From the NCBI GenBank assembly GCA_018064405.1, contig JAGHVG010000016.1:1-38108 (forward strand): a DNA stretch of 38,108 nt, written 5' to 3'. This DNA is from Candidatus Enterousia scatequi (GTDB lineage: Bacteria; Pseudomonadota; Alphaproteobacteria; Rs-D84). The position numbers were made by a program, and so were the translations under genes. Shown here piece after piece: positions 1 through 38,108 of this stretch; position 1 is the stretch's first letter, and every line of letters begins with the position of its first letter. The notes under the pieces were generated by a model. That model worked only from the letters and a program-made list of their open reading frames with translations, did no database searches and was not told where the DNA came from.

Positions 1-90
1 TGCGGTTATCGTTGGCCAATCCGCCATTGCATTTATACCGTATATGCATGATAGTATTATTCCCAGTGTGAATATATTATGTTTGCGCAT
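1..90 (-). CDS. 5' end of an exported protein, paralogue of the 31389-32510 gene; runs off the left edge
   Basis: Reverse complement reads MRKHNIFTLGIILSCIYGINAMADWPTITA..., matching MRKHIFTLGIILTIIPAYG of the 31389 gene. The leader GGAAACTAAGGGGGACAGCACAATGCGCAAAC is shared. Confidence 0.75.
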   Translation of the reverse strand, partial: MRKHNIFTLGIILSCIYGINAMADWPTITA

Positions 91-124
91 TGTGCTGTCC
101 CCCTTAGTTTCCTATGATAAAAAT

Positions 125-150
125 GGTACATAAACCAAGGTTTTTGTACC
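125..150. promoter_or_regulatory. Imperfect palindrome GGTACATAAACC-AA-GGTTTTTGTACC upstream of surface-protein genes
   Basis: Near-perfect inverted repeat; homologous copies at 14899-14924 and 31329-31354. Spacing to the start codon is 34 nt here and at 31389. Confidence 0.55.
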
Positions 151-220
151 GTTCGGTTAACAAGAGGGAACGTGCAGAATTTGCGGCTTTCTTGGGTTAA
201 CAAAACTAAAAGGGGAAAAC

Positions 221-958
221 ATGAAAAAGATATTATTAACAAGTGTTGCTTCGTTGGTGATTACCGGTATCGCACAAAATGCGATGGCTACATGGGGCAC
301 AGAAGGTCACGTTGATTTAAACGGTGCCAAGGAAGCCATTGAACGCGTGGATAATTCTTGGGCAGTAATAAATGGATTACAAGAAGCCGTTCGTACAGCA
401 GATGGTGACATAAACCAAAAACTAGCAAGTATTGCTGGCTATCTTGCCGAGGCACCTGCTGATGATGAAGGTGATGGGGATAAGCAATATGGCGAAAATT
501 CAAACGTTGGTGTTATTTCTGGCATTATAACTGATACCGCAAAAATCCAAGAAGGTTTTTATACTACATTAAGCATGTTGACAGGCGATAAAAACACAGA
601 AGGTTCTGTTGACTACAAAATAGAAACTTTAAGTGAAGCAATTTCTGCTAGCAGCACAAAATTGCAAAATGATGTTTTTGCCTTGGATTCCAAAGTTAAC
701 GAATTGGATGAAAACTTGTCTGCAGGTATCGCGAGTTCTGTCGCACTGTCATCTGTCGCAGTCGCCAATGTCCAAAAAGGCGAAATGTCCGTTGGTGGCG
801 GTTACGGCAACTACAATTCCAAATCTGCAATGGCATTTGGCGCAGCGTTGGGTATTACCAACAACTGGTCCGCGAATGCTGGTGTCGGGCTTGGATTCGG
901 CAAAGACACGAAAGCGTCTTTCCGCGTTGGAACAAATTACAAGTTTAAGTTGTTCTAA
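221..958 (+). CDS. Exported protein with YadA-like C-terminal anchor (trimeric autotransporter type)
   Basis: Signal peptide MKKILLTSVASLVITGIAQNAMA; C-terminus SSVALSSVAVANVQKGEMSVGGGYGNYNSKSAMAFGAALGITNNWSANAGVG...YKFKLF resembles the YadA anchor; terminal Phe. Confidence 0.75.
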   Translation: MKKILLTSVASLVITGIAQNAMATWGTEGHVDLNGAKEAIERVDNSWAVINGLQEAVRTADGDINQKLASIAGYLAEAPADDEGDGDKQYGENSNVGVISGIITDTAKIQEGFYTTLSMLTGDKNTEGSVDYKIETLSEAISASSTKLQNDVFALDSKVNELDENLSAGIASSVALSSVAVANVQKGEMSVGGGYGNYNSKSAMAFGAALGITNNWSANAGVGLGFGKDTKASFRVGTNYKFKLF

Positions 959-983
959 CAAAATCTTGTTTGTGTTAAAGCGC

Positions 984-1020
984 GCACACAGGGGAATTTC
1001 GGTTTCCCTGTGTGTTTTAT
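984..1020 (+). terminator. Rho-independent terminator
   Basis: acacaggg...ccctgtgt stem followed by gtttt. Confidence 0.6.
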
Positions 1021-1066
1021 TTGTAAAGATAATATCAGAGTGTGTTGATGTTTTTATCGTGTTTTC

Positions 1067-1951
1067 TTAAAACGTGCGGCGGCGAATTATCCCGTATATC
1101 AGAAATCCAATCAATAAAACCATTATTGCGATAAATATTCCGATTGCTGCGTCGTTGTATTCTGCAAACGGCAGGCGAACATTCATCCCATAATATCCGA
1201 CAATAACCGTCGGGATAACCAAAACAATATTCCACATGGTTAAGCGGTTAATGTACGTGTTGGAATCCATATTAATAACGCTTTCAAATGTTTCCTTGAT
1301 AGATTTCAGCATTTTGCTGTAATTTGCCACAACTTCGGCACCCTGGGCCAATTCAATACGGGCATCTTCAATTAAATCTTCGGCTTCATCTGTTTTTACA
1401 AACCCACGCATTTTTTCCAATTTGTCAATCACAACCAGATTTCCCCGAATACCCGCCATATACAGATTATAACTGTTTTCAACCTCTAACAATGACATCA
1501 GATCTTGTTTACGGACACGTTCCTGTAATGCCTTTTTAGAATCAATAACCCGCTTGTTCAATTCTTTTAAGAATCGCAGGTAAGATTCAGCAATATAGTA
1601 TATTATGTTTAAAACAAACTCTTCGCGTGATGTTTTTTCATCGCGCTTGATTTTGTCCAGTAAATCACAACGTTTGCGACATACTGTAATTACGCGATTC
1701 GCTGAATAAATAATAGACAGTGGTTCGGTATGCCACAGCGTATCATTTTCCCTGTTTACAATAGGAAAACGCACAATTATAACCTTGTAATCATCTTCAA
1801 CTTCTAAACGTGGTTGCTCATCAGGGTCCAAAATGTCAGAAATGGTATCTTCGTCAATTTTGTATTCTGTTTGCAGGCGTTCAAAATCATCATGGTCAGG
1901 ATTGCCAACGTTTATCCAGGTAAAGGTTTTTAGTTTTTCTACATCAAACAT
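1067..1951 (-). CDS. corA: CorA family magnesium/cobalt transporter
   Basis: C-terminal YGMN motif with two TM segments; RBS agggagg before ATG at 1951 rather than the longer ORF start at 2023. Confidence 0.9.
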   Translation of the reverse strand: MFDVEKLKTFTWINVGNPDHDDFERLQTEYKIDEDTISDILDPDEQPRLEVEDDYKVIIVRFPIVNRENDTLWHTEPLSIIYSANRVITVCRKRCDLLDKIKRDEKTSREEFVLNIIYYIAESYLRFLKELNKRVIDSKKALQERVRKQDLMSLLEVENSYNLYMAGIRGNLVVIDKLEKMRGFVKTDEAEDLIEDARIELAQGAEVVANYSKMLKSIKETFESVINMDSNTYINRLTMWNIVLVIPTVIVGYYGMNVRLPFAEYNDAAIGIFIAIMVLLIGFLIYGIIRRRTF

Positions 1952-2103
1952 GTGCGCCGCCTCCCTGTTGTTAAATATTGATAAAGCGGCACAGATTCTA
2001 ACGTAAAAAAAATCAAAATGCAAATATAATGGGAATATAAAACTATATTTTTTACATGTTTCGGGTGATAAAATTTGTTTGTCAGATCAAGGGGGGTAAT
2101 ACA

Positions 2104-2535
2104 ATGAAAAAAATTCAAACAGATTCATATACAATTGCACACTATGTTTTGTTGTTTTTGGTCATAGTTGTCGTTATTTGGTTCGTAATTTGGGCAATTC
2201 GTTCAACCCGTGGGGAAGCTGTCGCTGGTGAAACAAAAACGACCAATCCGTCATGTGTTCAACAAACAATAGATTCTGTGGCGCAAATGTGGATTAACGA
2301 CACAGACAAAATTCCCCAGGAATATACAGATATGATGATAAAACACGCAAATCGCGTTGTGAAGGTTAAAACGCGTGGTAATTGTAATGGGCAATCATTT
2401 GTTTGCGAAATGGGTGCTGTGCGCGCATCGTGTGATCCATGTGCGATTGCCGTCGCACGCCAGATGGCGATTGATAAACATACGTCCGATATGGTGCTGA
2501 AAAATTGTAATGTTGAAATACATCAAACAAAATAA
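2104..2535 (+). CDS. Hypothetical protein with N-terminal TM segment and several Cys
   Basis: RBS aaggggggt before ATG at 2104; single hydrophobic helix; no family recognised. Confidence 0.6.
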   Translation: MKKIQTDSYTIAHYVLLFLVIVVVIWFVIWAIRSTRGEAVAGETKTTNPSCVQQTIDSVAQMWINDTDKIPQEYTDMMIKHANRVVKVKTRGNCNGQSFVCEMGAVRASCDPCAIAVARQMAIDKHTSDMVLKNCNVEIHQTK

Positions 2536-2566
2536 AAAAAACCGCCAAAACGGCGGTTCTTTTTAT
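2534..2566. terminator. Bidirectional terminator between convergent genes
   Basis: aaaaaaaccgccaaaacggcggttctttt. Confidence 0.7.
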
Positions 2567-2947
2567 TTATAACGTTTCTATGACAACCATTGCGGCGCAA
2601 TAATCATCTTGGTCAGTCAGGGAAACATGAATCTTGGTTTCTTTGCCGTCAGACAAATCCTTTAGTGCAGATTTTGCACCGCCTGCGATTAATAATTCGG
2701 GACATCCGGCGTCATTATGTGATACGGACACATCCACAAAGCTGATTGAATCACCAAATCCAGTGCCAATCGCCTTTAAAAATGCCTCACGCGCAGCCCA
2801 GAATTTTGCCAGGTGCTTTTCAGCATTCGCGTTATCGTTGTCAGCATATTCTAATTCTTTTTTGGTAAATATGCGTTGTTTTTTGAATGCAGACCAATCA
2901 AGAAAGCGGTTGCATTCAACCAAATCAATTCCAATTCCCAGTATCAC
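2567..2947 (-). CDS. acpS: Holo-[acyl-carrier-protein] synthase
   Basis: MILGIGIDLVECNRF ... FWAAREAFLKAIGTGFG motif. Confidence 0.92.
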   Translation of the reverse strand: MILGIGIDLVECNRFLDWSAFKKQRIFTKKELEYADNDNANAEKHLAKFWAAREAFLKAIGTGFGDSISFVDVSVSHNDAGCPELLIAGGAKSALKDLSDGKETKIHVSLTDQDDYCAAMVVIETL

Positions 2948-3070
2948 GGATTTCCTCCCTGTGTTTTATAATCGGTTAAGCGAATACTAGTAACATTTTA
3001 CCGATTCGTGCAAGTGGAAAATATATGCTTGCAAATAAATTGATAGGATTGTATAAATATATGCACGTGT

Positions 3071-3147
3071 CGGGGCGTAGCTCAGCCTGGTAGAGTACTT
3101 GCATGGGGTGCAAGGGGTCGCAGGTTCGATTCCTGTCGCCCCGACCA
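3071..3147 (+). tRNA. tRNA-Pro(GGG)
   Basis: Cloverleaf; C1-G72 acceptor CGGGGCG/CGCCCCG; anticodon loop ATGGGGT; encoded ACCA. Confidence 0.93.
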
Positions 3148-3156
3148 TAAGAATTT

Positions 3157-3183
3157 AAACCGTCAGAATGGCGGTTTTTTATT
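3157..3183 (+). terminator. Terminator after tRNA-Pro
   Basis: aaccgtc-agaat-ggcggtt then T-run. Confidence 0.65.
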
Positions 3184-3345
3184 AAAAATAACGCGATTTA
3201 ATCCGGTTACATAACTTTCAAAATATATACAAAAAACAAACAGTTAAATACGAAAAACTGGTACAAAAAAACCAAGGTTTTTTTTCCACCACTTTTTGCA
3301 ATAAAAACCCAGGATTTCTCTGCTGTTGCCGGCTTCGTCATAACT
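3184..3345. repeat. Diverged copy of the intergenic repeat family (R1)
   Basis: Shares aataacRcgatttaatcYggtt, caaacagttaaatac and ccactttttgcA with 14690-14815. Confidence 0.6.
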
Positions 3346-3370
3346 GTATTAAATTGCGTTTTTTTTAGTA

Positions 3371-3400
3371 AAAAAAACGCACCAAACGGTGCTTTTTTTA
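3371..3400. terminator. Terminator
   Basis: aaaaaacgcaccaaacggtgctttttt. Confidence 0.6.
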
Positions 3401-3404
3401 TTCG

Positions 3405-3481
3405 TGGTGGATGTGAACGGACTCGAACCGTTGACCTCTACGATGTGAACGTAGCGCTCTAACCAGCTGAGCTACACATCC
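3405..3481 (-). tRNA. tRNA-Val(CAC)
   Basis: Cloverleaf; GGATGTG/CACATCC acceptor; loop TTCACAT; encoded ACCA. Confidence 0.92.
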
Positions 3482-3490
3482 GAATAACGT

Positions 3491-3577
3491 TGGTGGGGAT
3501 AGTGGGACTTGAACCCACACGGTCGCAATGACCAAAGGATTTTAAGTCCTCAGCGTCTACCATTCCGCCATATCCCC
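3491..3577 (-). tRNA. tRNA-Leu(TAA)
   Basis: Class II tRNA with long variable arm; GGGGATA/TATCCCC acceptor; anticodon TAA. Confidence 0.92.
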
Positions 3578-3586
3578 AGGGACCTC

Positions 3587-3662
3587 TGGTGGAGCTGATG
3601 GGACTCAAACCCACGACCTCTACGATGCGAACGTAGCGCTCTATCAACTGAGCTACAACCCC
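3587..3662 (-). tRNA. tRNA-Ala(CGC)
   Basis: Acceptor GGGGTTG/CAGCTCC has the G3-U70 alanine identity pair; loop TTCGCAT. Confidence 0.92.
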
Positions 3663-3671
3663 AAAAAAATC

Positions 3672-3758
3672 TGGTGGGCATAAGAAGACTCGAACTTCCA
3701 AGGTATTGCTACCACTAGTACCTGAAACTAGCGCGTCTACCAATTCCGCCATATGCCC
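3672..3758 (-). tRNA. tRNA-Leu(CAG)
   Basis: Class II tRNA; GGGCATA/TATGCCC acceptor; loop TTCAGGT. Confidence 0.92.
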
Positions 3759-3884
3759 GTAAGAGCAAAGCAGATAATAAATTAATTTCTCGCATTTTGC
3801 AACAAAAAAACAAAAAGTAGGTTATTATTTTTGTAACATTTTGCTTGCTCTGATTTTTAGATTTTTGCTAACATTTTATCAGAG

Positions 3885-6278
3885 ATGAAGAAGATTCTAC
3901 TTTTTGTAGTGTGTTTTATCGCATGCTGGGGTGATTCAGTGGCGGCTGTTCGTGGTGCAACATCCGGACTTCGCCAATCATCTGTATCGCAACGTGTTAC
4001 GACCACAGATAAATCTGTGCGGACACCAACTGCACGAACTGCGGTAAACGTCAGTGCGCGATCTGGGGTGATAACACACAATACTGGTGCAAATACATCA
4101 CGTGCACAAAACCAATCAAATATAGCGCGTTCGGGTAATGAAAGTAATATGTCTGTTGCAGAAACGCGGACTGGTGCAGAGTATGAAAGGTGTAAAACCG
4201 CGTATTTTACATGTATGGATCAATTTTGCCTGTTAAAAAACGATAACTATCGTCGTTGTTCGTGCACAAATCGTGTCAATGAATTGGCAGATTTAATTGC
4301 AGAATTGCAAGAAGCCGGGGATCAGTTGAGTGTGTTTACAGAAAATTTAGATGTCGTTGGAATGAGTGCGGCACAGGCAAAATCAATGCGCACCCCATCA
4401 GAAGGGGAATCTGCGTTGGCATCAGATACTTCTGCGTCCAAGGCGATATTGGAAGCGATAATGAATTCTATACGGGGTGAAAGTGCAAGTGTTGCTGGGA
4501 AATATTCAGATTTAAACAGTTTAAATTTATCGTTTGATACGGTTAACGCATTTGGAACATCGGATATTGGACAAACTATTGCTGCATATAATGGGCAAAA
4601 TTTGTATGCTGCGGTTTATCCCCAGTGTCGTCAGGCGGTTCGTGCAGATTGTAATAACGCATCTTTACAGCGCGCAATAACGGCGTATTTGATGGCGATA
4701 GAACAAGATTGCAATACAGTGCAGACCGCGATTGAAAACAAACAAGCGGAATTAAAGAGTGCCCTGCGCGAGGGTAGTGCTATGTTGGATTTGGCGCGTA
4801 TAGAAAACCGTCAAACCAGGAATTCATATAATTTTACACAATGCATTAATAATATTGAACAAGCCATCCTTAGCGAAGAGGTGTGTGGTGCTGGATATCA
4901 CAAATGTCTGGATAACGGGCAGTATATAGATGTATCTACGGGTGCACCAATAAAGGGCGTGCCTAATTTCTATAAATTGGGACAATTATTGACATTTGAT
5001 GATAGTGTGGATGCCTTGAACCAAAAATTATCAAAAACTGTAAACAACCTGGGTTTTGTTAAGAACTTTGAAAGTAGGGTAAAAAAATTTGCAGAACCTG
5101 CGTTGGCGAAATGCAGTGAAAATGCAGATAGCGTTTGGTCTGATTATTTAGACAAGGCAATGCTGGATATATATTATGCCCAAAAAGCAAAAGTGGCAGA
5201 AATTAAACAGGGTTGTTTTGATTTTGTTTCGTCATGCTATATGAATACTGATGCGGCAATAACAACCGCAATGCGCGAATTGTTGAATGTTAGGGATATT
5301 GTTGTTCAACCTGATGCGATTGCGTTGAATGGTGCAATGTGCAGGGATTATGTTGATTCTTGTAATAATATGTTTGATGGTAATATTGTTGCCGAATATA
5401 TCAAAAATAGACAAGATACAGATGTGTTGACGGCTTGTCGGGCAATTGTTAAGCAATGTTTTGATAGTTATGGTGGAACCAATTATGAAAATTTTTATTA
5501 TCCGTATAGTGGTTTATTTGGAGTCAAAAATACCGTTAATGAGCAACAGGATGCCCAGACAGTATATGCACTAGATTGGTTTACATTGAGAGATAAAAAC
5601 GGTAATTTAGTTTCAGAATGCGCAGAACAATTAACGACTATTGATGCTTGTAATAATGACAAAATTATAGAGGAAGCATTTGGTGGATTTGACAGGTATG
5701 ATGATAGCAGTGTTCCTGGTGGAATTGCCTATGGTATAAAATCTGAAAATAATCCAAATATGCATATTAATCGTGGTGTAAGGGCAGGTGGGGTTGCCAC
5801 AGAAATTTATAATCAGATATTAGATGTTTTATCAATAAATTGTGCTAATATTGGTGGCAAGTTTGTAGCATTTCAAAATATATCTACTTTAAGCGGTTAT
5901 ACCGTAGGTGGTAGTAGTGGTGATATATGTAAAATTGCGTCATTTTCTGATGCCGATCTTGTTAAGGAATATGGTTTGATGCCTGACGAGGATATGTGCC
6001 CACGTGGCTATAAGTGGGATGTGGATATTAATTCTTGGGGTTTTTGTTCGTGTTGGGAAAACGGGTATAGACGGACTAAAAACGGTCAAACGATCAGCTG
6101 TTTTGCTGGATTGCCGGTCAAAGCAGAAAAAGCACTGAATGATAGGCAATGTGAATACGTTGATGAAGTGGATGTTGATTGGAACGGAGACGCTTCTAAG
6201 TGGTGTAGTTTGCCAGGAACAGTGGTTTGTCCATTTGGGAAAGTGTGGAATTCTACTATCAAACAATGTGTTAAATAA
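3885..6278 (+). CDS. Large exported Cys-rich protein of unknown function
   Basis: Signal peptide MKKILLFVVCFIACWGDSVAA; many Cys; Cys-dense C-terminus (CPRGYKW...CSCWENGYRR...CPFGKVWNSTIKQCVK). Confidence 0.7.
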   Translation: MKKILLFVVCFIACWGDSVAAVRGATSGLRQSSVSQRVTTTDKSVRTPTARTAVNVSARSGVITHNTGANTSRAQNQSNIARSGNESNMSVAETRTGAEYERCKTAYFTCMDQFCLLKNDNYRRCSCTNRVNELADLIAELQEAGDQLSVFTENLDVVGMSAAQAKSMRTPSEGESALASDTSASKAILEAIMNSIRGESASVAGKYSDLNSLNLSFDTVNAFGTSDIGQTIAAYNGQNLYAAVYPQCRQAVRADCNNASLQRAITAYLMAIEQDCNTVQTAIENKQAELKSALREGSAMLDLARIENRQTRNSYNFTQCINNIEQAILSEEVCGAGYHKCLDNGQYIDVSTGAPIKGVPNFYKLGQLLTFDDSVDALNQKLSKTVNNLGFVKNFESRVKKFAEPALAKCSENADSVWSDYLDKAMLDIYYAQKAKVAEIKQGCFDFVSSCYMNTDAAITTAMRELLNVRDIVVQPDAIALNGAMCRDYVDSCNNMFDGNIVAEYIKNRQDTDVLTACRAIVKQCFDSYGGTNYENFYYPYSGLFGVKNTVNEQQDAQTVYALDWFTLRDKNGNLVSECAEQLTTIDACNNDKIIEEAFGGFDRYDDSSVPGGIAYGIKSENNPNMHINRGVRAGGVATEIYNQILDVLSINCANIGGKFVAFQNISTLSGYTVGGSSGDICKIASFSDADLVKEYGLMPDEDMCPRGYKWDVDINSWGFCSCWENGYRRTKNGQTISCFAGLPVKAEKALNDRQCEYVDEVDVDWNGDASKWCSLPGTVVCPFGKVWNSTIKQCVK

Positions 6279-6282
6279 ATAT

Positions 6283-7410
6283 TTAATTTAGAATGTTTTG
6301 TGCGATTATTTGACTGGCGTCTGTATTGTGTTGTCGCCACATATTGTCGGCAGTTTTTAATTCCGCAATCATTTTTTCACGATTTGCAGGAATTAATAAT
6401 CTGCTAAATTCATTCATTATGTTATTTGTTGTGGCATCAGATCCTAATAATTCTGGGTAAACGGTGTGACCTAATAATATGTTTACCAATGATACCCAGC
6501 GAACCCTTATTAATAGACGGGCAATTAAAACCGTTAACGGGTTCATTTTGTACACAATAATTGCAGGAATATGCATCATTGCCAATTCTGCGGATACGGT
6601 GCCACTGGCGGCGATTGCAATATAAGTGTTAGAGTATAAATCATAACGGTGTTCTGATGCGGTTATTTCTGGTTTTATGTTCCATGTGGACACTTGTTTC
6701 CGTATATATTTATCTGTCGTTTCAACAGTTGGAATTACAAATTTAAAATTTGTATATCCACAATTATGTATCATATTCATTACATCATGAAACAGTGGTA
6801 ACAATTTTTTTACTTCGGTCATGCGGCTGCCGGGGATAAATGTTATAATTTTTGCATCTGATGTTTTATCTGTGTGATGTTTCACAATGATGTTTTCTGC
6901 GATTGGGTGACCGACCGCAATTGTGTCCAACCCATATTTTGTAAAATAAGGAATCTCAAAATCAAAAAAAGCATATAATTTATCAAATGTTGTAGCGATT
7001 TTTTTTGCGCGTTTGGGGCGCCATGCCCAAACCTGTGGCGCAACAACATGATGAAATTTTAGTCCCTTGTTTATTAATTCTTGTCCATCCTGTGTTTTTT
7101 TTAATCCAGATACCACAGATTTAGCAAATCCAGGTGAATCAATGGTTAACACCAAATCAGGTTTTTCGTAAATAATTGCATTAATTGTTTGTTTTATGCG
7201 TTTTGTCAGTGTTTTTGCGTGTGCCAATACCTCTATAACACCCATCACTGCTAAATCTGCCATTGGAAAAATTGGGTGTAGTCCCGCCGCAATCATATTT
7301 TCACCACCAATCCCGACAAATGCAGCATTGGGTGTTGCGCACATTATACGCGCGCCCAGGCAATCCCCTGATACTTCGCCTGCGATAATGAATATTTTTT
7401 TATTCGGCAT
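6283..7410 (-). CDS. lpxB: Lipid-A-disaccharide synthase
   Basis: AGEVSGD N-terminus; PQVWAWRPKRAKKI; start at MPNKK overlapping lpxA. Confidence 0.93.
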   Translation of the reverse strand: MPNKKIFIIAGEVSGDCLGARIMCATPNAAFVGIGGENMIAAGLHPIFPMADLAVMGVIEVLAHAKTLTKRIKQTINAIIYEKPDLVLTIDSPGFAKSVVSGLKKTQDGQELINKGLKFHHVVAPQVWAWRPKRAKKIATTFDKLYAFFDFEIPYFTKYGLDTIAVGHPIAENIIVKHHTDKTSDAKIITFIPGSRMTEVKKLLPLFHDVMNMIHNCGYTNFKFVIPTVETTDKYIRKQVSTWNIKPEITASEHRYDLYSNTYIAIAASGTVSAELAMMHIPAIIVYKMNPLTVLIARLLIRVRWVSLVNILLGHTVYPELLGSDATTNNIMNEFSRLLIPANREKMIAELKTADNMWRQHNTDASQIIAQNILN

Positions 7411-8200
7411 TTTTAGATGTTCCAATTCCGCGTTTAGATCTGTTTTCTATGAAATCAATGGCATCCATTGCATATTTATTGTTTTTTACTTCTTTGCGTA
7501 TGCGTGCCAGACGGTCCAAAACAGTACCTTCGGTATTATTAAATACCGTCGCATACACATCATGAATAGCGTGCATATCTTCATTTGTAAATCCATGACG
7601 CATCAATCCAACACGGTTTATTGTGCGATACATGGCGCGTGGGCCGTCATAAATTGCGTATGGCAAGACATCGTTTGCCACACCCGACATTCCGCCAATG
7701 AATGCGTTGCGCCCGATACGCGAAAATTGCAATACCATTGCCCCCCCAGATAAAATAGCAAAATCTTCAATTTCAACGTGGCCTGCAACCTGGACCAGAT
7801 TAGACATTACAACATTATTTCCAATTTTGCAGTCGTGGCCAACGTGGGCGTTAACCATAATTTGACAATCATCACCAATTTCAGTCCCATCAGATGCGGG
7901 TGTGCCTGAATGGATGGTCACGTATTCGCGAATTCTGCAACGTTTTCCGATACGCAATCCAGTCATGGTGTTTTCGTCTTGCCATTTTAAATCCTGACTC
8001 ATTACCCCCAGAACTGCAAATGGATATACAATAGAATCATCACCAATAGATGTTTTGCCGTCAATAATTACATTGGAAACCAATTCAACCCGATCGCCAA
8101 GTACCACATTTGACCCAATAATACAAAATGGTCCTATTTTACAATCCTGACCAATAATTGCGCTGTCACTGATAATCGCTGATGGGTGTATAGTTGTCAT
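7400..8200 (-). CDS. lpxA: Acyl-ACP--UDP-N-acetylglucosamine O-acyltransferase
   Basis: Left-handed beta-helix hexapeptides; IHPSAIISDSAIIGQ; C-terminal helices; directly upstream of lpxB. Confidence 0.93.
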   Translation of the reverse strand: MTTIHPSAIISDSAIIGQDCKIGPFCIIGSNVVLGDRVELVSNVIIDGKTSIGDDSIVYPFAVLGVMSQDLKWQDENTMTGLRIGKRCRIREYVTIHSGTPASDGTEIGDDCQIMVNAHVGHDCKIGNNVVMSNLVQVAGHVEIEDFAILSGGAMVLQFSRIGRNAFIGGMSGVANDVLPYAIYDGPRAMYRTINRVGLMRHGFTNEDMHAIHDVYATVFNNTEGTVLDRLARIRKEVKNNKYAMDAIDFIENRSKRGIGTSKNAE

Positions 8201-8277
8201 TAGTATAACCTTTATATTATTGTGCTACAGATTATATCTAAAATGCGAATGTATTGGTATTAAAGAAAAATAACAAA

Positions 8278-9288
8278 TTATAACAAGATGTTGGATTGCC
8301 GGACGGTATCTTGTATATCCGATATTGTGGCAATTTGTAAAATTCCAAGGCACGTTATTACTGGCATTGTCGTCAGTACGCCAAAAGCGCATACCGTAAA
8401 ACCAAAAAACAGCATTTCCATGTTTGCTGGGATACGGGTTGCGTGTTTTATGGACATACCAAACATTATATATCCTATCAGGGATGTTATGATAAATGTT
8501 GGAACGGATTCTGTGATAAGGAACATTGCGAATCCTAAGATCGTTAAAACACGTGTCATCCATTTTAGTTTTATGTATGCAGATTGGCGAATTTTATTAC
8601 CTGGCTTGATTATATGTGTCGCGGCTTCGGCGGCTATGCATAGACCAAATATGGTTACCATAATTAGGTGAATCGGACTTAGATTCCCCAACTGACCAAA
8701 ACGAAAGAATTCTGGCTGCATCAAAATAGCAATAATAGTCGTTAACATAATAATGTTACATATTGATATGTTGGGTATGTTTTTGCGTATTTTGCGACCA
8801 ATGAACAGCCCCAGCATGCATGACGAAATTTGCAGTATTGGTCCCCACCATGTATGCGTATCTGACATTGCTAATATAAATAAACCCAGCAAGATGCCAC
8901 AAATAATTGTTGTTTTGTGTTTGGGATCCTGTTTTTTCCACGCCGGCAGAGATGTTGTTTGGGTTTGATATCCCAGGAATAAACAAGACATAAACAGTAT
9001 AAATGCAATTACCCACGGTAAAAGGGTCTGTGAATCACGCAAAACACCGTAGTTGCCACCAAATAACACAACCCAAACCAATGTTAATGCAACTGTCCAT
9101 AGGCATATTTTTTGTGGTATTTGTTTTGTGTTCCAGTTAAATATGCTAATTAGTTTTTGGCTGTGTTTGTATACCAGGACAAATATCGGACTAGCCAACA
9201 GGGCAGCCCAAAAAAATGCTGGGGCAGATAATGCCGCGTTATTAAACGCGCTGACGGCACTTTGAACGATATTTGCGTTATTAAACAT
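8278..9288 (-). CDS. Polytopic membrane protein of unknown function
   Basis: Multiple hydrophobic segments; likely start MFNNANIVQS at 9288 rather than 9537. Confidence 0.6.
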   Translation of the reverse strand: MFNNANIVQSAVSAFNNAALSAPAFFWAALLASPIFVLVYKHSQKLISIFNWNTKQIPQKICLWTVALTLVWVVLFGGNYGVLRDSQTLLPWVIAFILFMSCLFLGYQTQTTSLPAWKKQDPKHKTTIICGILLGLFILAMSDTHTWWGPILQISSCMLGLFIGRKIRKNIPNISICNIIMLTTIIAILMQPEFFRFGQLGNLSPIHLIMVTIFGLCIAAEAATHIIKPGNKIRQSAYIKLKWMTRVLTILGFAMFLITESVPTFIITSLIGYIMFGMSIKHATRIPANMEMLFFGFTVCAFGVLTTMPVITCLGILQIATISDIQDTVRQSNILL

Positions 9289-9328
9289 ATACTTGCCTTT
9301 TGTGTTGCTTGAATTATTATATAAGTGT

Positions 9329-10015
9329 ATGCACGAAAAACAAGAAATTTTTGATTTTATGGGTGGACGCGTTCGTATGATGCGGGGGCGATACAATCCT
9401 ACGTGTGATGCAGTGTGGCTGGCTGCATTTGTCCCTGGAGGATATAAAAGTGCGCTGGATGTCGGTATTGGCACTGGTGGGGTGGCATTGTGTATGCATA
9501 AGCATTTTTCGCAAGGCAAAATAACAGGTATAGACATTTCCCCAGATATGCTGCAAGAATGTTTGACTAATTCCGCACTAAACGAAGTTCAGTTTTCATT
9601 GTTGTGTCAGGATATATTAACATGGAAAACATCGGATACTTTTGATGTTGTTGTTTCAAATCCGCCTTATTTTAAAGGATCGCCCGCCAAACATAACGCG
9701 CACCATAATGTTGAATTACGGGATTGGACACGTGCATGCTTAAAACGTGTTAAACCACACGGATGGTTCTGTACAATCGTTGATGCAGCACAAATGTCGG
9801 GTGTGTTGGCTGAAATTGCTGATAAGTGTGGTGATATTTGTATTTTACCGTTGTTCAGCATTAATAATGTCGCAGAACGTGTTTTATTGCGTGGACGTGT
9901 TGGTTCGCGGGGCAAAACAACATTGTTGGCGGGGTTAGATATAAATGCAAAAGCTATTTTACGTGATGGCTTGACTATCTATGAATATTTGGCTAAACTA
10001 AGTCCACAATGTTAA
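9329..10015 (+). CDS. tRNA1(Val) (adenine(37)-N6)-methyltransferase-like (TrmN6/YfiC)
   Basis: SAM motif DVGIGTGGVAL, catalytic VVSNPPYF, N-terminal FRGRY-like RGRYNPTCDAVWLAAFVP. Confidence 0.8.
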   Translation: MHEKQEIFDFMGGRVRMMRGRYNPTCDAVWLAAFVPGGYKSALDVGIGTGGVALCMHKHFSQGKITGIDISPDMLQECLTNSALNEVQFSLLCQDILTWKTSDTFDVVVSNPPYFKGSPAKHNAHHNVELRDWTRACLKRVKPHGWFCTIVDAAQMSGVLAEIADKCGDICILPLFSINNVAERVLLRGRVGSRGKTTLLAGLDINAKAILRDGLTIYEYLAKLSPQC

Positions 10016-11289
10016 ATTTTATAACGCGGTATTTTACATCGTTATGGTCGTTTATCACTGCACCGTTTCGTGCAGTGTGGCGTGCTGTGGTTAAACTGTT
10101 TCCCCCGCGTGAGTTCACCGTTATGGATATTCCACGTGGCAATGTTTACAGTTTTCAACAGAGCAGTTTTTGGCGTTTTACTAAGTTCTGCGGCAAAATA
10201 GGGCTGGTGCTGTGGGCGTCATGGTCCACGTATGTGTTTGTGTATTATCGTCCATTATTGCAAAAGAAAACAGAGCAGTTGGCCGAAGAAACGGCTCGTC
10301 ATGCCCGTCATATGGTTGATTTACAGGTGTATTTGGCAAAATATAATGAATTGACCCAAAGTTTAAATGTGATTGATAATAAATTTTTGAACGATAAAAA
10401 GTTGACTAAGGATCAACAAGAAGATTTAACGACCAATCGTGCAAAAATATGGGGTGAAATGGATTTTTTGCATACGCGGCTGGTGGACATGTTTTCTAAC
10501 AGTGATTATGCCCCAGAATTTACAAAATTGGCTGATTTGTCGGTTGAATATGAATTGACTCGTGGTGAAAATATAGCGATTAAGCAACAAAATGACCAAT
10601 TAATAGATTCTATGGAATTGGTTGCAGATGCTGATAATATGATTGTGGATACTGTTGCGAAAATGACGGCGGAAAACACAGAAGAATTGCGTTCAAAGGT
10701 GAAACAAATAAATACAACCTTGGTTTCGTTGGGAATATCGGAAACGGATTTGTTGCAGAATGCTAATAAATATTCTAATCCATTGGTGGGTGCGGCATTT
10801 TCACCATTGAACATAGATAAAAAAATGGATGAAAAGTATCAAAAATTGGCGGATGGTCTGGAACTGTGGCACGGTTTGTCTCGTATAACTTCACTATTGC
10901 CTTTGGGGGCACCGGTTCAAAATCCACGTGTAACGTCTGCATACGGAACGCGTACGGATCCATTTGATAAAAAATCATCCAAAAAACACAAGGGGATAGA
11001 TTTTGCTGGAAAAATAGGAACAGAATTAATGGCTGTGGCACCTGGACGTGTTGTTTCTGCGGGTGAACGGGCAGGGTATGGCACAACGGTAGAGATAGAT
11101 CATGGACTTGGGTTTTCAACGCTATATGCACATATGTCGCGCATTACAGTTTCGCGTGGGGATTGGGTTCGCCCGGGAACGATTGTTGGACTTGCCGGAT
11201 CTACGGGTCGTTCAACTGGACCGCATCTTCACTATGAAATTAGGTACAAAGGGCAACCTTTTGACCCATCTAAATTCGTAAAGGAGTAA
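10009..11289 (+). CDS. M23 family metallopeptidase with N-terminal TM and coiled coil
   Basis: GIDFAG...GYGTTVEIDHGLGFSTLYAHMS...GSTGRSTGPHLHYEIR. Confidence 0.9.
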   Translation: MLNFITRYFTSLWSFITAPFRAVWRAVVKLFPPREFTVMDIPRGNVYSFQQSSFWRFTKFCGKIGLVLWASWSTYVFVYYRPLLQKKTEQLAEETARHARHMVDLQVYLAKYNELTQSLNVIDNKFLNDKKLTKDQQEDLTTNRAKIWGEMDFLHTRLVDMFSNSDYAPEFTKLADLSVEYELTRGENIAIKQQNDQLIDSMELVADADNMIVDTVAKMTAENTEELRSKVKQINTTLVSLGISETDLLQNANKYSNPLVGAAFSPLNIDKKMDEKYQKLADGLELWHGLSRITSLLPLGAPVQNPRVTSAYGTRTDPFDKKSSKKHKGIDFAGKIGTELMAVAPGRVVSAGERAGYGTTVEIDHGLGFSTLYAHMSRITVSRGDWVRPGTIVGLAGSTGRSTGPHLHYEIRYKGQPFDPSKFVKE

Positions 11290-11295
11290 AGGAAA

Positions 11296-11655
11296 ATGTT
11301 AGCATTTACAAACGCTGATGATAAGCAATCGCCAACAGTTGTTGGGGCAGGTTGCAGTATAGATGGCGATATCACCACAGATAACACCATACAAATACAC
11401 GGGCATGTTGATGGTAATATTACGGCCGATACGGTTATTATTGGTCGGGGTGCAACGGTGGTTGGCAAGGTTGTTGCCGAAACACTGTTTTTACATGGTA
11501 CATTGGAAGGTCCTGCGACGGTTGCGACTGCAAATGTGTTTAGCAATGCAAAAATGGTCGGAACATTGGCATATTGCACATTGAACATTACTGGAAATAC
11601 TGGGTTGGAGTGCAAGCTGACCAAACGAAACAGCAAAGGTGGCAAAAATGAATAA
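11296..11655 (+). CDS. Bactofilin family protein
   Basis: Repetitive beta-helical DUF583 pattern: IDGDITTDNTIQIHGHVDGNITADTVIIGRGATVVGKVVAETLFLHG. Confidence 0.88.
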   Translation: MLAFTNADDKQSPTVVGAGCSIDGDITTDNTIQIHGHVDGNITADTVIIGRGATVVGKVVAETLFLHGTLEGPATVATANVFSNAKMVGTLAYCTLNITGNTGLECKLTKRNSKGGKNE

Positions 11656-12094
11656 AACTGTGTCCAAGGTGTTTGTTGCCGCGGATCATCGTGGTGTTGG
11701 TTTGAAATTGTATCTAATAGAAATGTTGGCTGCTGCGGGTTATCAGGTTGTAAACTTGGGGGTGGATGATCCTGATACGGCTGTGGATTTTCCAGATGTT
11801 GCGCACGATTTGGCGGATGCAATGCTGAATGATGATAAATCACGTGGAATTTTGGTTTGCGGTACTGGGGCAGGTATGGAAATTGCTGCGAATCGTTACC
11901 GTCATATCAGGGCGTCACGTTGCTCAACACCATCCCAGGCACGTGATGACCGTTTTCATGACGATATAAATGTTATAACATTGGCGGCTGATGATATTGA
12001 TATAGAAATGGCATATTTGTGCGTTCAGACATTTTTAGAAAGCCCATTTGATAATATTGAACGGCGCCAGCGCAGAATAGCCAAAATTTCATAA
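11648..12094 (+). CDS. rpiB: Ribose 5-phosphate isomerase B
   Basis: VAADHRGVGLK; VCGTGAGMEIAANR; ATG at 11648 overlaps bactofilin end. Confidence 0.92.
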   Translation: MNKTVSKVFVAADHRGVGLKLYLIEMLAAAGYQVVNLGVDDPDTAVDFPDVAHDLADAMLNDDKSRGILVCGTGAGMEIAANRYRHIRASRCSTPSQARDDRFHDDINVITLAADDIDIEMAYLCVQTFLESPFDNIERRQRRIAKIS

Positions 12095-12095
12095 A

Positions 12096-12126
12096 TAAAA
12101 AACACCCAAATGGGTGTTTTTTATTT
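12096..12126. terminator. Bidirectional terminator
   Basis: aaaaaacacccaaatgggtgtttttt. Confidence 0.75.
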
Positions 12127-14517
12127 TGCTATTACAAAATTTACCAATTTATTTGGGACAATGATTGTTTTTACTATTTTTTGTCCGTCTAGTTTTTTGG
12201 CAACAGTGTCTTTGGCGGCGGATGTTATGGCATTCTCTGATGCATCGGGTGCGATGTCAAATTGTCCGGCACGCTTGCCGTTAACAGATACCACAATGGT
12301 CACAGAGGCTTTCGCCAATTTAGATTCGTCAAATGTTGGCCATGCTTCAAATACCATTATGTTTTTATGGCCCAGTTTTTCCCACATTTCTTCGGTTAAA
12401 TGTGGTGCAAATGGGTTTAACACCTGAATTAAAGTTTCATATGCGGGGCGGGGCATATTTCCACTAAACTGATTCATAAATTCCATCATTGCAGAAATAG
12501 CCGTATTAAAATGCATATTGTCCAGGCGATCTGTGACATCAGCGACCAGTTGATTGACGATGCGTTCCTGTTCAGCGGTCATTGGTTCGTCTGTTAAATT
12601 ATCAGACATATTTTCAACACGTTTCAGAAAGCGTTGAACCCCAGCCAACGCGCCATCTGTCCATATAACATTGTTTTCCCATGGCCCCAGTGATAACACA
12701 GAAACGCGTGCCGCATCTGCACCAACAGCATCTACCAAATCAGCAACCATAAATCCGTTACCACGTGATTTTGACATTTTGTAGCCGTCATTACCCATTA
12801 ATAATCCCTGGGCAGTGCGTTTCTTGAATGGTTCGGGGGTGTTTACTAATCCCAGATCATATAATGCATGGTGCCAAAAACGTGAATAGATTAAATGGCG
12901 CGTATTGTGTTCGTGTCCCCCATTGTAGTGCGTCACAGGCATCCAGTTTTCCATTTGTTTGCGTGAACAAAATTCCTGGTCATTTTTTGGGTCCAGGTAT
13001 CGCAGATAATACCATGATGACCCAGCCCAACCTGGCATTGTATCTGTTTCGCGCTTGGCGGCTCCGCCACAGCATGGACACGTTGTGTTTACCCAATCGG
13101 TTGCGCGCGCCAATGGACTTTCGCCATTATCTGTGGGTCTGTAATCCATCATGTGTGGTTGCAGTATCGGCAATTCGTTCTCGGGCACTGGGATCCAGCC
13201 ACATTTATCACAGTAAATCATTGGAATTGGTTCGCCCCAATACATTTGGCGTGAAAATCCCCAATCTTTTAATTTGTATTTTGTTGTGCCGCGTGCAAAA
13301 CCATTTTTTTCGCCGTATTCAATCGCGGTTTTTATTGCGGTTTCTTTATCCATACCGTCCAAGAATTCTGAATTTATGTGCAGGCCATCACCTTCATAAA
13401 CTTTGTCTGGTTCACCACCGGATAATACTGGGATAATGTCCAAATTAAATTTCTTGGCAAATGCCCAATCGCGAGAATCGTGTGCAGGCACCGCCATAAT
13501 TGTTCCGTATGCATAATCTGCCAAAACGTAATCAGATGTAAAAACCGGAATTTGTTTGTTGGTAAAAGGGTTTGTTGCCATAATACCATCAAGTTTTATG
13601 CCTGTTTTATCTTTGGTTGTGTCGGTACGTTCTATCTCTGTCTTGGCGGCAGATGTTTTGATATATTGTTCAACTTCGTTTTTGTTCGCAATTTTACCAG
13701 CATCCAGCCATTTGCGTAATAGTTTATGTTCGGGGGCAATAACACAGAATGTTACACCGAAAATAGTATCAATTCTGGTGGTGTAAATTGTCATAGTGTC
13801 ATTATCAACGCGAAAATCAACGTCGGCACCATGTGAACGCCCAATCAGGTTGATTTCATCTTTTTTAATACGTTCGTCAAAGTCAACATCTTGCAATCCG
13901 TCTAGCAATTTATCCGCGTACTTAGATAGTGCCAGGTTCCATTGCATTTTTTCTTTTTTTTCAATTACGTTATGGCAACGTGGACATTTGTTGTCTTCCA
14001 ATTCTTCATTTGTAAATGTTGTTTTACATTCAGAACACCAATTCATCGGCAGGGCGGATTTGTATGCTAAACCCGCCTTGAAAAATTGAATAAACATCCA
14101 CTGTGTCCATTTAATGTATTCTGGATCCGATGTCGCGATACGCGTTTCAGGGCTAACCGACCAACCAACGCGGTCAATCATTTCAGAATAAGATTTTATT
14201 AAATCGCGTGCAACGTCAGCAGGGTGACGGCCAATTTTTGTTGCGTAATGTTCACCAGCAATCCCCATTGCATCAAACCCCATTGGAAATAATACATCAT
14301 ATCCACGATGACGGCGATATCGTGCCAAAACATCCATGCCCGAATAATTCATCATATGTCCGGCATGCATTCCGGCACCCGATAAAAACGGGAATTCAAC
14401 CAATGTGTAAAAACGTGGCTTTGAACCATCGTTTTTTGGAACAAAGGCACGTTCATCGCGCCAGCGTTTTTGCCATTTTGCTTCACGTTCTTGAATTTTC
14501 TTGATATCGTCGGTCAT
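12121..14517 (-). CDS. leuS: Leucyl-tRNA synthetase (divergent)
   Basis: HIGH-type HAGH; KMSKSRGN; Cys4 Zn motif; CP1 editing domain TTRIDTIFGVTFCVIAPEH and MAVPAHDSRDWAFA. Confidence 0.9.
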   Translation of the reverse strand: MTDDIKKIQEREAKWQKRWRDERAFVPKNDGSKPRFYTLVEFPFLSGAGMHAGHMMNYSGMDVLARYRRHRGYDVLFPMGFDAMGIAGEHYATKIGRHPADVARDLIKSYSEMIDRVGWSVSPETRIATSDPEYIKWTQWMFIQFFKAGLAYKSALPMNWCSECKTTFTNEELEDNKCPRCHNVIEKKEKMQWNLALSKYADKLLDGLQDVDFDERIKKDEINLIGRSHGADVDFRVDNDTMTIYTTRIDTIFGVTFCVIAPEHKLLRKWLDAGKIANKNEVEQYIKTSAAKTEIERTDTTKDKTGIKLDGIMATNPFTNKQIPVFTSDYVLADYAYGTIMAVPAHDSRDWAFAKKFNLDIIPVLSGGEPDKVYEGDGLHINSEFLDGMDKETAIKTAIEYGEKNGFARGTTKYKLKDWGFSRQMYWGEPIPMIYCDKCGWIPVPENELPILQPHMMDYRPTDNGESPLARATDWVNTTCPCCGGAAKRETDTMPGWAGSSWYYLRYLDPKNDQEFCSRKQMENWMPVTHYNGGHEHNTRHLIYSRFWHHALYDLGLVNTPEPFKKRTAQGLLMGNDGYKMSKSRGNGFMVADLVDAVGADAARVSVLSLGPWENNVIWTDGALAGVQRFLKRVENMSDNLTDEPMTAEQERIVNQLVADVTDRLDNMHFNTAISAMMEFMNQFSGNMPRPAYETLIQVLNPFAPHLTEEMWEKLGHKNIMVFEAWPTFDESKLAKASVTIVVSVNGKRAGQFDIAPDASENAITSAAKDTVAKKLDGQKIVKTIIVPNKLVNFVIAK

Positions 14518-14660
14518 GTGTATATCCCTTAAATCGTTTGTTTTTCGGGTATATTTTATAGTGTATAGTGTATTAATTCAAGTTTTTAATATTAAAATTT
14601 AATATACTTGCATAATAGATGACGTTGCTCAGATAGATAAAAACAAAAGTGAACAAACAC

Positions 14661-14927
14661 ACCGCCTAAAATGGCGGGTTTTTGTTACAAATAACACGAT
14701 TTAATCTGGTTGCGAGAATTTAAAAATACATACAAAAATCAAACAGTTAAATACAAAAAAGTGGTGGAAAAAAACTAAGGTTTAAAGTCAACCACTTTTT
14801 GCATAATTTTGCTGTTGTTTAAAAATGCGCTGTAACCCACAGTGGGTGTGCGTTTGCGTGGTTTTTATAGGTATTGTCTTGTGGGTGCCTGATGGGGTGG
14901 TGCAAAAACCTTGGTTTATGTACCATT
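14661..14927. repeat. Intergenic repeat R2 upstream of surface-protein genes
   Basis: 14771-14927 aligns ungapped to 31201-31357 with 6 substitutions; left part resembles 3164-3300. Confidence 0.85.
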
Positions 14928-14955
14928 ATATTTGTGATACTTATTGGTTTTTTTG

Positions 14956-14993
14956 GTGGTGTATTTAGCGCATTGATACGCCACCACCAAGAT
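14956..14993. repeat. Inverted repeat in leader of 15018 gene
   Basis: ttggtggtgtat-ttagcgcattg-atacgccaccaccaa. Confidence 0.5.
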
Positions 14994-15017
14994 TAAATCG
15001 GGGGAGTGCGAAAGGAA

Positions 15018-15215
15018 ATGAAACGGATATTTATAATTTTATGTTTAATAACATTCTGCAACATATCATACGCAGATATTGCATCAACGGCATACGTGGA
15101 TAACGCACTTTCCACCAAGCAAGATAAATTACAAATGCAACAACGTCCAACAACTGGCAAACATCAATTGGTATACGATGCCAATACGGCTGAATTTAAG
15201 TATCAGGAGCAATAA
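15018..15215 (+). CDS. Small exported protein, N-terminal-module paralogue of the next gene
   Basis: Signal peptide then DIASTAYVDNALSTKQDKLQMQQRPTTGKHQLVYDANTAEFKYQ, similar to 15218 product DIASTGYVDSIANTKQDVLPMAARPTNGTYNVVWDSNSGQFIFE. Confidence 0.7.
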   Translation: MKRIFIILCLITFCNISYADIASTAYVDNALSTKQDKLQMQQRPTTGKHQLVYDANTAEFKYQEQ

Positions 15216-15217
15216 TC

Positions 15218-16462
15218 ATGAACAAACAAATATCATTATTCATTGTAATATTAATGACGATACCTGCTTTGGCATACGGTGACATTGCATCCACCGGATA
15301 TGTTGATAGTATTGCCAACACAAAACAAGACGTGTTACCGATGGCAGCCCGTCCAACCAATGGTACCTATAACGTTGTTTGGGATAGTAACAGTGGTCAG
15401 TTTATATTTGAACCAGGCATGCAATGTGGTTCGGGTTGTTATGTCAATGGAGATAATGTTTGTATGTATTGTGATAAAGCATCATTTAATACAACCCAAA
15501 CAGAAAGTGTAACCAACGGCACACGTTCGCGCACTAACGCATGTACATCTGTGGATGTTGGTGCAACAACGTGTTCATGTTCCAATCGCAGTTATGGTAA
15601 TTGGACATATAATTGTAATAGCGGCTATAGTGGATCATCATCATGTTCATGCACGACCCCATGCACATCTGTTGCGAATCGTACCGACACAACCAGTGGG
15701 ACGGAAACATGCACAATAAGAAACGGCACAGGCAAACGTTCATACACGAATACATGCAGTAGTAATTACACCAGCAGTGGTTGTTCATCTGCTGGTGCAT
15801 CGTGCAGTGGGTGCAGTGCGTATAACACGCGTTCATCGACGGGTACATGTTATGTTCAAACATGTAACACTGGATATTATGGCACAGCGAATTCGTCAAC
15901 ATCATGTAGCGTATGCACGAATAAGCCATTGCATTCATTCTATACTGGATCATCGACAAGCAACAACTGTCCATGGACATGCGATAGTGGCTATACTCAA
16001 GAGGGCAGCGAATGCGGTGGTCTGAGTTGTCCATCTGGCCAATACGACATCGGATTTAGTCAGTGCATAGATCCCGCCACGAATGAGACAGGTTATGGAT
16101 ACATCAACGACAGTGTTCATACTTGGATAGGTCCAGATAGTTCCAATGAGTCCGTATACGGTCTAACGCAAGACAACACCTGGGGTGTGACATTATATAC
16201 AGGTGATAAAATAAAGGGAGAGACATTATGCAGCAGCATGGAAGGGATAGATGGCAAACCTGGTAATCCTGATGAAGCATTTGATGAGGATACTAGTCAG
16301 TATTGCTGGTGCAGGATGACGTTTCCGGCTGTGTCGCGTTGGGTGTTCCTCTACGACGACGGCTTTGCGGGCAATTGCGCGAACAATTGTGCGGGCTACT
16401 GCGGTTACAACATCCAGTTCAATTCCGCTTTCCGTTCGGGCATGTTCGGTTCGGTTGAGTAA
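15218..16462 (+). CDS. Exported Cys-rich modular surface protein with C-terminal CPSGQYD...CWCRMT...RSGMF domain
   Basis: Signal peptide; Cys-rich EGF/GCC-like centre; C-terminal domain homologous to both halves of the 31389 product. Confidence 0.8.
   Translation: MNKQISLFIVILMTIPALAYGDIASTGYVDSIANTKQDVLPMAARPTNGTYNVVWDSNSGQFIFEPGMQCGSGCYVNGDNVCMYCDKASFNTTQTESVTNGTRSRTNACTSVDVGATTCSCSNRSYGNWTYNCNSGYSGSSSCSCTTPCTSVANRTDTTSGTETCTIRNGTGKRSYTNTCSSNYTSSGCSSAGASCSGCSAYNTRSSTGTCYVQTCNTGYYGTANSSTSCSVCTNKPLHSFYTGSSTSNNCPWTCDSGYTQEGSECGGLSCPSGQYDIGFSQCIDPATNETGYGYINDSVHTWIGPDSSNESVYGLTQDNTWGVTLYTGDKIKGETLCSSMEGIDGKPGNPDEAFDEDTSQYCWCRMTFPAVSRWVFLYDDGFAGNCANNCAGYCGYNIQFNSAFRSGMFGSVE
16333..16459 (+). 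other. Candidate DGR-type variable region A
   Basis: Compared with 31904-32018: changes concentrated at codon positions 1 and 2 with third base kept, mostly C; at extreme 3' end of CDS. Confidence 0.5.
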
Positions 16463-16489
16463 TTGATGACCGGTATTATGCGAATCGTA

Positions 16490-16528
16490 TCAAAAAAACA
16501 ACCGCCCATTTGGGCGGTGTAAAAATCA
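16490..16528. terminator. Terminator between convergent genes
   Basis: aaaaaacaaccgcccatttgggcggtgtaaaaa. Confidence 0.6.
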
Positions 16529-16538
16529 GGTGAATTTT

Positions 16539-17162
16539 TTACCAATCACCATTACATTCCAGAATTTTATTAACCAATTCATCAGGGTGTGCCAACATGT
16601 TGGCACTGAAATCCTTGACATCTTCAATAAAACCGTTATGCATCATATGGACAAACATCAAACTAAACAAGTCCCAGAAATGCCCAGTGTTCAGGAAAAA
16701 TATTGGTTTTTTTGATTCACCAATTTGTTGCATGGTTAAAATATCAGAAACTTCGTTTAATGTTCCAACACCGCCCGGCAAAATTATAAATGCATCGGCA
16801 ATTTCGTACATTGCCTGTTTACGCTCGTTAAGCCCACCAACAATTTTTACTTTAACACGTTCGTGTGCTGGTTCTTGTTTGTTAACCAAATGTTCAGTGG
16901 AAATTCCAGTAACCGAACCACCGTTGTCAAGTGCCGCCGTTGATACCGCACCCATCAGGCCAACATTACTGCCCCCGAAAACAATGCCGATTTCATTCCG
17001 CGCCAATAATTCACCAATCTGTTCCGCATCACGTGCATATTGACGATCGTTACCCAGTTGGTGTCCGCAATATACTGCAACCGTTTTTATTTTATGTGGT
17101 GCATCCTTACATTTTTTGTTGTGTATGGGGCTTTTAGTGTTTTTTGCTAGTTTTGTTGCCAT
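16539..17162 (-). CDS. LOG family protein (TIGR00730, nucleotide 5'-monophosphate phosphoribohydrolase type)
   Basis: GGSNVGLMGAVS; PGGVGTLNEVSDILTMQQIG. Confidence 0.88.
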   Translation of the reverse strand: MATKLAKNTKSPIHNKKCKDAPHKIKTVAVYCGHQLGNDRQYARDAEQIGELLARNEIGIVFGGSNVGLMGAVSTAALDNGGSVTGISTEHLVNKQEPAHERVKVKIVGGLNERKQAMYEIADAFIILPGGVGTLNEVSDILTMQQIGESKKPIFFLNTGHFWDLFSLMFVHMMHNGFIEDVKDFSANMLAHPDELVNKILECNGDW

Positions 17163-17210
17163 GTCTTTTTTCCTTTATTTTTGCAAATTATACCATAAAA
17201 TAACCTGTCT

Positions 17211-18179
17211 ATGAATCAAAATTTTAAGGACTTTATTCAAAAATATACAGACAAGCCAATCGCCGTTGCGGTCAGTGGTGGGGTGGATTCTGTGTGTTTA
17301 TTATGCTGGTTGGCGCAAATTCATAAAAACGTGGTGTGTTTGCATGTGAACCACGGTCTGCGTGCAGCGGCGGATACCGAAACAAAATATGTTTCTGACT
17401 TGTGCAAACAATTAAATGTTCCATGCCAGGTTTTCTATTGGACTGGCGAAAAGCCACAAACGGGTCTGGAAGCGGCTGCCCGGGATGCCCGATACAAGAT
17501 GATGATTGATTATTGCCGTGAAAATGCGATTGATTATTTGATGGTTGCACACCAGGCAGATGATCAAATTGAAACATTTTTAATGAACCTAGGGCGGGGC
17601 AGTGGGATTTATGGTCTGGCGGCGATGAAGACCGAATCTGTGCGTGATGGTATAAAAATTGTCCGTCCGTTGTTGTCTGTGTCGCGCGCGGAAATAAAAA
17701 AATATTGTGATGATAACAATATCAAATATTTTGCTGATGAAATGAATGACGATACGCACTATACGCGTGTTAATATTCGGAAAAATCGCCATGTTTTATC
17801 GGACACGTTGGGGATTAGTGATGCGCGGTTGTTGCTGGCAATTGAAAATTTGGGGCGTTTGCGCGATGCGTTGGACAATGATATAGATCATTTAATTACA
17901 TCTGTCTGTCACAAACATTATGCGATGTTTTCTGATTCTTTTCTGTTTGACCTTAGCCCAGATATTAGATTAAAGTTACTTGGAACATTGATTCAAAAAA
18001 TAGGGGGGGATAATTATCAGCCACGCTTGAAATCATTGGCGTGCGCACTAGATAAATTATCACAAGATACACAATTCACATTGGGACACTGCACAATACG
18101 CAGGTTGAAATCAAAGATTTTAATCGTTCCCGAAGGTGATAAAACAACGTTTAGGACAAGACATGAAAAAAGTATTTAA
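17211..18179 (+). CDS. tilS: tRNA(Ile)-lysidine synthase
   Basis: AVSGGVDSVCLL PP-loop; HVNHGLR; HQADDQIETFLMNLGRGSGIYGL. Confidence 0.92.
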   Translation: MNQNFKDFIQKYTDKPIAVAVSGGVDSVCLLCWLAQIHKNVVCLHVNHGLRAAADTETKYVSDLCKQLNVPCQVFYWTGEKPQTGLEAAARDARYKMMIDYCRENAIDYLMVAHQADDQIETFLMNLGRGSGIYGLAAMKTESVRDGIKIVRPLLSVSRAEIKKYCDDNNIKYFADEMNDDTHYTRVNIRKNRHVLSDTLGISDARLLLAIENLGRLRDALDNDIDHLITSVCHKHYAMFSDSFLFDLSPDIRLKLLGTLIQKIGGDNYQPRLKSLACALDKLSQDTQFTLGHCTIRRLKSKILIVPEGDKTTFRTRHEKSI

Positions 18180-20037
18180 AAAAGATAGATCTGGATGGTT
18201 TTTAGGGTTATTTATTGCACTGTTTTTGGCAATGATTTTGCGCACTTTTGTTGTCGGTGGCCCGTCACAGGTTATTAGTGCTGATGGAACAGTTGTTCAA
18301 TCAACCCGTCCGGTTGAGATGTCTTTTTCAGATGTCTTGCGTCGCAGTGGCGACATTAAGACAATGAATATTCGCGGTGAAGATGTGTCTGGGGAATTAA
18401 AGGACGGCACAAAATATAATGCGACAATAACTTATGATCCGGCATTGTTGTCTAAACTTGCGGAAAATGGTGCAACAATATCCATAGATGCATCCAAGAC
18501 ATTGTTGGATTATCTGGGGTTGTGGTTCCCGATTGTTTTTGGCGTGTTGCTGATATGGTGGTTGTTACGCGGTATGCGTGGTGGGGCGGCGGGAATAGGG
18601 CGCAGTTTAATCGGGCAAAACCCAACAAAAATTACAACAGGAAAACCAAAGACAACGTTTAAAGATGTTGCAGGAATTGATGCAGAAAAACAAGAATTAG
18701 TGGAAGTCGTAGAATTCTTGAAAAATAAAGATAAGTTCAAGGCGATTGGTGCCCGTGTGCCACGTGGAATATTGTTGTCTGGGGAACCAGGAACGGGTAA
18801 AACACTGTTGGCGCGTGCTATCGCAGGCGAAGCAAATGTTCCGTTTTTCGCAACATCGGGCAGTGACTTTTCAGGTATTATCGTTGGGCTGGGGGTCGCT
18901 AAAATAAAAGATATGTTTGAAATGGCAAAACGGACTGCGCCATGCATACTGTTCATAGATGAAATTGATGCAATCGGTCAACGTCGCAGTGCGCATTCTT
19001 TTAATGACCAGGATCGAGAACAGACATTGAATCAGTTGCTGATAGAAATGGATGGGTTTGCAAATGATACTGGGGTAATTGTGATTGGGGCAACCAACCG
19101 ACCGGATATGTTGGATCCTGCGTTGTTACGCCCAGGACGTTTTGATCGCCAGGTCCATATTGATTTACCTGATTTGTCGGCACGTAATGCCATTTTGGAA
19201 TTACACGCTAAAAAGTTTAAGTTAGAAGATAATGTCGCACTTATGGATGTAGCGCGTGGAACAACCGGGTTTTCCGGTGCTGATTTGGAAAATTTGTTGA
19301 ATGAAGCGGCGTTGCATGCGGTGCGTGAAAACCATAGCAAAATAGAAAAATCTGATTTAGATGAGGCGCGTGATAAAATTTTGATGGGGCCAAAGAAAAA
19401 CCGTAAAATGCGCCCAGAAGATATAAAATTAACCGCATATCACGAAGCGGGGCATGCGTTTGTTAGTGTGGCGTATTCTGACGTGACCGACCCCATACAC
19501 AAGGCGACTATTATTCCGCGTGGGCGTGCGCTGGGGATGGTTCAACACTTACCCATTGACGACAAGGTGTCTATGACAATTTCTGAAATTCGTGCTGAAT
19601 TGGCAGTCGCACTGGCGGGGCGCGGTGCCGAAGAAGTGTTTTTTGGTAAAGATAAAATAACAACCGGTGCAGAAAGCGATATTGATATGGCAACGCGGTT
19701 GGCGCGGTATTCTATAACAACAGCGGGATTGTCGGATAAAATTGGTCTGGCGGCAATAAAGCAGGTTAATAATTTCGGTAATCGCAGCCCATTGGAATCT
19801 GCATCTGAAAAAACGTCTGAATTGGTTGATGCGGAAATTCGTTCATGGTTGGACAACGCACACAAAGATGCGATTCGGTTGCTGACTAAAAACAAAGATA
19901 CGGTTAAGCGTTTGGCCGAAGAATTATTGAAACGTGAAACCTTAACTGGGGATGAAATCAAAGAAATTATTTCTGGGAAAAAGAAAACTGTGAAAAAAAC
20001 AATCGCAGTTAAGAAAAATGGAAAACGCGCAAACTAG
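18163..20037 (+). CDS. ftsH: ATP-dependent zinc metalloprotease FtsH (atypical pore loop)
   Basis: Two N-terminal TMs; GEPGTGKT; IDEIDAIG; ATNRPDMLDPALLRPGRFDRQV; YHEAGHAFVSV. Confidence 0.93.
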   Translation: MKKVFKKDRSGWFLGLFIALFLAMILRTFVVGGPSQVISADGTVVQSTRPVEMSFSDVLRRSGDIKTMNIRGEDVSGELKDGTKYNATITYDPALLSKLAENGATISIDASKTLLDYLGLWFPIVFGVLLIWWLLRGMRGGAAGIGRSLIGQNPTKITTGKPKTTFKDVAGIDAEKQELVEVVEFLKNKDKFKAIGARVPRGILLSGEPGTGKTLLARAIAGEANVPFFATSGSDFSGIIVGLGVAKIKDMFEMAKRTAPCILFIDEIDAIGQRRSAHSFNDQDREQTLNQLLIEMDGFANDTGVIVIGATNRPDMLDPALLRPGRFDRQVHIDLPDLSARNAILELHAKKFKLEDNVALMDVARGTTGFSGADLENLLNEAALHAVRENHSKIEKSDLDEARDKILMGPKKNRKMRPEDIKLTAYHEAGHAFVSVAYSDVTDPIHKATIIPRGRALGMVQHLPIDDKVSMTISEIRAELAVALAGRGAEEVFFGKDKITTGAESDIDMATRLARYSITTAGLSDKIGLAAIKQVNNFGNRSPLESASEKTSELVDAEIRSWLDNAHKDAIRLLTKNKDTVKRLAEELLKRETLTGDEIKEIISGKKKTVKKTIAVKKNGKRAN

Positions 20038-20668
20038 TTTTGAAATATTTCGTATGCAGCCACAGAATACAAATTCTGTATTGTTGTGTCGTGGCAATGA
20101 TTGTGTTATTTTTGATGCGTGGGGGCGTGCAACAGATTGGGCACATTTATTGGATGCGCGTGGACTAAATTTGCGTGCGATATATTCAACACATGGACAT
20201 CCTGATCATATTTCAGCTGCCCCAGATTTAGCAAAACAGTATGGCGCAATATGGTATTTACATCCGGCAGATAGAAATTTAATAGGTTGGGGTAATGAAA
20301 TATTGGATATGTTTGGATTAGATCATTTGTGCCCCCATCATGATGTTTCATCTGATTTGGTGCCGGGTAATGTTAAGGTTTTACCAGAAACAGATATGCA
20401 GATAATCGAAACCCCCGGACATTCTGCTGGGGGGGTGGTGTATTGGTTTCCTGAATATAAAATATTATTGTCTGGGGATACGATTTTTCGGGATGGTTTT
20501 GGTCGCTATGATTTGCCTGGTGGCAGCAGGGGGGATTTAGAGCAATCTATATCAAAAATTTATGATATGAATTTGCCAGATGATACCTATGTTGTTCATG
20601 GGCATGGGTTGGATTCAACGATAAAAATATTAAGGGAAACAAATACGGTATTTAAACATTATGATTAA
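20018..20668 (+). CDS. MBL-fold metallo-hydrolase (glyoxalase II-like)
   Basis: STHGHPDHISAA; TPGHSAGGVVYW; LSGDTIFRDGFGRYDLPGG; VHGHG. Confidence 0.88.
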   Translation: MENAQTSFEIFRMQPQNTNSVLLCRGNDCVIFDAWGRATDWAHLLDARGLNLRAIYSTHGHPDHISAAPDLAKQYGAIWYLHPADRNLIGWGNEILDMFGLDHLCPHHDVSSDLVPGNVKVLPETDMQIIETPGHSAGGVVYWFPEYKILLSGDTIFRDGFGRYDLPGGSRGDLEQSISKIYDMNLPDDTYVVHGHGLDSTIKILRETNTVFKHYD

Positions 20669-21392
20669 GCAAATATGGCCTGGTTTTGTTTTGGTTGGGT
20701 GTGCCGGGGTTGACACGATTAATATGGATTCTTTGACATATCGTGAAATTTCAGCGGGTGATTATACGATTGTATCTTGGGGGCGTTTAACAAATTCAAC
20801 CGAACCTGTATATATTTATATAGAAGGTGATGGCCATGCATTTAATGCTTCTGGTCGTCCGACATCAGATCCCACACCACGTGGAACAACAATGCGTGAA
20901 ATCGCTTTGCGTGATCACGGAAGCAATGTGGTGTATTTGGCACGCCCATGCCAGTTTGTTTTATCTGATAAATGCAGTGTGACAGATTGGACGTCTGGGC
21001 GATTTTCATCACAAATCATAGAATCTATGTCAATCGCGGTAAAAGATATTGCACAAAACCGACCAATAGTATTAATTGGGTATTCAGGTGGTGCGCTGGT
21101 TTCTGGGTTAATAATACACAAACACCCTGAATTAAATGTTCGGAAATGGGTTACGATTGCTGGGGTTTTAAATCATGCAGATTGGACAGAATATTTTGGT
21201 GATAGACCGCTTAGTCATTCATTGAATTTGGGTGCGTTACCGCGTGTGCCCCAGGTTCATTATGTTGGGGAAAATGATAAGATAGTTCCATTGGAATTAT
21301 CAACAAAATGGATTGATGGTGCGCTGTTATACATTGTGCCAGGTGCAAGCCATGATGATTTTGGTGGTTTTAGTGTTTTTGGTGATGAATAG
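20661..21392 (+). CDS. Alpha/beta hydrolase, probable lipoprotein
   Basis: Lipobox-like LVGC; nucleophile elbow GYSGGA; late ASHDD His. Confidence 0.7.
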   Translation: MIKQIWPGFVLVGCAGVDTINMDSLTYREISAGDYTIVSWGRLTNSTEPVYIYIEGDGHAFNASGRPTSDPTPRGTTMREIALRDHGSNVVYLARPCQFVLSDKCSVTDWTSGRFSSQIIESMSIAVKDIAQNRPIVLIGYSGGALVSGLIIHKHPELNVRKWVTIAGVLNHADWTEYFGDRPLSHSLNLGALPRVPQVHYVGENDKIVPLELSTKWIDGALLYIVPGASHDDFGGFSVFGDE

Positions 21393-21429
21393 TTGACAAT
21401 ATAAAGTTTTGTGGTAGAATCCGGTCGTT

Positions 21430-22278
21430 ATGAAAGAAGCCGAACAGTTTAAATTATTTGATATACCAGTGTTATGTAGTGTTTTTATGCCTGCTGCGTT
21501 TGAATATTATGCTGACGTGTTGCCACCGATACCAGATGGGGTAAAGCATTATTATTCTGAATGGGTAAAAGTTTTACCAGAGGTTTTACAAAAACCTTGT
21601 TTTCGTGATTTCGTTGGCGACAAAGGTTATAATGCAATGAAATTTGGTGCGAATCCTGTGTTTACAGAAAGATGTGTTTCGTCACAACAGGACATCGGGT
21701 ACCAATCGCTATATAACGCGCTTAGGAACACAGAAACACTAAATTATTTAATGGAGAAAAATGTAGCAAATTTGCGTTTCGTTGATGTTGGATCTGGTTT
21801 TTGTCCTTTGTCCGCTGCATTACAAAATGAGTATAATTTATCCGATGTTTATATTATAGACAAGCAGCCAATTTTAGATGCTTATGAAATGACCGCGAAT
21901 ATTGTTGGTGGAAAAAGTCCTGTATGTATAGATTGGGATACAGCCAAAGAAAAAATTCAGAACCAGCAAATAAACACCGTTGTGGCGATGGGGCTGTTCC
22001 CGTATCTGCCGTTGGCGGAACAGATTGATAGGTTGATGTTTATTAACCAGTATTGTCAAAATATTTTTATTGAGATTAAGTATAACAGTAAAAGAAACCT
22101 TGCTACGTCACAATTTTTTAGTTCTGACAGTTTGGTTCAGTTGCGTTCTTCGCTTGGGCAGAGTAAGGAATTGGAAAAACACACCCGTCATAAAACACTG
22201 GAATATTACCGGCGTTTTTGTGAATTAAGCAAGAATCGCTTTCGCCAGAAAGAATTTAGTTTATTTATTTGTCGTTAA
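21430..22278 (+). CDS. SAM-dependent methyltransferase-like protein
   Basis: VDVGSGFCPLSAAL resembles motif I; otherwise not recognised. Confidence 0.5.
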   Translation: MKEAEQFKLFDIPVLCSVFMPAAFEYYADVLPPIPDGVKHYYSEWVKVLPEVLQKPCFRDFVGDKGYNAMKFGANPVFTERCVSSQQDIGYQSLYNALRNTETLNYLMEKNVANLRFVDVGSGFCPLSAALQNEYNLSDVYIIDKQPILDAYEMTANIVGGKSPVCIDWDTAKEKIQNQQINTVVAMGLFPYLPLAEQIDRLMFINQYCQNIFIEIKYNSKRNLATSQFFSSDSLVQLRSSLGQSKELEKHTRHKTLEYYRRFCELSKNRFRQKEFSLFICR

Positions 22279-23031
22279 CACGATTACGCGTTGTTTGTTT
22301 GATAGGTCTTTATCCACCCTAATAAAAACCCAGTGATTGGCTAAAAATATTTTTTTTACTTTGTTTAACATCCCCACACCAATTTCTAAATATATTTTTC
22401 CGTTGGGCTTTATCCAATTTTTTGCGTTTTTAGCAATTTGTTCGTATGCATATAATCCGTTATGCTTTGCATATAATGCGATTTTAGGGTCGTGTTTTGC
22501 AGCGGCATTTATGCGTTTATCAGTTTTTTTAATATATGGTGGGTTGGAAACAATAATATCAAATTTTTTGTTAAATGCCGCTGGATTAGCAAAATCGGCA
22601 TGTTTTAGAGTGATGTAATTATTTAATTTTAATGTGTTGATGTTTCTGGCGGCAACGTGTAATGCTGAATAAGATTTGTCTATACCGGTTCCAGTTGATT
22701 CAGGGATATTCTTCACAAGCGTGGCAATAATACAACCCGTTCCGGTTCCAATATCCAAAATATTTACATTACGTGGCGCATCGGATAAAACGGATTCTAT
22801 AAGTGTTTCTGTGTCTGGGCGTGGATCAAGTGTGTGTCTGTTTGTATAAAACGGCAGGCCATAAAACCATTTTTCATGAATAATTTTGGCAACTGGGGTT
22901 TTACAATATAATTGTATGGCGATTTTATATGCTGTAAACAATGACATGTTCGGAATGTGTTCGCATATAATACGCGCACAATGTGGGTCGCTAAAGCGAG
23001 ATAAAAATTCAAACGCTTGATTTGTTGTCAT
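22261..23031 (-). CDS. prmC: Peptide chain release factor N5-glutamine methyltransferase
   Basis: ILDIGTGTGCIIATL; VSNPPYIKK; TNRHTLDPRPDTETLIE. Confidence 0.88.
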   Translation of the reverse strand: MTTNQAFEFLSRFSDPHCARIICEHIPNMSLFTAYKIAIQLYCKTPVAKIIHEKWFYGLPFYTNRHTLDPRPDTETLIESVLSDAPRNVNILDIGTGTGCIIATLVKNIPESTGTGIDKSYSALHVAARNINTLKLNNYITLKHADFANPAAFNKKFDIIVSNPPYIKKTDKRINAAAKHDPKIALYAKHNGLYAYEQIAKNAKNWIKPNGKIYLEIGVGMLNKVKKIFLANHWVFIRVDKDLSNKQRVIVLTTNK

Positions 23032-23052
23032 AAAAATATTATAATTCACCCC

Positions 23053-24309
23053 ATGAAAAAAGCAAAAGATATTATAAATAACGTCAATTTGACGAAGTTG
23101 GTTGTTGCGCTGGCAATAGTTTTAACATTGATAGCATCTGTTTTGGTTGTGTCACGTTATACTCATGGTGGCAGGATTCTTGGCCCATCTGAGTGTGTGA
23201 CAACGGTTGCCGTATCAAGCGGTGATACGCTGTCTGGTCTGTTATCTGCCCAGGGATTAAATGGTAAAGATACAAACGCAATTGTAAACGTGCTGAAAAA
23301 AGATGGCGGCATATCGACGATTCGTGCCGATAAGGATAAGATTGAATTCATTCGCCCAGAAGAAAATGCACCTGTGTCTAAGATCGTGGTTATTCCATCT
23401 CCTTGGCACAAGGTGGAAGTGACGTGTGCAGAGGATGGATCATGGCAATGTAATAGTGTTGATGTGGAACGTGATACGCACGGTGTTTATAAATCTGGCG
23501 AAATTGCCGATGGGGATAGTTTTTATTTGGCGGGCATTCGTGCCGGTATCCCAGAAGGCATTTTGATAGATGTATATGATTTGTTAGCATTTGAAATGGA
23601 CTTTGAACGTGATGTTCGTGCAGGACAGAAGTTTTCTGTATTGTATGAAGAAAACTTTTCTAATGGTAAAAGAATTGATACGGGACGGGTTTTGGCGGTT
23701 TCGTTTGATGCATTGCGCGGTAATGTGAAAATGTATCGTTTTAAAAAGGCAGATGGAGCGGTTGGGTATTATGATGAAAAAGGTAATGGCGCGATTAAGT
23801 CGTTAAAGCGGACACCAATTAATAACGCCAAGATTACAAGTAGTTTTTCGGGCAAACGTAAACATCCTGTGTTGGGGTATACGCGTGCACACAAGGGGGT
23901 TGATTTCCGTGCATCTACGGGGACACCGATACCGGCTGCAGGCGCAGGGCGTGTTGTTGCACGTGGATATAACAGTGGTCATGGTAACTATGTTAAAGTT
24001 CGCCATAATGGATCTTATGAAACACTGTACGCACACATGTCCAAATTTGCCAAGGGTGTTGGGGTTGGAACTGTTGTAAAGCAGGGGCAAACAATTGGTT
24101 ATGTTGGGTCAACCGGACTATCAACGGGTCCGCATTTGCATTACGAAATAATCAAAGATGGCAAGCATGTTAATCCTATGACGGTCAAATTGCCCGCGAT
24201 AAATAGTTTGAATGCTGCGGATAAACAAAAGTTTTTAGAATATCGCCAGGAATTAGATGCTAACATTGAAAGGTTGGCGGATAATCCAAAATTATTTATA
24301 CAATTATAA
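23053..24309 (+). CDS. M23 family metallopeptidase
   Basis: SGDTLSGLLSAQGL N-terminal module; HKGVDFRASTGTPIPAAGAGRV; YETLYAHMSKFA; GSTGLSTGPHLHYEI. Confidence 0.92.
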   Translation: MKKAKDIINNVNLTKLVVALAIVLTLIASVLVVSRYTHGGRILGPSECVTTVAVSSGDTLSGLLSAQGLNGKDTNAIVNVLKKDGGISTIRADKDKIEFIRPEENAPVSKIVVIPSPWHKVEVTCAEDGSWQCNSVDVERDTHGVYKSGEIADGDSFYLAGIRAGIPEGILIDVYDLLAFEMDFERDVRAGQKFSVLYEENFSNGKRIDTGRVLAVSFDALRGNVKMYRFKKADGAVGYYDEKGNGAIKSLKRTPINNAKITSSFSGKRKHPVLGYTRAHKGVDFRASTGTPIPAAGAGRVVARGYNSGHGNYVKVRHNGSYETLYAHMSKFAKGVGVGTVVKQGQTIGYVGSTGLSTGPHLHYEIIKDGKHVNPMTVKLPAINSLNAADKQKFLEYRQELDANIERLADNPKLFIQL

Positions 24310-24388
24310 TGTTTTTTATGAATACCTTCCTGTGTGTTTGAATTGTTTGTGCTGATATAATATCAAGCAGAACAAAAGGAGGTTCTTT

Positions 24389-24862
24389 ATGAAAACACTT
24401 TTCAAATTTGTTTTGGCAATGGTTGTTTCGTTTATTCCTGGGATATTGGGGCGTATGTTCACCCCAAGTGGCGGATCAGATTTGTGGTTTAATGCGCTGA
24501 ATAAATCCTTTTTAACGCCTGATGGCTGGGTTTTTGGTGTGGCATGGACAATATTGTATGCGTTGTTGGGTGTTGCATTATTCTTAATCATGAAGAATAG
24601 AAATACTGCATGTAAAAAAGCAACATCGTATTGGTTGTTTGCTGCGCATATGTTGTTAAATACAGCATGGACATTCTTGTTCTTTGGATTACAAATGCCA
24701 ATTCCTGCATTGGTGATATTACTGGGGCTGATTTCCGTTGCATTATGGATGTCGCGTGAGTTTTACTATATCAGCAGAGCTGCATCTTATTTGGTGTGGC
24801 CATACGTTGCATGGTTGGTATTTGCGTTATACCTTAATGGAACGATTGTTTTAATGAATTAA
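24389..24862 (+). CDS. TspO/MBR family protein
   Basis: Five TM; WFNALNKSFLTPDGWVFGVAWTILYALLGVALFL; LNTAWTFLFFGLQ. Confidence 0.9.
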   Translation: MKTLFKFVLAMVVSFIPGILGRMFTPSGGSDLWFNALNKSFLTPDGWVFGVAWTILYALLGVALFLIMKNRNTACKKATSYWLFAAHMLLNTAWTFLFFGLQMPIPALVILLGLISVALWMSREFYYISRAASYLVWPYVAWLVFALYLNGTIVLMN

Positions 24863-25194
24863 AATTTCAGAATTCTGGTTTTAGAATCGCCAATATTAAG
24901 AGTTTGCAGCCCGATTTCTTCAATGTAATCAGGGCTGTTTGCTTGCAATAATTGATTGTGGCGTTCCAGTTGTGATAAATTTGCACGTTGTAATTCTAGG
25001 TCGTGCTGTTCATTGTTCAGGTGCCACATATTTATAAAAAAACTTTGTATATTGACTGTTCCCCAAAACATACGCAAAAACACAAACAGTGCAAATACCA
25101 GCAATATCACCCCCAGTTTACCATGAAAACTGGCCGACCAAGCGTTAGCAACAAGGGTAAAGAATTTTTTGATTTTTTCCTTCATGTGTGCCAT
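24859..25194 (-). CDS. FtsB/DivIC-like septum formation initiator
   Basis: Single TM followed by short coiled coil (NEQHDLELQRANLSQLERHNQLLQ). Confidence 0.6.
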   Translation of the reverse strand: MAHMKEKIKKFFTLVANAWSASFHGKLGVILLVFALFVFLRMFWGTVNIQSFFINMWHLNNEQHDLELQRANLSQLERHNQLLQANSPDYIEEIGLQTLNIGDSKTRILKF

Positions 25195-25204
25195 TATATC
25201 ACAA

Positions 25205-26128
25205 ATGTTTATAAAGAATCAAATTTTTGCTGCACCCCTTGCGGGGATTACTGATAAACCATTTAGACGGGTCATCAGGATGTTTTCGCCTGATGTGTCA
25301 TTGGTGACAGAAATGATATCCTGTCATTCATTGGTTCAGGGTCATAAAAATTGCCCAAGAAATTTTGACCGATATGATGATGAAGGTAATATCGGGGCGC
25401 AAATTTTTGGTGCCGAACCTGACGTGATGGCCGAAGCCGCAAAAATATTGGCGGATCAAGGGGCAAAATGGATTGATATAAACATGGGATGTCCTGTGCC
25501 AAAGGTGGCAACTCGTTCTGGGGCAGGGGCGTATTTAATGCGTGATCATGTGTTGGCGGGCAAAATAATGCATAGCGTGGTTAAGGCAGTTAGTGTTCCT
25601 GTTTCTATTAAGACCCGATTGGGTTGGGATAGTACGCATTGTGATTGGCGGGATTTGATTGATGTGGCGTTTAATAATGGGATAAAATTTGCGACCCTGC
25701 ATGGTCGTACACGTGCCCAGGGATACACTGGCTCGGCGGTTTTGCCGGATGTTACAGATTGTAGAATTCCTGTTATTGCAAATGGCGATATTAAAACATT
25801 AGCGGATGCAGATAGAGCAGAAAAACTCGGCTTTTCTGGGGTAATGGTTGGACGTGGAATGCTTGGAAAGCCATGGTTTTTAAACGAAATTGTGGGTGAA
25901 AACGCAAAACCGGATAATGTCGGTGCTGTTGTGTTACAACATTTGCAGTATGTTATTGACTATTATGGGAATGCTGTTGGGGTTCCTATGTTCAGAAAGC
26001 ATGTTGCTTGGTATTGTGTTGGAATGCCAAATTCTGCGGATTTCAGAATGCAAATTAACACAATTACAGATGTCAACGAACTAAAATCTGCAATATGCGA
26101 ATTTTGGGGTTGCGTTTGCGATATATAG
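25205..26128 (+). CDS. tRNA-dihydrouridine synthase (DusB-like)
   Basis: APLAGITDKPFRR; DINMGCPVPKVATRSGAGAYLM; LHGRTRAQGYTG; GVMVGRGMLGKPW. Confidence 0.9.
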   Translation: MFIKNQIFAAPLAGITDKPFRRVIRMFSPDVSLVTEMISCHSLVQGHKNCPRNFDRYDDEGNIGAQIFGAEPDVMAEAAKILADQGAKWIDINMGCPVPKVATRSGAGAYLMRDHVLAGKIMHSVVKAVSVPVSIKTRLGWDSTHCDWRDLIDVAFNNGIKFATLHGRTRAQGYTGSAVLPDVTDCRIPVIANGDIKTLADADRAEKLGFSGVMVGRGMLGKPWFLNEIVGENAKPDNVGAVVLQHLQYVIDYYGNAVGVPMFRKHVAWYCVGMPNSADFRMQINTITDVNELKSAICEFWGCVCDI

Positions 26129-26165
26129 GGTTATGATACAAATATAATGTGTAAGGGTCTCGGAA

Positions 26166-27041
26166 ATGAACGAAACAAACGAAAATATTATTGATATAGA
26201 AACAACGCAGAATATTACAGCCGGTGAAATGTTGCGGAATGCGCGTACTACGGGACGCAGGAAACGTGAAATTCAAACTGTTGCAAAACAGCTGTGCATT
26301 CGTGAAGAATTTTTGCAGGCGTTGGAGGATTGTAATTATACGTTTATTCCTGAATTGGTGTATGTTTTGGGGTTTGCACGCAATTATGCAATAGAATTGG
26401 GTTTGGACCCAGCCGAGATTATTGAAAAAATAAAAAAAGAAATGGGTGTTGTTCAACAAGAACTATCTGCTGCCCCGGGTGAGGTTATACCAGACGTTCC
26501 AAAGAAAAGAGAAATTAAATTATCTGATATTTGGGCGGTTGTTAAAGGGTTTGTCAAAAAAGCCATTGAATACATAAAAAAACACTGGTTATGGTTTGCA
26601 GTTGGATTTGGCGCTTTTGTTGTTTTGACAATATTGTTGGTTGTGTTTAATGGTAATAGTGCGGCAGTAAAGGATACCGTCGTTGATGCAGGAACGGTTG
26701 TTTCCGGTGTCGCTTCAGAAACATCAAACGAACCAAAATATACAATTCCTGTGCGTGAACGGTTTGGATCAGAAAATCGTGATAAAGCGACAATTATATT
26801 GCAGGCAATAGAGGATTCGTATGTCGCAGTTGAAGATTCGCGTGGTAAAGTTGTGTTTGGACGGTCTTTGGTTGCAGGCGATGTGTATTTTGTGCCTAAT
26901 GGGAAGCATAAGGCAAAGTTTGGTAATGCGGGTGGTATTGATATATGGGTTAACAATACTTTGGCGCCCAAGGTTGGTAAAAGTCATACCGCAAAGTCAG
27001 GGATTGTTTTATCGGCGGATAGTTTGCTGAATAAAAAATAA
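26166..27041 (+). CDS. RodZ-like protein (HTH_25, TM, DUF4115-like C-terminus)
   Basis: GEMLRNARTTGRRKREIQTVAKQLCIREEFLQALEDCNY; single TM; C-terminal EDSYVAVEDSRGKVVFGRSLVAGD. Confidence 0.85.
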   Translation: MNETNENIIDIETTQNITAGEMLRNARTTGRRKREIQTVAKQLCIREEFLQALEDCNYTFIPELVYVLGFARNYAIELGLDPAEIIEKIKKEMGVVQQELSAAPGEVIPDVPKKREIKLSDIWAVVKGFVKKAIEYIKKHWLWFAVGFGAFVVLTILLVVFNGNSAAVKDTVVDAGTVVSGVASETSNEPKYTIPVRERFGSENRDKATIILQAIEDSYVAVEDSRGKVVFGRSLVAGDVYFVPNGKHKAKFGNAGGIDIWVNNTLAPKVGKSHTAKSGIVLSADSLLNKK

Positions 27042-27086
27042 TCGCCCCCATATTGTATTATTAGATATTTTTATTATATTTTTAGC

Positions 27087-29948
27087 ATGTCCGGATTAAT
27101 AAAGGTTCGCGGTGCACGCGAAAACAATCTTAAAAATATAGATATTGACCTGCCAAAAAACAAATTGGTGGTGTTCACTGGCGTGTCTGGATCGGGAAAA
27201 TCATCATTGGCCTTTAATACTATTTATGCCGAAGGCCAGCGCAGATATGTTGAATCTCTGTCCAGTTATGCCCGTCAATTCTTGGATATGCAGAAAAAGC
27301 CAGATGTTGATTTAATAGAAGGTTTGTCACCCGCAATTTCAATAGAACAGAAAACCACATCAAAAAATCCGCGATCAACGGTTGGAACAGTTACTGAAAT
27401 ATATGATTATTTGCGTTTGTTATGGGCGCGTATTGGTGTTCCGCATTCGCCAGTTACAGGGTTGCCCATAAAATCACAGACGATTGCTGAGATGGTGGAT
27501 TGGACAATGAAAATTCCATCTGGGACACGTCTGTATATTATGGCACCACTGATTCGTGAACGTAAGGGTGAATATCGCAAGGAATTAGCGTTTCTGGTAA
27601 AGCAGGGTTTTCAACGCGCGATAATTGATAATGAATTGGTTGATTTGGCATCTGTTCCACCGTTAGACAAGAATAAAAAGCATAACATATTCGTTATCAT
27701 AGACAGGTTGCAGATACCATCGGACGATTCGTTGATTAGTGATTTTAAATCACGTATGTATGCATCTTTTGAAGGATCATTACGCTTAGTCCCAGGGTCT
27801 GTGTTAGTGCGGCGTCTGGATACTGGTGAAGATATTTTATATTCACAAAATTATGCGTGTCCTGTTAGTGGGTTTACGGTTCCAAAAATAGAACCACGGT
27901 TGTTTTCGTTTAATGCCCCATTGGGCGCGTGTCCGGCATGTGACGGTTTGGGGGTGCAATTAAATATTTCACCTGATTTGGTTATTCCGGATGCAACAAA
28001 ATCAATATTGGGTGGGGCAATCGCACCATGGTCGCGTGGTGGTATGCTTAGCCAGTTTGAGCACTTGTTGGATGCGTTGCATAAAAAATATAAATTGCCA
28101 CTATCAAAACCATGGCATTCCTTAACCGCAGAACAGAAAAATTTAGTTCTGTATGGCAGTGGTGACGATCCAATAAAAATTAATTGGAACGGATATGTGT
28201 ACGAAAAACCGTATGAAGGTGTTATTCCCAATTTGGAACGCAGATTACGCGAAACCGATTCTGATGCTATGCGTGCAGAATATGCGAAATATCAATCTGA
28301 AAAACCATGCCCAATGTGCCATGGTAAACGTCTGAATGTCCAGGCATTATGTATCAAAATAAATGGTATGGATATTATAGATGTGTGTGACTTGTCTGTG
28401 ATTGATTCGTATAATTGGTTTGTTGATTTGCCGAATCATTTAACGCAAAAAGAAAACGATATTGCACGTGTAATTTTACGTGAAATTACTGATCGTTTGG
28501 GGTTCTTAAAAAACGTTGGTTTGGGGTATTTAACTATGTCCCGTATGGCAGGAACACTGTCGGGTGGTGAAGCACAACGAATCAGATTGGCATCACAGAT
28601 TGGCAGTGGCCTGTCGGGTGTGTTGTATGTGTTGGATGAACCATCAATTGGTCTGCATCAAAGTGATAATGATAAATTATTAGATACGTTAAAGATGCTG
28701 CGTGACAAAGATAATACCGTGATTGTTGTTGAACACGACGAAGACACTATGCGTGCGGCGGATTATTTGGTTGATGTTGGTCGTGGTGCAGGGATAAATG
28801 GTGGCAGTATTGTTGCCGCTGGAACCCCAGATCAGGTTATAAATAATCCTGAATCTTTAACTGGTCAATATTTGTCGGGTGCGCGCCAGATAGCAGTGCC
28901 AAAAACACGGCGCAAGGGTAATGGCAAATCTATAACGGTTGTGGGTGCGCGTGGAAATAACCTTAAAAATATTGATGTGGAATTTCCGCTTGGAAAATTC
29001 ATTGCACTAACCGGTGTTTCAGGATCGGGCAAATCAACGTTGTTATTATCTACGTTGTATCCTGCGTTAATGCGTGCGTTATATAATTCTAAGGTTGAAG
29101 CAGCACCGCATGACGTTGTGCGTGGAATTGAAAACATTGACAAGGTTGTGGATATTGATCAATCACCGATTGGACGCAGCCCACGCAGTAATCCGGCGAC
29201 ATATACGGGTGTGTTTACGGATATTCGTGATTTCTTTGCAGAATTACCTGAATCCAAGGCGCGTGGTTATAATGCGGGTCGCTTTTCCTTTAACGTCAAA
29301 GGTGGTCGTTGTGAAGCGTGTCAGGGTGATGGCCAAATTAAAATAGAAATGAACTTTTTGGCGGATGTTTATGTAGAGTGCGATAAATGTCATGGTAATA
29401 GATACAATGATGAAACATTGGCGGTTAAGTACAAGGATAAATCTATTGCAGATGTTTTGAATATGACTGTTGAAGAAGCAAGCAGATTGTTTTCAAATGT
29501 TCCAAAGATTTTACGCAAACTGGAATTATTAAAACGTGTTGGTTTGGGATATATCAAACTGGGGCAAAGTTCGTTGGAACTGTCCGGGGGTGAAGCGCAA
29601 CGCATAAAATTGTCCAAAGAATTAAATGCCATCGGGACAGGGCAAACAATTTATATTTTGGATGAACCAACAACAGGGTTGCATTTTGAAGATATCAAAT
29701 TGTTATTGGGTGTGTTGCACGAATTGGTTGACCAGGGCAATACTGTTATTGTGATTGAACATAATTTGGAAGTTATAAAAACAGCAGATTGGGTTATTGA
29801 TTTGGGACCTGTTGGTGGGGCAGGTGGTGGCACAGTGATTGCAACCGGCACGCCAGAACAAGTTGCCGCAAATTCTGAATCTTTGACGGGCGGGTATTTG
29901 AAAAAGTATCTGGACAAACCCAAAAATAATAATAAAGTAAAAAAGTAA
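27087..29948 (+). CDS. uvrA: Excinuclease ABC subunit A
   Basis: Two GVSGSGKS P-loops; [25 protein letters not shown] Zn motifs; LSGGEAQRI twice. Confidence 0.97.
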
Positions 29949-29974
29949 TTATAATCATAAAGGAGACATATAAG

Positions 29975-30469
29975 ATGTTTGGTTTTGGTAAAAAGAAAGT
30001 AGATGCTAGCACTGTTTCAACAGAAAACGTAACCGCACAGGAAGAAAAAATACCCACAAATATGCGTGAAACTGCGGAACGTATGATGTCGGGTCAGTTT
30101 GATATGAATGATATGTTGGCCCAGTTGAAACAGATTAAAAAAATGAGCAATTTTAGTGGGCTGCTGAAAATGATGCCTGGGATGTCTGGGGCGGTCAACG
30201 CAATGAAGGAAAAAATCAAAGACGGCAGTGTTGATGCCCAGATAAGAATTTTGGAAGCAATGACCCCAGCAGAACGTTTGGACCCAGAAAAGATTTTTGC
30301 AAATGCCAAGACCCGTATTGCAGAAACCGCGGGTTGCACAGTTCGTGATGTTGAACATATGATAAAACAATATTTAAAAATGCATCAACAAATGGCAATG
30401 ATTCAACGTATGGGCGGGATGGAGGCCGTTATGGAACGTATGAAAAACGCCCAGGGTGGCCAGAATTAA
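29975..30469 (+). CDS. Stand-alone SRP54/Ffh M-domain-like protein
   Basis: AERMMSGQFDMNDMLAQLKQIKKMSNFSGLLKMMPGM...MTPAERLDPEKIFANAKTRIAETAGCTVRDVEHMIKQYLKMHQQMAMIQRMGGM matches the Ffh M-domain pattern; no NG GTPase in the ORF. Confidence 0.85.
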   Translation: MFGFGKKKVDASTVSTENVTAQEEKIPTNMRETAERMMSGQFDMNDMLAQLKQIKKMSNFSGLLKMMPGMSGAVNAMKEKIKDGSVDAQIRILEAMTPAERLDPEKIFANAKTRIAETAGCTVRDVEHMIKQYLKMHQQMAMIQRMGGMEAVMERMKNAQGGQN

Positions 30470-30479
30470 TACATTTGGT

Positions 30480-31139
30480 ATGAAAATACTTAATAAAAAG
30501 ATTGCTGCAAAAAAATCATCTGCCCAGTGGATTCAACGTCAGGCGGCGGATCCGTATGTTGCGCGTGCGCACAAGGATGGATATCGGGCGCGTGCTGCGT
30601 ATAAATTGATAGAGATGAACGAGCAATTTAAATTCCTGCGCAATAATCAGGTTGTCGTTGATTTGGGGGCAGCACCAGGATCGTGGTCGCAGTATATTGC
30701 ACGTACATATCCAAAAACAAAAATCTTTGCAATGGATTTGTTGGAAATTCAGGTTATCCCCGGGGTTACGTTTTATCAGGGTGATTTTACATCTGATGAA
30801 GCATTGTCGTGGCTAGAGGCGCAATTGCATTTATCGCCTGATTCTGAATCTCATGGACCTGTTGATGTTGTTGTTTCTGATATGGCACCGAATACGGTTG
30901 GACATAAAAAGACCGATCATTTACGTCAGATGGTATTATTGGAATATGCGCTGGATTTTGCGTTGCGTGCGTTAAAGATTGGTGGAACGTTTGTCGCGAA
31001 ATCATTTACGGGTGGAACAACGAACGATTTGGTTAAACAAATAAAACAACATTTTACATCTGTGCACTATGTAAAACCGCCTGCATCGCGCAAGGATTCG
31101 GTGGAAATGTTTGTCGTTGCATTGGGATTTAAGGGTTAA
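30480..31139 (+). CDS. rlmE: 23S rRNA (uridine(2552)-2'-O)-methyltransferase
   Basis: GYRARAAYKLIEMNEQFKF; VDLGAAPGSWSQY; VVSDMAPNTVGHKKTDH. Confidence 0.93.
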   Translation: MKILNKKIAAKKSSAQWIQRQAADPYVARAHKDGYRARAAYKLIEMNEQFKFLRNNQVVVDLGAAPGSWSQYIARTYPKTKIFAMDLLEIQVIPGVTFYQGDFTSDEALSWLEAQLHLSPDSESHGPVDVVVSDMAPNTVGHKKTDHLRQMVLLEYALDFALRALKIGGTFVAKSFTGGTTNDLVKQIKQHFTSVHYVKPPASRKDSVEMFVVALGFKG

Positions 31140-31170
31140 TAAAAAACATACCAAAAGGTGTGTTTTTTCA
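31140..31170. terminator. Terminator after rlmE
   Basis: aaaaaacataccaaaaggtgtgtttttt. Confidence 0.65.
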
Positions 31171-31186
31171 ATGGGTTACCTCCTAA

Positions 31187-31357
31187 AAACTGGTGCAAAA
31201 AAAACTAAGGTTTAAAGTCAACCACTTTTTGCATAATTTTGCTGTTGTTTAAAAATTCGCTGTAATCCACAGTGGATGTGCGTTTGCGTGGTTTTTATGG
31301 GTATTGCCTTTTGGGTGCCTGATGGGGTGGTGCAAAAACCTTGGTTTATGTACCATT
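31187..31357. repeat. Intergenic repeat R3 upstream of surface-protein gene
   Basis: 31201-31357 aligns ungapped to 14771-14927 with 6 substitutions. Confidence 0.88.
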
Positions 31358-31388
31358 TTTTTAACAGGAAACTAAGGGGGACAGCACA

Positions 31389-32510
31389 ATGCGCAAACAC
31401 ATATTCACACTAGGAATAATACTAACCATAATACCGGCATATGGATACAGATCAAGGGATGCAAATAATATCTGGACCGATCCAGAACGTACAACGCTTG
31501 CCAAAGAAATATGCGATAGTGATACCCAGGGTTGTCCATCTGCATCATGTTGGTTACCTGGTGGAATATATTATGATAATAAGGGAACATTTACCGAAAC
31601 ATGTACTGGTGGTTGTTCATCTGGTCGATACAACATTGGATTCAGCAGTTGTGTTGATGTAAAAACGAATGGCACAGGTAGGGGCTATATAACCAGAGGA
31701 AGAGAATACACTGCTGACACCGGTACCTATGGTCTAACGGAGGACCAGACATGGGGCGTGACATTTAGTGGTTATGGTCAAGTAAAAGGTATATCAGCAT
31801 GTACTAGCACATCTGGTACATTGGGTGTAGCCACTGATACAGAATTTAGTAACACAACACTAACTGGAGGCAATTGTTGGTGTAAAATGACAAGTCCGGC
31901 TACTTCGCGTTGGGTGTTCTACGCCGCCGACAGCGGTTCGGGCTCTTGTGGTCGCTGGTGTGCGTACCACTGCGCTGACGTAGTCCAGAACAATGTCATA
32001 GTCCGGTCGGGCATGTTCAGGTTATTTGGGTCAGAGTCGTCTTTTGACCAAACTTATGCGCGCAAATTAAGGGATTGTTCGAGATTTAGTTGTCCACCTG
32101 GTCAATACGACTTAGGATTCAGCAGTTGCATTGAAAATGTGTGGGGAAGTGGCTGGGGCGGTTGGAATTTTAATGGGGGCAAATCCTCCGCCACCACCTA
32201 TGGCTTAACTGCAGCTGGTCAATGGGGTACAACATTAGATGGTGGTAATAACATAACAGGCATAGCATCATGTAATGATACACCTGGTACACAAGGTGTA
32301 CTCGCCGATACAGAATTTAGTAACACAGTAAGTGGAGAATATTGTTGGTGTAAGATGACAAGTCCAGCTGCTTCGAGTTGGGCGTACCTCTACGACTACA
32401 CCACCAATAGTTCTTCCACGTGCGCTGAAGATTGTGCGGGCTACTGCGGTAGGTACAGCCAGAGCACCTCGAGTTTTCGGTCGGCCATGTTCTGGTCGGT
32501 GGGGAATTGA
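31389..32510 (+). CDS. Exported surface protein with two tandem copies of the CxSGxYD...CWCKMT...RSxMF domain
   Basis: Signal peptide; internal duplication (31607-32039 and 32084-32510) and homology to C-terminus of the 15218 product. Confidence 0.82.
   Translation: MRKHIFTLGIILTIIPAYGYRSRDANNIWTDPERTTLAKEICDSDTQGCPSASCWLPGGIYYDNKGTFTETCTGGCSSGRYNIGFSSCVDVKTNGTGRGYITRGREYTADTGTYGLTEDQTWGVTFSGYGQVKGISACTSTSGTLGVATDTEFSNTTLTGGNCWCKMTSPATSRWVFYAADSGSGSCGRWCAYHCADVVQNNVIVRSGMFRLFGSESSFDQTYARKLRDCSRFSCPPGQYDLGFSSCIENVWGSGWGGWNFNGGKSSATTYGLTAAGQWGTTLDGGNNITGIASCNDTPGTQGVLADTEFSNTVSGEYCWCKMTSPAASSWAYLYDYTTNSSSTCAEDCAGYCGRYSQSTSSFRSAMFWSVGN
31904..32018 (+). other. Candidate variable region B (internal domain copy)
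   Basis: Ungapped codon alignment to region A; variation biased to codon positions 1 and 2. Confidence 0.4.
32372..32505 (+). other. Candidate variable region C (3'-terminal domain copy)
   Basis: Same scaffold as region A with about 2 inserted codons; 3' end of CDS; followed by AATTGATG also seen after region A. Confidence 0.45.
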
Positions 32511-32617
32511 TGTGGGTTGATAAAAAAACATGTTTGCTTTTATTTAAAAATGGTGCACACTTACGGCAAGTATAAGTTGGATGTTGTGTAGTCCCCATTT
32601 AATCGCAGAGATTTAAT

Positions 32618-33862
32618 ATGTTATTATTGAAACGTGTTTTGCTTGATGGACACCAGGTTGATATCCTGGTTGATAAGAATCGCTTTGCACAGATTGCCGA
32701 TGAAATTAAGCCGGATAATCTTATGCAGGTGATGGATTGTGATGGCAAGGCAATATTACCATCGTTCGCCAATATGCATACGCATGCATCAATGATGTTT
32801 TTACGCGGTATTGGCGAAGATAAAGATTTGTTTTCATGGCTGCAGACAGAAATTTGGCCACGCGAAGCCAAATTAAATGAAGATTATGTTTATCATTTAA
32901 GCAGGTTTGCTGTCCTGGAAATGATTAAATCTGGGACAACACTGTTTAATGATATGTATTTTTATGAAAATGCAACAATACGCGCGGTTGATGAAATGGG
33001 AATACGTGCGATGATTCCGCATTTATTTATGGATTTCTTTGATGATGCCAAAACATCAGAACATATCGTAATCGCAGAACAATTTTTGAATACCCCTGTG
33101 CCCTGCGACAGAATAATCAAGGGTCTGGCGTGTCATGCAATTTATACTACGTCACAGCGTGCGTTTCAATCGGCACACGATTTAGCGAAGAAATATAATA
33201 CATATCTGCATGTTCATATCAGTGAAACCCAGCAAGAAGTCACTGACTGTATTGCCAAGTACGCAGTTCGCCCAATAGAATTACTGGATAAATGGGGTGT
33301 TTTGGATAGAAACACATTGTTGGCGCATGCGGTTCATTTGAATGATGATGAACGATATATTGTCCATAATGCTGGCGCATCATTGATTCATTGTCCGGCA
33401 TCAAATATGAAACTGAATTCAGGTGCGTTTAATTTACAATGCTGTTTAGATTCCAGGTTGCCCATTGCATTGGGAACAGATGGTGTGTCGTCAAATAATT
33501 CATTGTCCATGTTAAGTGAAATGAAAATTGCGGCGTTGTTGGCAAAAGAATCAGCTAAATCAGAGTGCGCAGGGGCCGTTTGCGATGTGTTTGACGCGGC
33601 AACTCGCACTGGTTTTGCGGTTGCAGGATTGAATGGCGGACAAATACAGGTTGGTTGTTTGGCGGATTTTATATTGGTTGATTTGAACAATGTATTTTTA
33701 ATGCCTGGATACAACATAAAATCTGATATTATTTATTCAGCAGATACCAGTTGCATCAGAGATGTTTTTTGTAATGGTGTTCCTGTCATGCGTAATGGTA
33801 TTGTGAAAGATGAAGACAGCATTCGCGAAAACTTTCGCAAAGTATGTACGCAATTATTTTAA
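32618..33862 (+). CDS. Amidohydrolase (5-methylthioadenosine/S-adenosylhomocysteine deaminase-like, MtaD/TrzN family)
   Basis: LPSFANMHTHASMMFLRGIGEDKDLFSWLQTEIWPREAKL; HVHISETQQEV; LGTDGVSSNN. Confidence 0.88.
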   Translation: MLLLKRVLLDGHQVDILVDKNRFAQIADEIKPDNLMQVMDCDGKAILPSFANMHTHASMMFLRGIGEDKDLFSWLQTEIWPREAKLNEDYVYHLSRFAVLEMIKSGTTLFNDMYFYENATIRAVDEMGIRAMIPHLFMDFFDDAKTSEHIVIAEQFLNTPVPCDRIIKGLACHAIYTTSQRAFQSAHDLAKKYNTYLHVHISETQQEVTDCIAKYAVRPIELLDKWGVLDRNTLLAHAVHLNDDERYIVHNAGASLIHCPASNMKLNSGAFNLQCCLDSRLPIALGTDGVSSNNSLSMLSEMKIAALLAKESAKSECAGAVCDVFDAATRTGFAVAGLNGGQIQVGCLADFILVDLNNVFLMPGYNIKSDIIYSADTSCIRDVFCNGVPVMRNGIVKDEDSIRENFRKVCTQLF

Positions 33863-33874
33863 TGATTTTATATG

Positions 33875-35692
33875 TTAAAACAATGGTGGATAGCATTCGC
33901 CATTGGCACAACACCCAAATCCATCACCCATGTCGGTATATTCTTCACCAGTGCAGCATCCATATTGATCGGGGTTTGTTCCGTCAGGACATACTTCGGA
34001 TGTTTCGGATGCATAATCTGATTCGGAAACAAACATATTTTCGTTCTGGGATACATTGTATGCGGGCTTATCAATGACAGCGGCAGTTTCCACTTCGCCA
34101 ATGTTTGCGGGAACAACCTGTTGGGTGGGTAACGGTTTAATTGTAAAATCCGCAGACGGCATTGTCGCCACAGTTTGGGGTTCAACAACCACAGGTTCAG
34201 GTTCAACAACCACAGGTTCAGGTTCAACAACAACTGGTTCGGGTTCAACGACGGTTGATTCCTGAATTATTGGTTCGGGTTTTGTGTCCGCTGCAACCGG
34301 TTCGGTTATATTAGTGTCTGAAACAATCACAGGTAAATCCGGGGTTTCGGTCTTGGCGGTTGTTTCAACATTTGGTGTTTCGGTCACAATTTCAGGTGTC
34401 GTTCCTGTCTTCGTGGACTTTTGATACATCCACAACGTGAATATAGACAAAATAATCAGTGCAATTAACAATATGTAATACATCAATCCAGGTTTATGTT
34501 GGACGGATTCAGATGCTGGCACCTGGGGGGCGGCGTATGTCCCAGTGACAGGCGAAACAGGGCGAAACGCGGATTCTGCGACGCTGGGTTCGGGTTCCAC
34601 ATTATGCATGATGGGGCGATAGGGTGCCGCTGGTTCCGTTGTTGGCTGCATCGTTTGTAAAATCGGTGCGGGTTCTGAAACAGGTTCAGGTTGTGAAAAT
34701 GTTTCGTCCAATTCAACGTTTTGTTCGTCGTTCATGTCATAGTCGCGATTATCAGCATCATCGTTAATATCGGATATTGGCGCCGGTTGAAATTCAGAAT
34801 TATTTTTCTGGACAGGTGGTGTAAATGATAACGGTTCGTTGATTTGCGGTTTATTATCCCCATGTTCATTCCTATTGCCGAATTCAATCGGTTTAAATGC
34901 GATACTGTCATCTATAATATTTGGATCAGTGTCAAATAATGGTTTTACTTCGTCGTCCGCCATGGTTGCCCCCTGTTCAATAACTGTGTCTGGTTTATTT
35001 AGTATTTCCGTTGCAGAATTTATATCTGCAGTTGCGATATCAATTCTGCGTTTTGCATTTGCAATTCGTTTTTTTGCACGTGCGATTTTTTCGTTTGTTT
35101 CATCAATTTTAGATTCGGTTCTTAAAATTTTTGATGCCGATTGTTTGGTCGGTTCGTGACCAATTTCAGCACGTTGCGCGGATAGTTTTTCTTTCAATTC
35201 TGATATGCGTGTATCCAATTCAGCAATTGTTTCGTTTGTACGCGCGATTGTTTCGTTTGCGTTATCAATCGTTTTTTGTGCAGCATCCAAACGCATCTGG
35301 GCCGATTTGCGCACCGAATTAACCCTAAATTCATGCAGGCGCACAAGTATATCATCCATATCGTCATCAGTGTTATATGCGCGTATTAATTCATCATAGA
35401 TGTCCAGACCGCTGTATTCAATATCCATTTTTTGATATTTTGTATCCACCTTGGGACGAACAGTTTCTAAATCAATGCCATAATCGTTTGATAAAATATC
35501 ATCCCATTTACGATTGTTGCGGTCATTGATTATCAACATAGCATTTTGTTTGTCGGCATTTGTTGTATAATCAATCACAAAAATCAATTTATGTTCAGAA
35601 TCATAATATGCACGCAATACGTTGCCTGCAATCGTGTATTCTGTTGGTTTAAGTTTATTTGATGATGAAATATTCTCTCTCGCGCTAATCAT
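33875..35692 (-). CDS. Coiled-coil, single-TM protein with Pro/Glu-rich stalk and Cys-rich C-terminus
   Basis: Long coiled coil; TM LMYYILLIALIILSIFTLWMYQ; VVVEPEP repeats; CPDGTNPDQYGCCTGEEYTDMGDGFGCCANGECYPPLF tail. Confidence 0.65.
   Translation of the reverse strand: MISARENISSSNKLKPTEYTIAGNVLRAYYDSEHKLIFVIDYTTNADKQNAMLIINDRNNRKWDDILSNDYGIDLETVRPKVDTKYQKMDIEYSGLDIYDELIRAYNTDDDMDDILVRLHEFRVNSVRKSAQMRLDAAQKTIDNANETIARTNETIAELDTRISELKEKLSAQRAEIGHEPTKQSASKILRTESKIDETNEKIARAKKRIANAKRRIDIATADINSATEILNKPDTVIEQGATMADDEVKPLFDTDPNIIDDSIAFKPIEFGNRNEHGDNKPQINEPLSFTPPVQKNNSEFQPAPISDINDDADNRDYDMNDEQNVELDETFSQPEPVSEPAPILQTMQPTTEPAAPYRPIMHNVEPEPSVAESAFRPVSPVTGTYAAPQVPASESVQHKPGLMYYILLIALIILSIFTLWMYQKSTKTGTTPEIVTETPNVETTAKTETPDLPVIVSDTNITEPVAADTKPEPIIQESTVVEPEPVVVEPEPVVVEPEPVVVEPQTVATMPSADFTIKPLPTQQVVPANIGEVETAAVIDKPAYNVSQNENMFVSESDYASETSEVCPDGTNPDQYGCCTGEEYTDMGDGFGCCANGECYPPLF
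34186..34255. repeat. 21-bp in-frame tandem repeat encoding VVVEPEP
   Basis: ggttcaacaaccacaggttca repeated about 3 times. Confidence 0.85.
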
Positions 35693-35704
35693 CTGTGTGT
35701 GTTC

Positions 35705-36310
35705 CTATTTCTTCTTTGGCGGGGTGAATTGGTATGCTTGGCGACAATGTTCATAACAATACGGTTTGCCGGTGAACACCTGAGCCCCACAGAAATGAAA
35801 ATGTTCAGAATCAGGGTCACCAATTGGCCAACGACACTGATTCGGTTTCAGGTTTGCCATTTCCAATGAATGCTGAATAATGCGTTGATGAATTGCCAAA
35901 TCTTTATTTGTTTTTTTCGATGCCGTTTTTACAGGTGCAGCAGATTTCGGTGCACTTTTGGCATTCGCTTTGGAATTTTTTTGTTCCTTGGTGTTGGGTT
36001 TTGGTGCCGATTTTTGCGTCTTGACCGGTGCTTTTTTTTGGGTAACGGTCTTTTTTACAACCTTGGCGTTTTTAGTTGTTTGCTTTGGCGCAACCTTTGA
36101 TGCCTTAGCCGGTGCCTTTTTCGCAGGTGCTGCCTTTGGCTTTGCCTTAACAACAACAGATTTGTTGCTGTTCCATCCCAGACGATTTATTTTACCAACA
36201 ACCGCGTTTTTTGATATGCCAAGTTTGCGGCCAATTTCAGCCGTTGACAAACCGCGTTCAAATAAAGTTTTTAATTTCTTTAATGTTGATGCATCCCAAC
36301 CATTAGCCAT
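35705..36310 (-). CDS. gcrA: GcrA cell cycle regulator
   Basis: N-terminal HTH WDASTLKKLKTLFERGLSTAEIGRKLGISKNAVVGKINRLG; C-terminal CRWPIGDPDSEHFHFCGAQVFTGKPYCYEHCRQAYQ. Confidence 0.93.
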   Translation of the reverse strand: MANGWDASTLKKLKTLFERGLSTAEIGRKLGISKNAVVGKINRLGWNSNKSVVVKAKPKAAPAKKAPAKASKVAPKQTTKNAKVVKKTVTQKKAPVKTQKSAPKPNTKEQKNSKANAKSAPKSAAPVKTASKKTNKDLAIHQRIIQHSLEMANLKPNQCRWPIGDPDSEHFHFCGAQVFTGKPYCYEHCRQAYQFTPPKKK

Positions 36311-36383
36311 TTTACAAAACCCTTATTTTGTCTTATAATCAAGATTATATCATATTTCCGATTCGAAAGGCAAGGGGGGAAAC

Positions 36384-36842
36384 ATGTTTTTTTACATATT
36401 TTTTGTCGCGTTGTTATTGGGTGCGATTGTGTGCGCATATAATATTTCTGTGGCGGATTTCCGCCGCCGGATAATCCCAGATGTGTATTTGTTCCCACTG
36501 ATGCTGATCGGGTTGGTTATCGTTAGTATGTTTCCATGGGTTTGCACATTGTCCGAATCGGTTATGGGGGCGGTGTTTGGGTTTCTATTGGCATCGGTTA
36601 TTGGAATAATTTTTGAACGTGTGAAAAAGGACAGTGCTGCACCAATCGGTATGGGTGATATAAAATTAATTTCTGTGGGTGGATTGTGGATGGGGCCAAC
36701 GGGATTGGCAATCGCATTAGCGGGGGCGTGTGTGTTTGGCATGCTGTGGGCGCACAGAAACAAACAAAAATACATACCGTTTGCGCCTTTTTTCTTTATG
36801 GGTGCAATTTTGTCTTTTATCGCGTTGATATTTTTGATATAA
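36384..36842 (+). CDS. A24 family prepilin peptidase (CpaA-like)
   Basis: DFRRRIIPDVYLFPL; GMGDIKLISVGGLWMG. Confidence 0.85.
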   Translation: MFFYIFFVALLLGAIVCAYNISVADFRRRIIPDVYLFPLMLIGLVIVSMFPWVCTLSESVMGAVFGFLLASVIGIIFERVKKDSAAPIGMGDIKLISVGGLWMGPTGLAIALAGACVFGMLWAHRNKQKYIPFAPFFFMGAILSFIALIFLI

Positions 36843-36861
36843 TCGTAAATAAGGTGTAGGA

Positions 36862-37743
36862 ATGTTATTATCTAAATTAAAATCTGTTTTTGGTTTTGCT
36901 GTGACTGCGTGTTTTGTGGTCGCCGGTGCGAATGCGGCATTTTTGTCTGATTATGGCCAGATTCAGAATGTCCCAGATTATTCATTAAATCCTGCAAACA
37001 AGATTGGAACACCATATAATCAAACGTTCCCCCGGATGATATATGCCCAAGGAACTGATTTGGATACGGCGGAATGTGAACGTACGGTGGCAACACTGAT
37101 TGCGGCATATTGTGCTGGGATAAATAATTGTGTGGAAACGCGGTTGTCGGATTTGCGTCCTGTTATAATGGTGCAACTGTCGCGTTTGCCGGGACATAAT
37201 TATGCGTCGGCGTGTGGTGGATTTATTGATTCTGAATTTGAACGGTTTACGTCCCAATATGGTAATGCGGCACCACAGTACAGGGCAACGTTTCCAAACG
37301 CAACGGAACCGACCAAGAATTCTGATGGTGAATTTAAAATCAAGAATCCATACGAAATTAAATTAAATGACTGGCAGATTGATTATTTGGAACGCGCAAA
37401 TGAATTGGAACAATTGCAGGCAATAAATGGCGCGGGAACCGAATCATTGGCGCGTGCGGATTTTCCGGAAACGTTTGCAGATTTACCATTTGAAGAACGT
37501 ATGGCGATTTTGCAATCTGGATATGAACAGTATAAGGATTCCAGTGCATATAAACAAATGAATATTGAAGATTATGAAGATTATCAGATTCGAATCAAAA
37601 AAGAGTCAGCAATTGTTAAAAATTTTTGTTTGGATGTTGCGCCAGGACGGTTACGTGTGTTGAATGCGGATTTGGCAATGGCAAAACAGTGTCGTGATGC
37701 TGGGGTGCCTGTTGGCAGTTGTAATTTGCAGGGAACATATTGA
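36862..37743 (+). CDS. Exported protein of unknown function
   Basis: Signal peptide ending GANAAF; 4+ Cys; no family recognised. Confidence 0.65.
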   Translation: MLLSKLKSVFGFAVTACFVVAGANAAFLSDYGQIQNVPDYSLNPANKIGTPYNQTFPRMIYAQGTDLDTAECERTVATLIAAYCAGINNCVETRLSDLRPVIMVQLSRLPGHNYASACGGFIDSEFERFTSQYGNAAPQYRATFPNATEPTKNSDGEFKIKNPYEIKLNDWQIDYLERANELEQLQAINGAGTESLARADFPETFADLPFEERMAILQSGYEQYKDSSAYKQMNIEDYEDYQIRIKKESAIVKNFCLDVAPGRLRVLNADLAMAKQCRDAGVPVGSCNLQGTY

Positions 37744-38108
37744 TGAGAACGTGTAAATATTTTGCATTGTGTGTTTGTGCTTTTTGTTATGGAAACGCAT
37801 TTGGACTTGATGTTTCTGAAATAGCAAATCCAAATGCATGGGTGCAGAAAACACGCCAAGAAACTTACACTGTTGGTGCAGATGGGAAATCATTGTTTCA
37901 TGGAAATACGAATACGGGTATGACTTTAAAATCTACAGGGGAAGTTGGGAGTCAAATAAAGGTGGTTGATAAAAATATACCGGCAAGGGTTAGAACAACA
38001 CCAAGTCCAACGCCAAGTCCAACACCGACACCAAGTCCAACGCCAAGTCCAACACCGACACCAAGTCCAACACCGACACCAAGTCCAACGCCAACACCGA
38101 CACCAAGT
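37743..38108 (+). CDS. Exported protein with TPSPTP-repeat stalk, truncated at window end
   Basis: Start overlaps previous stop (TGATG); MRTCKYFALCVCAFCYGNAFG signal peptide; PTPSPTPTPSP repeats. Confidence 0.7.
   Translation, partial: MRTCKYFALCVCAFCYGNAFGLDVSEIANPNAWVQKTRQETYTVGADGKSLFHGNTNTGMTLKSTGEVGSQIKVVDKNIPARVRTTPSPTPSPTPTPSPTPSPTPTPSPTPTPSPTPTPTPS
37998..38108 (+). repeat. Short tandem repeat (6-bp periodicity) coding Thr/Ser-Pro
   Basis: ccaagtccaacgccaagtccaacaccgacaccaagt... Confidence 0.92.

Follow-up and report, generated by a model that had tools for sequence, protein, structure and literature searches.

Several described systems bring a promoter in front of a gene by DNA recombination. 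Multi-locus promoter inversion under one serine invertase is a textbook trait of gut Bacteroidales, and the Mpi master DNA invertase of Bacteroides fragilis inverts 13 regions, including 7 polysaccharide promoters, and is thought to act in trans (PMC4747536). In Bacteroides the promoter lies whole within the invertible segment. The Hin, Gin and Cin invertases act on 26-bp dyad sites (hix, gix and cix) with half-sites AAACC/GGTTT and a 2-bp centre. In circularised insertion sequences of the IS30 and IS911 type, recombination brings a −35 and a −10 to a spacing of 17–18 nt at the junction. Finally, PhaseFinder-type surveys have described invertons, short intergenic invertible promoters near surface genes (PMC11892184, PMC11868660), although one survey reports 0 of 4 alphaproteobacterial samples positive for inversions (PMC5903667). 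Our literature searches (which also led to PMC2481393) listed no paper on invertible promoters in the group studied here and none on a promoter split by the crossover site, which is weak evidence of absence as most subscription journals were not covered.

Here we present comparative evidence that a 157-bp intergenic repeat of Candidatus Enterousia scatequi is a flippable DNA switch of this general kind, in which the predicted promoter is cut in two by the crossover site. The targets are single secreted or YadA-type proteins in alphaproteobacteria, unlike the Bacteroides fragilis network, and the −35 lies inside the segment and the −10 outside it. Compared with the Hin, Gin and Cin systems, the segment is only 107–134 bp, holds no gene and occurs at many loci per genome; the resemblance to these systems rests on the protein and its sites rather than on any recombinational enhancer or Fis site. 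Compared with the insertion-sequence junctions, it is a reversible inversion at fixed loci and not a transposition.

Architecture of the two repeats

The window analysed is a stretch of 38,108 nt (contig JAGHVG010000016.1), and the genome in which it lies (G000) has 756 kb in 38 contigs and is 79% complete. The original prediction, that 14771–14927 and 31201–31357 are near-identical non-coding repeats upstream of two surface-protein genes, is correct. The two copies align without gaps at 96% over 157 nt (E = 5e-70), or at 95% over 165 nt (14768–14932 with 31198–31362), and all six differences fall within an inner segment of 132 bp (126 of 132 identical). A search of the whole genome found 10 full-length copies at 91–100% identity and several partial ones, as well as one further copy, on contig C24, with the inner part inverted. 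Several full copies lie 10–60 bp from a contig end, and six of the G000 contigs end within 60 bp of a gene-side site, which points to a repeat that broke the assembly.

Comparing the copies side by side showed that the ends of the repeat are not arbitrary. Both are palindromic crossover sites with the core AACC-NN-GGTT, reading GGTGGAAAAAAACT-AA-GGTTTAAAGTCAACC on the left (AACC in other copies) and GGTGCAAAAACC-TT-GGTTTATGTACC on the right, and the central dinucleotides AA and TT on one strand show that the two sites are inverted relative to each other. In switch 1, the left site spans 26 bp (14765–14790) around the dinucleotide AA at 14777–14778, with the core AACTAAGGTT at 14773–14782, and is paired with the right, gene-side site at 14899–14924, with TT at 14911–14912 and the core AACCTTGGTT at 14907–14916. 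The invertible segment between them (14779–14910, 132 bp) carries the −35 hexamer TTGACT on the reverse strand at 14786–14791, whereas the −10 hexamer TACCAT stands on the forward strand at 14921–14926, on the fixed flank next to the gene. Switch 2 has the same layout, with the left site at 31195–31220 (AA at 31207–31208), the segment at 31209–31340 (132 bp), TTGACT on the reverse strand at 31216–31221, the right site at 31329–31354 (TT at 31341–31342), and TACCAT on the forward strand at 31351–31356. In the orientation found at both loci the two hexamers are about 130 bp apart and the −35 points away from the gene, so no promoter faces it (OFF). A terminator-like hairpin lies on the forward strand at 14662–14677, upstream of the left flank of switch 1. 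Inside the segment, at 14834–14848 and 31264–31278, is a near-palindrome whose arms change together between the two copies (ACCCACAGTGGGT against ATCCACAGTGGAT), perhaps a protein-binding site.

Both copies lie in the same orientation upstream of genes for secreted proteins. Switch 1 is followed on the forward strand by a small signal-peptide protein at 15018–15215 (MKRIFIILCLITFCNISYADIASTAYVD...) and by a 414-aa secreted Cys-rich protein at 15218–16462, probably in one operon with it, for which no Pfam or PHROG family was found. The target of switch 2 is a 373-aa secreted protein with two repeated Cys-rich domains (31389–32510, forward strand; repeats D3, D5 and D6). The repeated C-terminal Cys-rich domain of these surface proteins (repeat D3; 16376–16455, 31947–32026 and 32421–32500), which the original prediction took as a candidate variable domain, also has no Pfam or PHROG match.

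In contrast, on contig C24 the inner part is inverted between the same flank types and reads GGTTGACT-TTAAACC-TT-GGTTTATG-TACCAT in front of a gene start, placing TTGACT and TACCAT at exactly 17 nt across the crossover site (ON). The C24 segment matches the window segment at 104 of 128 positions when inverted, against 66 of 111 (39 gap columns) when not. The strongest single result comes from two related genomes, G113 and G030 (by position, the records CACYHO010000001.1, RUG11949, and CADBVV010000004.1, RUG14344), which are near-identical on both sides of the same locus (303/304 and 689/694) while the 109-bp segment agrees at 107 positions only when inverted. The same locus was thus found in both states, each in a different genome.

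Distribution, promoter halves and target genes

To see how widely the design occurs, we searched with a degenerate pattern for the −35-bearing end. In G000 the pattern found 13 ends, and the reversed control pattern none. Among 141 genomes of the genus it found 103 ends in 25, again with no control hit, with 25 ends in G116, 14 in G137, 13 in G000, 12 in G155, and seven each in G028 and G145; four weak single matches (G069, G129, G163 and G173) may be chance. Over the order it hit 26 of 201 genomes, all in the one genus and 0 of 45 outside, with no control hit. We examined 83 of the 103 ends; three (L114, L149 and L152) had no second core in reach and were left out, and a false second row for contig C20 was removed by filtering. 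A further locus, C3:94111 (OFF, −35 TTGAAA), was missed by the pattern and is not in the set. In the remaining 80 a partner site was found at 107–134 bp, and in all 80 the central dinucleotides are those of inverted partners, TT/AA, or TA/TA in G137, G028 and some others. One genome can use both kinds: the invertase locus of G116 (C6:7137, L130) is TA while its 23 two-site partners are TT/AA, and the C20 locus of G000 (13560–13690, L068) is TA among AA/TT loci. As partner sites of serine recombinases must share their dinucleotide, the two kinds should not recombine with each other, possibly forming an insulated sub-network.

We then scored the two promoter halves in a fixed register, after a first score that searched all registers had proved too permissive. 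The −35 end has a mean of 4.28 of 6 matches to TTGACA, against 2.73 for the other segment end given its best of three registers, and the gene flank has 4.33 of 6 matches to TATAAT at 16–18 nt, against 2.70 for the far flank (n = 80). The loci are paralogues, and ON and OFF were called by eye from the gene-bearing flank, so the comparison of gene flank with far flank is not fully independent and the P values calculated for these comparisons overstate the certainty. The −10 is TACCAT in G000 (only 4 of 6 to consensus), TACACT in most of G116 and G155, and TATAAT, TATATT or TATACT in G137 and G028. In G116 only about 38 nt separate the core from the start codon, leaving no room for a complete promoter downstream of the site. 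In G155 the far flank also offers a −10 (TATACC) at about 17 nt (L131–L142), so the rule is less clear there and the OFF orientation might drive outward transcription. A separate consensus scan found the composite promoter in the ON loci C24, where it is the only promoter-like site of that stretch, and G113, but not in the OFF locus of switch 1, where it named no promoter-like site, or in G030. At switch 2 it named only a weak match (31361–31390) whose −10 overlaps the start codon. Such single hits are not above the shuffle expectation, and the weight therefore lies in the comparison.

The link to secreted proteins is strongly supported. Of 69 gene-side flanks with at least 150 nt, 63 lead into an ORF with a crude signal-peptide pattern, compared to 9 of 80 far flanks. 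The proteins have shared N-termini and differing bodies, namely MRKH... Cys-rich proteins and MKRIF... DIASTAYVD proteins in G000, ...TSKSYVDSKLGEKQD... in G116, and ...LPSGYTELEYIES... in G137 and G028, and most have no Pfam match. The invertase-adjacent proteins of G137 and G000 are YadA-type.

Of the 80 switches, 11 are ON: 1 of 13 in G000, 2 of 24 in G116, 3 of 12 in G155, 2 of 12 in G137, 1 of 7 in G028, and 2 of 12 in twelve one-locus genomes. This fits a strong bias to OFF (against one half, P = 2e-11, with loci that are not independent and assemblies that show only the majority state). We considered strict mutual exclusion, but these counts do not prove it.

The Mpi-like serine recombinase

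Partial copies of the repeat led to contig C3, where a 199-aa serine recombinase gene stands beside a switch of the same type, divergent from a long gene whose protein ends like a YadA autotransporter; the YadA anchor itself was scored for window 221–958 and for the matching G137 gene. It is the only relative found in G000, whereas 111 of 141 genomes of the genus have one at E = 0.001 or better, about 25 of them at 67% identity or more. The closest NCBIfam model is the Mpi family (NF009949), matched over the full length with 255.8 and 257.6 bits (E = 2.7e-76 and 7.8e-77), below the equivalog cut-off of 272 bits, so the protein is a close relative but not a member by the curated rule. It has the Pfam Resolvase domain and C-terminal HTH of a small serine invertase of the Hin/Gin type, Gin is its best solved-structure match in the PDB (E = 2.5e-9), and the serine-recombinase residues Ser9 and Arg72/Arg75 are conserved in 10 of 10 aligned sequences. 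In a scan of contigs from 84,980 species, which sees only carriers of two short peptide patterns, hits of about 47% or more were alphaproteobacterial MAGs from rumen, ileum, caecum, omasum and horse faeces, and Parabacteroides/Tannerellaceae.

Next to the invertase gene the switch was found in most of 25 loci. Genomes with switch ends and genomes with a close invertase (67% identity or more) coincide, with 21 having both, 4 sites only, 4 the enzyme only and 112 neither; for ends away from the invertase gene the counts are 8, 4, 17 and 112 (P = 1e-4), the sorting having been done by hand. G145 has seven ends and no close invertase was found in it (assembly 78% complete), and four genomes with the invertase (G085, G143, G158 and G160) show no end by this pattern. 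The genus also holds a second, more diverged group of invertases (40–60% identity, up to 8 matches per genome in G126). We searched next to the Parabacteroides and more distant alphaproteobacterial invertases (13 loci, exact arms of 13 or more, within 1 kb upstream or downstream) and found no inverted repeats except two short stem-loops downstream, so we make no claim about their targets. In 17 of 24 invertase loci (L036–L059) a terminator-like hairpin with a T run lies within 110 nt before the start codon, against 0.48 expected from shuffles; leader attenuation could keep inversion rare.

Interpretation and other junctions

We conclude with high confidence that the repeat is an invertible promoter switch, one of at least 13 in this genome, and the best reading of the whole set is a genome-wide phase-variation network run by one invertase. 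In this view, a single Mpi-like invertase would cut both sites at the central dinucleotide and turn the segment round, joining TTGACT and TACCAT with the crossover site as the spacer, and as each switch would drive a secreted or surface protein, cells of one clone would differ in which proteins they show. The architecture, the existence of both orientations, and the links to the genes and to the invertase family are established by our comparisons, and orientation decides at the sequence level whether a promoter faces the gene. That this enzyme performs the inversion and acts on distant loci, that inversion is ongoing and at what rate, and that the promoter works and expression follows orientation are inferences from sequence. 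If correct, an equally large network as in Bacteroidales appears in small-genome, uncultured alphaproteobacteria of ruminant and horse guts, tied to one class of secreted and YadA-anchored proteins. The layout makes orientation readable as ON or OFF from DNA alone, so existing rumen metagenomes can be mined for switching, and it would give a function and a regulator to large paralogous protein families that have no Pfam match. It also warns that these loci break assemblies.

The original prediction offered a regulatory RNA or leader, a recombination site for cassette exchange, or a recent gene-conversion tract, and was thus right in part: the ends are crossover sites, but mainly for inversion of a promoter segment rather than for cassette exchange. 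Of the alternatives, the one that survives best, though unlikely, is that the switch is run by another recombinase, as suggested by G145, by the common invertases of 40–60% identity and by the incompleteness of G000; however, only one relative was found in G000, it sits beside a switch of the same site type, and there is co-occurrence across the genus. A non-autonomous, MITE-like element would account for many copies with inverted ends and no gene inside, but is very unlikely. Leaving target-site duplications aside, the copies are bound to one gene class, the similarity continues into the left flank (repeat D4) and the gene start, i.e. whole cassettes were duplicated, the ends are dyads with a covarying central dinucleotide as for serine recombinases, and G113 and G030 differ by inversion in place. 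Phage and plasmid records hold no similar DNA. Gene conversion is not excluded as a reason why copies within one genome stay 91–96% alike, much closer than between species, and can coexist with the switch, but it does not give paired sites, inverted copies or a matching invertase next to a copy, and as sole explanation it is refuted by the in-place inversion. A regulatory RNA, suggested by highly alike intergenic copies in the same orientation upstream of related genes, is not supported, as neither strand folds better than dinucleotide shuffles (z = −0.23, 0.01, 0.05 and 0.96), no Rfam family other than tRNA matches in the window, relatives conserve the ends and not the middle, and the segment occurs in either orientation.

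Three solo junctions hint that exchange between loci also happens. The site at 125–150 joins two gene-side flanks, with a gene on each side but no segment and no −35: the start of a secreted-protein gene of the MRKH type (1–90, reverse strand, running off the contig) and, divergent from it, a 245-aa protein with a YadA-like membrane anchor (221–958, forward strand; PF03895, E = 6.9e-8). C24:122–154 joins a left flank directly to a gene flank. The site at 3262–3287 is an orphan, probably a relic, with a left flank but no segment or surface gene, followed by a tRNA cluster; it is part of an 83% repeat of 14670–14803, and the right side of the orphan site at 3270 did not distinguish an old left flank from an old segment end (15–19 against 17 of 24 matches for most loci). 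Such joins would be expected if the invertase sometimes recombines sites of different loci with matching dinucleotides, an inference from three places. A more far-reaching reading, which remains tentative, is that a genus with roughly 1-Mb genomes runs a genome-wide surface-variation system in which the crossover site itself is the 17–18-bp spacer of a split promoter, so that a gene can only be expressed when its own segment is turned. Up to 24 paralogous surface genes in one genome would sit behind such switches with only one to three ON, and the same invertase, held down by the terminator in its own leader, would also fuse flanks of different loci and so reshuffle which gene sits behind which switch. 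At the other end of the contig, 37966–38103 holds a short tandem repeat of the CCAAGTCCAACACCGACA type.

Follow-up and report, generated by a model that had tools for sequence, protein, structure and literature searches.

The window analysed here, a stretch of 38,108 nucleotides, is contig C4 of a draft genome (756 kb in 38 contigs, 79 % complete) from a Candidatus Enterousia-like bacterium; the draft was studied through searches and in selected stretches. Enterousia belongs to the order Rs-D84, whose genomes are mostly smaller than 1 Mb and for which a partner-dependent life has been inferred (PMC12306168). The following features lie on the forward strand:

14770-14927, + strand: 158-nt leader upstream of gene A, 96 % identical to 31200-31357
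15018-15215, + strand: 65-aa ORF (translation) between leader and gene A, 90 nt after the leader
15218-16462, + strand: putative target gene A, 414 aa, from the ORF and its translation
16325-16452, + strand: putative variable repeat A (region A), from an ungapped 128-nt alignment to the candidate template TR2, with 16/32 adenines and 7/96 other bases changed
31200-31357, + strand: 158-nt leader upstream of the gene with two repeats, common to surface genes
31389-32510, + strand: putative 373-aa target gene carrying two variable domains (B and C), from its translation and two domain matches
31896-32022, + strand: putative variable repeat B, 21/32 adenines and 14/95 other bases changed relative to TR2
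32364-32497, + strand: putative variable repeat C, 18/32 adenines and 19/96 other bases changed relative to TR2

The product of gene A has a signal-peptide-like N-terminus, a cysteine-rich middle and a variable C-terminal domain (residues 268-414), and a search of Pfam and NCBIfam returned no match to it. The 65-aa ORF resembles the N-terminus of gene A and is probably a truncated paralogue. The 158-nt leader has ten full-length copies in the draft at 91-100 % identity, eight of them outside the window on contigs C22, C32, C36, C14, C21, C17, C30 and C38 (91-94 % identity). Six of the ten stop within 50 nt of the edge of their contig, and therefore more genes of this type were probably lost at assembly breaks. 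The leader folds slightly better than shuffled sequences (z = -2.1).

A gene with a variable repeat (VR) adjoins the LOG and tilS genes both in the window (16462-20308) and in the relative G069 (C23:34000-39000), in opposite orientations, a sign of inversion or of independent insertion; the two VR genes share little alignable coding sequence. Elsewhere in the draft (G000), a VR gene at C36:10080-10261 carries a frameshift at the start of its VR and is probably a pseudogene or an assembly error. A 797-aa ORF at 3885-6278 of the window is without any Pfam match.

A sequence-only reading of the window had described the end of gene A as a hypervariable segment that a diversity-generating retroelement (DGR) might have rewritten. 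Its placement at the gene end stands, while its bounds need adjustment: homology to the template begins about 8 nt earlier, near 16325, and stops about 10 nt short of the end of the gene. Its hand count of differences between A and B proved exact, with 31/72 at codon positions 1 and 2 and 6/36 at position 3; over the 36 ungapped codons from the TGG at 16340 and 31911 these are 17, 14 and 6 differences at positions 1, 2 and 3. The excess of codons ending in C that it pointed out is also real: third-position C reaches 50 % in the segment compared to 21 % in the remainder of gene A, and third-position A falls to 0 % from 27 %.

That reading also proposed looking genome-wide for a DGR reverse transcriptase (RT) and a template repeat (TR), and the outcome favours its DGR interpretation: we found an RT with an adjoining TR/VR pair on contig C8 and an AAC-rich candidate template for region A on contig C17. 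The only RVT_1 match in the draft (C8:9316-9867) belongs to a 361-aa RT with the motifs IGNLTSQ and YCDD, the first of which fits the [ILV]GxxxSQ motif typical of DGR RTs. Compared with solved structures, the best match is 8ub7 (E = 1.5e-46), which we take to be the BPP-1 enzyme, while the best group II intron RT reaches 1.5e-21; identity to BPP-1 brt is 33 % over 313 aa. A 108-aa accessory ORF precedes the RT gene, and downstream follow an AAC-rich, non-coding repeat, TR1 (C8:10203-10337), and a short secreted-protein gene whose 3' end forms the corresponding VR (C8:10903-11037). TR1 and this VR differ at 17/31 adenines and at 1/104 other bases, and the adenine bias vanishes when the roles of the two are swapped. 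Judged by its sequence, the C8 enzyme is a DGR-type RT, with TR/VR differences at its locus confined to template adenines.

The accessory gene (L001:919-1242, adjoining the RT) is conserved over several phyla without belonging to a Pfam family, and none of 38 homologues matches the Avd family PF05635. In the model of the protein, the order of the strands is OB-like and there are weak matches to OB folds; the protein is possibly a nucleic-acid-binding partner that replaces Avd. Directly after the TR (L001:2543-2660) lies a conserved RNA-like motif, GTTTTGCYAACCTGCGGGACAAAGTG..CACTTTTCAGATG..CATCTG, found at the same place in related RT loci. It forms hairpins with some compensatory changes (5/23 pairs), and the copy that follows TR1 has no match in Rfam.

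TR1 was rejected as the template of region A: 16/30 adenines differ, but so do 25/85 other bases. The sequence on C17, which we call TR2, matches the scaffold of region A with A at the variable positions, and its adenines occupy codon positions 1 and 2 only. In a fixed-frame test, region A differs from TR2 at 16/32 adenines and 7/88 other bases (Fisher p = 1.5e-6), and repeat B at 21/32 and 14/88; repeat C, with a 6-nt length difference, is more diverged than A and B. Adenines thus take 16 of the 23 differences in region A, where template A is replaced by C, G and T; all 11 changed AAY-type codons (TR2 as reference) retain their third base, and the reading frame and fold-critical residues are intact. 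Template AAC and AAT codons turned into NNC and NNT are just what the comparison shows, and our results support seeing the end of gene A as the scars of an RT system that would randomly rewrite chosen codons.

Using a genome-wide aligner that tolerates A mismatches, and with TR2 picked partly for its AAC richness, we found 13 places in the draft, A and B included, that are adenine-biased relative to TR2 (Fisher p <= 1.2e-5). The fixed-frame test and the results for TR1 and G069 are independent of that choice of TR2. TR2 behaves as the centre of a star: taken as template it gives a ratio of adenine to other mismatches of 3.8, compared to 1.5-2.5 for any VR put in its place. Over 18 VRs, the third base is kept in 221/258 changed codons. 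At adenine codons the residues vary by about 2-3.5 bits, except for the single CAG with 1.6, and other codons do not exceed about 1.7 bits; the highly variable first and second bases belong to template AAC, AAT or GAC codons whose neighbours are nearly fixed. One might instead regard the codon pattern as compositional, produced by an imported GC3-rich segment or by conserved codon use around cysteines, given that third-base C is high all through the segment, even at the invariant Cys and Phe codons. Composition leaves the strong variation at AAC, AAT and GAC codons directly beside near-fixed ones unexplained, and we give this explanation hardly any weight. Comparing all VRs of a genome pairwise by codon position was uninformative as a DGR test, since such a comparison mixes template classes (fraction of third bases kept: 0.56 in the draft, 0.49 in G069, 0.32 in G037, 0.48 in G093).

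The surroundings of TR2 are less clear. Over 183 nt, TR2 and its 5' flank match a G069 sequence at 79 % identity, and this sequence lies about 620 nt upstream of the RT there. On contig C17, TR2 is followed by a target gene, and on C13 the same 5' flank leads into a mutated VR; since the two contigs share this flank and diverge after it, at least one of the junctions is probably an assembly chimera. A search of the draft for a second post-TR RNA motif, which would locate the 3' flank of TR2, returned the TR1 copy only, and a search for a second accessory gene as the mark of a second cassette returned only the copy on C8. Our preferred reading is that TR2 belongs, as template, to a second cassette and that the RT part of this cassette is missing from the assembly; alternatively, the C8 RT would act on TR2 in trans. 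G034, of the same genus, has two RTs and two accessory genes.

The same signs recur in relatives. Most of those that carry the RT are MAGs of Alphaproteobacteria recovered from the guts of animals, Candidatus Enterousia onthequi among them, and a blind scan of their RT loci returned adenine-biased repeat pairs in most, for example with 17/31 adenines and 0/117 other bases changed. G069, which is 94 % complete, has one RT, one TR and several remote targets. Compared to its own TR, the cis target differs at 13/24 adenines and 0/112 other bases, and the remote targets at 13/24 and 3/111, 15/24 and 4/111, 15/24 and 6/111 (two targets) and 13/24 and 10/111. TR2 explains VRs of G069 as well, with 15/32, 16/32 and 18/32 adenines changed against 7/96, 9/96 and 9/96 other bases.

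Across the genus, with one genome compared per species, an RT match was obtained in 46 of 162 genomes and at least one copy of the variable domain in 133. This wide dispersal, mostly in genomes where no RT was detected, would suit a paralogous surface family diversified by ordinary positive selection and gene conversion with no DGR at all, and the shared leaders, 91-96 % identical, point to exchange or to copies made recently. Yet selection on amino acids would not hold the third base as it is held in all 11 codons of region A and over the 18 VRs, nor would it limit change to template adenines, and both this genome and a close relative contain a DGR RT accompanied by textbook TR/VR pairs. We consider such an origin very improbable, if slightly less so than a compositional one.

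A more serious question is whether region A is a fossil, a VR formerly rewritten by a DGR whose template or RT has since been lost or has drifted, and which now diverges normally. This possibility departs from our main explanation in present activity only. Region A departs from TR2 at 7 bases other than adenine, compared to 0-1 for cis targets and their TRs, and its last rewriting was therefore probably not recent, or the template has drifted. G069 likewise contains TR2-class VRs, yet only a different TR was found there. The domain can also occur where no DGR is detectable, as two genomes in which no RT was detected carry about 30 copies of it, and Treponema denticola strains retain leftover targets after loss of their DGR (PMC4891356). 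On the other hand, both a TR2-type template and a DGR RT are still in the draft, most differences fall on adenines, and frame and fold-critical residues are intact. We regard the fossil state as a substantial possibility, rated somewhat below an even chance.

Taken with this reservation about timing, region A is very probably, from the sequence patterns above, the variable repeat of a DGR rewritten by mutagenic retrohoming. A non-coding, AAC-rich template repeat would be transcribed into RNA, an error-prone RT would copy it with misincorporation opposite adenines, and the gene for the surface protein would have its homologous 3' end replaced by the cDNA. Such templates would serve about a dozen remote sites in addition to the neighbouring target. 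The sequence shows, on C8, an RT with its accessory gene together with TR1 and a target derived from it, as well as a TR2-like template and the adenine-restricted divergence of A, B and eleven others from TR2; retrohoming would be the maker of these changes, and the variable domain may bind partners at the cell surface.

The sequence-only reading had suggested a fold prediction for a C-type lectin, and here the result went the other way: the predicted domain is a beta-sheet with a cysteine-rich helix, not a recognisable C-type lectin. The AlphaFold2 model of residues 268-414 of gene A, made from 40 natural sequences (pLDDT 96, pTM 0.90), has five main strands followed by helices 117-134 and 136-144, and the VR corresponds to the final strand together with the two helices. 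On the first helix the adenine codons are gathered on one face (moment 0.55, permutation p = 0.0018), which in the model lies about 120 degrees away from that of Cys120, Cys124 and Cys128. These three are invariant, as are Cys71, Cys96 and Cys98; disulfides and an exposed variable face are presumed. Foldseek searches of the PDB and BFVD found nothing significant and no lectin in the top 50 of each, and sequence profiles gave no PDB match and nothing consistent in Pfam.

Relatives of the RT in MAGs of Spirochaetaceae, Elusimicrobia, Bacteroidales and Deltaproteobacteria have templates or targets of the type AGGNWNN...GSRCRNANN, which we take, from their sequence, to be lectin-like, while two Rickettsiales-labelled MAGs have targets of the Cys-helix type as in Enterousia (L108, L109, L113, L114, L117, L118 and L121 compared with L111, L112 and the Enterousia loci). 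This suggests that the target scaffold has changed within one RT lineage, which is paired with the Cys-helix type in Alphaproteobacteria-labelled MAGs and with lectin-like targets in other phyla. DGR variable proteins are thought to be near-exclusively C-type lectins: in a survey of 36,611 targets the annotated VR domains were systematically of this fold, and the others were supposed to be variants (PMC8144416). We found no description of the Cys-helix scaffold in the open-licence literature. We hypothesize, and on balance believe, that in the Rs-D84 gut Alphaproteobacteria and their relatives a DGR lineage has swapped the C-type lectin for a cysteine-rich helix on a small beta-sheet, with one face randomised, and writes to a large family of secreted proteins encoded at remote sites, all within a genome no larger than about 1 Mb.

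If this is true, a non-lectin fold with textbook adenine-specific variation would be another evolved scaffold for massive variation, and binder libraries might be built on the Cys-helix as a new framework. It would also mean that a genome of about 0.8-1 Mb, inferred to be partner-dependent (PMC12306168), maintains many surface genes that can be rewritten, which would make a role in partner recognition, or in evasion of phages and host immunity, directly testable.

Among known systems, the TvpA DGR of T. denticola has a single RT and a single TR that serve as many as seven target genes, mostly remote ones, and leftover targets persist in strains without the RT (Nimkulrat et al. 2016, PMC4891356). 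The Enterousia system resembles it in its remote targets and in the domain copies of genomes where no RT was detected, and differs in the fold of the target, a C-type lectin in TvpA, in the at least 13 places biased toward one template in the draft, and in its host, an alphaproteobacterium with a reduced genome. With BPP-1 Mtd/brt it shares a homologous RT (33 %), adenine-specific divergence, a C-terminal VR and AAY codons in the TR. Unlike BPP-1, it is cellular and, as far as seen, not phage-borne, it has remote targets, its accessory protein falls outside the Avd Pfam family, and its target is not a recognisable C-type lectin. The nine DGR loci of Thiohalocapsa PB-PSB1, which comprise 15 target genes with 21 VRs and for which there is evidence of trans activity (PMC10907252), are likewise cellular with many targets; those involve C-type lectin domains tied to conflict systems in a multicellular bacterium, whereas the Enterousia targets are short secreted proteins and the genome is smaller than 1 Mb. 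The DGRs of CPR bacteria with reduced genomes (clade 2, Roux et al. 2021, PMC8144416) are also cellular and found in small, probably partner-dependent microbes, while the host here belongs to the order Rs-D84 of the Alphaproteobacteria.

Follow-up and report, generated by a model that had tools for sequence, protein, structure and literature searches.

The window analysed here, a 38,108-nucleotide contig of the gut bacterium Candidatus Enterousia scatequi, contains a gene whose product carries the same domain twice (31389..32510, + strand, 373 residues, two profile matches in one frame). It raises the question of whether this domain is a variable one that is rewritten by a diversity-generating retroelement (DGR) and, if so, where the rewriting machinery resides. 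The original prediction had suspected a DGR variable domain without sight of a reverse transcriptase (RT) or a template, and both have now been found in the same assembly. Neither the RT nor the closest template is on the contig of the window, and both would have to act in trans. The reading that we favour, with a probability of roughly 0.83, is that a family of DGR targets has this domain as its variable part, that the domain is rewritten by retrohoming through the RT on contig C8, and that it is built on a helical scaffold rather than on the C-type-lectin fold. For the family as a whole, a DGR has good support. As far as sequence comparison can tell, the case for rewriting as a past event is strong for the domain copy called A below, and good for copies B and C.

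Results

A domain family outside the named ones

The 373-residue product consists, in order, of a hydrophobic N-terminus resembling a signal peptide, domain copy B, a linker and domain copy C. Copy B is internal (31614..32030, +, profile E 3e-52) and copy C is C-terminal (32091..32507, +, E 5e-52), in the arrangement that had been proposed. A second gene of the window (15218..16462, +, 414 residues), recognized as an ORF with a profile match, carries copy A at its C-terminus (16028..16459, +, E 9e-60). These E-values (9e-60 to 5e-52) refer to a profile of which all three copies are themselves members; with copy C alone as the query, A was recovered at 2e-27 and B at 4e-26, far beyond chance. 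The domain is about 140 residues long, and searches of Pfam, NCBIfam, PHROGs and PDB sequences with it returned nothing convincing, in keeping with the expectation that it falls outside the named families. Matches to the META domain, seen in 11 of 73 members with a best E of 0.004, were dismissed as noise. A Pfam search with the N-terminal parts of three other targets gave no significant match.

The three copies originally counted were a large undercount. In the host assembly (756 kb in 38 contigs, 79% complete), copy C gave 26 matches; merging the fragments and leaving out three template-like sequences reduces these to about 19 domain copies. Some of them are truncated where a contig ends, and stops or frameshifts disrupt at least two others (C36 and C3b). 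A profile search of related genomes, which the original prediction had proposed, placed the domain in 149 of the 201 genomes of the order Rs-D84. The reported identity of stretches between B and C was confirmed, in that the 21-nt sequence 'gatacagaatttagtaacaca' has exactly two occurrences, at 31836 and 32307. The idea of a recent tandem duplication had to be given up: in the constant part B and C are 50% identical, whereas the copy on contig C28 is 64% identical to C and 62% identical to B, so that each is closer to this third copy than to the other.

Upstream of the gene lies a leader or promoter repeat (31185..31357, +), 95% identical to a second copy that precedes ORF 15218 (14756..14927, +). 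This repeat is common to several target genes and is also found before the copies on contigs C36 and C30. A further target-family gene, truncated by the contig end, begins on the minus strand at 56..150; this segment holds the last part of the upstream repeat together with the first codons and is 91% identical to the start of the 31389 gene. Taken together, the upstream repeats of target genes (31185-31357, 14756-14927, 3167-3300 and 56-150 in the window, and those on contigs C30, C36 and C17) are 83-95% identical. They are more alike than the coding parts, which suggests that the genes share their regulation or have spread with their leader. The partial repeat at 3167-3300 does not stand directly before any domain copy. 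An invertible promoter was considered and rejected, as only short or weak inverted repeats were seen in the upstream repeats.

DGR machinery in the same assembly

The assembly contains a single RVT_1 gene, located at 9076-10161 of contig C8. It encodes the DGR-type motifs IGNLTSQ and YCDD, and among solved structures its nearest relative is 8ub7 (E 1.5e-46, residues 3-316), the RT of the Bordetella phage DGR. Around it are a gene for a 108-residue accessory protein just before the RT (8734-9057 of C8, L002), the AAC-rich repeat TR1, which is a template and spans about 10190-10345, and, at 10594-11043, the target gene cognate to TR1. TR1 and the VR of this target differ at 16 of 30 template adenines and at 1 of 101 other bases. 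As a template of the window copies TR1 was rejected, since it shows 33-35 non-A differences out of about 100. The nearest template found for them, and for most other copies, is TR2, a second template-like sequence near the end of contig C17 that reads WVFNNDNNNADNCANNCANNCGNNVQNNSDFRS.

In the proposed mechanism, an RNA copy of the template repeat would be reverse-transcribed by the C8 RT with errors at adenines, and the cDNA would then replace the matching 3' part of the domain in the target genes (mutagenic retrohoming). The rewriting of A, B and C would be the work of TR2-type templates acting in trans, whether it still goes on or belongs to the past. We infer this step, because no template found in the assembly, itself 79% complete, matches any of the three copies exactly.

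The full-length upstream cassette of TR2 was found only on C17 and C13. At the end of C13 (L030, about 12300-12642, minus strand) the cassette is 98% identical, and what follows it, in place of an AAC-rich template, is a core that resembles a VR, is already varied and lacks a start codon. This core may be a template that was overwritten, an orphan VR or an artefact of the assembly.

The 108-residue accessory gene, a candidate for the DGR accessory protein Avd, had no family match in Pfam, NCBIfam or PADLOC and a weak one to a PHROG of unknown function; its position before the RT is conserved in three genomes (L002:8734-9057, L171:2517-2843 and L175:2714-3040). A paralog of the domain adjoins the RT here (L002:8295-8726) and in relatives (L083:2521-2919, L055:2890-3324, L086:2381-2794 and L087:498-902). 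Its helix appears conserved and not template-like (ASGCxxxC...TxFRT), and this paralog may perhaps be a fixed partner of the variable proteins.

Differences concentrated at template adenines

Compared with TR2, the VR-like part of copy A (16328..16453, +) differs at 16 of 32 adenines and 7 of 94 other bases (p=7e-7), and that of copy B (31899..32024, +) at 21 of 32 and 16 of 94 (p=6e-7). The VR-like part of copy C (32367..32498, +), which is two codons longer than TR2, differs at 16 of 32 and 18 of 94 (p=0.001). The cognate TR1 pair, with a single non-A mismatch in 101, is considerably cleaner than any of the three. The third base of the AAY codons of TR2 is kept in 14 of 14 cases in copy A, 12 of 14 in B and 10 of 14 in C; over 17 copies compared with TR2, these codons were changed 175, 117 and 39 times at positions 1, 2 and 3, of 238 each.

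Comparison by codon position, also proposed beforehand, showed that divergence is not uniform along the domain and that changes in its last part spare the third position (A-B, p=4e-5; A-C, p=0.005); a well-characterised non-variable family with uniform divergence is thus not what was found. In the A-B comparison, the third position is altered in 5 of the 20 changed codons of the last part, against 57 of 75 upstream. Changes upstream of the VR at codon positions 1, 2 and 3 number 45, 37 and 57 for A-B, 40, 42 and 61 for A-C, and 38, 28 and 35 for B-C, the third position changing most in the first two comparisons and not in the last. The contrast between VR and upstream part therefore holds for A-B and A-C but not for B-C, where it is not significant (p=0.17).

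Copies C20, C25b, C29 and C3b form a subgroup with differences at 4-9 of 94 non-A positions as against 20-26 of 32 A positions. Such subgroups, which agree at non-A bases and differ at A positions, point to several template versions. When the third template deduced from these four copies was sought in the assembly, only C17 and the known copies were retrieved.

The internal VR of copy B

In copies A and C the VR is 3'-terminal within its target gene, which is a usual but not a defining feature of DGRs. In copy B, 178 residues follow the Cys motif, and the VR is not 3'-terminal. Copy B, and perhaps C, might be a fossil VR that was rewritten once, has lost its template or downstream site and is now drifting, and we regard the odds of this as about even. 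It would fit the internal position of B, as VRs are normally C-terminal owing to a requirement for intergenic cis elements (PMC8144416), and the fact that B and C each have more non-A differences than A does. Against a fossil stand the clean non-terminal VRs of the relatives L180 and L181, where differences are confined to adenines (0 of 121 and 4 of 123 non-A) even though about 60 coding residues follow. Tandem VR-bearing domains within one protein are also known from Thiohalocapsa (PMC10907252), and 20% of the present genome is missing, perhaps including the templates. Within the DGR reading that we favour, copy B is probably an old site, or one that is rewritten only rarely.

Ordinary paralogs as an alternative

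The window copies might instead be ordinary surface-protein paralogs that diverged under diversifying selection and recombination, with only the RT-adjacent target being rewritten by the DGR. Such an origin would accommodate the mismatches of B (16/94) and C (18/94) to non-A bases of their best template, the non-significant third-position contrast in B-C and the wide occurrence of the domain in genomes without an RT. Yet selection at the protein level would not be expected to spare the third base of AAY codons (39 of 238, against 175 and 117 at the other positions), nor to concentrate changes at template adenines, and scattered genes within the subgroups share their non-A bases while differing at A positions. 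We therefore consider it improbable that the window copies have had no part in the rewriting.

Predicted structure of the variable domain

Copy C and the C8 target were modelled as two separate AlphaFold2 queries from shallow alignments (73 and 53 rows), giving a pLDDT of 93.9 and a pTM of 0.89 for copy C, and 91.2 and 0.83 for the C8 target. In both models five strands precede a pair of C-terminal helices, in which most of the VR lies; in copy C the helices are predicted at residues 108-125 and 127-135. In these models the variable residues are paired every four residues on the C-terminal helix (NCANNCANNCGNN), the variable pairs being set between conserved Cys and Ala/Gly positions in a CAxxCAxxCGxxVxxx pattern. 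Among the copies of the genome, entropy peaks at +2, +3, +6, +7, +10, +11, +14 and +15 from the first helix cysteine and is zero or low at the Cys and most of the intervening Ala/Gly and Val positions, a four-residue period that fits a stripe along the predicted helix. The rewritten residues are thus predicted to form a variable face on a secreted protein, and this face may bind partners such as the host, other microbes or phages.

In C-type-lectin VRs the variable residues lie on strands and loops, with no long C-terminal helix. That layout was not seen here, as helices extend over most of the VR in both models. Foldseek searches against the PDB and BFVD found no convincing fold, with a best E of 0.8, no VIA-align match exceeded Z 3.0, and no solved C-type-lectin variable protein was among the matches listed by either program; these missing matches are no proof of a new fold, as an unlisted family could exist. 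An hhalign comparison of the domain (A2) with the C-type-lectin targets of sister loci gave a probability of 0.2%, and the PDB sequence search found no match, C-type-lectin VR domains included. On the predicted models, then, the scaffold is different from the C-type-lectin fold of characterised DGR targets. That the models are wrong and the domain is a divergent C-type-lectin fold, as might be argued from the shallow alignments, from fold searches whose silence proves nothing and from the expectation that uncharacterised VR domains are C-type-lectin variants (PMC8144416), is very improbable, given that two models from different queries and alignments agree, with concordant five-model means, that Foldseek and hhalign gave nothing better than the values above and that the period of the variable pairs fits a helix.

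Relatives and RT phylogeny

An RT search gave a match in 60 of the 183 genomes of the family, a few of these being weak matches to other RTs. One match is in G005, from the same genus as the window (G005:C17:89442-90404), and L189, Candidatus Enterousia onthequi, carries an RT locus. Over 32 RT loci, some of them sister loci outside Rs-D84, TR and VR differ at 446 of 795 adenines and at 25 of 3329 other positions; the TR/VR pairs were picked for A bias, so that this ratio is descriptive, but the near absence of non-A changes is not produced by the choice of pairs.

Sister RTs that are 43-51% identical to the C8 RT diversify VRs of the C-type-lectin type (AGGxW...SRCR...GARG), and the target of L213 matches Mtd with an E-value of 2.5e-14. 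Of the 19 RTs in a 36-row tree that are associated with the helical domain, 17 cluster together (support 100/97), and on the other side of the tree all RTs with C-type-lectin targets fall within one 16-row group (support 100/97). The remaining two helical-domain RTs, L204 and L205 from Rickettsiales-labelled MAGs, lie near the base of that other side. The target-type label thus needs two changes on the tree, and a single switch of scaffold is plausible only.

Most genomes of the genus that bear the domain (for example, G003, G035, G104 and G105) have no DGR RT match, some of them with more than 20 copies; in G003, a one-contig genome, the RT match is short and contains an internal stop. Judging from these sequences, the domain seems to be older than the DGR or to persist after it.

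Discussion

The DGR of Bordetella phage BPP-1 (RT 8ub7; target Mtd, 1yu0-1yu4 and 2iou) has an RT homologous to that on C8 and a TR/VR pair with A-confined differences, and the same retrohoming may be supposed for both. Unlike in BPP-1, where Mtd varies on a C-type-lectin fold, the variable residues here lie on a predicted helix of another fold, the targets are many and dispersed, and an accessory 108-residue gene without a family match is present. The sister loci (L201, L202, L206, L207, L209, L210 and L213) are alike in their RT (43-51% identity) and in having A-confined TR/VR pairs, but differ in their VR type (AGGxW...SRCR...GARG). The DGRs of Thiohalocapsa PB-PSB1 likewise have several targets and tandem VR domains, and there is evidence for action in trans in that organism; however, it has nine RT loci and defence-linked C-type-lectin targets, whereas here one RT was found and the targets are secreted (PMC10907252). 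Paralogous targets scattered over the genome are also seen in cyanobacterial DGRs with remote variable proteins, whose remote VRs occur only at the 3' ends of C-type-lectin genes (PMC7517822), while the present family has one internal copy and a different predicted fold.

Among more than 30,000 surveyed DGRs, those VR regions that could be annotated were systematically of C-type-lectin fold, and VR domains of unknown type were expected to be variants of it (PMC8144416); structural papers, too, have treated this fold as a scaffold that is conserved wherever DGRs generate variation (PMC6328139, PMC5006420). In the open-access literature on DGRs together with Enterousia or a non-C-type-lectin fold, we found no report of the domain. 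What appears to be new here is the helical scaffold, as predicted by the models, as well as how many targets this reduced genome holds and how they are laid out. If correct, the helical scaffold, together with sister RTs that still use C-type-lectin targets, would mean that the mutagenesis machinery can work on more than one scaffold, and it would provide a second natural design for display libraries. Enterousia has been placed in the order Rs-D84, with genomes near 1 Mb and a predicted symbiont or parasite lifestyle (PMC12306168); in such reduced genomes a rewritable secreted repertoire may serve to track partners or to avoid phages.

The domain also occurs in very long open frames of about 1,170 to 4,110 codons (L185, L191, G050:C11, and G078:C2 and C3), so that, judging from these frames, the variable domain would sit on giant proteins too. 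A scan of IMG/VR for the domain returned one relative, L217 (contig 3300028797_006173, viral according to the IMG/VR listing), in which the domain lies at 4860-5285 in a long ORF and is followed by about 60 residues. Near the end of the window, a tandem repeat at 37966-38103 codes for a TPSP/TPTP-rich sequence, and the ORF that begins at 37740 continues past the contig end.
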